From a virus: DNA of 37,509 nt. This document shows positions 1 to 37,509 of this stretch, in pieces. The first letter of the stretch is position 1, and the number at the start of each line of letters is the position of its first letter. The notes under the pieces are model-generated. The model was not told the origin of the DNA and did not search any database. It saw nothing but the letters and a program-made list of their open reading frames with translations. Location: IMG/VR virus record IMGVR_UViG_3300025000_000249, positions 1-37,509 of that record, one strand, 5' to 3'. The translations under genes and the position numbers were made by a program.

Positions 1-428
1 ACATTGCCGATTTACAAAAGCAGATTGATGAAGAAAGAAAAGGAACAAATAAAAAAGACTACGAGGCAGAGAGAGAAAAATATAAAGCGCTACGGGAAAA
101 ATTTGAATTTGAAAGAGACGTAATAGGATCTGCGATTTCAGTTGACGATCACCAAGCGCGGCTTGAAAAAATTGTTGTTCATATAAATACGAAACTGGAA
201 ATTATTCCAAGCAAGGCGGCGGTAAAATTTGATTTACCACAGCATGTAAAAAAAGGTTTAAAAGAATTAGTTGATGAAATAAAAAATGAACTTAGCGACT
301 ACGACAAATATCGATTACGGCTGGAGAACAGCTCCGGAAGCTCTGTTAAAAGCTCAAGAGGCGGAAAGAAAAACGCTAAGCCTGTTCGCGCCAAAAAGAA
401 AACCGGCGCTAAGCGAGTGGGCAAGTAA
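1..428 (+). CDS. Terminase small subunit, C-terminal part (5' end lies across the window junction)
   Basis: An open frame in phase 3 enters from the window edge and stops at 426-428 (about 141 codons visible). It encodes a charged helical segment (ADLQKQIDEERKGTNKK) and then a segment containing IPSKAAVKFDLP, which resembles the conserved C-terminal region of Nu1-type small terminase subunits, followed by a very basic tail. Small terminase recognises the packaging site and loads the large subunit. It is directly upstream of, and overlaps by 143 nt, the gpA-like large subunit gene, which supports the call. Joining base 37509 to base 1 keeps this frame open back to 37398, so the gene is probably whole on a circular map. 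The family call rests on the short motif and position. Confidence 0.7.
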   Translation, partial: IADLQKQIDEERKGTNKKDYEAEREKYKALREKFEFERDVIGSAISVDDHQARLEKIVVHINTKLEIIPSKAAVKFDLPQHVKKGLKELVDEIKNELSDYDKYRLRLENSSGSSVKSSRGGKKNAKPVRAKKKTGAKRVGK

Positions 429-2208
429 AAATTTTTATCTGTCTCCGGAGTATTCAGACTTTGATTCGCCTGTCTTATATGACTGGGCAATGGCTCCTTA
501 TCAAAAAAGAATATTAGATATTGTTTTTGAGCCGGGTGTTAAAAAAATAGTGCTTGTTTTTGGGACACAGTTAGGAAAAACATTAATTACAATGATAATT
601 AAAGCGGGAATAATTGAGCACTCGCCAAACGGGATACTATTTGTTGAACCGTCGAAAGATTTGGCCAGCAATTATATGCGAGAACGGTTTAACCCAATGG
701 TGCGCGATAACGAATTTTTATTTAAAAAAATAAGAGAGCAAAGAGAAAAAGGAAGTAAAAGTGATTCTGTTTTTCATAAAAGTTTTGACGGCGGTTATTT
801 AGCAATCGCCGGTTCAAACTCTCCGAGTCAACTAAGTTCAAGGCCAGTGCCCTATGTAATTTTTGATGAGTTGGATTTATGCAAATTATCCTCGGGCAAA
901 AGAGGCAGCCCAAATAAATTGGTTGAAAGAAGGCAGTCGAATTTTGAAAATAGTTTATTGGTCGAAACATCTTCCCCGGGAGATGAACAAGAATCAATGA
1001 TTTGGCCTGATCTTGAATTAACAGATTTCGAAAAATATTTTGTGCCTTGCCCTGCCTGTGATTACAGGCAAGTTTTAGTTTGGGAACAGATGCGGTACCC
1101 AGAAAAGAAAGCTGAGTTAAGTTACTATGAATGTGAAAACTGCAAGGAACATTTAACCAATGACGCTAAACCTTATATGCTAAGGAAAGGTATTTGGATG
1201 CCTACACAAATAGGATTGCCGGGAACATTTGGTTTTCATTTGCCGAGGCTATATTCACCGTTTCCACGAGCAAGCTGGGAAGAAATGGTAAACGAAAAAA
1301 TAGAAGCAGACAGGCAGGCGAAAAGAGGCAATCCGGAATTAGCAAAAGTTTTTATTAATACCGGGCTTGCGTTAAAGTTTAATCCAAATTTTACAATAAC
1401 AAAAAAACAAACCTTAGTTGACAGGGTTGAATTATACTATCACGAAACGCCGCCGGTACTGCCCGAGGGCGTAGTTTATATTACCTACGGAACAGACGTA
1501 CAGGATAATCGTTTGGAGACCACTGTTGTAGGCTGGGGAATAGGTGATGAGAGCTGGAGATTGCTACGGAAGGTACACGCCGGTAACCCGGCGCTTGATT
1601 ATTTGTGGAGCGAATATTTTATATGGAAACAATCATTAATCTTCAAACACCCCTACGGTGTAGATCTAAAAATTTCTTCCGGGTGTATTGATACCGGCGG
1701 GCATCATGCGGACATAGTTTATACTTACGTCCGCGATAAACAGCATCTGCATTATTACGCTTTCAAAGGAAGTAACACAAACAAAGGACCAATGCTTCCG
1801 CAGAAACCGTCGTTTAATAACAAAGGAAATATTCCTCTTTATTTAATTAACACGGTAGCGGCGAAGGATAGTATTTACGCGCGTCTACTCATTCCGCCGC
1901 CTGAACCGTATCAACCAACTCCGGGCTTAATGCATTTTAATCAACATTGCAATGAAGAATATTTTGATCAACTGCTGTCGCAAAAAGTAATATTAACCAA
2001 TGACGGCAAAGCGTACCGGGACATACCAAACACCCGGCAGGAAGCAATAGACTGCGAAGTTATGGCATACGCCGCGCTGAAGATTGACGGGCCAGATCTC
2101 GCATTGGTAGCTGAGGACCTCAAACATTATCAAGAAAGCAAAACCAAACCGATAGAGAAAAAAGAATTGAACAGATCATCTAATTGGGCAACGAGGTGGA
2201 ATAAATAA
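286..2208 (+). CDS. Terminase large subunit, lambda gpA family
   Basis: 640 aa, the normal size for gpA-type packaging ATPase-nucleases that translocate DNA into proheads and cut concatemers. Residues 41-80 carry the family's N-terminal LSEWA...LSPE...APYQ pattern. The ATPase shows GTQLGKT (93-99, Walker A of the GpA type) and VIFDELD (191-197, Walker B). A zinc-finger-like pair CPAC (255-258) and CENC (283-286) follows. The nuclease half has acidic motifs YGTDVQDNRLE (D404) and CIDTGG (D469). ATG 286 is the only in-frame start upstream of the conserved N-terminus, which forces a 143-nt overlap with the small subunit gene. The next gene starts 1 nt after the stop. Confidence 0.95.
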   Translation: MNLATTTNIDYGWRTAPEALLKAQEAERKTLSLFAPKRKPALSEWASKNFYLSPEYSDFDSPVLYDWAMAPYQKRILDIVFEPGVKKIVLVFGTQLGKTLITMIIKAGIIEHSPNGILFVEPSKDLASNYMRERFNPMVRDNEFLFKKIREQREKGSKSDSVFHKSFDGGYLAIAGSNSPSQLSSRPVPYVIFDELDLCKLSSGKRGSPNKLVERRQSNFENSLLVETSSPGDEQESMIWPDLELTDFEKYFVPCPACDYRQVLVWEQMRYPEKKAELSYYECENCKEHLTNDAKPYMLRKGIWMPTQIGLPGTFGFHLPRLYSPFPRASWEEMVNEKIEADRQAKRGNPELAKVFINTGLALKFNPNFTITKKQTLVDRVELYYHETPPVLPEGVVYITYGTDVQDNRLETTVVGWGIGDESWRLLRKVHAGNPALDYLWSEYFIWKQSLIFKHPYGVDLKISSGCIDTGGHHADIVYTYVRDKQHLHYYAFKGSNTNKGPMLPQKPSFNNKGNIPLYLINTVAAKDSIYARLLIPPPEPYQPTPGLMHFNQHCNEEYFDQLLSQKVILTNDGKAYRDIPNTRQEAIDCEVMAYAALKIDGPDLALVAEDLKHYQESKTKPIEKKELNRSSNWATRWNK

Positions 2209-2209
2209 C

Positions 2210-2458
2210 ATGAAAAAATTTAGTGATCACTTTTTATTTAGAAGATGGAAATCAATTGAAACTAAAACGCCGCCAACAGGAGAGAACATTTTACTTTTGT
2301 TTGATGACGGTACAATCTATATCGGACAATATATGCCGGAAAATTTTTTAGCAAAATTTTATCAGCCGTTCGGAACAGAAGAGCGCGGAATATTTACCGG
2401 CAAAGCTAAGGTTATTAAGTGGGCTGAATTAGATCTGGATGATTCGAATTCCTTTTAA
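2210..2458 (+). CDS. Small DUF551-like hypothetical protein
   Basis: 82 aa. It has the layout of DUF551-type phage proteins: an N-terminal W followed by TPPTGENILLLFDDG, a beta-rich middle with G-Y/F spacing, and a C-terminal V-x-x-W (VIKWAELDLDD). The function of that family is unknown. It starts 1 nt after the large terminase stop and may be co-transcribed with it. Its 3' end overlaps a convergent minus-strand gene by 44 nt. The family link is by eye and moderate. Confidence 0.6.
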   Translation: MKKFSDHFLFRRWKSIETKTPPTGENILLLFDDGTIYIGQYMPENFLAKFYQPFGTEERGIFTGKAKVIKWAELDLDDSNSF

Positions 2459-2660
2459 TAGCTAAAACTGTTTTACCGTTCTTTACATATTTATAAGTTT
2501 TAATAACAGAGACGCCGTTTAACTCAACCTCGCAGATTTCACCTCTGCGGGCGTGCATAAAGAATAAATCATTAGCGGCGTCAAGGTCCTCGGGATAAGA
2601 AATATTATATCCTTCTTGACCGTGTTTGATAAATGGAAAAACGATTTTTTCTTTAGGCAT
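2415..2660 (-). CDS. Hypothetical protein
   Basis: 81 aa, not recognised. The codon choice resembles the neighbouring genes, and the translation looks like a compact alpha/beta domain (ISYPEDLDAANDLFFMHARR, then VELNGVSVIKTYKYVKNGK, a beta hairpin). The last about 15 codons overlap the convergent gene ending at 2458. No clear Shine-Dalgarno precedes ATG 2660, so the start is uncertain. It is a minus-strand gene at the left edge of the accessory island and could be an accessory gene expressed from the prophage. Confidence 0.5.
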   Translation of the reverse strand: MPKEKIVFPFIKHGQEGYNISYPEDLDAANDLFFMHARRGEICEVELNGVSVIKTYKYVKNGKTVLAIKRNSNHPDLIQPT

Positions 2661-2689
2661 GTTTAAATGTAAAAATAAAAGGATGAATG

Positions 2690-2818
2690 ATGGAAGAAAT
2701 AATAATTTTTATTTTAGGTATGAATGCAGGAGTTAGCTTCTTGTTTATAATAAACAAAACAATACGAGAAGAAAAAAAAACTATTAAAAAACTGAAAGAA
2801 TTGGAGAAACCTTTATGA
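2690..2818 (+). CDS. Short single-pass membrane peptide
   Basis: 42 aa. An N-terminal hydrophobic stretch (IIIFILGMNAGVSFLFII) makes one membrane segment and is followed by a lysine/glutamate-rich cytoplasmic helix. AAAGGATGA lies just upstream as a Shine-Dalgarno. Its stop overlaps the ATG of the next gene (ATGA at 2815), which suggests translational coupling. Function unknown. Confidence 0.5.
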   Translation: MEEIIIFILGMNAGVSFLFIINKTIREEKKTIKKLKELEKPL

Positions 2819-3039
2819 AAGCAACAATTGAGAGCACAACAAAAATAACACACCTTAATGGAGTACCGGCAAGAATATGGGAAGGACAAACTGAAAGCGG
2901 AATTAAAATACATTGTTACATAACAAGAGTGGCTATTGATAAAGATGACCCGAGAGCCGAAGAATTTGAGAAAGAACTTAAAGAGCAAAAAGTTCCATCG
3001 CCGGAAATTGAGGCAATACCATTAAGGATGATACTGTAA
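2815..3039 (+). CDS. Conserved-looking small phage protein
   Basis: 74 aa, not assigned to a named family. The sequence RIWEGQTESGIKIHCYITRVAI followed by an acidic/basic helix (DPRAEEFEKELKE) and PLRMIL at the C-terminus resembles small proteins recurrent in phages of the Bacteroidota group. It is coupled to the upstream membrane peptide by an ATGA overlap. The first of two near-identical 19-bp repeats begins 14 nt after its stop codon. Confidence 0.6.
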   Translation: MKATIESTTKITHLNGVPARIWEGQTESGIKIHCYITRVAIDKDDPRAEEFEKELKEQKVPSPEIEAIPLRMIL

Positions 3040-3053
3040 GCCCAAAAACATTT

Positions 3054-3072
3054 ATAACGGGGTTGCAAATAA
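3054..3072 (+). repeat. 19-bp direct repeat, copy 1 (copy 2 at 3774-3792)
   Basis: ATAACGGGGTTGCAAATAA here and ATAACGGAGTTGCAAATAA at 3774-3792 match at 18 of 19 bases in the same orientation. They bracket the complete minus-strand unit (terminator, two genes, promoter). The second copy forms the left arm of the attC-like palindrome upstream of the RNA ligase gene, so this copy may be a remnant of a second such element. Confidence 0.75.
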
Positions 3073-3128
3073 TTTGACGCCCATAAATTGTTCTTAAAAA
3101 TTTTGATTGACATAAATCCAGCAGTCAC

Positions 3129-3156
3129 AAAAAAGACCGCACTGAAAAGCGCGGTC
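3129..3156 (-). terminator. Rho-independent terminator for the minus-strand gene pair
   Basis: Read on the minus strand: GACCGC (3156-3151), a 10-nt loop, GCGGTC (3140-3135), then six T residues (3134-3129). It lies 15 nt beyond the stop codon of the gene at 3172-3342, so the minus-strand unit has its own end signal and does not depend on phage late transcription. Confidence 0.8.
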
Positions 3157-3171
3157 AAATTGATTTGCTGG

Positions 3172-3342
3172 TTATGGGTTTTTGCGCCGGACATCTTTGA
3201 GAGCTTTCGCAACGAGATAATCAGAGTAGCTCAAATCTTTACGCGCCTCGTCTATGATTTGTTTTTCGCCGTACGTTACACGAGCGCGAATTGTTAGTTC
3301 GCGCCCGCCTTTGTGGGGAGTAATTTTGTTATTTAACATCAT
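3172..3342 (-). CDS. Small ribbon-helix-helix / MobC-like DNA-binding protein
   Basis: 56 aa from ATG 3342 (a second ATG follows immediately). The sequence RELTIRARVTYGEKQIIDEARKDL followed by SYSDYLVAKAL fits the strand-helix-helix layout of Arc/MetJ or MobC-type proteins: one beta strand, a conserved T-x-x-E, then an S-x-x-Y second helix. Such proteins usually repress their own promoter. Here it is the second gene of a two-gene operon whose promoter holds a 16-bp palindrome in its spacer, a plausible operator. Longer upstream starts are possible but would overlap the preceding gene heavily. Role inferred. Confidence 0.6.
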   Translation of the reverse strand: MMLNNKITPHKGGRELTIRARVTYGEKQIIDEARKDLSYSDYLVAKALKDVRRKNP

Positions 3343-3592
3343 CGCCCTCTGCATCTTTGACGTAGTCAAAAATAAGACTGTCAATTGTGCTAAGTGTCTC
3401 ATTTGGCTGACCGTAACAGTTGAGTGTAAATAATAATCTCTCATCGCAATCATGGATGTAGATTATATGATCCTCGTCAACTGCGTGGGATGTAGCATCG
3501 TTTAGACTGCTAACATTAATAGCGTCATCTTCGCTTGTCCCAACTGATATATTGAGTGGCAAGTAACTGGTGATTGTTGGTTGCTGTTCCAT
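3329..3592 (-). CDS. Hypothetical acidic protein, first gene of a minus-strand moron operon
   Basis: 87 aa from ATG 3592, chosen because GGAG lies 7 nt upstream. Not recognised. It is strongly acidic, with blocks SEDDAINVSS, DEDHIIYIHDCDERLLF and a C-terminal KDAEGDDVK. Its last codons overlap the start of the small RHH-like gene, so the two are probably translated together. An acidic protein encoded next to a small DNA-binding protein recalls toxin-antitoxin or anti-restriction pairs, but nothing in the sequence proves either. Confidence 0.6.
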   Translation of the reverse strand: MEQQPTITSYLPLNISVGTSEDDAINVSSLNDATSHAVDEDHIIYIHDCDERLLFTLNCYGQPNETLSTIDSLIFDYVKDAEGDDVK

Positions 3593-3639
3593 TTTGTAGC
3601 TCCTTTTATTTGTTAAAGTCAATCATAATGTCTGATGTA

Positions 3640-3668
3640 AATATATATCTTTGTAGCTACAAAGTCAA
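3640..3668 (-). promoter_or_regulatory. Near-consensus promoter with a 16-bp palindromic operator in its spacer
   Basis: Read on the minus strand: TTGACT (3668-3663), a 17-bp spacer, TATATT (3645-3640). The spacer and the end of the -35 box contain the perfect palindrome CTTTGTAGCTACAAAG (3649-3664). It lies 48 bp upstream of ATG 3592. A repressor bound there would block polymerase. The RHH-like product of the second gene is the obvious candidate for autoregulation. Confidence 0.75.
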
Positions 3669-3755
3669 GTAAAATCGACAAAAAAATAAAAATAATTTCA
3701 CTTTTTTTTTATTGAGAAAATAGGTTAAAAACAAAGGATTTATAATTACTCAAAT

Positions 3756-3916
3756 GTTAGGCGCAAAATACCCATAACGGAGTTGCAAATAAGCCGATTA
3801 CGGCTTAAAGGTAGAAACTAAAATTGATAACTAAACAAAACATATTAACTAATTAAAATAACCGCACCGAGCAAGTAATTCGGCTTGATTTGCTTGTTTG
3901 GCTGCCGTTTAGGAGT
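3756..3916 (+). repeat. attC-like imperfect palindrome upstream of the RNA ligase gene
   Basis: GTTAGGC lies at 3756-3762. From 3771 the sequence CCCATAACGGAGTTGCAAAT, then AAGCCGATTA, is mirrored about 70 nt later by TAATTCGGCTTGATTTGC and CTGCCGTTTAGG (to about 3912), so the two arms can pair with bulges. Inside the left arm is a small hairpin AAGCCG-ATTA-CGGCTT. The general form (an outer ATAAC/GTT pair, bulged arms, a variable loop) is that of integron cassette recombination sites. The outer boxes deviate from the RYYYAAC/GTTRRRY consensus and no integron integrase is present, so this is an interpretation. The stretch contains no gene. Confidence 0.4.
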
Positions 3917-3920
3917 AACG

Positions 3921-4562
3921 ATGGAAGAATACATAAAAATACAAACCATCTTCAAGCGTGACCCGTTGACCAATCACAAAACATTATTAGAGGGTGACTA
4001 TTCCCTTCCAGAATTTGATTACCTAAAAAATAATACTTGGGTATTTACAGAAAAAGTTGACGGAACAAACATACGGGTAATGTGGGACGGCAAGGAAATT
4101 GACTTCGGTGGTAAAACGGACAACGCACAAATACCGGCTTTCTTAGTTAAGAAATTACAAGATAGATTTTTACCACAGGCACAACAGTTCGTTGAAAAAT
4201 TTGGCGTGGAAACAACAGGCGTTTGTTTATATGGGGAAGGTTACGGAGCGAAAATACAAAAAGGTGGTGGGAATTATAGACAAGACCAAGACTTTGTTTT
4301 ATTCGATGTTAAAATTGGTGAATGGTGGTTACAGAGAGAGGACGTTGAAGATATAGCCAAATTTTTTGGGTTAGATGTTGTGCCGATAATTGGCGAAGGA
4401 ACTTTAACAGAAATGGTTGAGCAAACACGAAAAGGGTTTAATAGTATGTGGGGCAATTTTCTTGCTGAGGGAATAGTCGCCCGTCCCCAAACAGAATTAC
4501 TATGCCGAAACGGGTCACGCTTGATTACGAAAATTAAGCATAAAGATTTTAGGTCAGCCTAA
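3921..4562 (+). CDS. RNA ligase (ATP-dependent nucleotidyltransferase fold)
   Basis: 213 aa from ATG 3921, preceded by AGGAG. All core motifs of covalent nucleotidyltransferases are readable: motif I TEKVDGTNIR (the lysine is the adenylation site), motif III CLYGEGYG, IIIa DFVLFDVKIG, motif IV EGIVARP and motif V TKIKHKDF. It belongs to the short RNA-ligase-domain family (Rnl2-like core), which seals nicked or broken RNA, for example tRNAs cut by host defence nucleases. There is no polynucleotide kinase beside it. Nothing around it is related to replication or late functions. The attC-like element directly upstream and the opposite-strand unit before that suggest a gene acquired as a cassette. 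Confidence 0.85.
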   Translation: MEEYIKIQTIFKRDPLTNHKTLLEGDYSLPEFDYLKNNTWVFTEKVDGTNIRVMWDGKEIDFGGKTDNAQIPAFLVKKLQDRFLPQAQQFVEKFGVETTGVCLYGEGYGAKIQKGGGNYRQDQDFVLFDVKIGEWWLQREDVEDIAKFFGLDVVPIIGEGTLTEMVEQTRKGFNSMWGNFLAEGIVARPQTELLCRNGSRLITKIKHKDFRSA

Positions 4563-4591
4563 CTACTACTTAACCCGCAAGGAGAAAAAGT

Positions 4592-4831
4592 TTGGAATTT
4601 TTTAGATATACAAAGAAAAACAGAGGCAGTAACAACATGTGTCCACAACCGGTTGTGGACACAAATGATACTCTGTTGAAACTTAGAATTAATAAAAAAT
4701 TGAAAGCAAGAATTATGGATATCTCAAAAGAAAAAAACAAAACCGCGAGTGAACTTACAAGACTTTTGTGGCAAGATTATTTTAATAGGGTTGATAAAAA
4801 GGCGTGGGAAGAAGAAACAAAAAATTGGTAA
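4592..4831 (+). CDS. Small ribbon-helix-helix-like (CopG type) protein
   Basis: 79 aa from TTG 4592, which has a strong GGAG 7 nt upstream; ATG 4637 would give 64 aa with a poorer site. TLLKLRINKKLKARIMDISK, then NKTASELTRLLWQDYF, fits the RHH plan (one strand, K-x-x-I helix, S-E-L helix). Residues 16-24 are encoded by a 26-bp perfect palindrome, a possible operator or mRNA hairpin near the start. It is followed 27 nt later by another small gene of similar type. Probably a transcriptional regulator; target unknown. Confidence 0.6.
   Translation: MEFFRYTKKNRGSNNMCPQPVVDTNDTLLKLRINKKLKARIMDISKEKNKTASELTRLLWQDYFNRVDKKAWEEETKNW
4638..4663. promoter_or_regulatory. 26-bp perfect palindrome inside the 5' part of a coding sequence
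   Basis: The half-site TGTGTCCACAACC is followed directly by its exact complement GGTTGTGGACACA, with no loop. It lies 46-71 nt into the RHH-like gene and overlaps the alternative ATG (4637-4639). A dimeric DNA-binding protein could use it as an operator, or the mRNA could fold there and affect initiation. It is far longer than chance palindromes in this window. Confidence 0.8.
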
Positions 4832-4858
4832 AATAAATTAAATCTCAAGAGGTGATAC

Positions 4859-5074
4859 ATGGCGGGCAACGAACTACACATATATTTAACGGTTGAGAAT
4901 AAAGATAAGCTGCTGCGGATTGGCAACACTCTTGATAAGTCTGCGACCAAATTAGTAAATTCCATAATCAGCGATATGTCTAACCAAGAAATAGAAGATC
5001 GCATCTTGAGAATTTTACAAAAAGATATCGGGCTTACGAGGGATTCAAAAATAAAACTTGATGAGGGAAAATAA
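4859..5074 (+). CDS. Small helical hypothetical protein, possibly RHH type
   Basis: 71 aa. NELHIYLTVENKDKLLRIGN, then LDKSATKLVNSIISD, has the strand, helix and S-A-T-K-L-V-N helix order of ribbon-helix-helix proteins, like the gene before it. GAGG stands 7 nt upstream of the ATG. The C-terminal KIKLDEGK is encoded by the first copy of a 15-bp repeat that recurs at 5342. Function unknown. Confidence 0.55.
   Translation: MAGNELHIYLTVENKDKLLRIGNTLDKSATKLVNSIISDMSNQEIEDRILRILQKDIGLTRDSKIKLDEGK
5053..5067 (+). repeat. 15-bp direct repeat, copy 1 (copy 2 at 5342-5356)
   Basis: AAAACTTGATGAGGG occurs at 5053-5067 and again at 5342-5356, each followed by an A-rich tract and an ATG. Each copy supplies the Shine-Dalgarno (GAGGG) for the gene after it. 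The repeat delimits a 289-bp unit holding the gene at 5078, as expected if that gene was inserted or duplicated by recombination at short homology. Confidence 0.7.
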
Positions 5075-5077
5075 ATA

Positions 5078-5350
5078 ATGAAACAAGAAATAAAAATTTC
5101 CATAAACTCATCCGCAGAAAAATTAACCATGGCCATAATTAGAACTACTAAAGCATTTCAAGATTTAGCTGATGCTTTAGAAAAACAATTGTTGCTTCAA
5201 GATAAAATTCGTTTGGGTGTTGGTTTGGGTTTTAAAAAACACATATATGGAACGAAGCGTTTCTTTATATTAGATTATTGGCAAACTCTGCTTTTATATC
5301 GAGTAATAAGTATTCGTTGTTTTATAACTAAAGTGTTTTCAAAAACTTGA
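5078..5350 (+). CDS. Hypothetical protein, C-terminal half doubtful
   Basis: 90 aa. The first about 45 residues look like a genuine amphipathic helix region (LTMAIIRTTKAFQDLADALEK). From about residue 50 the translation becomes hydrophobic and unlike a folded phage protein (WQTLLLYRVISIRCFITK), so the 3' half may be frameshifted, degenerate or non-coding. It is bounded by two copies of a 15-bp repeat. Not recognised. Confidence 0.4.
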   Translation: MKQEIKISINSSAEKLTMAIIRTTKAFQDLADALEKQLLLQDKIRLGVGLGFKKHIYGTKRFFILDYWQTLLLYRVISIRCFITKVFSKT

Positions 5351-5362
5351 TGAGGGGAAATA

Positions 5363-5578
5363 ATGAGCACAAGATCAACAATAATATTAACCGCGCAGAA
5401 TGAACATTGGTATAGAGATTGTAATTCTCAGTATAATGAAGATACAAAAACCCTTCGGGGAATAGTTTTAGAATTTGATAAAATACACCGCGTTGAAACA
5501 GACGAAGAAGGAACGAGAATAATTATTGAAGAGGATACGGAATTATATAATGAATTAATAAAATTATTTGGTCATTAG
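5363..5578 (+). CDS. Small hypothetical phage protein
   Basis: 71 aa, start supported by GAGGGG 5 nt upstream. It begins MSTRSTIILTAQNEHWYRDC and continues with a beta/alpha pattern and an acidic C-terminus (IIIEEDTELYNELIKLF). Similar short proteins beginning with STRS occur in phages of unrelated hosts, with no known function. It is the last gene of the accessory island before the head module. Confidence 0.6.
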   Translation: MSTRSTIILTAQNEHWYRDCNSQYNEDTKTLRGIVLEFDKIHRVETDEEGTRIIIEEDTELYNELIKLFGH

Positions 5579-5583
5579 TTTTT

Positions 5584-5622
5584 ACTTCACACCTTGAAGT
5601 ACGCTGAAGTACTGTGAAGTAT
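5584..5622. repeat. Three 10-bp tandem repeats plus an inverted copy ahead of the head operon
   Basis: TGAAGTA occurs at 5595, 5605 and 5615, exactly 10 bp apart, so all copies lie on one face of the helix. The reverse complement (ACTTCA) stands at 5584-5589. It sits in the 93-bp gap between the accessory island and the first head gene. Likely a binding site for a regulator of late transcription or an enhancer-like element; it could also fold in the mRNA. Confidence 0.6.
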
Positions 5623-5647
5623 TTATTAATTTATCTTTTGCTCACCT

Positions 5648-5670
5648 TTGCCCTAAACATAATAGGGCAA
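5648..5670 (+). promoter_or_regulatory. Hairpin covering the ribosome-binding region of the first head gene
   Basis: TTGCCCTA (5648-5655), a 7-nt loop and TAGGGCAA (5663-5670) form an 8-bp perfect stem ending one base before ATG 5672. The only purine-rich Shine-Dalgarno candidate (AGGG, 5664-5667) is buried in the 3' arm, so the stem could control translation of the gpW-like gene. No T-run follows, so it is not a standard terminator. Confidence 0.6.
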
Positions 5671-5671
5671 T

Positions 5672-6178
5672 ATGTTTATCGATTCCATCATATACGCCGG
5701 CGCAACCTGGTATTACTTAGAAGTCTTCGCAAGCTATTCCGCCCTGGAATGGACTCTCAAAATTTATCTCAAACTTAACAGCAGCGCGGCGGTTGAAATT
5801 TTAACAACGGCTTCGGGCTCGGCATTTTTTATAAACAAAGATGCTGCTGATACTGTTATTCCGCAAGGCAAGTACGCTTACCAATATGTTTTCACTAACA
5901 ATTCAACTGGCAAGGTAGAAGTTCCTTACGAAGGTTTCGTGGAAGTTAAATCCTTGCTTTCGGTTGCCGGTGATCTTCGCTCCAGCGATGAATTGGTTCT
6001 CGAAAAACTATACGCTGCCCGCTTAACAATTTCGGGGAGAGACTATGTAGAAATTAATATCGGCGGCAAAGCCGCAAAATTTAAAACGCTCGAAGAGATT
6101 GAAGCAAAAATTAATGAGATCGAAAAGAAGCTCGGTCTCGTTGAATCCAAAAGACTTTTATTCAGGTTTGAAAATTAA
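5672..6178 (+). CDS. Head-completion protein, gpW-like C-terminal domain
   Basis: 168 aa. The N-terminal about 100 residues are beta-rich (IIYAGATWYYLEVFASYS...YAYQYVFTN) and resemble small Ig-like or tail-associated domains. The C-terminal about 65 residues (ELVLEKLYAARLTISGRDYV, then a strand, then LEEIEAKINEIEKKLGL) have the helix, hairpin, helix plan of lambda gpW, which plugs the filled head before tail joining. Position between terminase and portal, with a 1-nt overlap (TAATG) with the portal gene, is exactly that of W. A gpW domain with an added N-terminal domain is unusual; lambda gpW is only 68 aa. Confidence 0.6.
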   Translation: MFIDSIIYAGATWYYLEVFASYSALEWTLKIYLKLNSSAAVEILTTASGSAFFINKDAADTVIPQGKYAYQYVFTNNSTGKVEVPYEGFVEVKSLLSVAGDLRSSDELVLEKLYAARLTISGRDYVEINIGGKAAKFKTLEEIEAKINEIEKKLGLVESKRLLFRFEN

Positions 6179-7833
6179 TGGGCTGGTTACAAAACATATT
6201 ACAAACACCGGGAGGGTCAAAAAAATCCGTTGCAAACAAACGGGTAATTGTACGCAGCAATGGAAACCCGCCTCGCCGAAACTTTACAGCGCCCTTGAAA
6301 AAAACCCCAAATCTACGCAACGAAAGTTCCATAGCTGCCGGCGCGGTTACCCGTTTAACATCGGATTGGCTCGGCATTACACGGTCAATCAACGCAGACA
6401 TACGCGCGGGGTTAGTGCGCATCCGCGCGCGCGCGAGACAAGCCGCGATGGAAGATCCTTACGCAAAGAAATTTTTACGAATGCTGGAAAGAAATGTAGT
6501 TGGTCCCGATGGATTTATAATGCGCGGCAAAGTTCAGAAAGAAGTTAGAGATAAAGAAACCGGCAGAATACGTTTTGAAAAAGAAAGAGATATAAACCGG
6601 TTTATCGAAAGTAAATTTAAAATCTGGTCAAATAAAAAATTTGCGACCGTCCTTGGTAATGTTTCATTCCGCCGCGCGTGTCAATTAATTGTAAAGTGTA
6701 CCGCCCGCGATGGTGAAATTTTTATCATTGAGAGAAGAGACACAAATAAGTTTGGTTACTCGTTGCAGTTAATTGAATCCGATTACTGCGACGAAACATT
6801 TAACTCAGTGTTAAGCAACGGCAACGTTGTAGTAATGGGAGTTGAGATTGATAAACAACGCCGTGTACAGGCTTACTGGTTCAGAACTCCGCGTCTTGAA
6901 ACAGAAGCCATGGGGGGAATATACGGCGGAGGAAGAACGCCCGTTGAAGCCAGCAAGGTTATACATGTATTCGTAAAAGAATCGCCGTTCCAGTTGCGCG
7001 GCATTTCATGGTTTGCCCCAATGCTCGTAAGGCTGAAGATGCTTAACGCTTACGAGGAAGCTTCGCTTATTGCCGCGCGCGTTGCTGCGTCTCAAACGAT
7101 CGCGCTCGAAAGAAAAGATAATTACGGCGGCGCGGGACCGAACAAAGCAAACATTGCCGGCGGAGCTGAAGACAGCAACGGAAATATAGTTCAGCCTATC
7201 GCGCCCGGGGAAGCATGGCTGGCTCCTGACGGGTATAAAGTTATTAACTATACGCCCACCGCTCCTAATGACAAACAAGCAAATTTCACCGAACATAATC
7301 TCCGCGGTATTGCTACCGGCGGCGATGTATCGTTTATAAATCTCGCTAACAATTACTCGCAAGTTAACTACACAAGCTCACGCACAAATTTATTAGAGGA
7401 AAGAGATTCCTTTGAAGATCTGCACGCATGGTGCAAAGAAGATTTTCTTGATGACATTTCTTCGAATTGGTTTGAGATGGCTTGTATCTCCGGCGAGCTT
7501 CCGCGCGAGTGGCTGCTTAACCTGGATTATTATGACAAGATAGAATTCAAAGGCAGAGTGTGGCCATGGGTTGACCCGGAAAAAACAGCCAACGCTAACA
7601 TCAAAGAAAATTTAAACAACATGAAAACTCTTGAAGAAATCTTTGATGAAAAAGGTTTGGATTGGGAAGAAGAGTTGGAACAATTGGCGGCGGAGAATGA
7701 ATTTCTTGTAAAGCGGAAATTAAGAAGAGAAGTTCAACAGGTAGTTGTAGTCGGCGATGTTCAGCCTCCGGAAGATGATGAAAAAGAAAACGGCAACGGC
7801 AAAGCAAAACATTACGCAACATTTCAAAATTAA
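6178..7833 (+). CDS. Portal protein, lambda family
   Basis: 551 aa, usual for lambda-type portals (533 aa in lambda). It has the basic N-terminal arm, the LRNESSIAAGAVTRLTSDW start, ARARQAAMEDPYAKKFLRML and FAPMLVRLKMLNAYEEASL regions, and a C-terminal linker ending in acidic and basic low-complexity sequence. The portal forms the dodecameric DNA channel and docks terminase. It starts on the stop of the gpW-like gene and is followed 12 nt later by the protease-capsid gene. Residues 328-370 (7159-7287) are duplicated at about 83% nucleotide identity in the early region (30883-31011). Confidence 0.95.
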   Translation: MGWLQNILQTPGGSKKSVANKRVIVRSNGNPPRRNFTAPLKKTPNLRNESSIAAGAVTRLTSDWLGITRSINADIRAGLVRIRARARQAAMEDPYAKKFLRMLERNVVGPDGFIMRGKVQKEVRDKETGRIRFEKERDINRFIESKFKIWSNKKFATVLGNVSFRRACQLIVKCTARDGEIFIIERRDTNKFGYSLQLIESDYCDETFNSVLSNGNVVVMGVEIDKQRRVQAYWFRTPRLETEAMGGIYGGGRTPVEASKVIHVFVKESPFQLRGISWFAPMLVRLKMLNAYEEASLIAARVAASQTIALERKDNYGGAGPNKANIAGGAEDSNGNIVQPIAPGEAWLAPDGYKVINYTPTAPNDKQANFTEHNLRGIATGGDVSFINLANNYSQVNYTSSRTNLLEERDSFEDLHAWCKEDFLDDISSNWFEMACISGELPREWLLNLDYYDKIEFKGRVWPWVDPEKTANANIKENLNNMKTLEEIFDEKGLDWEEELEQLAAENEFLVKRKLRREVQQVVVVGDVQPPEDDEKENGNGKAKHYATFQN

Positions 7834-7845
7834 TAAGAGACTGTT

Positions 7846-9900
7846 ATGAAATACCCAATTAAAAATTACAAGAAATATTCTAAGAACGAATTCCAGATCA
7901 AAAATGAAAATGAAGATACTGCAGACTTGATGATATACGGAATCATCGGCGATTACTGGGATCAAGTTGACGCGAAAGATATTGTTAGCGCGATAAGAAA
8001 TATAAAAGCGAAAACAATAAATGTAAGTCTATACAGCGACGGCGGCTCAGTGTTCGCGGGACTTGCAATCCACAACGCGCTTAAAGAACACCCCGCGAAT
8101 GTTATTGTTAAAATTGATTCACTTGCCGCTTCGATTGCCTCGGTTATCGCGATGGCGGGAGAAGTTGAAATGCCCGACAATTCGTTTATGATGATTCACA
8201 ATCCGTGGGGCGGAGTTGTAGGCGAATCTAAAGACATGCGTAAGATGGCTGATATCCTCGATAAATTAAAAGGCAGTTTAATAATGCCTTACAATTCTAA
8301 AACCAAAATTGCCAACGAAGAAATTTCCAAAATGATGGATGAAGAAACATGGCTTACCGCCGCCGAGGCTGTAGAGAAAGGCTTTGCCGATAGGGTCATC
8401 GGTGAAACAAAAGCGCAGTTTAACAACTTCGCAATTTTTAATCAGCTTACAAATTTTAAAAAAATACCGGAGCCTATAAAAAATCTTCTTGCGCAAACAC
8501 AAGACGAAGCGGGAAAAGATTTTCTTGACGAAGTAAAAAAAATAATGGATGAGAATCAGAAATTATTAGAAAACAAAATTAACACAATCACAATCACGGG
8601 GGGGAATACCTTGGAAGAAAAAGACAAAAACAAAGATCTTACACCAGAGCAGCTTCGCAAAATTGAAGATGAAAAAATCGACACGTTTGCGAAGAATCGC
8701 CTTGACGGTAAGTTCAAAGCATATGCCGAGAAAGCTAAGGCATTAAGTTTAACTTACGAGCAGTTCACCGCTCACGTATTTGATAAAATACAGGAAGAAG
8801 GAAGCGCGTTTGAAACACCGGCGTCGTTTCTTGATTTATCGCCTGCGCAATTAAAAACATTCCGGCTTACACGCGCCGCGCAAATGGTTATCGAAGGAAA
8901 AACCAAAGTGCCGGAATCTGAAAATATCTCTTTTGAATTCGAGTGCTCGAAAGCGATTGAAAAGAAATTAGGCAAAGCTCCGCAGAACGGAACGATCTAT
9001 TTGCCTTACGACATCCGCCAGCGCGAACTTAAGCACTCTGTTAAGAGCAATAAGTTTATGAACGCGCATTCCACCACAGCAGGAGAAGGCGGCGAGTTCG
9101 TGCCGACCGAACACAGAACCGACCTTATGCCTGAATTCTTACGCAATGCAACTGTTATGGGTAGACTCGGCGCTACTATTCTCACGGGGCTTCAAGGCAA
9201 TCTTGAAATTCCTAAAATTGTTTCATCGCTTTCAGTTTCCGCGGTTGCTGAAAACAACGCCGCGAGCGCCTCTTACATTACTACAGGCAAGCTTACTGCT
9301 CAGCCTCATACGGTAAGCGGCAATACACAGTACGGCCGTCAGTGGTTTTATCAATCTGATCTTTCGGTTGATACAATGCTTATGAACGAACTCGAAGCGA
9401 CGAAAAACGTTAAGGTAGATTACCTGTCGCTTAACGGTGACGGCGTTACTACCGAACCTCTTGGATATTTAAAGATACCCGGAATTACCGATGTTGAAAT
9501 GACCGCTCCTACATGGAGAAAAATTCTTTCATTCGCAAAAACAATAAAGAAAGCAAACGCATTTAGCGGCAGCCGGTTTGGATGGTTGATGTCCGCAGAC
9601 GTAGAACAGGAAGTTAAAGCAACCGTTAAGTTCGCCAACACAGGCGAAACATTTTTGAAAGATGGATTATTGGATGGTTACCCATACGAATGGTCCAACC
9701 AGGTTGGAGATCAGGTACTTTCACTCGCGAACTGGGCTGAAGCCTATATGTTGTTCTGGGGCGCCGAGGAATTATTGATAGATCCTTACAGCCTTTCAAC
9801 CGCCGGTCTTGTTAGGCTTACAATTTTCTCGATGTTTGATTTCTTATTCAGACAAACACAGGCCGGTGTTATTGCTGATGATTACGCGCTTGTTGGATAA
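7846..9900 (+). CDS. ClpP-type prohead protease fused to HK97-fold major capsid protein
   Basis: 684 aa. Residues 1 to about 200 are a ClpP-class serine protease: SLYSDGGSVFAGLAIHNAL oxyanion region, DSLAASIASVIAMAG with catalytic Ser96, MMIHNPWGG with His118, and the EETWLTAAEAVEKGFAD signature. About 200-255 is a linker. About 258-385 is a charged helical delta-like domain. The rest is a mature HK97-type capsid protein (GGEFVPTEHRTDLMPEFLR, LEIPKI, GDGVTTEPLGYLKIPGI). The protease would release the capsid part and remove the delta domain during maturation. Fusions of this kind are known in some phages. A G7 run followed by an in-frame TTG (8611) inside the linker could give the capsid part separately. 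Confidence 0.92.
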   Translation: MKYPIKNYKKYSKNEFQIKNENEDTADLMIYGIIGDYWDQVDAKDIVSAIRNIKAKTINVSLYSDGGSVFAGLAIHNALKEHPANVIVKIDSLAASIASVIAMAGEVEMPDNSFMMIHNPWGGVVGESKDMRKMADILDKLKGSLIMPYNSKTKIANEEISKMMDEETWLTAAEAVEKGFADRVIGETKAQFNNFAIFNQLTNFKKIPEPIKNLLAQTQDEAGKDFLDEVKKIMDENQKLLENKINTITITGGNTLEEKDKNKDLTPEQLRKIEDEKIDTFAKNRLDGKFKAYAEKAKALSLTYEQFTAHVFDKIQEEGSAFETPASFLDLSPAQLKTFRLTRAAQMVIEGKTKVPESENISFEFECSKAIEKKLGKAPQNGTIYLPYDIRQRELKHSVKSNKFMNAHSTTAGEGGEFVPTEHRTDLMPEFLRNATVMGRLGATILTGLQGNLEIPKIVSSLSVSAVAENNAASASYITTGKLTAQPHTVSGNTQYGRQWFYQSDLSVDTMLMNELEATKNVKVDYLSLNGDGVTTEPLGYLKIPGITDVEMTAPTWRKILSFAKTIKKANAFSGSRFGWLMSADVEQEVKATVKFANTGETFLKDGLLDGYPYEWSNQVGDQVLSLANWAEAYMLFWGAEELLIDPYSLSTAGLVRLTIFSMFDFLFRQTQAGVIADDYALVG
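8598..8613 (+). promoter_or_regulatory. Internal ribosome-binding site and TTG start inside the protease-capsid gene
   Basis: Seven G residues (8598-8604) stand 6 nt before TTG 8611, codon 256 of the fusion, followed by EEKDKNKDLTPEQ. Translation from here would make a 429-aa delta-domain plus capsid protein without the protease, the arrangement known for nested scaffold genes (lambda C/Nu3). The G7 homopolymer is also a place where a sequencing error or frameshift could hide a normal gene boundary. Confidence 0.45.
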
Positions 9901-9919
9901 TCTTGAAACGATGATTAGT

Positions 9920-9933
9920 CCCGCGAAAGCGGG
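9920..9933 (+). terminator. Stable GNRA-loop hairpin after the capsid gene
   Basis: CCCGC-GAAA-GCGGG (9920-9933) lies 20 nt after the capsid stop. The loop is a GNRA tetraloop, giving a very stable small hairpin, but only a weak A/T-rich tract follows. It may stabilise the 3' end of the capsid mRNA or partly terminate to keep downstream expression lower. Confidence 0.5.
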
Positions 9934-9973
9934 GCATTATAAATTTTGTTAATTAATTAAAAGGAGAACCAAA

Positions 9974-10372
9974 TTGGAATTTCCACACGTAACACCTTGG
10001 GACGAAAATAAATTATCTGTCGTTGAAAAAATGAAAGTGTTAAAGCCCTTTCGTGATAACAAGAACGGGGAGATAATTAAAATGAAGAAGGGCGATCCTA
10101 TTGATTTGAAGGGCGATCTTAAAAAAGATTTGTACCATCAATTAAAGGTTTGTTACCCTGCTGATTTTGACGCGCTTGATAAATTCTTTGAAGCGCAGAA
10201 ACAAAGCGGCGTTACTTATGCCGCGCCGCCTTCGGTTGCTAAAGCTACCGATGTTGATATTTTAAAAGGCAAGGTTGCCGAGTTGGTTATTGTAGTTGAA
10301 GCTCAGAATAAAACCATTGCCGAATTGATTGAACAAAATACGGCTCCGGGTAAAGGAGGTAAAAAAAACTAA
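9974..10372 (+). CDS. Head protein at the FI position, function unknown
   Basis: 132 aa from TTG 9974, which has AAGGAG at an ideal distance. The N-terminal part (FPHVTPWDENKLSVVEKMKV, then FRDNKNGEIIKMKKGDPIDL) looks like a small beta domain, and the C-terminal about 35 residues form an amphipathic helix (KVAELVIVVEAQNKTIAELI) with a basic tail. It occupies the slot of lambda FI, between the capsid and the FII-like gene. No residue-level similarity to FI is claimed. Confidence 0.6.
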   Translation: MEFPHVTPWDENKLSVVEKMKVLKPFRDNKNGEIIKMKKGDPIDLKGDLKKDLYHQLKVCYPADFDALDKFFEAQKQSGVTYAAPPSVAKATDVDILKGKVAELVIVVEAQNKTIAELIEQNTAPGKGGKKN

Positions 10373-10373
10373 T

Positions 10374-10952
10374 ATGAAAAAATTCATAAGCATAATAATA
10401 ATTTTATTTACCGCGCTGATGATAAACACATCGGCGCAAACCGCTACGGATAATTTGACTGTTGTTGATTTCCAGAACAGCATCTCTTACGTCTGGCGCG
10501 GGGTTGATATTGATTCTGCCGAAACAATCTGGAGTCAATGGTTTAAGCTTGCCGATTACGACGGCTTTAACACAACCACGGAAATTATAGGCACAACTAC
10601 AATAACCGCATTAGATACTGTGGGGGGAGATGGTGACACGTTGATCGTGTCGTCAAACTCATATGCTTCTGTGGTTAAACCTCAGATTGGTTACAAACTT
10701 ACACTTGACGCCGGAGCTAATGATACCGCGCTCGTGAGCGTATACCATTTTGTTAATTACGTTCACCCGGATTCATTAAGCGATTGGATTGTTGCGGATA
10801 CACTTAAAGCTATAACGGCGGAAACAGCAGGCAAAGCGGAGGTAGATCTCAACAATGTTAAGGCGCCGTACCATAAGTTGAAAGCGGTTAACGCAGCAAC
10901 CGGTGCGGCGGGTAAACTTAATTTCGGAATTTATTTTGCTAAAAAAGAATAA
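10374..10952 (+). CDS. Head-region protein with an N-terminal Sec signal peptide
   Basis: 192 aa from ATG 10374 (an upstream in-frame start at 10329 is rejected because it would overlap the previous gene and bury the signal). The N-terminus is a typical signal peptide: KK, hydrophobic FISIIIILFTALMI, then NTSAQ with likely cleavage after the alanine at residue 21. The mature part is beta-rich with many T, V and D residues (ITALDTVGGDGDTLIVSSNS, YHFVNYVHPDSLSDW), like a decoration or adhesin domain. GGAGG lies rather far (14 nt) upstream. A signal peptide is unexpected for a protein encoded between capsid and connector genes; see findings. Confidence 0.7.
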   Translation: MKKFISIIIILFTALMINTSAQTATDNLTVVDFQNSISYVWRGVDIDSAETIWSQWFKLADYDGFNTTTEIIGTTTITALDTVGGDGDTLIVSSNSYASVVKPQIGYKLTLDAGANDTALVSVYHFVNYVHPDSLSDWIVADTLKAITAETAGKAEVDLNNVKAPYHKLKAVNAATGAAGKLNFGIYFAKKE

Positions 10953-10955
10953 CTA

Positions 10956-11261
10956 ATGTCAATCACCGAACGTGACATATTTCTCAACACAACAGACTTC
11001 GCCGAGACGGTTGTATTCACACCTTTCGGCGGGTCTGCTAAAACTTTGAACGGGTTGTTCTGGAGCCCGGGAGAAGTTGTTAATGTTGGCGGAGTTGATA
11101 TTATACTCCAAAACTATATGATCGAACTCCCTTCCGAAGAGGTTGCGGGTTCGGACACAAATAGCACTGTTGTTAAAAACAGTATCACTTATTACACCGG
11201 TGAACAATTACCCGACGGACATGGGTTTACAAAAATTAATTTATCGCTGGATCAATATTAA
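10956..11261 (+). CDS. Head-tail joining protein, lambda gpFII-like
   Basis: 101 aa. The order of elements matches FII-type connectors: AETVVFTPFGGSAKTLNGLFW, then GEVVNVGGVDI, ILQNYMIELPSEEV, a central T/V strand and a C-terminal GEQLPDGHGFTKINLSL (the family's Y-x-V....PDG.G.t.L ending). FII binds the bottom of the head and provides the tail attachment point. It directly follows the signal-peptide gene and precedes the tail terminator gene, as in lambda except that no Z-like gene lies between. Confidence 0.75.
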   Translation: MSITERDIFLNTTDFAETVVFTPFGGSAKTLNGLFWSPGEVVNVGGVDIILQNYMIELPSEEVAGSDTNSTVVKNSITYYTGEQLPDGHGFTKINLSLDQY

Positions 11262-11265
11262 AATG

Positions 11266-11309
11266 ATTCCCGCCCGTCTGCTCCGGGCAGGCTTAAAACA
11301 TGCGGGAAT
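11266..11309. repeat. GC-rich REP-like palindrome, copy A
   Basis: ATTCCCGC (11266-11273) pairs with GCGGGAAT (11302-11309), with an inner GCCCG/CGGGC hairpin. It sits 4 nt after the FII-like stop and 11 nt before ATG 11321. The 21-nt right end (11295-11315: AAAACATGCGGG, A, ATG, A, AGGA) recurs at 28910-28930 with 19 of 21 bases the same. It resembles chromosomal REP-type repeats. The Shine-Dalgarno of the next gene follows immediately. Confidence 0.7.
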
Positions 11310-11320
11310 GAAGGAAAGCA

Positions 11321-11779
11321 ATGGCGCTGGCAAGTATAAAAGATCACGAAATTATTGAAGCGATGAAAACTCGTTTTAAAGCAATTGCAGCCGGCGCGGA
11401 TTATTACTACACATACAAACACGTCACCGATTGGTACACGGCAACCTATGATAAAGTTGGCGATTCACCGAGTATCGATATTAAGGATGATGAAGAAAGT
11501 TTGCTTCAAGTGCAGGAAAGCTCGGAAACACTTCACGATATAGACATGCTTGTACACATAGATATTATTTGTATCGGCAAATCTCACGTTGAAAACATCC
11601 GCAAGATGAAAGCCGATCTCTTAAAAAATATTAACACAGATCTAACCTGGGGAGGGTTGGCGTTTCATACAACGTTTATAAGCTCACAAAGAAACGTGGT
11701 TGATCAATTAGGAAGAAAAGTTTCCGATATGAGAATAAGTATCGGGATTCATTTTAGAAAAAACGCATGGAGTAATTAA
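11321..11779 (+). CDS. Tail terminator / gpU-like minor tail protein
   Basis: 152 aa. The layout fits the tail-terminator class: an N-terminal helix (SIKDHEIIEAMKTRFKAIA), then strands, SPSIDIKDDEESLLQVQESS, HDIDMLVHIDIICIGKS, a helix VENIRKMKADLLKNIN and a C-terminal ISIGIHFR strand. These proteins cap the growing tail tube and bind the head connector. AAGGA lies upstream, directly after the REP-like element. Position after FII and before the tube gene agrees. Confidence 0.75.
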   Translation: MALASIKDHEIIEAMKTRFKAIAAGADYYYTYKHVTDWYTATYDKVGDSPSIDIKDDEESLLQVQESSETLHDIDMLVHIDIICIGKSHVENIRKMKADLLKNINTDLTWGGLAFHTTFISSQRNVVDQLGRKVSDMRISIGIHFRKNAWSN

Positions 11780-11780
11780 G

Positions 11781-11990
11781 ATGAAGGATGAAAAAGAAAA
11801 CGTTGCTTCGACAGGCTCAGCAACCGATCAAGATGTCGCTGCAATTAATCCCCCGCCGTTAGCGGGTTCGTTTATTTTAAGCAAGGATAGAAAGCTGTGG
11901 ATCGCCGGTGACGACACAGCGAAACAACAGGTTGAAAATTACTTAAAAGAATTTGGTGAGAAGGCGGCAAAGGAAATTAGAATTAAATAG
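11781..11990 (+). CDS. Small hypothetical protein in the tail module
   Basis: 69 aa, starting 1 nt after the tail terminator stop. The N-terminal half is low complexity (ENVASTGSATDQDVAAINPPP). The C-terminal half is a small domain with LSKDRKLWIAGDDTAKQQVE, then a helix. Codons 9-14 contain CTTCGACAGGCTCAG, nearly the same as a segment at 28531 in another gene's 5' end. Function unknown. Confidence 0.55.
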   Translation: MKDEKENVASTGSATDQDVAAINPPPLAGSFILSKDRKLWIAGDDTAKQQVENYLKEFGEKAAKEIRIK

Positions 11991-12048
11991 ATACAAGATT
12001 TGAGACACAAGATTTCAGATTAAGAAAAGTTTATCGGGGGGAAAATAA

Positions 12049-12993
12049 ATGGAAAAAGTAAGAGGATTAATCCTCGCAAAGATTGAAGGTACATACGGCG
12101 CGGACTCATCACCGGCTGCGGCAACCGAAGCTATTATTACCAAAGGCATGCCGTCGCTTGAATTTATCGGCGATGCAAAAGCTCGTGAAATACCTTTGAG
12201 TTATTTTGGAGCAGTTGCGCCTGTTAATGTTGGCCAGGCTCTAAAAGCTACATTCACAACTGAGCTTAAGGGCTCGGGCACGGCGGGCACGGCTTCTCGT
12301 TACGGATGTTTATTCAAAGCATGTAACATGACTGAAGCTGTGAGCGCGGGCGTAAGCGTATCATACACTCCCAACAGTGTACTGGACGGCTCTTCGGTTA
12401 CTTTATATTTCCACGCGGGCGGAACTAAACATTTGCTTGTTGGTTGTGTCGGTACCTATAAACTCAATCTTAAAGCGGGTGAGATCGTAACAATCGATTG
12501 GGAATTCACCGGGCTGTATGCGGGCACTCATGCTTCCACGGTTACATATCCAACGCCAACGCACGAAGCTATCGCACCAATTTACTGGCAGAAAGGTAAT
12601 TTCATTTTAAATGCCGTTGAAGATTTGGTTGTAACTGAAATGAGTCTTGACATAGGCAACAATGTTGTTAAACGCGATGACGGAAACTCCGATAACAACG
12701 GCGTTGCGCGTTATGTTATAACAAACAGAAGCGCGAGCGGCAGCGTAATGATTGAGAAAGAACCTCTCGCAACACTTAATCCATGGACGTTGTGGGACGG
12801 CTCTACTCAATTTAATCTTGAAACCAAACCAACCTTAACGGCGGGCAACATTTTTGAAATAGCAATGACCGGCGCAACGTTAGGGATACCAAGTTACGGG
12901 GACCGTGAAAACATAATGATGTGGAATCTTCCGTTCACGTTTAACCCAACACTTTCCGCCGGTGATAACGAAATAGTAATAACATTCAAATAG
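12049..12993 (+). CDS. Major tail (tube) protein
   Basis: 314 aa, preceded by a GGGGGG Shine-Dalgarno 8 nt upstream. It has the tube-protein plan: start VRGLILAKIEGTYGADSSPA, a repeated beta-sandwich with KATFTTELKGSGTAGTASRY, LFKACNMTE, then VTIDWEFTGLYAG and a second half with DIGNNVVKRDDGNSDNNGVA and SGSVMIEKEP. The LFKAC and N-x-x-G patterns are typical of siphovirus tail-tube proteins of about 300 aa, which polymerise around the tape measure. Position between terminator and chaperone genes fits. Confidence 0.88.
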   Translation: MEKVRGLILAKIEGTYGADSSPAAATEAIITKGMPSLEFIGDAKAREIPLSYFGAVAPVNVGQALKATFTTELKGSGTAGTASRYGCLFKACNMTEAVSAGVSVSYTPNSVLDGSSVTLYFHAGGTKHLLVGCVGTYKLNLKAGEIVTIDWEFTGLYAGTHASTVTYPTPTHEAIAPIYWQKGNFILNAVEDLVVTEMSLDIGNNVVKRDDGNSDNNGVARYVITNRSASGSVMIEKEPLATLNPWTLWDGSTQFNLETKPTLTAGNIFEIAMTGATLGIPSYGDRENIMMWNLPFTFNPTLSAGDNEIVITFK

Positions 12994-13001
12994 TTTATAA
13001 C

Positions 13002-13052
13002 AAGCGGGCTGCGCGGGTACGCTTCGCCACCATCACCCTGCGTGGCTCGCTT
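13002..13052. repeat. Long imperfect GC-rich hairpin after the tail tube gene
   Basis: AAGCGGGCTGCGCGGGT (13002-13018) pairs imperfectly with ACCCTGCGTGGCTCGCTT (13035-13052). It lies just after the tube gene, the most heavily expressed tail gene, and before the chaperone genes. It may protect the tube mRNA end or lower read-through. It is GC-rich compared with its surroundings and resembles the REP-like elements at 11266 and 28900 in character, not in sequence. Confidence 0.6.
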
Positions 13053-13063
13053 TCAAATTAAAT

Positions 13064-13091
13064 GTAGGGATTTCATTAATGAAATCCCTAC
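13064..13091. repeat. 28-bp perfect palindrome
   Basis: GTAGGGATTTCATT is followed directly by its exact complement AATGAAATCCCTAC. It lies 20 nt before the chaperone start and 12 nt after the GC-rich hairpin. Perfect palindromes of this size are typical of dispersed chromosomal repeats or of mRNA structures that set expression steps in tail operons. Confidence 0.8.
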
Positions 13092-13113
13092 TACAAAAAA
13101 ACAAGGGGTAATG

Positions 13114-13569
13114 ATGGCTTTAGTGCTTAGACAAAAAGAATATGAAGCGGAATTTTTCGATAACATCTCCGGTGAGCGTGTTATACTTTTTTTTAGACGC
13201 CCTACAACAAAAGAAAAAAATAAATTTAACTCAGCAATAGCCACCCATCTTCTTAAATACCGCGAATCCGACAGCCGTGAAAATTTTATTGAAGACAACA
13301 ATGATATTAAAGAAGAATGGGGTGATAAAGTTTTAACGGGCTTAGGGGAGGGATGTTTTTATCTCGATGAAGCAAGCGAAAAAACAATGTCCTCCAATGA
13401 AAAGTCTGAAAATTATTATCCGGGCTGGAGGGCGGTAATTAAAGAAGAACGTCCTGAGCTGTTAAGGGCAGTCTGCAACCTTGCTTTTGGTGAAGTAAGG
13501 CATCTGCCGGGCACGGAAAAAAAAAGGACTTCGCTGAAGAGTTTAGACAATACGACCGAGCAGCTTTAA
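13114..13569 (+). CDS. Tail assembly chaperone, gpG analogue
   Basis: 151 aa; ATG 13111 is an equally good start (ATGATG, AAGGGG upstream). It begins ALVLRQKEYEAEFFDNISGE and has an acidic helical C-terminal half. In long-tailed phages the gene between tube and tape measure encodes the G chaperone, which coats the tape measure during tail assembly. The end of the gene contains an A9 run at 13517-13525 where ribosomes can move to the -1 frame to make the longer G-T form. Identified by position and by the frameshift. Confidence 0.75.
   Translation: MALVLRQKEYEAEFFDNISGERVILFFRRPTTKEKNKFNSAIATHLLKYRESDSRENFIEDNNDIKEEWGDKVLTGLGEGCFYLDEASEKTMSSNEKSENYYPGWRAVIKEERPELLRAVCNLAFGEVRHLPGTEKKRTSLKSLDNTTEQL
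13516..13526 (+). promoter_or_regulatory. -1 programmed frameshift site (G-A9-G)
   Basis: The zero frame reads GAA AAA AAA AGG (codons from 13516). Slipping back one base gives AAA AAG GAC. A run of nine A residues satisfies the X-XXY-YYZ slippery rule. The zero frame ends 42 nt downstream, and the -1 frame continues for 99 more codons with a protein-like translation. Confidence 0.85.
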
Positions 13570-13826
13570 GCGTAACGTATGAAAGAATTTTAAAAGAACA
13601 GGGCGGCAATAAACAAGCCGCCGATTTAATTTGGCAGGATTACCAGAGTGACAGAAAAGATTATGAACCAACATGGATGTTTAATTACATGATGCACTTA
13701 CATAACCTACAGAATACCGGTTACAAAATTGACCCGGACGATTTAAGCCCGGAAGAATGGGATACACTTTCAGAATTTAAGATTGCGTTAAATAATTACC
13801 AAACAGAAAAAATAAGACGCAAATAA
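13524..13826 (+). CDS. Frameshift extension (gpT part) of the tail chaperone gpGT
   Basis: In the -1 frame the sequence reads KDFAEEFRQYDRAALSVTYE, then ILKEQGGNKQAADLIWQDYQ and onward, an evident protein sequence with no start codon of its own near its beginning, to a stop at 13824-13826. Fused to residues 1-137 of the gpG analogue it gives a protein of about 237 aa. In lambda, gpGT binds the tape measure and recruits tube protein. The extension ends 1 nt before the tape measure ATG. This part would be missed by ordinary gene calling. Confidence 0.85.
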   Translation, partial: KDFAEEFRQYDRAALSVTYERILKEQGGNKQAADLIWQDYQSDRKDYEPTWMFNYMMHLHNLQNTGYKIDPDDLSPEEWDTLSEFKIALNNYQTEKIRRK

Positions 13827-13827
13827 A

Positions 13828-15903
13828 ATGGGAACGAAAAACAGAGTTGAAATAGAAATAGACGGAAAGAATAACGGGGCTATTAAAACTGTTAATGGCG
13901 TTGAGAGCGCGTTAGATAAACTTGGTCTAAAGGCAACGGGCTTTGGTTCTAAGCTGCAAAATGTTTTTGGACTGGGCTCGCTCGAAGTTGCTGCCATCGG
14001 CGCAATAAGCGGCATGGGCTTGTTAATAAAAAATGCTATTGATACTGCCGATAGTTTTTTAGAAATGAGCCAGCGTATTGGAGTAAGTGTTGAAAATCTC
14101 AGTACACTTGAGTATGCCGCAAGTTTAACGGGATTGGAAATTGAATCTTTTGAAACGAGCATCCGGAGATTAAGCAGAAATATTTTAGACTTCAGCCAAG
14201 GCAAAGGTGAAGCTGTTGATGCTTTTAATATGTTGGGGATTTCTGCAACGTATGCAAATGGTGAACTTAAAAACGCAGATGTAGTAATGCTTGAGATAGC
14301 CGATAGATTTGCGGCGATAGAAGACGGGAGCGAAAAAACCGCGCTTGCTATGAAACTATTTGGCAGAAGCGGAGCCGAATTAATCCCAATGCTTAATGAC
14401 GGGTCTGTCGGCATTGAAAAATTACAGGCAGAAGCGCGTAAACTTGGTTTGGAAATATCTACAAACACAGCAAAACAAGCAGATGCTTTTAACGATAATC
14501 TTACAACTCTCAAAGGATCATTTACAGGCGCAGCAAATGAACTGCTTATTGGGTTGATGCCTGCGCTAACTGGTTTCAGCGGTATCCTGGTAGATGACAT
14601 TGCCCCGGCTATAAAAAGATCTGCAGAAACAACAGCAACTTTTGTTAAAGGTATTGCCGGAATTACAGATGAAATAGTTACTATAATGAACGAGCCGCAA
14701 ACAAATGAGTTTATAAAATTTTTAACCTTGATATCTGGCGTAGGCGGAGTTTTCGGTTTTACTTTTGAAGGCGAGATGAGGTTGCCGGATGATGCAAAAG
14801 AATTAATGAAGATGGCGCGAGGTGAAGTTTACGGCGGCGGAATTAATTTTGTTACAGCAGAAAAAGAAGCAAAAGTTCAAAAGATTTTCGAGAATTTAAA
14901 AGCAGCAAGAGAACAATCTGAATTATTGAAAAATTCTATTGATCAATTTTATTTAGACGCAGAAAAAGAGGATGCTCTAATTGGTGGAACTTATAACCCC
15001 GATGTTGATTTGATGTTGGAAAAATTAAAAGAGCAAGTAAAAATTAATGAAAAAATTCGTCAAGAGCAGGAGCAGTTAAACAAAGATTGGGAACAAACAG
15101 CCGCAACTTTGCAGAACGATATTCTTTTAGCCGGGCTGGATCCTTTCGATGCAAAACTTTTACAGCTCAATTTAAAAGCCGAAGAGCTTAAGCAGAAGTT
15201 TGCCGGAATACCCGGAAGCAGAGCGTCAATAAATCAGAATCTTCAGGCACAGCAAGCCGCCTTAATTTCAGATGCTGCCAATAAGGGAGTTGAAGACGCA
15301 TCCTCAATGGATGAGGATATGAACGCCGAAATATTCGCGAAGGACGAAGCGGAACAAACCGCTGCGGAAGAGACATGGTTATTTAAACAAGGTTTAATGA
15401 TTGCCGAATTTGAATTAGCTGAGGAACTTAACCAGGCGCGTATTGATATGGCTGTTAACGGCGCGGGCATGATGGCTGACGCAATGAGTTCATTGTATCA
15501 AACCCTCGGCGAAAAAAACAGAGTTTGGTTTGACGCTTGGAAAGCCTTCGCAATTGCGGAGGCAACAATAAACGCATACAACGCGGTACTCGGTGCATAC
15601 AAAGCCGGGGCATCACTCGGCGGGCCTATTCTCGGCGCAGCTTATGCGGCGGCTGCCGGCATTTTCTCTCTCGCTAAAATTGCGCAGATAGCCAGTACAC
15701 AGCCGGGCTCACGCGCTGGCAGTTTATCTGCGTCATCATCGCAGCCGTCAATCAGCAACAATCAACAAACTACCAATAACAATAACAACGCGGTTACTAA
15801 AAATTATACAATAGTAATTAACAGCAACTACCAGGATCCTGATCAGCTTGCGCGGGACTTGATACCACATCTTAAAAAAGCAGAGGGGGACGGGCTTGGG
15901 TGA
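13828..15903 (+). CDS. Tail tape measure protein
   Basis: 691 aa, the longest tail-shaft gene and in the expected place. The N-terminal about 240 residues show the typical small-residue helical region (AADSFLEMSQRIG-like segments, SVENLSTLEYAASLTGLEIE, KTALAMKLFGRSGAELIPML). The middle (about 340-490) is a coiled coil rich in E, K and Q. The C-terminal region holds the hydrophobic AFAIAEATINAYNAVLGAYK, then GGPILGAAYAAAAGIFSLAK, typical of tape measures, before an S/N-rich tail. The length would set a tail of about 100 nm using the usual 0.15 nm per residue (inference). A long antisense ORF inside is a shadow. Confidence 0.92.
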   Translation: MGTKNRVEIEIDGKNNGAIKTVNGVESALDKLGLKATGFGSKLQNVFGLGSLEVAAIGAISGMGLLIKNAIDTADSFLEMSQRIGVSVENLSTLEYAASLTGLEIESFETSIRRLSRNILDFSQGKGEAVDAFNMLGISATYANGELKNADVVMLEIADRFAAIEDGSEKTALAMKLFGRSGAELIPMLNDGSVGIEKLQAEARKLGLEISTNTAKQADAFNDNLTTLKGSFTGAANELLIGLMPALTGFSGILVDDIAPAIKRSAETTATFVKGIAGITDEIVTIMNEPQTNEFIKFLTLISGVGGVFGFTFEGEMRLPDDAKELMKMARGEVYGGGINFVTAEKEAKVQKIFENLKAAREQSELLKNSIDQFYLDAEKEDALIGGTYNPDVDLMLEKLKEQVKINEKIRQEQEQLNKDWEQTAATLQNDILLAGLDPFDAKLLQLNLKAEELKQKFAGIPGSRASINQNLQAQQAALISDAANKGVEDASSMDEDMNAEIFAKDEAEQTAAEETWLFKQGLMIAEFELAEELNQARIDMAVNGAGMMADAMSSLYQTLGEKNRVWFDAWKAFAIAEATINAYNAVLGAYKAGASLGGPILGAAYAAAAGIFSLAKIAQIASTQPGSRAGSLSASSSQPSISNNQQTTNNNNNAVTKNYTIVINSNYQDPDQLARDLIPHLKKAEGDGLG

Positions 15904-15961
15904 TTCATGGTTGATGGGTGAGGGTTGATGTTTAATGTTGAAAAAAAACAATGAGGAATTT

Positions 15962-16258
15962 ATGAAAGATTTTTTCGGACAAAATTTTAAATGGATTATA
16001 ACTTTAGCTTTTTTAACCGGCGCGAATATAACAACTATTGTATTGGCTGTTGAAAGTAAAATTGATAAAGAAACAGCTATTCAGATTGTTGATACGAGAT
16101 TGGCCGAACGAGCTTATCCATTGATTGAAGGCAAGTTAACAGAACGCGATATGATAAGATTACAAGCTGATATTCAAGAAATAAAAAGCGACATAAAAAA
16201 AATTCTTAATGAAAAAGATATGAAAAAATTTCTTAATGAAAATTCGGGGGAAAAATGA
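15962..16258 (+). CDS. Membrane-anchored coiled-coil protein, probable lysis accessory
   Basis: 98 aa from ATG 15962 (GAGGAA upstream). One membrane segment (FKWIITLAFLTGANITTIVLAV, residues about 10-31) is followed by a coiled coil (LQADIQEIKSDIKKILNEKD). The topology suggests a small inner-membrane protein with an extracytoplasmic or cytoplasmic coil, comparable in plan to XhlA- or spanin-type lysis accessories. It overlaps the next gene by ATGA. The role is inferred from the neighbouring holin-like and amidase genes. Confidence 0.6.
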   Translation: MKDFFGQNFKWIITLAFLTGANITTIVLAVESKIDKETAIQIVDTRLAERAYPLIEGKLTERDMIRLQADIQEIKSDIKKILNEKDMKKFLNENSGEK

Positions 16259-16926
16259 AAAATCAATTGCAGTCAAAAACAATTTGGGTATCAATAATTA
16301 TAGGGCTTGCGTCCGTATTGGCATTGTTTGGAGTTATTGATACCAAGAGCATAGACTTATCCCCTGATGCCGCATGGGTAGGCATCGCATGGTCTCTTAT
16401 TCAATACATTTTAAGATTGGTTACGAAAGAGCCGGTTAAACAAACGCCTGTTAACAAAGCGTCAATTATTGTAATAATGTTTCTTGCTCTTACCGGCTGC
16501 GCCGCAACTGCAACCACGGATACCGAGGATACTTTTATCATTGACATTGGCACGGAAAAACTTACCGAGATTGTTAATCTCTATTATAAATCCGGAGAAG
16601 GCGTAATTAAATATCTCGAGACAAAAGAAAACGCCTTGCCTATTGCTATTGACCTCTTCTACGATGTTATGAGAACAGTAAAAGATTTTAGTTATGCAGA
16701 ACTGGAAGTAAAAAATCTTACCGATCAAGAAATAATAGATCTCGTTTCATTATCAAAAAATTTTGATCTCGGTGAATACAAAAAATATTTTGAGTCTGCT
16801 TGTAAGTTCGCGCTTTTCGGTATTCAGGAAAGATATAAGTATTACAAAAGCATGGAGGGGAAAAGCGAAAGTGTTGGATGGCTAAATTATGATGGATTAT
16901 GGTTGATGAAAGAAAAGAGCTTGTAA
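16255..16926 (+). CDS. Holin-like N-terminus joined to a lipobox-containing domain
   Basis: 223 aa. Residues 1-60 look like a small phage holin: SKTIWVSIIIGLASVLALFG, a short loop, AWVGIAWSLIQYILRLVTKEP (two membrane segments and the R-L-V-T-K-E-P ending seen in many holins). Residues 66-82 then read VNKASIIVIMFLALTGC, a lipoprotein signal with an LTGC lipobox (Cys82), followed by a helical soluble domain to residue 223. No stop separates them. Either this is a true fusion, or the lipoprotein starts separately (TTG at codon 55 would give a good lipoprotein signal). A lipid-anchored partner would make sense as a spanin-like lysis protein. Function inferred. Confidence 0.6.
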   Translation: MKNQLQSKTIWVSIIIGLASVLALFGVIDTKSIDLSPDAAWVGIAWSLIQYILRLVTKEPVKQTPVNKASIIVIMFLALTGCAATATTDTEDTFIIDIGTEKLTEIVNLYYKSGEGVIKYLETKENALPIAIDLFYDVMRTVKDFSYAELEVKNLTDQEIIDLVSLSKNFDLGEYKKYFESACKFALFGIQERYKYYKSMEGKSESVGWLNYDGLWLMKEKSL

Positions 16927-16945
16927 ATAAAAGGAAAATAGAAAA

Positions 16946-17074
16946 ATGTTTGAATGGCTTAAAAAGAACGGACTAACATTCGTGCGCGCAATAGTTAGGT
17001 TGTTCGTTAAAGACCATACCGTTGTGGGTAAGATAGGTAAAGCTATTGATGAAGCGGAAGAGAGGAAGCAATAA
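16946..17074 (+). CDS. Small cationic amphipathic peptide in the lysis cassette
   Basis: 42 aa, preceded by AAAGGAAAA. MFEWLKKNGLTFVRAIVRLF forms a strongly amphipathic basic helix, followed by VKDHTVVGKIGKAIDEAEER. It starts between the holin-like gene and the amidase, with 2 nt to the amidase ATG. The helix could associate with the membrane, but it could also be a small structural or regulatory peptide. Not recognised. Confidence 0.5.
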   Translation: MFEWLKKNGLTFVRAIVRLFVKDHTVVGKIGKAIDEAEERKQ

Positions 17075-17076
17075 AT

Positions 17077-17661
17077 ATGCAGCTGAAATATTTGATAATA
17101 CATTGCACCGCAACTCCGGAAGGAAGGAATGTAACTGCCGATGAAATCCGGCAATGGCATATCGGCCCCTCGGATAGAAGCGGCGGGCTGGTGATGTACA
17201 AAGGAAAAATTATTTATAAAAATAATTTACCGAATGAAGAAATCGGCGGCGTATCTGTAAAGACTTTAAGAGGGCGCGGCTGGTCCCGTGTCGGTTACAG
17301 CGATCTTATTATGCTGGACGGCTCGTTAATTAATCTAACTCCCTTTGATCAAAACGATGAAGTTGATTATAACGAAATGACGTGGGGCGTACAGGGATTA
17401 AACGGCGTAAGCAGGCACATAGTTTACGCGGGCGGTTGCGATAAAAAAATGCAACCAAAAGATACGCGCACACTTGCACAAAGAAACACTCTTAAAACTT
17501 ATGTAGAATATACAGTTCTCCGGCATCCGGATATTAAGATTGCCGGGCATAATAATTTCGCGGCTAAAGCATGTCCCTCATTTGTTGTTTCAGAGTGGCT
17601 TGAACAAATATCAATTAAAGAAAAAAACATTTTTAGAAATGACCCCGATAATACTATATAA
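17077..17661 (+). CDS. Endolysin: N-acetylmuramoyl-L-alanine amidase (amidase_2 / T7 lysozyme type)
   Basis: 194 aa, single catalytic domain. IHCTATPEGRNVTADEIRQW supplies His9 and the family's opening motif. KIAGHNNFAAKACPSF supplies His158 and Cys166, the other two zinc ligands as in T7 lysozyme. The enzyme cuts the amide bond between MurNAc and L-alanine in peptidoglycan. There is no signal peptide, so export needs the holin. It has an extra segment around residues 30-70 (RSGGLVMYKGKIIYKNN) compared with the shortest members. It overlaps the next tail gene by 23 nt. Confidence 0.88.
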   Translation: MQLKYLIIHCTATPEGRNVTADEIRQWHIGPSDRSGGLVMYKGKIIYKNNLPNEEIGGVSVKTLRGRGWSRVGYSDLIMLDGSLINLTPFDQNDEVDYNEMTWGVQGLNGVSRHIVYAGGCDKKMQPKDTRTLAQRNTLKTYVEYTVLRHPDIKIAGHNNFAAKACPSFVVSEWLEQISIKEKNIFRNDPDNTI

Positions 17662-18400
17662 CAATTTATTCAGGAACGGTACGCTCACGGCTTCTTCAAC
17701 CAACGCAGACAGCGCCTATGACGTTGTTAATATAATTGACTGGCGGTCATACACGTTATGGAAAAGCGGCAGTGTGGAAACAGTTACTATTGCCGTAGAG
17801 CTTGCCGGCGCGGCTCCGGCAAATACTATCGGGATATTTAATCACAACCTTGGTACGGCAGGAGCAACTGTTAAAGTACAATACGAAAACAGCGGCTGGC
17901 AGACCGCTTTAACTTTTGAACCGGCAAACGACAAATCAATTTTAAAAATATTTGATACCTCATCGCACACAAATTGGCGTATCGAGATCTCCAGTCTTGG
18001 AGCCGTGCCTTACATAGGCACAATGTATTTAGCAGAGCGGCTTGAATTTTTATGGCCGCCGGTTATACCGGTTGACCCTGTGCAGGAATCAATACAGATA
18101 GAAGGTGAATACAGCCGCGCCGGTGACTTCTTAGGCGGGCTGCTTACTTATAATCCAATACGTGTATCGCAAAGGTTTACATTAATTACCAGAGCGTGGT
18201 ATGATACTTATTTTAAACCGTTCTGGAATCTTCACGGGAAATTATTAAGGCCCTTCTTTTACGCTGTTGATCTGGAAGTGAATACCGATGATGTTTATTT
18301 CCTTCAGTTTGATCCGGCGTTTGTCCGGAGAAATCCCTTCTCGTTAAAAACTTATTACGATGAATTTTCAATTGACTTAATTGGAGTATCGGAAGAATGA
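17639..18400 (+). CDS. Distal tail protein with a discoidin-like N-terminal fold
   Basis: 253 aa from ATG 17639 (longer starts would lie inside the amidase gene). The N-terminal about 150 residues resemble F5/8-type carbohydrate-binding domains seen in phage tail proteins: NADSAYDVVNIIDWRSYTLW, VTIAVELAGAAPANTIGIFN and NWRIEISSLGAVPYIGTMYL. The C-terminal part (RVSQRFTLITRAWYDTYFKP, FWNLHGKLLRPFFYAVDLE) looks like a tail-tip adaptor. It overlaps the following gene by ATGA. Likely part of the tail tip contacting host surface sugars (inference). Confidence 0.65.
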   Translation: MTPIILYNNLFRNGTLTASSTNADSAYDVVNIIDWRSYTLWKSGSVETVTIAVELAGAAPANTIGIFNHNLGTAGATVKVQYENSGWQTALTFEPANDKSILKIFDTSSHTNWRIEISSLGAVPYIGTMYLAERLEFLWPPVIPVDPVQESIQIEGEYSRAGDFLGGLLTYNPIRVSQRFTLITRAWYDTYFKPFWNLHGKLLRPFFYAVDLEVNTDDVYFLQFDPAFVRRNPFSLKTYYDEFSIDLIGVSEE

Positions 18401-20523
18401 GTTTTGCAGACGAACAAAATAAATTACTCCGGAGAAAAATTGATTACGTAGAAATAGATATGGATTTCTGCGACAACGTTTATGGGGTATCTCCTTGCAC
18501 CGCCGCCGACTCGATTAAATGTTATAATACTTTTTTTACTTGTAAAGACCCGGCAAATTTCGCGAAGATTATTAAGACATATAAATTCATCAACCACGAT
18601 CTTCCAGCTTCAACGCGCGCGTATTACTTTCCGGCAAAACCAACCATAAAAAGTGTTAATGACCTTCCAACAGAAATAAAAGAAGCCGATACGGTTACCC
18701 GCCGCTTAAAGGTAGAAATTTACGACGAGCCTGATAATGATGTTGGCGTTGATCCTTATTGGTCTGAAAGAAATAAAATACAAGGAACATTCTGGAAAAA
18801 ATTTCTTGCTCGTAATCCTAATTATAGAAACAGAATAATTAGATACTACGAAGGTTACGAAGGACTTGATACGGCGGATTTTCAGATGCGGTTTATCGGC
18901 AAGCTGGAAAACATAACTATAGAAAAAGGTTTTGTAAATATTGAAGCCGTTGATTTAATGAAAAAATTAAGCGAGACCGAATACCCGCTTAAGACCGATA
19001 TCAGTTTAGCTGAAGATATGCCTATGATGTTTGAAGCCGCAAGCGAAACCGAGATGACTGAACTTGAAGCATCGATAGGTGATTTCTGCAGACGAATAGA
19101 TTTCTTGCCGCTTACAACAGGGACTTTAACCGGAGTTGTAGACGGCTCCGGAACCTTAGATCCGGCAGAGACTTATTGGTATGTTGTGTCTGCCATTGAT
19201 GCTCACGGAAGAATTTTTGCTTATGGATTTCCGACAGGATATTCGATTACACCGGGAGGAAGTAATAACGCTGTTGATATTACCTGGTCATCAATTGCCG
19301 GCGCGGCTAATTATAGAATATGGGTATTTGCAACAAGTACCGGCGTAACTTCTTTTGTTGACGCGGGCGATGTTACTACTTTTAGAGACTTAGGAATTTA
19401 TGATGAATCGGGCTCATACCCGTTACTGAAAGCAGAAAGATACTACCGCTTAGATTCAACGGATCCATCGAGCGCGGGCAATTGGACTGCAATAACAGCG
19501 GACTTAACGCTTGATGTTACAGACGCTTCAGAGATGGATGCCTCTGGATATTTTAAAACAGACAAAGAAATTATTTATTACTCCGGGATAAGCACAAACA
19601 CTTTAACGGGAATAGTTCGCGGGCAGTATGATTCAAAGGTTGCAAGGCACACCGAAGGAACAAACATATTCCTTTATTTGACTTATGCTGCAGATAACCC
19701 TTTTACAATAATGATGGACGTGCTTGATAACATCGGCGTGACATCAACATACCGCACAACAAAATTTGATGATTACGAAGCCGCATGGTCCGGCCCAAAC
19801 TTTGGGTTGTTGATAAATACCAAGGATACAAAACTAAACAAACTTTTCTTCCAGCTCGTGAACGCTGTTGACTGTATGTGTTTTCAAAATGAAGAAGGCA
19901 AGGTTGATATACTTTCGCACGCGGAGATTCCGGCTTCTTTTGAGCACTTAAACGACCGCGCAAATTTTATCCACGGCTCCGGATCCGTGGATGAAAACGA
20001 CGCCAGCAGATACACCGACGCTGTTTTATACTGGAATAATTTTGACCCGGACAAAGCGATTGAAGAAAAGGACGGCTTCAATAGAATAAACATAGGAGCT
20101 GACGCAGATGCCAGATCACCCAATGAATACGGGGATGAAAGATATGATCTTCAATACTGTATATGGCTTAACGTTGCTTTTGATGCTGCTGCAACTATAG
20201 ACGCTTATGTTAATTCATTACTTGATAAACGCCGCCAGAGACACCGTGACGCGCAAGCTTTACTTACCGAAGATGTTGAGATAAAAGATTCCTCGCTTAA
20301 GGTAGGGCAGATTGTTTTTATAAGCACGAATGAAATTCAGGATATACACGGCAATGATTTAAAAGAGACCGCTTTCCGCATCATAAAAAAAACGCCGAAG
20401 AAAGGAAAGATAACTATTGTATGCAAGAGGATGTACTCAGGCACAGACACGCTTAAAGCAGAGACTGGAGCAGACATACACACAGAAGAAGATGAACCAA
20501 TCTTAACTGAGTTGTTTTCTTAG
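18397..20523 (+). CDS. Tail tip / hub protein with an inserted Fn3-like domain
   Basis: 708 aa. The N-terminal about 230 residues (KIDYVEIDMDFCDNVYGVSP, with four cysteines, then FQMRFIGKLENITIEKGFVN) and the C-terminal about 250 residues (NKLFFQLVNAVDCMCFQNEE, LKVGQIVFISTNE, FRIIKKTPKKGKITIVCKR) behave like a baseplate/hub protein split by an insertion. Residues about 240-340 are an Fn3-like domain (ETYWYVVSAIDAHGR, SIAGAANYRIWVFAT). A following segment (YFKTDKEIIYYSGISTNTLT) is beta-rich. It forms the tail tip with the preceding gene. The cysteines are conspicuous in a cytoplasmically assembled virion. Confidence 0.7.
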   Translation: MSFADEQNKLLRRKIDYVEIDMDFCDNVYGVSPCTAADSIKCYNTFFTCKDPANFAKIIKTYKFINHDLPASTRAYYFPAKPTIKSVNDLPTEIKEADTVTRRLKVEIYDEPDNDVGVDPYWSERNKIQGTFWKKFLARNPNYRNRIIRYYEGYEGLDTADFQMRFIGKLENITIEKGFVNIEAVDLMKKLSETEYPLKTDISLAEDMPMMFEAASETEMTELEASIGDFCRRIDFLPLTTGTLTGVVDGSGTLDPAETYWYVVSAIDAHGRIFAYGFPTGYSITPGGSNNAVDITWSSIAGAANYRIWVFATSTGVTSFVDAGDVTTFRDLGIYDESGSYPLLKAERYYRLDSTDPSSAGNWTAITADLTLDVTDASEMDASGYFKTDKEIIYYSGISTNTLTGIVRGQYDSKVARHTEGTNIFLYLTYAADNPFTIMMDVLDNIGVTSTYRTTKFDDYEAAWSGPNFGLLINTKDTKLNKLFFQLVNAVDCMCFQNEEGKVDILSHAEIPASFEHLNDRANFIHGSGSVDENDASRYTDAVLYWNNFDPDKAIEEKDGFNRINIGADADARSPNEYGDERYDLQYCIWLNVAFDAAATIDAYVNSLLDKRRQRHRDAQALLTEDVEIKDSSLKVGQIVFISTNEIQDIHGNDLKETAFRIIKKTPKKGKITIVCKRMYSGTDTLKAETGADIHTEEDEPILTELFS

Positions 20524-20550
20524 CAAGATCAAAATTTACATGGGGGACAA

Positions 20551-23397
20551 ATGAAAAAGATACTTTTAATAATATTAATATTTGTGGCTTCAAATTTTAT
20601 TGAAGCGCAAAAAATATCCGAACTTCCTGAAACAACAACGCTTTCTGCTGATGATTTATTTCCTGTGAAAATAGAGGGCGGTACTCGAAAGATTACATGG
20701 AATAATATTTTTGGAACCATTATAGATTCAACGCTAGTTTTATTTTTAACAGAATCAGATATCGAAGATTTAAACACGAAAACCGTTAATCTGGAATTAA
20801 ATATATATAACGATACAACGAAAACTTATCGAAAATTATTGGATCAGAATTTTAAAATAATTGACAGTGTATTTAATGACGTTGTTACCGCTGTTGTGGC
20901 TGTAGATAACGTGACCCTTGAAAGAGTTGGCGGAATGATACAGGTTAAGTCTCTTGGAATCCAGGGGGAAAATATTGCCGATGATGAGGTGGGGCTTCAG
21001 CAATTAAGCCCGACAGTTATTGCGCTGCTCAATGGGACCGGACTTGCAAAAGACGCTGATGATGAAACGCTTGAATATATTGTCGAGGGCGTTGATACTG
21101 TTGTTAAATTACATCGTGATTACAAAGCAAAGATTGATAAACAAATATATGCAATAGATTTTGTGAGTACAGCTAAACGCGCGAATGCGCCCTCGGGCTT
21201 AACTCCATCTGAATGTACTGCCGCAATAAATAATGCAAATGATTCCGCTAAGGTAAATGGCGAAATGTTTGTGTTAAACGCGGGGTCCTGGTCATTAAAT
21301 GCCGACGTTACTATTGATTCGAATGTGACAATTAAAGGACTTGGTATTGGTACAAAAATTTTTGTTGCGAGCGGTTACACATTAACCATCAAAGGATCAT
21401 TTGAGAATGTTGTTTTTGATACGACTGGGACTGTAGATTTCAGTGAGTCAACGAAAATAACGGAAGTCACTCCGCAAATGTTTTTGGCTAAGGGGAACGG
21501 CGTGGCTAATGATAGAACGCCGATTCAAAAAGCGATTAATAGTATTGGGAAAGGCACTGTTAATTTTGGGAATGCAGATTACTTTGTTTCTGCGGGGACA
21601 ATAAATTTGAAATCAAATGTAAATTTAAAAGGGAATTCGGCTATTGTAAGAAATACAACAAGGTTTTTGAATGTGTTCACGGCTGAAAATGTTTCCGACA
21701 TAGACATTGATGGACTAACAATAATCGGCGGAAGTTCAATTGAGGGCGATGGTAGACTGTTAGGTAATGGTATATTGTCTGATAACACAAAAAATCTTAC
21801 AATAAAAAACTGCAAAATATACGATGTTCAGAACGGCGTTATGGATGACAACTCGAATTTTTTAACGATAGAAAAAAACTATTTTCAGAACCGGCAAGCC
21901 GGGGCATTCACTTCTTTACATTTAAGAGGGACTGCTAATAGCAAGGTTATGTTCAATGATTTCATTGATTCGCTGCATACAAGTTCTGCAAGTACAACCA
22001 ACGCTATATACTGGTATAACGCCGAGCAGCTTGCTGTTAATAATGAAATTGGAAGTAATTACACACTTGGTTTCGGGATGAATAACCCGGGTGATGGTTA
22101 TGAAACCTTCATTCTTGTAGGCGGTCAGTGGAATGTACATGACAATACTATGTTGTATGGTTGGCGCACGATAGATATAGCTTCATATCCTTCGGAAAAT
22201 TCAAGGGTAGGGAACAGTATTTTATCAACGAACACAATTAAATATGCAAAAGAATGGGCAATCAAAGCAGAGAAAAATTTATCAGGCGTACAAAGCCAAG
22301 AATATTTAATAGTTAATGAAAATATAATTGATTCGTGCGCGGCGGGCATACTTTTTTATGAAAATACGAAAAATGCGATTGCGACTAAAAACATAATAAC
22401 AAGAACTTACGGGGCGCCGTCTTCGTCATCAGGTGCATTAGTAGCTATTGGCGCATCGAATTGCAAGTTTGTAGGCAACATTATTGATTCAAGCCAAACA
22501 AGGGGCGCAAAAATACAGGAGTCATCATTTATTGATTTTATTGCTAATAGTATTACTAATTCAGGACTCTTCGGCAATGAAGATTATGGTAATGGCGTCA
22601 CCTTTGACGGTGTTTCTGGGTATAATTCCAAATATAACAGAATCCTAAGTAACTATATAGCTAATTCACTTGGTTACGGACTTCAAGTGCGATATTGTGA
22701 GGCTCCTATTATAATGGAAAACCACACGATACAAAATGAGACGCCGGATACGACGGTGTCAAAATACGCAGGTATTGGCGTTGAGCAAAGCAGAATGCCG
22801 ATAATATCTTATAATGTTAGTAAAAAACAAAGTTATGGATTGCGCATATCAACATTGGTCAGCCCGATTGTTCAATTCAACCAGCTTGACTCTAATACAG
22901 TTGCTGATTTCAGCAGTGTAGGTATAACAAATTTTGGCGAAGTAAATGCTGGCACAGACAGTGTTATAGGAGGGCAAGCTAAGTTTGCGGGTTTAAATTT
23001 AACAGATTATTTAAGTCTCGGTAGCAATCCTTCAACGGCTGGGACATTACGTATGCATTATGGGGCTTCAATCTATTCGCGTAACTCTAACAATACGGCA
23101 GACTTAATTTGGATGTCAATGAATATCTTCACGGGTGGTAACTGGCTGGACATAGGACATAGTAGCAATATTTCCGGCTTAAAACTTTTTGGCGGTGGAA
23201 ATAATCCAATGACTCTTAACCCAGATGGCTCTGTAAATTTTCAAGGCAACATCAAAAGGTTTGATGTACAGGTTCTTAGTTCTCAACAGGCTGCCGTACC
23301 CGATGCAACCGGAGGGTCAGTTATAGATGTAGAGGCAAGGGCGGCAATTAATGATTTTCTTGCAAAGGCGCGCGTGCATGGATTGATTGCGCCGTAA
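20551..23397 (+). CDS. Tail spike with beta-helix fold and an N-terminal signal peptide
   Basis: 948 aa, the last late gene. Residues 1-19 (MKKILLIILIFVASNFIEA) are a clear Sec signal. They are followed by QKISELPETTTLSADDLFPV, the usual N-terminal attachment motif of phage tail fibres. Residues about 290-780 are a right-handed parallel beta-helix of the pectate-lyase type (many N-x-I/V-x-x-N turns, such as NLTIKNCKIYDVQNGVMDDN). The last about 150 residues are a receptor or trimerisation region ending AINDFLAKARVHGLIAP. Likely binds or degrades a host surface polysaccharide. GGGGG precedes the start. A signal peptide in front of a virion attachment motif is odd; see findings. Confidence 0.85.
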   Translation: MKKILLIILIFVASNFIEAQKISELPETTTLSADDLFPVKIEGGTRKITWNNIFGTIIDSTLVLFLTESDIEDLNTKTVNLELNIYNDTTKTYRKLLDQNFKIIDSVFNDVVTAVVAVDNVTLERVGGMIQVKSLGIQGENIADDEVGLQQLSPTVIALLNGTGLAKDADDETLEYIVEGVDTVVKLHRDYKAKIDKQIYAIDFVSTAKRANAPSGLTPSECTAAINNANDSAKVNGEMFVLNAGSWSLNADVTIDSNVTIKGLGIGTKIFVASGYTLTIKGSFENVVFDTTGTVDFSESTKITEVTPQMFLAKGNGVANDRTPIQKAINSIGKGTVNFGNADYFVSAGTINLKSNVNLKGNSAIVRNTTRFLNVFTAENVSDIDIDGLTIIGGSSIEGDGRLLGNGILSDNTKNLTIKNCKIYDVQNGVMDDNSNFLTIEKNYFQNRQAGAFTSLHLRGTANSKVMFNDFIDSLHTSSASTTNAIYWYNAEQLAVNNEIGSNYTLGFGMNNPGDGYETFILVGGQWNVHDNTMLYGWRTIDIASYPSENSRVGNSILSTNTIKYAKEWAIKAEKNLSGVQSQEYLIVNENIIDSCAAGILFYENTKNAIATKNIITRTYGAPSSSSGALVAIGASNCKFVGNIIDSSQTRGAKIQESSFIDFIANSITNSGLFGNEDYGNGVTFDGVSGYNSKYNRILSNYIANSLGYGLQVRYCEAPIIMENHTIQNETPDTTVSKYAGIGVEQSRMPIISYNVSKKQSYGLRISTLVSPIVQFNQLDSNTVADFSSVGITNFGEVNAGTDSVIGGQAKFAGLNLTDYLSLGSNPSTAGTLRMHYGASIYSRNSNNTADLIWMSMNIFTGGNWLDIGHSSNISGLKLFGGGNNPMTLNPDGSVNFQGNIKRFDVQVLSSQQAAVPDATGGSVIDVEARAAINDFLAKARVHGLIAP

Positions 23398-23417
23398 GCG
23401 GAGCGCGGGGCTTTTGG

Positions 23418-23439
23418 TTTTTCCATAATTTTTCCATAA
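23418..23439. promoter_or_regulatory. attP left arm: two tandem integrase arm-type sites
   Basis: TTTTTCCATAA is present twice with no gap (23418-23428 and 23429-23439). The same core TTTTTCCAT occurs twice more on the other side of the tRNA core (23620-23642). Short repeated arm sites on both sides of the crossover core are the hallmark of tyrosine-integrase phage attachment sites. Confidence 0.75.
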
Positions 23440-23508
23440 CCACGGAACGCCCACAGACGCCTATAGGCAATAAGCAGAAAAAAGAGCAAGTATTAAAAAA
23501 CAAAAAAC

Positions 23509-23539
23509 CCCGATTATAAAACATAATCGGGCTTTCTTT
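23509..23539. terminator. Bidirectional terminator between the tail spike and attP core
   Basis: CCCGATTAT (23509-23517), a 5-nt loop and ATAATCGGG (23523-23531) form a perfect 9-bp stem. On the plus strand it is followed by CTTTCTTT, ending late transcription. On the minus strand it is followed by GTTTTTTG, the terminator expected right after a host tRNA gene. The phage may therefore carry both the tRNA 3' end and its terminator, so that the host tRNA unit stays intact after integration. Confidence 0.8.
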
Positions 23540-23540
23540 G

Positions 23541-23582
23541 AGCTGGTGATGGGACTCGAACCCGCAACCTGCTGATTACAAA
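23541..23582 (-). other. attP core: 3' half of tRNA-Thr(UGU)
   Basis: On the minus strand this reads as the 3' part of a tRNA from the anticodon loop to the discriminator: loop TTTGTAA (anticodon TGT, Thr), 3' anticodon stem TCAGC, T-arm GCGGGTTCGAGTCCC and 3' acceptor strand CACCAGC plus T. The 5' half of the tRNA is absent: the bases before the loop do not match the required GCTGA. It is therefore a recombination core identical to the 3' end of a host gene, not a working tRNA. It lies 60 nt from the integrase stop and between two pairs of arm sites. Confidence 0.9.
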
Positions 23583-23619
23583 GAACATTTGTTTATTTGT
23601 TTTTGTTTGGTAAATAAAT

Positions 23620-23642
23620 TTTTTCCATGTTTTTTTCCATAA
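23620..23642. promoter_or_regulatory. attP right arm: two integrase arm-type sites
   Basis: TTTTTCCATGT (23620-23630) and TTTTTCCATAA (23632-23642), 12 bp apart, match the tandem pair on the other side of the core. The second copy ends at the base before the integrase stop codon. Confidence 0.72.
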
Positions 23643-24677
23643 TTACAATCGCGTATTTAGTTTCTTATTCATTGCTACTCGCTGCAGTTCAATCATTCTT
23701 TTTGTATATGATTTTAATGTTGTTACTACCGATTTATGCCGCATGAATTCTTTAACGAAATATAAGTCATGCCCGGAGTTAAGAAGGTCCGTTGCGCGGG
23801 CTGCTCTTAAGCTGTGAAATTTATAATACAAATTCATTCCGTATTTTTCTTTGTAGATTACTCTCAGTCTCATCCACCAGCTGTGGATAGCTTCTTTATC
23901 TTTGTATGTCGGGAACAGTTTGCCGGACTCCGGAAGATTAATTGTTCTCAAAAACTTTGCTGCGTCATCGAGTATTGGTATTGTATCTTCTCGTTTACCT
24001 TTTTGGTTTCGGAGATCGAGCACCATGTTTTTCATATCAAAATTTTCTGCACGAAGTTTTGCTGTTTCATCAATGCGCAACGCGAAAAAATACGTTAAAC
24101 CAATCACCATATATTTATCAAGCATTTTATCTTTCTTAAGCCGCGCCATCAATAAAATTCTTTTACAAACCGGGAAAGCTTGCGGTTCTTTTTCTTCGGG
24201 CTTTCTTCTTTTAAACGGATTCTCATAGTGATAGTATTTGTTTTTTATAAGCCACGAAAAAAAAGAATGAAGATGATTGTTATAAGATGCAAATGTTGTT
24301 TGGCTTACCGGAACATTCCTGAGTGTTTCGTTATATTCTTTTACAACTGCGAGTGTAATTTTTGTTACTTCTCGATCGCCGATTATTTTAATTAATCTGT
24401 TGATAACTTTTTTATAAGACTTTACGGTTGCTGAGGATATATCGTCTTCAATTTTGCGGTCCTTGGTAAACAGTTCAAAGGCTTTAGATAGTGTTACACG
24501 CGCGCTGTGAGCGGGAATGTATAGGGTATTTGGAGTATGTGTCTCTACAAACTCATTTAACTTCAGTTCAGCGGCGCGTACGTTTGTTTGTTTGGTGGTT
24601 CGTTCGCGTTGCTTGTTTGAATTAATATCAAAATAAATAATCTGCCAGTACTTACCTTTCTTCCGGAGGAATGCCAT
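23643..24677 (-). CDS. Tyrosine-family site-specific integrase
   Basis: 344 aa. The N-terminal 60 residues form an AP2-like arm-binding domain (MAFLRKKGKYWQIIYFDINS). A SAM-like core-binding domain covers about 62-155, and the catalytic domain 165-330. Catalytic residues are readable: Arg201 (FALRIDETAKL), Lys226 (RNQKGKRED), His288 and Arg291 (FHSLRAARATDLL), His314 (FMRHKSVVTT) and Tyr324 (LKSYTKR). It recombines attP with attB, here the 3' end of a tRNA-Thr gene. The start overlaps the upstream small membrane gene by 26 nt, so it is probably transcribed from the lysogeny operon. Confidence 0.97.
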   Translation of the reverse strand: MAFLRKKGKYWQIIYFDINSNKQRERTTKQTNVRAAELKLNEFVETHTPNTLYIPAHSARVTLSKAFELFTKDRKIEDDISSATVKSYKKVINRLIKIIGDREVTKITLAVVKEYNETLRNVPVSQTTFASYNNHLHSFFSWLIKNKYYHYENPFKRRKPEEKEPQAFPVCKRILLMARLKKDKMLDKYMVIGLTYFFALRIDETAKLRAENFDMKNMVLDLRNQKGKREDTIPILDDAAKFLRTINLPESGKLFPTYKDKEAIHSWWMRLRVIYKEKYGMNLYYKFHSLRAARATDLLNSGHDLYFVKEFMRHKSVVTTLKSYTKRMIELQRVAMNKKLNTRL

Positions 24678-24846
24678 TATTTTTTTTTCTTTGAGATTGT
24701 ATTTGAGATATTATAAGTAGAACAATAATTACAAAAACGCTTACATATTGAAATACTTGTTTATTAGAATACCCTTCGTGTTTTAAAATATAAATTAACA
24801 TTCCGGAACCAATCAAATAGAAAAATATTTTCTTAACAATTTTCAC
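24652..24846 (-). CDS. Small membrane protein next to integrase
   Basis: 64 aa with two predicted membrane segments (KKIFFYLIGSGMLIYILK and VFQYVSVFVIIVLLIISQI) and a basic C-terminus (QSQRKKNNGIPPEER). It overlaps the integrase start. Small membrane proteins encoded in a lysogeny operon are often superinfection-exclusion or moron proteins; no direct evidence here. Confidence 0.55.
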   Translation of the reverse strand: MKIVKKIFFYLIGSGMLIYILKHEGYSNKQVFQYVSVFVIIVLLIISQIQSQRKKNNGIPPEER

Positions 24847-24852
24847 AATAGT

Positions 24853-25128
24853 TTATTTGCCGAATTGTTTTAAAAAATCAAAATCATACTGAGGCATTCT
24901 AAATGGATTTTCGGTTTTACAGTGAGGACAGATTAAAGCTTTCTTGTCAATACGTTCCTGACAGTAAGAACACTTTTTCCGATTGCCCGTAGATAACAAA
25001 ACAACCGGCAGCCATATTGGCCCTAAAAGAAAACACATAAAAAAACTTATACAGCCTTCGCCTTTTTTTACGCCTACGGCAACCCCAATAATAATCGACG
25101 CAATCCAGATCAAGAAAAGAAATTCCAT
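24853..25128 (-). CDS. Small membrane protein with a C-terminal zinc ribbon
   Basis: 91 aa from ATG 25128, chosen because AAGGTGAT lies just upstream (an earlier ATG at 25170 lacks this). Two membrane segments (FLFLIWIASIIIGVAVGV and FFMCFLLGPIWLPVVLLS) are followed by a zinc-ribbon pair CSYCQERIDKKALICPHCKT (C-x2-C...C-x2-C) in the likely cytoplasmic tail. This plan is common in small bacterial membrane proteins of unknown role. It lies between repressor and integrase and may act during lysogeny, for example in exclusion of other phages (inference). Confidence 0.6.
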   Translation of the reverse strand: MEFLFLIWIASIIIGVAVGVKKGEGCISFFMCFLLGPIWLPVVLLSTGNRKKCSYCQERIDKKALICPHCKTENPFRMPQYDFDFLKQFGK

Positions 25129-25208
25129 TCCATCACCTTCTATAAAGATTTGTCTCTGCTTACCCTTCAATTTAAATATACTTAAACTATCTTTACGGTG
25201 GAAATTAA

Positions 25209-25685
25209 TTATTTGGTTTTTATTTTTGCATTTTTTTCCAAATCAATTTTAACATGAGCAGCTGTGATGCTTTCCGATTGAACCCGCAACACCCTGTTCT
25301 CTTCTGCTAAACTTTCATTTTCTTTTTTGAGGCTGTGGATTAGCAGCGCTTGATCGCCATGCATTTCTTTTAACGCCGTTACTTCTTCTTTTAATTTTGC
25401 AAGCTCTTTGCTTAGGGCTTCAACTTCGGTAATTAATTTATAATCAACGTTGCTTTCGCGCACAACTGCCGGGGATTGATCATCACCGTTAAGAAGCCAA
25501 TTTATATCACAACCTAATTCTGAAAGCTTTGCTAAGATTCTTCCGCCGGGAACGCTATCCCCATCATAATAAGTTCTGAAAGCTTGTAATGACATGCCTA
25601 ACTTATCCGCCAGATCGGTTAAACTTTTAAATTTCTTCTCTGCAAAAGTTCGTAAATTATTTCCAATTTGTTTTTTTGACAACAT
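25209..25685 (-). CDS. CI-like repressor with HTH and C-terminal coiled coil, no peptidase domain
   Basis: 158 aa. Residues 1-66 form a phage CI-type helix-turn-helix domain (LTDLADKLGMSLQAFRTYYD, then the signature GCDINWLLNGD). Residues about 85-135 are a long coiled coil (EVEALSKELAKLKEEVTALK...LLIHSLKKENESLAEENRVL) that would dimerise it. There is no S24 peptidase domain and no Ala/Cys-Gly cleavage site, so RecA-stimulated self-cleavage is not possible. Induction must work by another signal or an antirepressor. It directly follows (TAA-ATG) the SWIM protein gene and is read from the divergent control region at 26312-26371. Confidence 0.85.
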   Translation of the reverse strand: MLSKKQIGNNLRTFAEKKFKSLTDLADKLGMSLQAFRTYYDGDSVPGGRILAKLSELGCDINWLLNGDDQSPAVVRESNVDYKLITEVEALSKELAKLKEEVTALKEMHGDQALLIHSLKKENESLAEENRVLRVQSESITAAHVKIDLEKNAKIKTK

Positions 25686-26318
25686 TTATTTTGCCCGAAG
25701 AGTTGTTTCAATAGCTTTATAATTAATAGGTTTAGTCCCATATGACCATCTCTTTTCAAAAAAATTATAACCATATTTTTGAACAGAGCCGGTTTCGTTT
25801 TGTTCAAGAATATCAATCCATTCTTTATTGTTCATCCAAACAATGCCTAATTTTTCATTATTCACCAACGTTATTGTTGTTAATTTCTCTCTTTGTTTTT
25901 TACGATATCTTGTTAAAAAATAATGTTCAATTGGATCGAAAAATTTTTGAATTTTCTTTCTTTCGTAAATTGCCTGTAATAAATGTTTACATAAACGCTG
26001 TGGATTATTCATAGCAAATTGAATTCTTCGATCTTCAAAGTCAGGACAAGTACAAGTATATTTATATAGATTTAATTCATAAAAAAGTTTTGGTTCGCTA
26101 AAACTTTTTATTTTAATTGGTCTATCAAATTCATCGGGTAACTGAGGTAATTCTATTATTACCTCTGGGAAGTTATATTGAATATCTAAGCCTTCTTCCG
26201 TTTCATCTCCAAATTTTACCTTTACTTCTGGTTTATAATTGAAAGCATTTTTTAAAATTCGCTTAATCCCAAAGAAAATTATTGCGATTATTGCGGAAAT
26301 AATAAGAAATGTTGACAT
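25686..26318 (-). CDS. Membrane-anchored SWIM zinc-finger protein in the lysogeny operon
   Basis: 210 aa. An N-terminal membrane anchor (FLIISAIIAIIFFGI, residues 4-18) is followed by an extended region and a SWIM-type zinc finger: C89-T-C91, then C110-K-H112 (YKYTCTCPDFEDRR, NPQRLCKHLLQAIYE). The C-terminal about 80 residues are mixed alpha/beta. SWIM fingers bind nucleic acid or protein. A membrane-tethered one just upstream of, and coupled to, the repressor could sense incoming DNA or control repressor activity. It resembles no lysogeny protein I can name. The start codon overlaps the first operator-like motif. Confidence 0.6.
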   Translation of the reverse strand: MSTFLIISAIIAIIFFGIKRILKNAFNYKPEVKVKFGDETEEGLDIQYNFPEVIIELPQLPDEFDRPIKIKSFSEPKLFYELNLYKYTCTCPDFEDRRIQFAMNNPQRLCKHLLQAIYERKKIQKFFDPIEHYFLTRYRKKQREKLTTITLVNNEKLGIVWMNNKEWIDILEQNETGSVQKYGYNFFEKRWSYGTKPINYKAIETTLRAK

Positions 26319-26371
26319 TAATGTAATTCCTTTATTTTTTTCTTGACATCATAATGTAATTACCATATATT
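26312..26371. promoter_or_regulatory. Divergent immunity-region control: two operator-like motifs and a near-consensus early promoter
   Basis: On the plus strand TTGACA (26343-26348), a 17-bp spacer and TATATT (26366-26371) make an almost perfect sigma-70-type promoter for the early genes. The block TTGACAT...TAATGTAATT...CC is present twice (26312-26330 and 26343-26364, with TAATGTAATT at 26319 and 26352, 33 bp or about three turns apart). The second copy covers the -35 and spacer and contains the palindrome GTAATTAC (26356-26363). The first overlaps the start codon of the leftward SWIM gene. This fits binding of the CI-like repressor, blocking early transcription and controlling its own operon. 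Confidence 0.7.
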
Positions 26372-26404
26372 TCTACCCGAAAGAATAATATTAGGGGTTG
26401 AAAA

Positions 26405-26755
26405 GTGGAACATAGATATCTTCCTGAACAAAGAGCGCACCTTATGGAATTATATTATAAGTTCAGAAGGGCACAGAGAGAATACCTTGCTGCGCCGCCT
26501 GCTGAAGAAAATAATTACCTTAAAGCGCTTGAGCGCGAAACTCTTCTGGCAACTTCCAATCTTTCATTTCTTCAATTAAGAGAAGCCGCATATCTTTATA
26601 GGGAAGAGAACGCGCGTAGCTTAATGTCCATCTATATTTTTCGACCAGGTAAAAATGTATTGCTTCGAATCCTTTCACCTTTCCGTAAAATTTTTGACCG
26701 CCTAAATGATCACCGAATTTTTCTAAAGCGTAGGCGTGCTTTGCTTCGGTTATAA
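26405..26755 (+). CDS. First early gene, possibly truncated
   Basis: 116 aa from GTG 26405, with AGGGG 9 nt upstream and directly behind the early promoter. The first about 45 residues (RYLPEQRAHLMELYYKFRRA, QREYLAAPPAEENNYLKALE) look like a real helical protein. Beyond about 26520 the sequence is antisense to a convincing minus-strand gene and the translation loses character. The original 3' end may have been replaced by the minus-strand block, or the two genes overlap tail to tail. Confidence 0.4.
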   Translation: MEHRYLPEQRAHLMELYYKFRRAQREYLAAPPAEENNYLKALERETLLATSNLSFLQLREAAYLYREENARSLMSIYIFRPGKNVLLRILSPFRKIFDRLNDHRIFLKRRRALLRL

Positions 26756-26798
26756 AAATACCGAGGTGATAATCATTTTCTGTTAAATGTTTTTTCAT
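26520..26798 (-). CDS. Hypothetical protein, minus-strand early block
   Basis: 92 aa from ATG 26798, where AAAGGA lies upstream (a longer start at 26891 has none). KHLTENDYHLGIFITEAKHA and FEAIHFYLVEKYRWTLSYAR, then SLPYKDMRLLLIEEMKDWKL, read as a well-folded protein and the codon choice matches other phage genes. The last part resembles small phage proteins with a helix, conserved W and E-E-M-x-x-W. Function unknown. It runs against the early promoter and overlaps the first early gene on the other strand. Confidence 0.6.
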   Translation of the reverse strand: MKKHLTENDYHLGIFITEAKHAYALEKFGDHLGGQKFYGKVKGFEAIHFYLVEKYRWTLSYARSLPYKDMRLLLIEEMKDWKLPEEFRAQAL

Positions 26799-26945
26799 AA
26801 ATAAAATTTCCTTTACTGATAAAAATAATTTCAACAAACCAACAACGGGTGAACGGCGATGACAAAAATATATACAATAACTAAATTCCAAGAATATAGC
26901 GACCCTGAACTTCTTGCAAAGTCTCTTATGCCTCAGAAGTCGGAA

Positions 26946-27194
26946 TCAAGTCTTGTCACCGAACATACCGGCATAGGCAGCCATAGTTTCATTAAATCTT
27001 TTTGTTATGCTGTCTGCAATTTCCTTAGCAAACTTTTCTACAGGCTCGCCGGATACTTTAGCTTTCTCGGTTATCGTTATTTCAATCAACGTATTAACAG
27101 AGGCGTTTAACTTAATGATTTCATTCAACAACATATTATACAGATCACGGTCGCTAAAACTAAACGACGGCTCTTTAAATAGAAATTTATCCAT
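26946..27194 (-). CDS. Hypothetical helical protein, minus-strand early block
   Basis: 82 aa. The N-terminus (DKFLFKEPSFSFSDRDLYNM) is followed by a long amphipathic helix pair (LLNEIIKLNASVNTLIEI, EKFAKEIADSITKRFNETMA). It lies 11 nt downstream of the next minus gene and is likely in one operon with it. Not recognised; an oligomerising coiled-coil protein is plausible. Confidence 0.55.
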   Translation of the reverse strand: MDKFLFKEPSFSFSDRDLYNMLLNEIIKLNASVNTLIEITITEKAKVSGEPVEKFAKEIADSITKRFNETMAAYAGMFGDKT

Positions 27195-27205
27195 ACGTCA
27201 ATTCC

Positions 27206-27421
27206 TCATTGATCTTCTGTCAATTCATTCAATTCAATTTGTAAAAGTTTTTCGCCTCTGGGTTTTGTCCTATAAAAAACAAGTAACTCACCATTACGAT
27301 TACTACCGAAAGTTATCTGCCAATCATCAGGATAATTTGAAAGGCGTTTTTTCAACTCACCAATTGTTAAACGGCTTGCTTCTTCCTTTGCATGCATTTG
27401 TAAACTTAAATCATTATTCAT
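27206..27421 (-). CDS. Small conserved-looking phage protein
   Basis: 71 aa. LTIGELKKRLSNYPDDWQIT, then FGSNRNGELLVFYRTKPRGE and KLLQIELNEL resemble a short phage family with the pattern LTIGEL..L..YPDDW..FG and FYR-x-KPRGEKLLQIELNE; function unknown. Its ATG (27421) sits back to back with the rightward gene at 27432, so divergent transcription starts nearby. Confidence 0.6.
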   Translation of the reverse strand: MNNDLSLQMHAKEEASRLTIGELKKRLSNYPDDWQITFGSNRNGELLVFYRTKPRGEKLLQIELNELTEDQ

Positions 27422-27431
27422 GGAGACTCCT

Positions 27432-27776
27432 ATGACAAAATTTATTATTGAAACAAAAGATCTCGGTTATGAGATATCATATTCGGTAACGCGCTATGAT
27501 GACAACAGTACAGTCCCTTGCGAGGGTTACGCGCCAAAATCTTTAGAAGATTGCTTCCAAGTAATCCGGGAATCCGAGCAAGAAAAACTTGTTGCCGGAT
27601 GGGATAGATTAACTCAAAGTCAAAAATTTTACGATGAATTAGCGGAGAAATTATATCCATTTCTTGAACCTAAATTTGATAAACATTACGAACAAATTGC
27701 AAAGGAATTAATACCGGCAATTTTTGAAGACGGAACCAAAGAAGTATTAGCGTCAATTCCTCGCAAAAAATTATAA
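27432..27776 (+). CDS. Hypothetical early protein
   Basis: 114 aa from ATG 27432, where GGAG stands 6 nt upstream; the ATG at 27420 would swallow that site. TKFIIETKDLGYEISYSVTR, then helical segments with SQKFYDELAEKLYPFLEPKF and KELIPAIFEDGTKEVLASI. Not recognised. It is the first of a rightward series of closely spaced small genes leading to the replication module. Confidence 0.6.
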   Translation: MTKFIIETKDLGYEISYSVTRYDDNSTVPCEGYAPKSLEDCFQVIRESEQEKLVAGWDRLTQSQKFYDELAEKLYPFLEPKFDKHYEQIAKELIPAIFEDGTKEVLASIPRKKL

Positions 27777-27791
27777 AAACCAAAGAATGAT

Positions 27792-28112
27792 ATGAACGTA
27801 CAATTTAACAACACAGACCTTATTAAGCAATATGTAGAGCGTGGCAAACTTCTTAACGCGGAAGAAGAGAGACTGCGTGCAATTATCGCTTTCGGGCGTA
27901 AAAATTACGTTAAAGAGCTGATGAAAAAATTTAACTGCAGCAACTCTGTAATCTATGATGCTTTTAACGGCAATAAGCCTGCGCGGCTTGCTGTTATACA
28001 TGATGTTTTAAACTCCGAATCTCTTAAAAAACCCGGAAGTAATATAAACACAAACGAATCCGAAGCGCTTGGAGAAAGCGGGGAATCTACGCAAGGTAAT
28101 CTAAAAAGTTAA
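27792..28112 (+). CDS. Small HTH-like DNA-binding protein
   Basis: 106 aa. The central region YVKELMKKFNCSNSVIYDAF, then NGNKPARLAVIHDVL, has the spacing of a helix-turn-helix (helix, turn at N-C-S, recognition helix, following helix) as in XRE-type proteins. The C-terminal 30 residues are disordered and S/E/G-rich. It may be a Cro-like or early regulator, by position. Moderate certainty on the HTH, low on the role. Confidence 0.6.
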   Translation: MNVQFNNTDLIKQYVERGKLLNAEEERLRAIIAFGRKNYVKELMKKFNCSNSVIYDAFNGNKPARLAVIHDVLNSESLKKPGSNINTNESEALGESGESTQGNLKS

Positions 28113-28127
28113 GAATAATAGGCGGCG

Positions 28128-28346
28128 ATGAACAGCGAAGAAATAAAACAAGCAGCAAATGTAAGGAAGGAAGTTGAGAAATTAATTTCCAACATGTTTT
28201 GCCCCGGGCAAAGGGCGGGGGTTGCTGTTGTTTATTCGCTGCCGCCTAATTATACAAAGGTTTATTACTCAACAAATCTTTCACGGGACAGCGGAATAAA
28301 CATACTGAAGGCAACTACGGAAAAATTGATTTCAGAAACAAATTAA
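28128..28346 (+). CDS. Hypothetical small protein
   Basis: 72 aa. An N-terminal helix (NSEEIKQAANVRKEVEKLIS) is followed by GQRAGVAVVYSLPPNYTKVY and a C-terminal helix. No family recognised. The Shine-Dalgarno is weak (GGCGG), 15 nt after the previous stop. Confidence 0.5.
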   Translation: MNSEEIKQAANVRKEVEKLISNMFCPGQRAGVAVVYSLPPNYTKVYYSTNLSRDSGINILKATTEKLISETN

Positions 28347-28360
28347 ATGAGGTAACTAAA

Positions 28361-28504
28361 ATGGCTGAAGAATTAAAAGACATGGACAAGCAGTATGAAT
28401 TACAGGTTTTGGGCAAGATGCTTTTTGCATCAACACCCGCAGACAAAAAACGTTTGTCCGTAATTTGTAAAAGAGTGAACCAAATTAAGCGTTCAAAAAA
28501 TTAA
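28361..28504 (+). CDS. Short hypothetical protein
   Basis: 47 aa, with GAGG 8 nt upstream of ATG 28361. MAEELKDMDKQYELQVLGKM, then LFASTPADKKRLSVICKRVN is a small helical basic protein. It fills the gap between two clear early genes with 14-nt and 16-nt spacing. Not recognised. Confidence 0.5.
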   Translation: MAEELKDMDKQYELQVLGKMLFASTPADKKRLSVICKRVNQIKRSKN

Positions 28505-28520
28505 AAAGGGGTTAAATAAA

Positions 28521-28892
28521 ATGACAGATACTTCGACAGGCTTAGTACCCGGGTTGGAAGACAAAACCCGTTTGATCATTGATTTTGAAAATGATGAAGA
28601 ATTAAAAAAGTTTTACGAAAGAAATATTGGCGATTTAGAGGGAATGAAATTTCTTGAAGACCGAAGCAAAAAAGATCAGTTAAAAACTTACAATGTTGAA
28701 TATGAAGACAACACGAGAAAACAATTCAACAAATATTTAGCTAACTCATTTAGAAAGTCGGTTGAGTTGGCTCTCGCCGGCAAGCTCAGCCGCGAAGATC
28801 ATCAGGAAGAAATTTTACTGCTCGATGCAGTGAATGATTATTTGCAGTCAAGAAACATCATTCAACCAAACGAAACTTTTTACTGGAAATAA
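28521..28892 (+). CDS. Hypothetical early protein
   Basis: 123 aa, AAGGGG upstream. Acidic and helical (KTRLIIDFENDEELKKFYER; NVEYEDNTRKQFNKYLANSF; DHQEEILLLDAVNDYLQSRN). Codons 4-8 hold CTTCGACAGGCTTAG, nearly the same as in the gene at 11781, so the very start may be encoded by an inserted repeat. No known family recognised. Confidence 0.55.
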   Translation: MTDTSTGLVPGLEDKTRLIIDFENDEELKKFYERNIGDLEGMKFLEDRSKKDQLKTYNVEYEDNTRKQFNKYLANSFRKSVELALAGKLSREDHQEEILLLDAVNDYLQSRNIIQPNETFYWK

Positions 28893-28899
28893 ACAATGG

Positions 28900-28924
28900 A
28901 TCCCCGCCAAAAACATGCGGGGAT
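28900..28924. repeat. GC-rich REP-like palindrome, copy B
   Basis: ATCCCCGC (28900-28907) pairs with GCGGGGAT (28917-28924) across a 9-nt loop. The right end and following bases (28910-28930) match copy A at 11295-11315 in 19 of 21 positions. As with copy A, the Shine-Dalgarno of the next gene (GGAGG) follows at once. Confidence 0.7.
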
Positions 28925-28937
28925 GTAGGAGGTTTAT

Positions 28938-29414
28938 ATGTGCGCGGCGGCGGATAAAATAAAAACAAATTTAATGGTAAGCGGGGTTAATCAAAAAAAC
29001 CTCGCGAGCTATTTAGCAATCTCGGCGAAAACATTGAGCTATCAATTAAACAACTCCAGGCAGCTTAGGGATGACATAAAACAAGGGGCGCAAAAATTTT
29101 TTATGATACAAGGAATTGAATTAATACTTGATGACAGTAAAGAGTGCGAAGCCTTGTTGAAAGCCGCCGGGCATCTGCTCAATAATAAAACTTCCGAAAT
29201 GAACCTTGAACAATTTTACGACGAAGTATTGCAAGCGATCTCCGATAACGTTTTAACCGAACGTGAAAAGTGCAAACTAATATCTGTGGTTGAACGGCTG
29301 AGGATCGCGAGTAAAAAACAAAATGAAGAAAGAATGGCGAAGGTTGAAAAGAGTATGGACTCAATAATTAATCTACTTAACCACGGGATGATCTTTAATG
29401 AAATCAATAACTAA
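28938..29414 (+). CDS. HTH regulator with helical C-terminal region
   Basis: 158 aa, with GGAGG upstream supplied next to the REP-like element. Residues about 8-55 (KTNLMVSGVNQKNLASYLAI, SAKTLSYQLNNSRQLRDDIK) form an XRE-type helix-turn-helix. Residues 90-150 are helical and probably oligomerise. A second HTH protein reading rightward before the replication genes is a candidate early activator. The assignment to a named regulator is not possible. Confidence 0.65.
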   Translation: MCAAADKIKTNLMVSGVNQKNLASYLAISAKTLSYQLNNSRQLRDDIKQGAQKFFMIQGIELILDDSKECEALLKAAGHLLNNKTSEMNLEQFYDEVLQAISDNVLTEREKCKLISVVERLRIASKKQNEERMAKVEKSMDSIINLLNHGMIFNEINN

Positions 29415-29592
29415 ACAACCGTTCCATTGCTGGGAGTTGGATAAGACAGTTACACATTCGGATGATTGTGTGAACTGCAAGCTTTATGAAGATTGCCAGC
29501 AGAGGTTGGGAGCTATTGGTTTATTCAGAACAATGTTTTTTATGCTGCTCATCGCGGCGGCGTTTATAGTAATTATTTTTTCGGGTTTATAG
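29398..29592 (+). CDS. Small Cys-rich protein with a C-terminal membrane anchor
   Basis: 64 aa. The N-terminal half carries four cysteines (CWELDKTVTHSDDCVNCKLY, EDC; pattern C-x13-C-x2-C-x5-C), suggesting a small metal site. The C-terminal 23 residues (LFRTMFFMLLIAAAFIVIIF) form one membrane segment. It overlaps the HTH gene by 17 nt. Function unknown. Confidence 0.55.
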   Translation: MKSITKQPFHCWELDKTVTHSDDCVNCKLYEDCQQRLGAIGLFRTMFFMLLIAAAFIVIIFSGL

Positions 29593-29844
29593 ATGGCAAA
29601 GCAAAGGCAAATATCAAAGAGGCATGTGGAGCTTATGAACTGTGATAGTTACCTGTTCAGCATAGAAGATGCTTCGCGCTTGCTGAGGATGAGCCGCACA
29701 GATTTTGAGGAAGTATTACTCGGCAAAGATATTCCTTTTGTAGTTGAGAAGAAAAAAGTTATGGGAAAATTGAAGGATGTAAAATTAATAAGACATTATC
29801 ACTTGAGAGAATTTTTAGAAAAAAGGGAAGTGATTTATGGCTGA
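29593..29844 (+). CDS. Excisionase-like / MerR-type small HTH protein
   Basis: 83 aa, starting directly after the previous stop. LFSIEDASRLLRMSRTDFEE followed by a beta wing with basic residues (KKKVMGKLKDVKLIRHYHLR) and EFLEKRE has the winged-helix plan of excisionase-type DNA-binding proteins (HTH_17). It could be the excisionase partner of the integrase, although it is encoded far from attP, or a transcription regulator. Confidence 0.55.
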   Translation: MAKQRQISKRHVELMNCDSYLFSIEDASRLLRMSRTDFEEVLLGKDIPFVVEKKKVMGKLKDVKLIRHYHLREFLEKREVIYG

Positions 29845-30823
29845 ATCAAAAATAGAATGGACCGAAAGAACATGGAACCCGGTTACGGGATGCAGCAAAG
29901 TTTCGCAAGGCTGTAAACACTGCTACGCCGAAGTAATGCACAAAAGATTAACGGCTATGGGAGTAAAAAAATACAGCGATCCGTTCAGCAAGGTTGTTTG
30001 TCACTATGAAAGTTTGATGAATCCGCTTAAAGTAAAAACGCCTTCAATATTTTTTGTTAACTCAATGAGCGATCTTTTTCATGAGGATGTGCCGGCGGAG
30101 TTTATTGCGTATGTGTTTAACACCATGGCCGCGTTTCCGCTTGTGTGCAGGAAAAAAGACTGCGAGCATGATGACCCTAATTGTTTTATGGGCGAATCTG
30201 AAACGAATCACACCTACCAAATATTAACAAAACGCCCGGAGCGGGCTTTAAAATTCTTTACTGAAGAAATATACGAAGTAACCAACCGCTGGCCCGGCAG
30301 CTATCCTTTGTGTGTTGCATTAGGCGATGACTGGCCGCTTCCGAATGTTTGGATAGGGGTTTCGGTAGAAGACCAGAAAGCGGCAGATGAAAGAATTCCT
30401 ATGCTTTTACAAATACCGGCAGCTATTAGATTTATATCCGCAGAGCCTCTTTTAGGACCCATCGAGCTAAATAAATATGATAAAGAGTTGGGAATAAATT
30501 GGTTGACGGGGCTTGATGAAAATTACCCGGAAGAAGGAATTAATATGAAACTCGATTGGGTAATAGCAGGCGGGGAAAGTGGGAAAAATAAAAACGTAAG
30601 ACCTATGCACCCGGATTGGGCAAGAGGTTTACGCGATCAGTGTAAGGCTGCGGGTGTGCCTTTCTTTTTTAAGCAGTGGGGAGAATTTAAGCCGATACCA
30701 TTACCGTGCGCGTCTGTTTTCTTTGTCGAAGCTCAATATCATTTTATGAGAGACGGTAAAAAGAAAGCCGGAGCGTTATTGGACGGCGTTGAATACAAAG
30801 AATTCCCGAGAAGTAAACAATGA
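29837..30823 (+). CDS. DUF5131 (phage Gp37/Gp68) family protein
   Basis: 328 aa, full length for the family. It begins ESKIEWTERTWNPVTGCSKV, and the cysteines C19, C26 and C29 (GCSKVSQGCKHCYAE) form a C-x6-C-x2-C motif, like an iron-sulphur or zinc site and reminiscent of radical-SAM-type clusters. Further family landmarks are VNSMSDLFHEDVP, YQILTKRPERA, VWIGVSVEDQ, FISAEPLLGP, IAGGESG and FFKQWGE. The family occurs in many phages and in bacteria; the reaction is not established. It overlaps both neighbours by a few bases. Confidence 0.9.
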   Translation: MAESKIEWTERTWNPVTGCSKVSQGCKHCYAEVMHKRLTAMGVKKYSDPFSKVVCHYESLMNPLKVKTPSIFFVNSMSDLFHEDVPAEFIAYVFNTMAAFPLVCRKKDCEHDDPNCFMGESETNHTYQILTKRPERALKFFTEEIYEVTNRWPGSYPLCVALGDDWPLPNVWIGVSVEDQKAADERIPMLLQIPAAIRFISAEPLLGPIELNKYDKELGINWLTGLDENYPEEGINMKLDWVIAGGESGKNKNVRPMHPDWARGLRDQCKAAGVPFFFKQWGEFKPIPLPCASVFFVEAQYHFMRDGKKKAGALLDGVEYKEFPRSKQ

Positions 30824-31026
30824 AACATAAAGACAAACGTTTTCCAATTATAACGATGCCGAATAATCATTGGGAAATTAACAGCGGAGCCGAAGACAGA
30901 AGTGGAAATATAGTTCAGCCAATCGCGCCGGGTGAAGTATGGCTGGCGCCTGACGGGTACAAGGTTGTTAACTACAAGCCCGCCGCGCTGAATGATAAAC
31001 AAGCAAATTCAAGGAGCAAATTATGA
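30820..31026 (+). CDS. Chimeric small gene: neighbour's N-terminus plus a portal-protein fragment
   Basis: 68 aa. Residues 1-20 (MKHKDKRFPIITMPNNHWEI) are paralogous to the start of the next gene (MIHKDKAFATVTMPNNFWEV). Residues 22-64 (SGAEDRSGNIVQPIAPGE, then VWLAPDGYKVVNYKPAALND) are paralogous to portal residues 328-370: 107 of 129 nucleotides match 7159-7287, with 34 of 43 amino acids the same. The portal piece ends just before the Shine-Dalgarno of the following gene. About half of the base differences are silent. It overlaps both neighbours by ATGA. Either a fixed recombination scar or a small protein that could interfere with portal assembly. Confidence 0.75.
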   Translation: MKHKDKRFPIITMPNNHWEINSGAEDRSGNIVQPIAPGEVWLAPDGYKVVNYKPAALNDKQANSRSKL

Positions 31027-31244
31027 TACATAAAGACAAAGCTTTTGCAACCGTTACTATGCCAAATAATTTTTGGGAAGTTATTACAAAATGTGTTGAG
31101 AACATGGATGAGATTTCGCTTCGTAAGTATATAATCGAATCCGAAAACACTTCTGCACTTACCGGCAGACTTACCGAAGAAAAATTTAACGATATGTTCA
31201 AGGAGTTGGTATTTAATTTCGGGAACGGTTTGAAGAATGGATAA
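31023..31244 (+). CDS. Hypothetical early protein, parent of the chimeric gene's N-terminus
   Basis: 73 aa, AAGGAG upstream. After the shared start it continues with VITKCVENMDEISLRKYIIE, then TGRLTEEKFNDMFKELVFNF, a helical protein not assigned to any family. It overlaps the following gene by 8 nt. Confidence 0.6.
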   Translation: MIHKDKAFATVTMPNNFWEVITKCVENMDEISLRKYIIESENTSALTGRLTEEKFNDMFKELVFNFGNGLKNG

Positions 31245-31539
31245 AAGCAAAATCCAGATCAGCTACTACGTTGAGACAGTCGGCAATACCCGCAAGATTA
31301 CCGCTCGTCTGCCGCATGAGGTAAACTTAAAAGTAAGAGGGCTTACCGACCGGCAGAAAGAAATCGACTCGCCGCACATAATAGGCGAAGCGATAAGGAG
31401 CGTAAAGTTTACGTTCACTTTCTCAGAAGAAAAAGACTCCGCGTTCGTACGTTTTGAAATTCACAAGTTTGTTAAAAACATCGACATGGTAGAGCTGATG
31501 ATTAAGCTCGCTGTTGATAAACTTATGGAAATTAAATGA
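31237..31539 (+). CDS. Hypothetical early protein
   Basis: 100 aa. An alternation of strands (KIQISYYVETVGNTRKITAR, VKFTFTFSEEKDSAFVRFEI) and a C-terminal helix (DMVELMIKLAVDKLMEIK) gives a small alpha/beta fold. Not recognised. It precedes the ParB-like gene, 77 nt downstream, a gap that holds an A/T-rich leader but no clear palindrome. Confidence 0.55.
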   Translation: MDKSKIQISYYVETVGNTRKITARLPHEVNLKVRGLTDRQKEIDSPHIIGEAIRSVKFTFTFSEEKDSAFVRFEIHKFVKNIDMVELMIKLAVDKLMEIK

Positions 31540-31616
31540 CAGATGAAGAAGTAGTTCCGCAAGGGAAAATAAAAACAATTTATTAAAAAATTATTTAATA
31601 AAAAAAGAGGTGGCTG

Positions 31617-33467
31617 GTGGAAAGATTAAAACAAATACCAATTGATCAAATAGTAATTGATGAAGCTAACCCGCGCGGTGCGGTTGATGTTAACTCTCCG
31701 GATTTTTTTGAACTTGCAAAATCAATTACAATTCACGGAATACTGCAGCCGATATCGGTGCGCAAGTTTGAAGATAAGTACAAAATAATCTTCGGCGAAA
31801 GAAGATACAGGGCGGCACTTTATTCCAACCTTGAAGAAATGCCGTGTATAATTAGGCAGCTTGATGATAACGCCGTTTTGGAAATACAACTGATTGAAAA
31901 CTTACAGCGCAAAGGAATACACCCGCTTAAAGAGGCGGAAGGTTTTAAGAAGCTGTTGGATACCGGCAAGTACGATGCCGGGCTGGTGGCGGCAAAGCTT
32001 GGGAAGAATCTGAATTACGTTTATCAACGTATCAAACTAAACGATCTTATTGAGGAAGCAAAAACCGCTTTACTTGAAAACAAAATATTTCTCGGTCATG
32101 CGCTTATACTTGCGCGGCATGCCGAAGTGCAGCAGAAACCTTTATTAAAATTTTTAATGAACACATACAACGGCTCACAAAAATCCATTACCGAACTTAA
32201 GGAACATATAGAAAGCAACTATATGCTTGCGCTGCAAAATGTTCCTTGGAGCCTTAAAGACAAAAATTTAACCAAAGCCGGAAGCTGTGTTGACTGCCCG
32301 AAAAGAACCGGGTATAACGAACATCTGTTTCCGGAATACGCTGAGGATGACAGGTGCACCGATAAGGCTTGTTTCAGCGATAAATTAACGGCGTTCATTT
32401 ATTTCCAGATAGAAAATTACCGGGAGAAAGGCGAAGAACTTTATCTGCTGAAAAGTTATTCCTTTAATAAAGCTTTACCCCAGTTTGAGAAAAACACTCT
32501 TAGTGAGCACACTGATTTTGAAGTCTACGACACCGGCATACACAAGCCGTATAAAAAGCTGAAGAAAAAAGGCATATACGTTGACGCGAACCAAAAAGCC
32601 GGACAAATAGTTGATATAATTCTCAACAAAGATCTGCCTGAGGTTATAGTCAGTGATATTGTTGATAATGAATTTTTTCCGGATGCATGGGAAAAACTTA
32701 CTGAAGAAAAAAAGAAAGTAGACGAATACTTTACCCCAATTGATGAAGCGGCTGCCGTTGAAATTTACAACACGGCAATTACTGAGGTTGAAGAATTTGA
32801 GAATAATGAACTTGCTATAGTTGCCTCTGTTTTCATTCTCGATAACTACGTAACCATCAACACAGAAACAATGAAGGAACAAATCATAGACGCCTTTGAA
32901 CTAAACATAACGCTTGATGATGTAAATAAAAAATCAAGTCAATGGTTCGGCATCTGGTATCCCGAATTAATTAAACTAACCCGTGTACAGCTTACACAGA
33001 TCATTGTAAGAGTGCTTTTGTTATCACAAGCCGAAGATGATGAGTACTATTTCATAGTATCAAAACTCGGCGTTGATGTTAACAACATCAAAAGTAAATA
33101 CATCTCCGGCGCGCTTGAATTGGGCAGAATTAACATAGGCGCTTCAATTGTATCAGGATACGAGGACGCTAAAGACGGTGTTTGTATTGAGATAATTTTC
33201 ACGCGGGATTTTGTTGATTTGTTTTCCACAACTATGAAACTGCAATTACCTTATAAAGAGGATGAAGATGCCGAAGAAAACATTGACAGAAATTACACCT
33301 TACCTAAAACACGTACGCTTAAGCTTGCCGTACTTAACGCTCTTGATACTTTAAACGATGATTTGGACGGCATAGATTTTAACGAGGCTTTCATACCGGA
33401 GGAAGTAATAACTGCGATTAATCACATCAAAAAAGAAACAGACAAAATTTTAGAACAATACTGCTAA
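31617..33467 (+). CDS. Large ParB-like nuclease/CTPase-fold protein, no ParA beside it
   Basis: 616 aa from GTG 31617 (AGAGG 7 nt upstream). Residues 1-100 hold the ParB N-terminal domain: IPIDQIVIDEANPR, HGILQPISVRK, the CTP-binding GERRYRAA (60-67) and LIENLQRKGIHPLKEAEGF (93-110). An HTH (LVAAKLGKNLNYVYQRIKLN) follows at about 123-142. A cysteine cluster (CVDCPKRTG...CTDKACF) lies at about 220-250. The long C-terminal part is acidic and unassigned. ParB proteins slide on DNA around parS. Without a ParA gene this one may act in replication control or gene regulation beside the initiator. Much longer than ordinary ParB (about 300 aa). Confidence 0.85.
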   Translation: MERLKQIPIDQIVIDEANPRGAVDVNSPDFFELAKSITIHGILQPISVRKFEDKYKIIFGERRYRAALYSNLEEMPCIIRQLDDNAVLEIQLIENLQRKGIHPLKEAEGFKKLLDTGKYDAGLVAAKLGKNLNYVYQRIKLNDLIEEAKTALLENKIFLGHALILARHAEVQQKPLLKFLMNTYNGSQKSITELKEHIESNYMLALQNVPWSLKDKNLTKAGSCVDCPKRTGYNEHLFPEYAEDDRCTDKACFSDKLTAFIYFQIENYREKGEELYLLKSYSFNKALPQFEKNTLSEHTDFEVYDTGIHKPYKKLKKKGIYVDANQKAGQIVDIILNKDLPEVIVSDIVDNEFFPDAWEKLTEEKKKVDEYFTPIDEAAAVEIYNTAITEVEEFENNELAIVASVFILDNYVTINTETMKEQIIDAFELNITLDDVNKKSSQWFGIWYPELIKLTRVQLTQIIVRVLLLSQAEDDEYYFIVSKLGVDVNNIKSKYISGALELGRINIGASIVSGYEDAKDGVCIEIIFTRDFVDLFSTTMKLQLPYKEDEDAEENIDRNYTLPKTRTLKLAVLNALDTLNDDLDGIDFNEAFIPEEVITAINHIKKETDKILEQYC

Positions 33468-33488
33468 CGAAATTAAGGGAAAATTATT

Positions 33489-34433
33489 TTGAACGATAGC
33501 ACAATTTTTAATAATGATTTAGCCGGGAAAGTGGGAATCGAAAAAGCGATTTTGCTGCAGAGAATATTTTATTTTGTTGAACATAACAAAAATACAAATC
33601 AAAATTTCCACGACGGCAAGTATTGGTTTTATGATACCGCAAAAGCTTTTCTTGAAAAGTTTCTTTTTTTCAAATCTGTTAAGTCTGTTTACAGATGGAT
33701 GAAGCAGCTTGAAACCGACGGTTGGATTTTGACCGGCAACTATAATGAGGACGCGAACGATACAACAAAGTGGTACACTTACGGACCTACTATGTTGGAA
33801 TATCTAAAGAAAACCGCCTCTCAAAATGAGAGTCTGGAAAAAGAAAAACACGAAAACGAATCAAAAATTGATTCTCAAAAATTGGAGTCCAAACAAGAAA
33901 GCGTAAAAAACACGCTGAAAATTGATTCTCAAAATGAGAGCTCGGACTACCCAAAAACGGGAGTCGGACTACCCAAAAGTGGGAGTCGGAGTGCTACTTT
34001 TGAGAATCCTTTTAAAAAGGCTTTAAAGACACAGGATAGACACAGAAGAGACACACCAGGCGCGCGCGGGAAACATTTTGAATTAGTTCCGGAACAGTCT
34101 CAAAGAAATGCAATTGCTGAGGATGACGGGTTCCGAAGTGAAACGTTTAAACTTTTTTTAGAGGAATATCCCAAAAAGGAAAAGGAATACACCGCATGGC
34201 TGGAGTGGCTGAACCAAGGGATTGACACTAAGCCGTACATCCAAACAAAAATATTTGAATCGCTGCAAGCGTTTAAGCTTTGTGAAGAATGGGGGAAAGA
34301 AACAGGCAGATATATACCCTTTGCACATAATTGGCTGAGAGACCGGCGGTACAATGAGTTTCCGGAGGCTGCAGATAAGCAGCGCAGCGTAGTTGAGGAA
34401 CATCAAACAAAACGGATAGGGGTAGAGGCATGA
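33489..34433 (+). CDS. Replication initiator (lambda O-like plan) with origin repeats inside the gene
   Basis: 314 aa from TTG 33489. Residues 1 to about 105 form a winged-helix DNA-binding domain typical of phage replication organisers (VGIEKAILLQRIFYFVEHNK, DTAKAFLEKF, SVKSVYRWMKQLETDGWILT). About 108-185 is a low-complexity S/K/E/N-rich linker that is encoded by the iteron cluster. About 195-300 is a C-terminal helical domain (FKLFLEEYPKKEKEYTAWLE; FAHNWLRDRRYNEFPE) likely to contact the helicase. The same organisation, initiator N-domain, ori repeats in the linker and helicase-binding C-domain, is known for lambda O. It is followed by a DnaB-family helicase. Confidence 0.82.
   Translation: MNDSTIFNNDLAGKVGIEKAILLQRIFYFVEHNKNTNQNFHDGKYWFYDTAKAFLEKFLFFKSVKSVYRWMKQLETDGWILTGNYNEDANDTTKWYTYGPTMLEYLKKTASQNESLEKEKHENESKIDSQKLESKQESVKNTLKIDSQNESSDYPKTGVGLPKSGSRSATFENPFKKALKTQDRHRRDTPGARGKHFELVPEQSQRNAIAEDDGFRSETFKLFLEEYPKKEKEYTAWLEWLNQGIDTKPYIQTKIFESLQAFKLCEEWGKETGRYIPFAHNWLRDRRYNEFPEAADKQRSVVEEHQTKRIGVEA
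33818..34008. other. Putative replication origin: iteron cluster inside the initiator gene
   Basis: Class A sites: CTCTCAAAATGAGAG (33818-33832), TTCTCAAAAATTGGAG (33872-33887) and TTCTCAAAATGAGAG (33926-33940), exactly 54 bp apart. A reverse copy (TACTTTTGAGAATC) lies at 33995-34008. Class B sites: GACTACCC-AAAAAC-GGGAGTC (33945) and GACTACCC-AAAAGT-GGGAGTC (33967), exactly 22 bp apart. All are imperfect inverted repeats around an A-rich centre, like lambda O-binding iterons. An A/T-rich stretch (CTTTTAAAAAGGCTTTAAAG) follows at 34009-34028. Confidence 0.72.
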
Positions 34434-34702
34434 ACACAATCGAATCGAATATAAAAAAAACATTTAATGAGCGAAGAAAAACTAAAGAAAAAAAAGGAAC
34501 TCAAAAAATTGAAGTACAAAATTACATGATTCCACGCGGAGCAAAGCTTGTTGAATGTTATTTAACTGCAACTGAGGTATTAGTTATTGATGATATTGAT
34601 ACAGAAGACGAAACCCATAACTGCGATATGTTGGGCTGTGGAAGTTTATCACATGTCAAATATAGATTTAATCTAAAAGATAGTTATCAAAACAAAATTT
34701 AA
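34430..34702 (+). CDS. Hypothetical protein between initiator and helicase
   Basis: 90 aa, ATGA overlap with the initiator stop. The N-terminal 30 residues are basic and helical (NIKKTFNERRKTKEKKGTQK). The rest holds CYLTATEVLVIDDIDTEDET and a Cys pair (NCDMLGCGSLSHVKY). No family recognised. Its position suggests a replication accessory role, not proven. Confidence 0.5.
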   Translation: MNTIESNIKKTFNERRKTKEKKGTQKIEVQNYMIPRGAKLVECYLTATEVLVIDDIDTEDETHNCDMLGCGSLSHVKYRFNLKDSYQNKI

Positions 34703-34706
34703 TAAC

Positions 34707-36098
34707 ATGACCAAATCTAAAATACCGCCAAACGCTGTTGAAGTTGAAGCCTCTGTGCTCGGCGCCATGATGCTTGAACCCGAAGCGGTGCCGAAAGGAA
34801 TGGAACTGTTAAAGCCGGAACATTTTTACAGCAATAAAAACAGATCTGTATTTGAAGCGATGTGTTTATTGTTCAGAGCTAATCTGCCGGTAGATACTGT
34901 TACTGTTTACCAAGAATTAAAAAAGTCACCTAAAAATGATGTACAAGAATTAGCGGTGTATATAAGCGAGCTTGCGCAGAATATTTCATCTGCCGCGAAC
35001 ATTGAATATCACTCAATGATAATTATTGATAAATGGATACTGCGACAGTTGATAAATTTTTCCGTGCAGACAATTGAAAAATGTTACGCCGAAGAAGATG
35101 CCGTTGAATTGGTTGAAGCGGCAAAAGCAAAAATAAATCACATCACGGATAAAATTAATTTTATGGAACCGGAAAAAAATCTCGGCGATGAGCTGAAAAA
35201 GATTTATGAAGATTTGCAACACGAACAAACAGACGGCAGCAGGCTGGCTTATAAGACAACTAATTTTTCATCGTTCAACATTGCAACCGGCGGTATATTA
35301 CCAGGTGAGATGGTTGTAATCTCCGGTCAACCTAAAGGTGGGAAAACAACTACAGGTTTATCAATCATGTTGGATTTCTTTAAAACCTATGGCGAACCAA
35401 CCGCGTTGTTTACTTATGAAATGCCGTTCATTCAATACGCGAAAAAGAATTTATCTCTTGCAACCGGGACCCGTTACGACTACTTAAGAAACCCTGGTAT
35501 GAAAAATAACGCCGGAGAATTGCATTACGACAAAAGGAAAATGATAACAACATTTGATAAAGCTGTTGGATTGTTTGAAGGTAAAAAGTTTTTTATTGTC
35601 GACGAAGTTTTAAACGAACAGCAGTTAGCATCAAAGATAAGATACTTAAACCGCAAGCATGATGTTAAAACCATAATGATTGATTACATCTCGTTGATTG
35701 AGGTAGTACAGAAACGCGAACGCAGAGACCTTGACATCGCTGAAATATCGCGCATGTTGAAGCGCCTAACTAATGAGTTGAAACTGCGAATGATTATTCT
35801 CTCACAAGAAAACAAAGAAGGTAAAACTGCAGAGAGCACGGCGCTTGAAAAAGATTGCGACTTTTGGTTCTCGGTTTCGAAGCCTATTAATGAAGGCAAA
35901 GAAAGAATAAAGATAGGGTCACAAGAATTGAAAGTTGACGGCGGTTTGTTTGTAATTGATTATAAGAACAGCCGTCATAGCGGCAGCGGCGGAAGGTTTA
36001 TTACATACTATATGAAGAATGGAGAATACAAAGAAATTGATCCCGAGAGATACGAGCCAAACATCGGGGAACGCGAACAGGAAGATTTGCCGATATGA
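34707..36098 (+). CDS. Replicative DNA helicase, DnaB family
   Basis: 463 aa. The N-terminal domain has the DnaB opening (PPNAVEVEASVLGAMMLEPE) and HFYSNKNRSVFEAM. The RecA-like C-domain begins TTNFSSFNIATGGILPGEMV, followed by Walker A GQPKGGKTT (about residues 208-216), the ALFTYEMP motif (DnaB H1a-like), Walker B TIMIDYISLIE and the LSQENKEGKTAES sensor region. Such helicases are loaded at phage origins by the initiator or a loader and drive replication. No separate loader is seen, so the initiator probably recruits it directly. Confidence 0.93.
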   Translation: MTKSKIPPNAVEVEASVLGAMMLEPEAVPKGMELLKPEHFYSNKNRSVFEAMCLLFRANLPVDTVTVYQELKKSPKNDVQELAVYISELAQNISSAANIEYHSMIIIDKWILRQLINFSVQTIEKCYAEEDAVELVEAAKAKINHITDKINFMEPEKNLGDELKKIYEDLQHEQTDGSRLAYKTTNFSSFNIATGGILPGEMVVISGQPKGGKTTTGLSIMLDFFKTYGEPTALFTYEMPFIQYAKKNLSLATGTRYDYLRNPGMKNNAGELHYDKRKMITTFDKAVGLFEGKKFFIVDEVLNEQQLASKIRYLNRKHDVKTIMIDYISLIEVVQKRERRDLDIAEISRMLKRLTNELKLRMIILSQENKEGKTAESTALEKDCDFWFSVSKPINEGKERIKIGSQELKVDGGLFVIDYKNSRHSGSGGRFITYYMKNGEYKEIDPERYEPNIGEREQEDLPI

Positions 36099-36490
36099 TC
36101 TTAAATAAGAATAAGAAAATATTAAAGACCCTTTACAGACGGTTAGAGCTGCTCTCAAAACAATTTGTAAAGTTAAGAAGCGGCGGCAGATGCGAACGCT
36201 GCGGCAAGCCGGTGTTTTGTGAGTGGGCTCATTACTTCAGCCGCGCGTTTATACAGCTTAAGTTTCATCCTAATAATACTTTCTATTTATGTAAAGAGAA
36301 TTGTCATCCTTATTTGGATTCGCATCCTGCTGAAAAACAAATATGGGTAACAAAACGTATAGGTGAAGACGCTCATAAAGAGTTAGTGATACTGAAGAAT
36401 CAAATCTTTAAACCGAACGTTGAGTATTTCGAAGCTCAAGAGGTAGAGTTGTTAAAGGAAATCCATAAGGATAACGTGATTGTGTTATGA
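36095..36490 (+). CDS. NinG/Rap-like HNH recombination nuclease
   Basis: 131 aa. RSGGRCERCGKPVFCEWAHY supplies C-x2-C and the catalytic-type W-A-H-Y. FSRAFIQLKFHPNNTFYLCK, then ENCHPYLDSHPAE give the N-x-x-x-L-C...C-H block. VTKRIGEDAHKELVILKN completes the NinG family pattern. In lambda, Rap (NinG) cuts recombination intermediates. The gene overlaps the helicase stop and is followed by a 4-nt overlap with the next gene, so it lies in one operon with replication. Confidence 0.82.
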   Translation: MILNKNKKILKTLYRRLELLSKQFVKLRSGGRCERCGKPVFCEWAHYFSRAFIQLKFHPNNTFYLCKENCHPYLDSHPAEKQIWVTKRIGEDAHKELVILKNQIFKPNVEYFEAQEVELLKEIHKDNVIVL

Positions 36491-36741
36491 GTGAATGGGT
36501 AAAGTGCATATTAAAAATGCCTAACGGCGAGAGACTGCTTGCGCATCATTGTAAGAAGCAAGGTAATGTTATTTATGCATCGTTCGGTACGTTCACACTA
36601 AACCTTAATAAAGAATGGGTGTGGGTGATTAACAAAGATGTGAAGTTGGAGATAGTTGACAACAACTTTACAACCAAGGATTTGAAGAAGTTAAAGAGAA
36701 CAGGAACAAATAACTTTTACTATGTAGGCGGTCATGATTAA
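36487..36741 (+). CDS. Hypothetical protein
   Basis: 84 aa. Beta-rich, with MPNGERLLAHHCKKQGNVIY, then ASFGTFTLNLNKEWVWVINK and a short basic C-terminus. Overlaps both neighbours (ATGA upstream, 8 nt downstream). Not recognised; the overlaps place it in the operon that runs from replication into packaging. Confidence 0.5.
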   Translation: MSEWVKCILKMPNGERLLAHHCKKQGNVIYASFGTFTLNLNKEWVWVINKDVKLEIVDNNFTTKDLKKLKRTGTNNFYYVGGHD

Positions 36742-37456
36742 TATAAAAGTTAATAATATAAAAAAGGTTGTGGAGTCTCTTAATAAATTAAATAAGCACT
36801 CTCAATTTACTATGGCTGTAGCTATCAACCGGACTCTTTGGGATATGCAGCAGGAAGAGAAGAAAGAGATATCGAAAGTATTTAAAAATCCAACTGCATT
36901 TACAAAAAAGAAAAGTGTTGTTTACAACAAAGCTAAATATCCAGAAAAAATGACAGGAGAATTGAAACTCTTAGACTTTTTAGGAAAGGGTATGCCCCCC
37001 GATGATTATCTTACTCCGCAAATTTTAGGAGGCGAACGTAAGGTTAAGCGTTCGGAGTTTTGGTTGAGAGACAAGGGCTATTTACCATCAAACAAGTTTA
37101 TTGCACCTGCGCCGGGGTTAACATTAAATCAATTTGGAAATGTTACACAAGGAAAGATGACGCAGATATTGTCAGGCTTAAGCGCTTTCAATAGCGCTGG
37201 GTTTGACGCTAACATCACAGCAGCATCTAAGAAAAGAAATCCAACCCGTGCAACCTTTTTTGTACCAAAACAACCAAGCGCATTGCCTTCAGGTATTTGG
37301 CAAAGGAATAAATCTGGGAATATTAAACCATTGTTCTGGTTTGTTTCAAAACCAAACTATAAGAAACGTTTTGATTTTGTTAAAGTTGGAATGCTAACTC
37401 ACAAGAAAGTATTTGAAAAACATTATAATAAAGCATTTTCTGAAGGTTTTAAATAA
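36734..37456 (+). CDS. gpZ-like phage structural protein, encoded upstream of terminase
   Basis: 240 aa. It belongs to a widespread phage family with the recognisable series AINRTLWDMQQEEKKEISKV, YLTPQILGGERKVKRSEFWL, LPSNKFIAPAPGLTLNQFGN, VTQGKMTQILSGLSAFNS and FFVPKQPSALPSGIWQR, then FVSKPNYKKRFDFVKVG. The A-x-N-R-T start and the Y-K-x-R-F ending resemble lambda gpZ, needed for tail function, and members are often annotated as minor tail Z or as hypothetical. In lambda Z lies between FII and U, where this genome has none. Here it precedes the small terminase gene. Confidence 0.7.
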   Translation: MINIKVNNIKKVVESLNKLNKHSQFTMAVAINRTLWDMQQEEKKEISKVFKNPTAFTKKKSVVYNKAKYPEKMTGELKLLDFLGKGMPPDDYLTPQILGGERKVKRSEFWLRDKGYLPSNKFIAPAPGLTLNQFGNVTQGKMTQILSGLSAFNSAGFDANITAASKKRNPTRATFFVPKQPSALPSGIWQRNKSGNIKPLFWFVSKPNYKKRFDFVKVGMLTHKKVFEKHYNKAFSEGFK

Positions 37457-37509
37457 TTATGAAATTAAATGGGTCCTTTCTCAGAAAGGGGGTGCGGATA
37501 CATTCGAAC
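37413..37509 (+). CDS. Probable 5' part of the terminase small subunit gene (continues at base 1)
   Basis: The frame is open from 37398 to the window end and, when 37509 is joined to base 1, runs without a stop into the terminase gene ending at 428. The joined translation NNYEIKWVLSQKGGADTFEH, then IADLQKQIDEERKG looks like one protein. TTG 37413 would give 174 aa, close to lambda Nu1 (181 aa). The ATG at 37459 is in another frame. The start is uncertain; a base error in the G5 run at 37488-37492 could also put that ATG in frame. Confidence 0.5.
   Translation, partial: MKNIIIKHFLKVLNNYEIKWVLSQKGGADTFE

Follow-up and report, generated by a model that had tools for sequence, protein, structure and literature searches.

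The replication initiator gene of the virus record IMGVR_UViG_3300025000_000249 contains, in the DNA that encodes the linker between its N-terminal and C-terminal domains, an array of short imperfect palindromes (iterons). We consider it very probable that this array is the replication origin of the phage, embedded in its own initiator gene; the N-domain of the encoded protein would bind the iterons and a helicase would be loaded close to the opened duplex. The array has been selected as DNA rather than as protein, which is well supported by repeats that disregard the reading frame, and arrays with a 22 bp period occupy the same position in most members of a large family of related initiators. 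The record was analysed over its full length of 37 509 nucleotides (the window) and comprises lambda-type packaging and portal genes together with a replication block. It is close to complete and its two ends connect, since the stretches that match the window end (36734–37499) and the window start (102–2199) lie side by side in the close relative L002. The terminases nearest to that of the window in a phage collection share less than 60% identity with it.

The replication block begins with a ParB-like protein of 616 amino acids (31617–33467), directly upstream of the initiator gene (33489–34433, plus strand, TTG start, 314 amino acids). A DnaB-like replicative helicase with both N and C domains (34707–36098, plus strand; Pfam DnaB_C 1e-27 and DnaB 2e-25) is encoded 270 bp downstream of the initiator and is presumed to be the helicase that it recruits. 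The intervening 90-residue open reading frame (34430–34702) is without a convincing family match and could encode a small helicase-loading or accessory protein. The initiator belongs to the PHROG 'replication initiation protein' family phrog_11233 (E value of 1.2e-25 over residues 4–167), with further matches to phrog_6493 (1e-16) and to the O-like phrog_678 (3.4e-6). Searches of Pfam and NCBIfam gave no match to the protein and a sequence-based profile search of solved structures gave chance matches only.

The N-terminal domain (residues 1–110; 33489–33818, plus strand) is predicted by AlphaFold2 to be a winged helix–turn–helix with a pLDDT of 94.7. In the predicted model, the helix at the recognition position comprises residues 64–76 and the wing extends over approximately residues 80–98, with strands at 80–83 and 94–98. 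Five residues (Gly16, Gly43, Tyr45, Trp46 and Thr93) are invariant in an alignment of 78 sequences. The closest folds include the N-terminal domain of pSK41 RepA (PDB entries 4pql, Z = 8.3, 4.3 Å, 99 residues, and 4pt7, Z = 8.2) and that of DnaD (2v79, Z = 7.4); the resemblance to RepA_N is at a level common to winged-helix proteins, as many regulators, MarR-type proteins among them, score between 7 and 8. The C-terminal domain (34101–34433, plus strand) shows weak matches to phrog_1347 and phrog_10293 over residues 217–296 and is presumed to be the part that recruits the helicase or primosome.

Six sites in the linker-coding DNA are variants of a single imperfect inverted repeat of about 20 bp, GAYT(A)CYC–A-tract–GRGAGTC. 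Nearly all of the left halves and most of the right halves read GAYT(A)CYC or deviate from it by one or two bases. Two sites are outlying: A1 (33818–33834, plus strand, CTCTCAAAATGAGAGTC), the left half of which is eroded in L002, and A2 (33870–33889, plus strand, GATTCTCAAAAATTGGAGTC), which combines an A-type left half with a B-type right half and belongs to both repeat families D1 and D2; in D2, its segment CAAAAATTGGAGTC shares 86% identity with CAAAAACGGGAGTC of B1. The dense part of the array starts with A3 (33924–33943, plus strand, GATTCTCAAAATGAGAGCTC), which is in register with A1 and A2 at 54 bp intervals, and continues with B1 (33945–33965, plus strand, GACTACCCAAAAACGGGAGTC), B2 (33967–33987, plus strand, GACTACCCAAAAGTGGGAGTC) and C (33989–34008), in which the same motif is reversed so that the minus strand reads GATTCTCAAAAGTAGCACTC. 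The centres of A3, B1, B2 and C (33933.5, 33955, 33977 and 33998.5) form one array with steps of 21.5–22 bp, the last step, from B2 to C, being 21.5 bp. Palindrome scoring that demands symmetry about the centre with no spacer proved too rigid for these sites, the A-tract core of which is unpaired. The repeats listed in the preliminary description of this DNA, namely the A sites 54 bp apart, the B sites 22 bp apart and a reverse copy at the right end, are all present. Two further repeats lie close by: a perfect inverted repeat, GAATCAAaaaTTGATTC, at 33858–33874 overlaps A2 and likewise has a GATTC half-site, and three 11 bp direct repeats (AGACACAGGAT, AGACACAGAAG and AGACACACCAG) at 34027–34059, just downstream of the array, are unchanged in L002 (identical run 34020–34069) and possibly belong to the origin.

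Low-complexity linkers are common, and the repeats could in principle reflect nothing but such a linker, with in-frame peptide repeats and no function of the DNA. The 54 bp periodicity of the A sites taken alone could be of this kind, because 54 bp correspond to 18 codons and the peptides SQNES and KIDSQ recur. The 22 bp period cannot be explained in the same way, because it is not a multiple of three and the reading frame changes from one repeat to the next. B1 and B2 are 91% identical at an offset of exactly 22 bp but encode DYPKTGV and GLPKSGS, respectively; thus, nearly identical DNA is translated in two different frames, and C is likewise out of frame. The array is not reproduced when the linker is re-coded with synonymous codons: the half-site GAYT(A)CYC occurs eight times in the 175 bp of 33834–34008, whereas re-coded linkers contain 1.2 on average and four at most, and eight was reached in none of 5000 trials. 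The best out-of-frame repeat of the linker was equalled in one of 2000 re-codings. In the whole 37.5 kb the half-site is found 16 times against an expectation of 11.4, so that only eight occurrences fall outside the array. For the 22 bp array the peptide explanation is already refuted, and for the repeats as a whole we regard it as scarcely credible.

The initiator of L002 (6001–6945) is 92% identical to that of the window, with 62 of the 945 bases of the gene differing. A block of 67 bp extending from B1 to C (33942–34008, plus strand) is identical in the two, with substitutions immediately on either side that resume at 34009, while 23 of the 136 bases of the linker upstream of it differ. At the substitution rate of the linker and C-domain (9.8%), an unbroken run of 67 bases would be expected at a given place with a probability of about 0.001. 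As a sign of constraint on the DNA, this block on its own is only suggestive, because unbroken runs of similar length occur in the conserved N-domain and C-domain code; moreover, it comes from one close relative in which the amino acids of the block are also conserved. The third site has changed in L002 from GATTCTCAAAATGAGAGCTC to GATTCTCAAAAATTGGAGTC, an exact copy of A2; the amino acids are therefore altered and the iteron is retained. The replacement looks as if iterons had been homogenised by recombination.

Related loci were collected by profile searches with the N-domain, which gave the best 80 of 363 viral loci and 49 loci from cellular genomes, together with more members in phages and plasmids. 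Family statistics were compiled for 96 distinct (non-redundant) relatives. Most of the loci have a repetitive linker after the N-domain, which ends near the motif DRTKWYT. With a repeat defined as at least 12 of 14 identical positions, the linkers of the 96 members contain 320 repeats compared with 92 under synonymous re-coding. Spacing peaks most strongly at 22 bp (80 versus 7.5 expected) and secondly at 44 bp (39 versus 4.2), and the window conforms to this 22 bp feature with its centres 21.5–22 bp apart. Out-of-frame repeats number 163 in the 70-codon linkers compared with 16.9 expected, some ten times expectation, which is a further argument against a linker-only origin of the repeats; the flanking domains show no such excess (six versus 4.9 expected in the N-domain and one versus 3.3 in the C-domain). 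Taken singly, 69 of the 96 members surpass every one of their 20 synonymous controls, against a chance expectation of 4.6 members. The half-site itself varies from member to member, but the layout, with inverted halves flanking an A-tract, is kept, as in TTGCTCAAAATGAGCAA (L019), TTGTGCAAAATTGCACAA (L003) and TTGGACAAAAACGACCAA (L025). Relatives that preserve the amino acids of the linker and lose the repeat bases had been named beforehand as the pattern that would speak against an origin; the opposite is seen, with bases and spacing kept and amino acids varying. A search of the open PMC subset found no description of linker iterons in phrog_11233-type initiators, a weak negative since subscription papers were outside its scope.

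In Lactobacillus phage phiLdb, a member of this family, replication initiation proteins are annotated for three consecutive open reading frames (1486–1800, 1838–2128 and 2156–2986), the first of which consists of the N-domain only and stops right after it; this may mean that the initiator is split or duplicated there. A conjugative plasmid of Streptococcus agalactiae encodes the same N-domain family, annotated as DUF6017, with a GGGCAAAATGCAC-type array (locus L008, 1468–2505), and similar loci occur in several streptococcal and Haemophilus-type genomes. This suggests that elements of this type likewise carry an origin that is read by the initiator encoded around it.

The protein that reads the iterons is likely to be the initiator itself, through its N-domain. 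The more alike two N-domains are, the more alike are their iterons (Mantel r = 0.33, none of 2000 permutations, 48 members, kinship ignored). When co-variation with the rest of the domain is controlled for, the best ten-residue windows are 65–74 and 64–73, followed by windows in 87–99. The partial correlation of residues 63–72 with iteron similarity is modest at 0.20 and, with kinship ignored, was matched in one of 2000 permutations, or in six of 2000 for a stricter iteron set. These peaks coincide with the predicted recognition helix and wing, the elements that are expected to touch DNA, and it is this tracking of iteron sequence by the predicted helix and wing that points to the N-domain as the reader. 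Together with the frame-independent repeats and the family-wide 22 bp array, the co-variation bears out the earlier proposal of a lambda-O-like iteron origin in the linker-coding DNA of the initiator.

The preliminary description had also proposed two interleaved classes of site, serving either two proteins (the initiator and the ParB-like protein) or two dimer registers. The B sites do have an extra A in their left half (21 rather than 20 bp), and the upstream A sites are spaced by 54 bp and not by 22 bp. The half-site is nevertheless common to all sites, A2 combines one half of each type, the four right-hand sites A3, B1, B2 and C share one 22 bp register and, in L002, the third A site has been replaced by a copy of A2. 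In addition, the iterons of a given array vary in a similar way in the relatives. A gene for a ParB-like protein lies beside the initiator in L002 only; in the other 95 of the 96 loci, most of which have arrays, none was found in the flanks examined (mostly 3 kb, some ending at contig ends). On these grounds (the hybrid A2, the shared register and the missing ParB-like gene) the two-class, two-protein proposal was dropped, and we judge its chances to be very remote. The same observations bear on the possibility that the array is not an origin but either an autoregulatory operator or a partition site, bound inside the gene by the initiator or by ParB. The ParB-like gene directly upstream fits this, and arrays bound by initiators often repress transcription as well. 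However, the array lies inside a coding region rather than at a promoter, no parS-like site (16 bp consensus, up to three mismatches) was found in the window, the iterons co-vary with the recognition helix of the initiator itself and most of the relatives have arrays with no ParB-like gene in the flanks examined. An operator or partition site is thus highly unlikely, and the array is best regarded as an origin read by the initiator.

Where the duplex would open is less clearly marked. The A-rich stretch between the outlying iterons, upstream of the dense array (33835–33923, plus strand; 55% A and 69% AT), is an unproven candidate for an unwinding or bending region; it is not unusual for this genome, and the DNA downstream of the array is 50% AT. 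Nothing in the duplex-stability profile stands out as an opening element at the array. We assigned no opening site, because the 40 bp of lowest stability in the initiator gene lie in the N-domain code (33563). Across the family, AT content rises by 5–6 points just past the array, at 90–150 nucleotides past the N-domain. Cumulative GC skew, put forward earlier as a check on the replication start, follows gene orientation only and has no turning point at the array. We propose that the winged-helix N-domain, probably as a dimer, would bind each ∼20 bp imperfect palindrome. The dense row of A3, B1, B2 and C, spaced by two helical turns, and the two upstream outlying sites, spaced by 54 bp (about five turns), may then be drawn into a bent nucleoprotein complex; the duplex would open near the array and the C-terminal domain would recruit the DnaB-like helicase encoded by the phage.

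The layout is known from phage lambda, in which the iterons of ori-lambda lie inside gene O, between the parts that encode the DNA-binding and C-terminal domains, as in the window. Four to six O-bound iterons are flanked there by an AT-rich region (PMC7466680). The annotated lambda iterons inside gene O (ATCCCTCAAAACGAGGGA and variants) have centres 20, 24 and 23 bp apart and are of the same form, with inverted halves converging on CAAAA at 20–24 bp spacing, compared with an A-tract and a spacing of about two turns in the window. Lambda O and the window initiator share a remote match to phrog_678 (1.7e-35 and 3.4e-6, respectively) but have no direct sequence match. The systems differ in that the least stable, AT-rich opening stretch of lambda directly follows the last iteron, while none is evident at the window array. 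They also differ in helicase supply: lambda uses its loader P and the host DnaB, whereas the phage of the window encodes its own DnaB-like helicase.

Plasmid initiators of the RepA_N type offer a second parallel. In pSK41, the middle of rep contains four Rep boxes that are bound by a Rep N-domain of about 120 residues; the origin doubles as the linker-coding sequence, and a separate C-terminal domain is able to bind DnaG (PMC5703833). In RepA_N plasmids, each iteron is a semi-palindrome that converges on a poly-A tract (PMC7145576). As in the window, the origin lies inside its own gene at the linker position, and the window N-domain resembles 4pql and 4pt7 in fold, at a level shared by many winged-helix regulators. 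The Pfam family RepA_N (PF06970) matches neither the window protein nor its 77 relatives (78 N-domains scanned), so that the protein is not RepA_N by sequence. In pPR9, a phage-like helix–turn–helix N-domain (pfam13730) and its origin have replaced the N-domain and origin of pSK41 as one cassette of ∼500 bp (PMC5703833). HTH_36, which is PF13730, is matched by five of the 78 relatives; pPR9-type hybrids differ in belonging to a staphylococcal plasmid and are likened to the window family by description. Also close are the phrog_11233 and phrog_6493 initiators of Bacteroides, Flavobacterium, Listeria, Lactobacillus and Vibrio phages and of the DUF6017 plasmids, which have the same N-domain family and mostly the same 22 bp linker arrays, but differ in the sequence of the iteron half-site and in their C-terminal domains. 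From these sequence comparisons, the window initiator is placed in the phrog_11233 family and would work in the manner of the embedded origins of lambda O and pSK41, with a remote link to lambda O.

Taken alone, the window site would be nothing unusual among embedded origins; the family-wide co-variation of iterons and N-domains is the more useful part. It may be, and we hold the chances to be even, that the members form a large family of self-targeting cassettes, of which Pfam covers hardly any, in which a winged-helix domain and the iteron array that it reads directly downstream in the same gene co-evolve via the recognition helix and wing, with C-terminal domains traded among the phages and plasmids found in several phyla. 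If so, the origins of hundreds of uncultured phages, together with a recognition code, would be readable from sequence alone. The origin of a family member could be located by looking, immediately behind the DRTKWYT motif that closes the N-domain, for an out-of-frame array of inverted repeats with a 22 bp period, and the residues that set specificity could be predicted from co-variation, which would be of use for finding origins in uncultured phages and for judging replicon compatibility.
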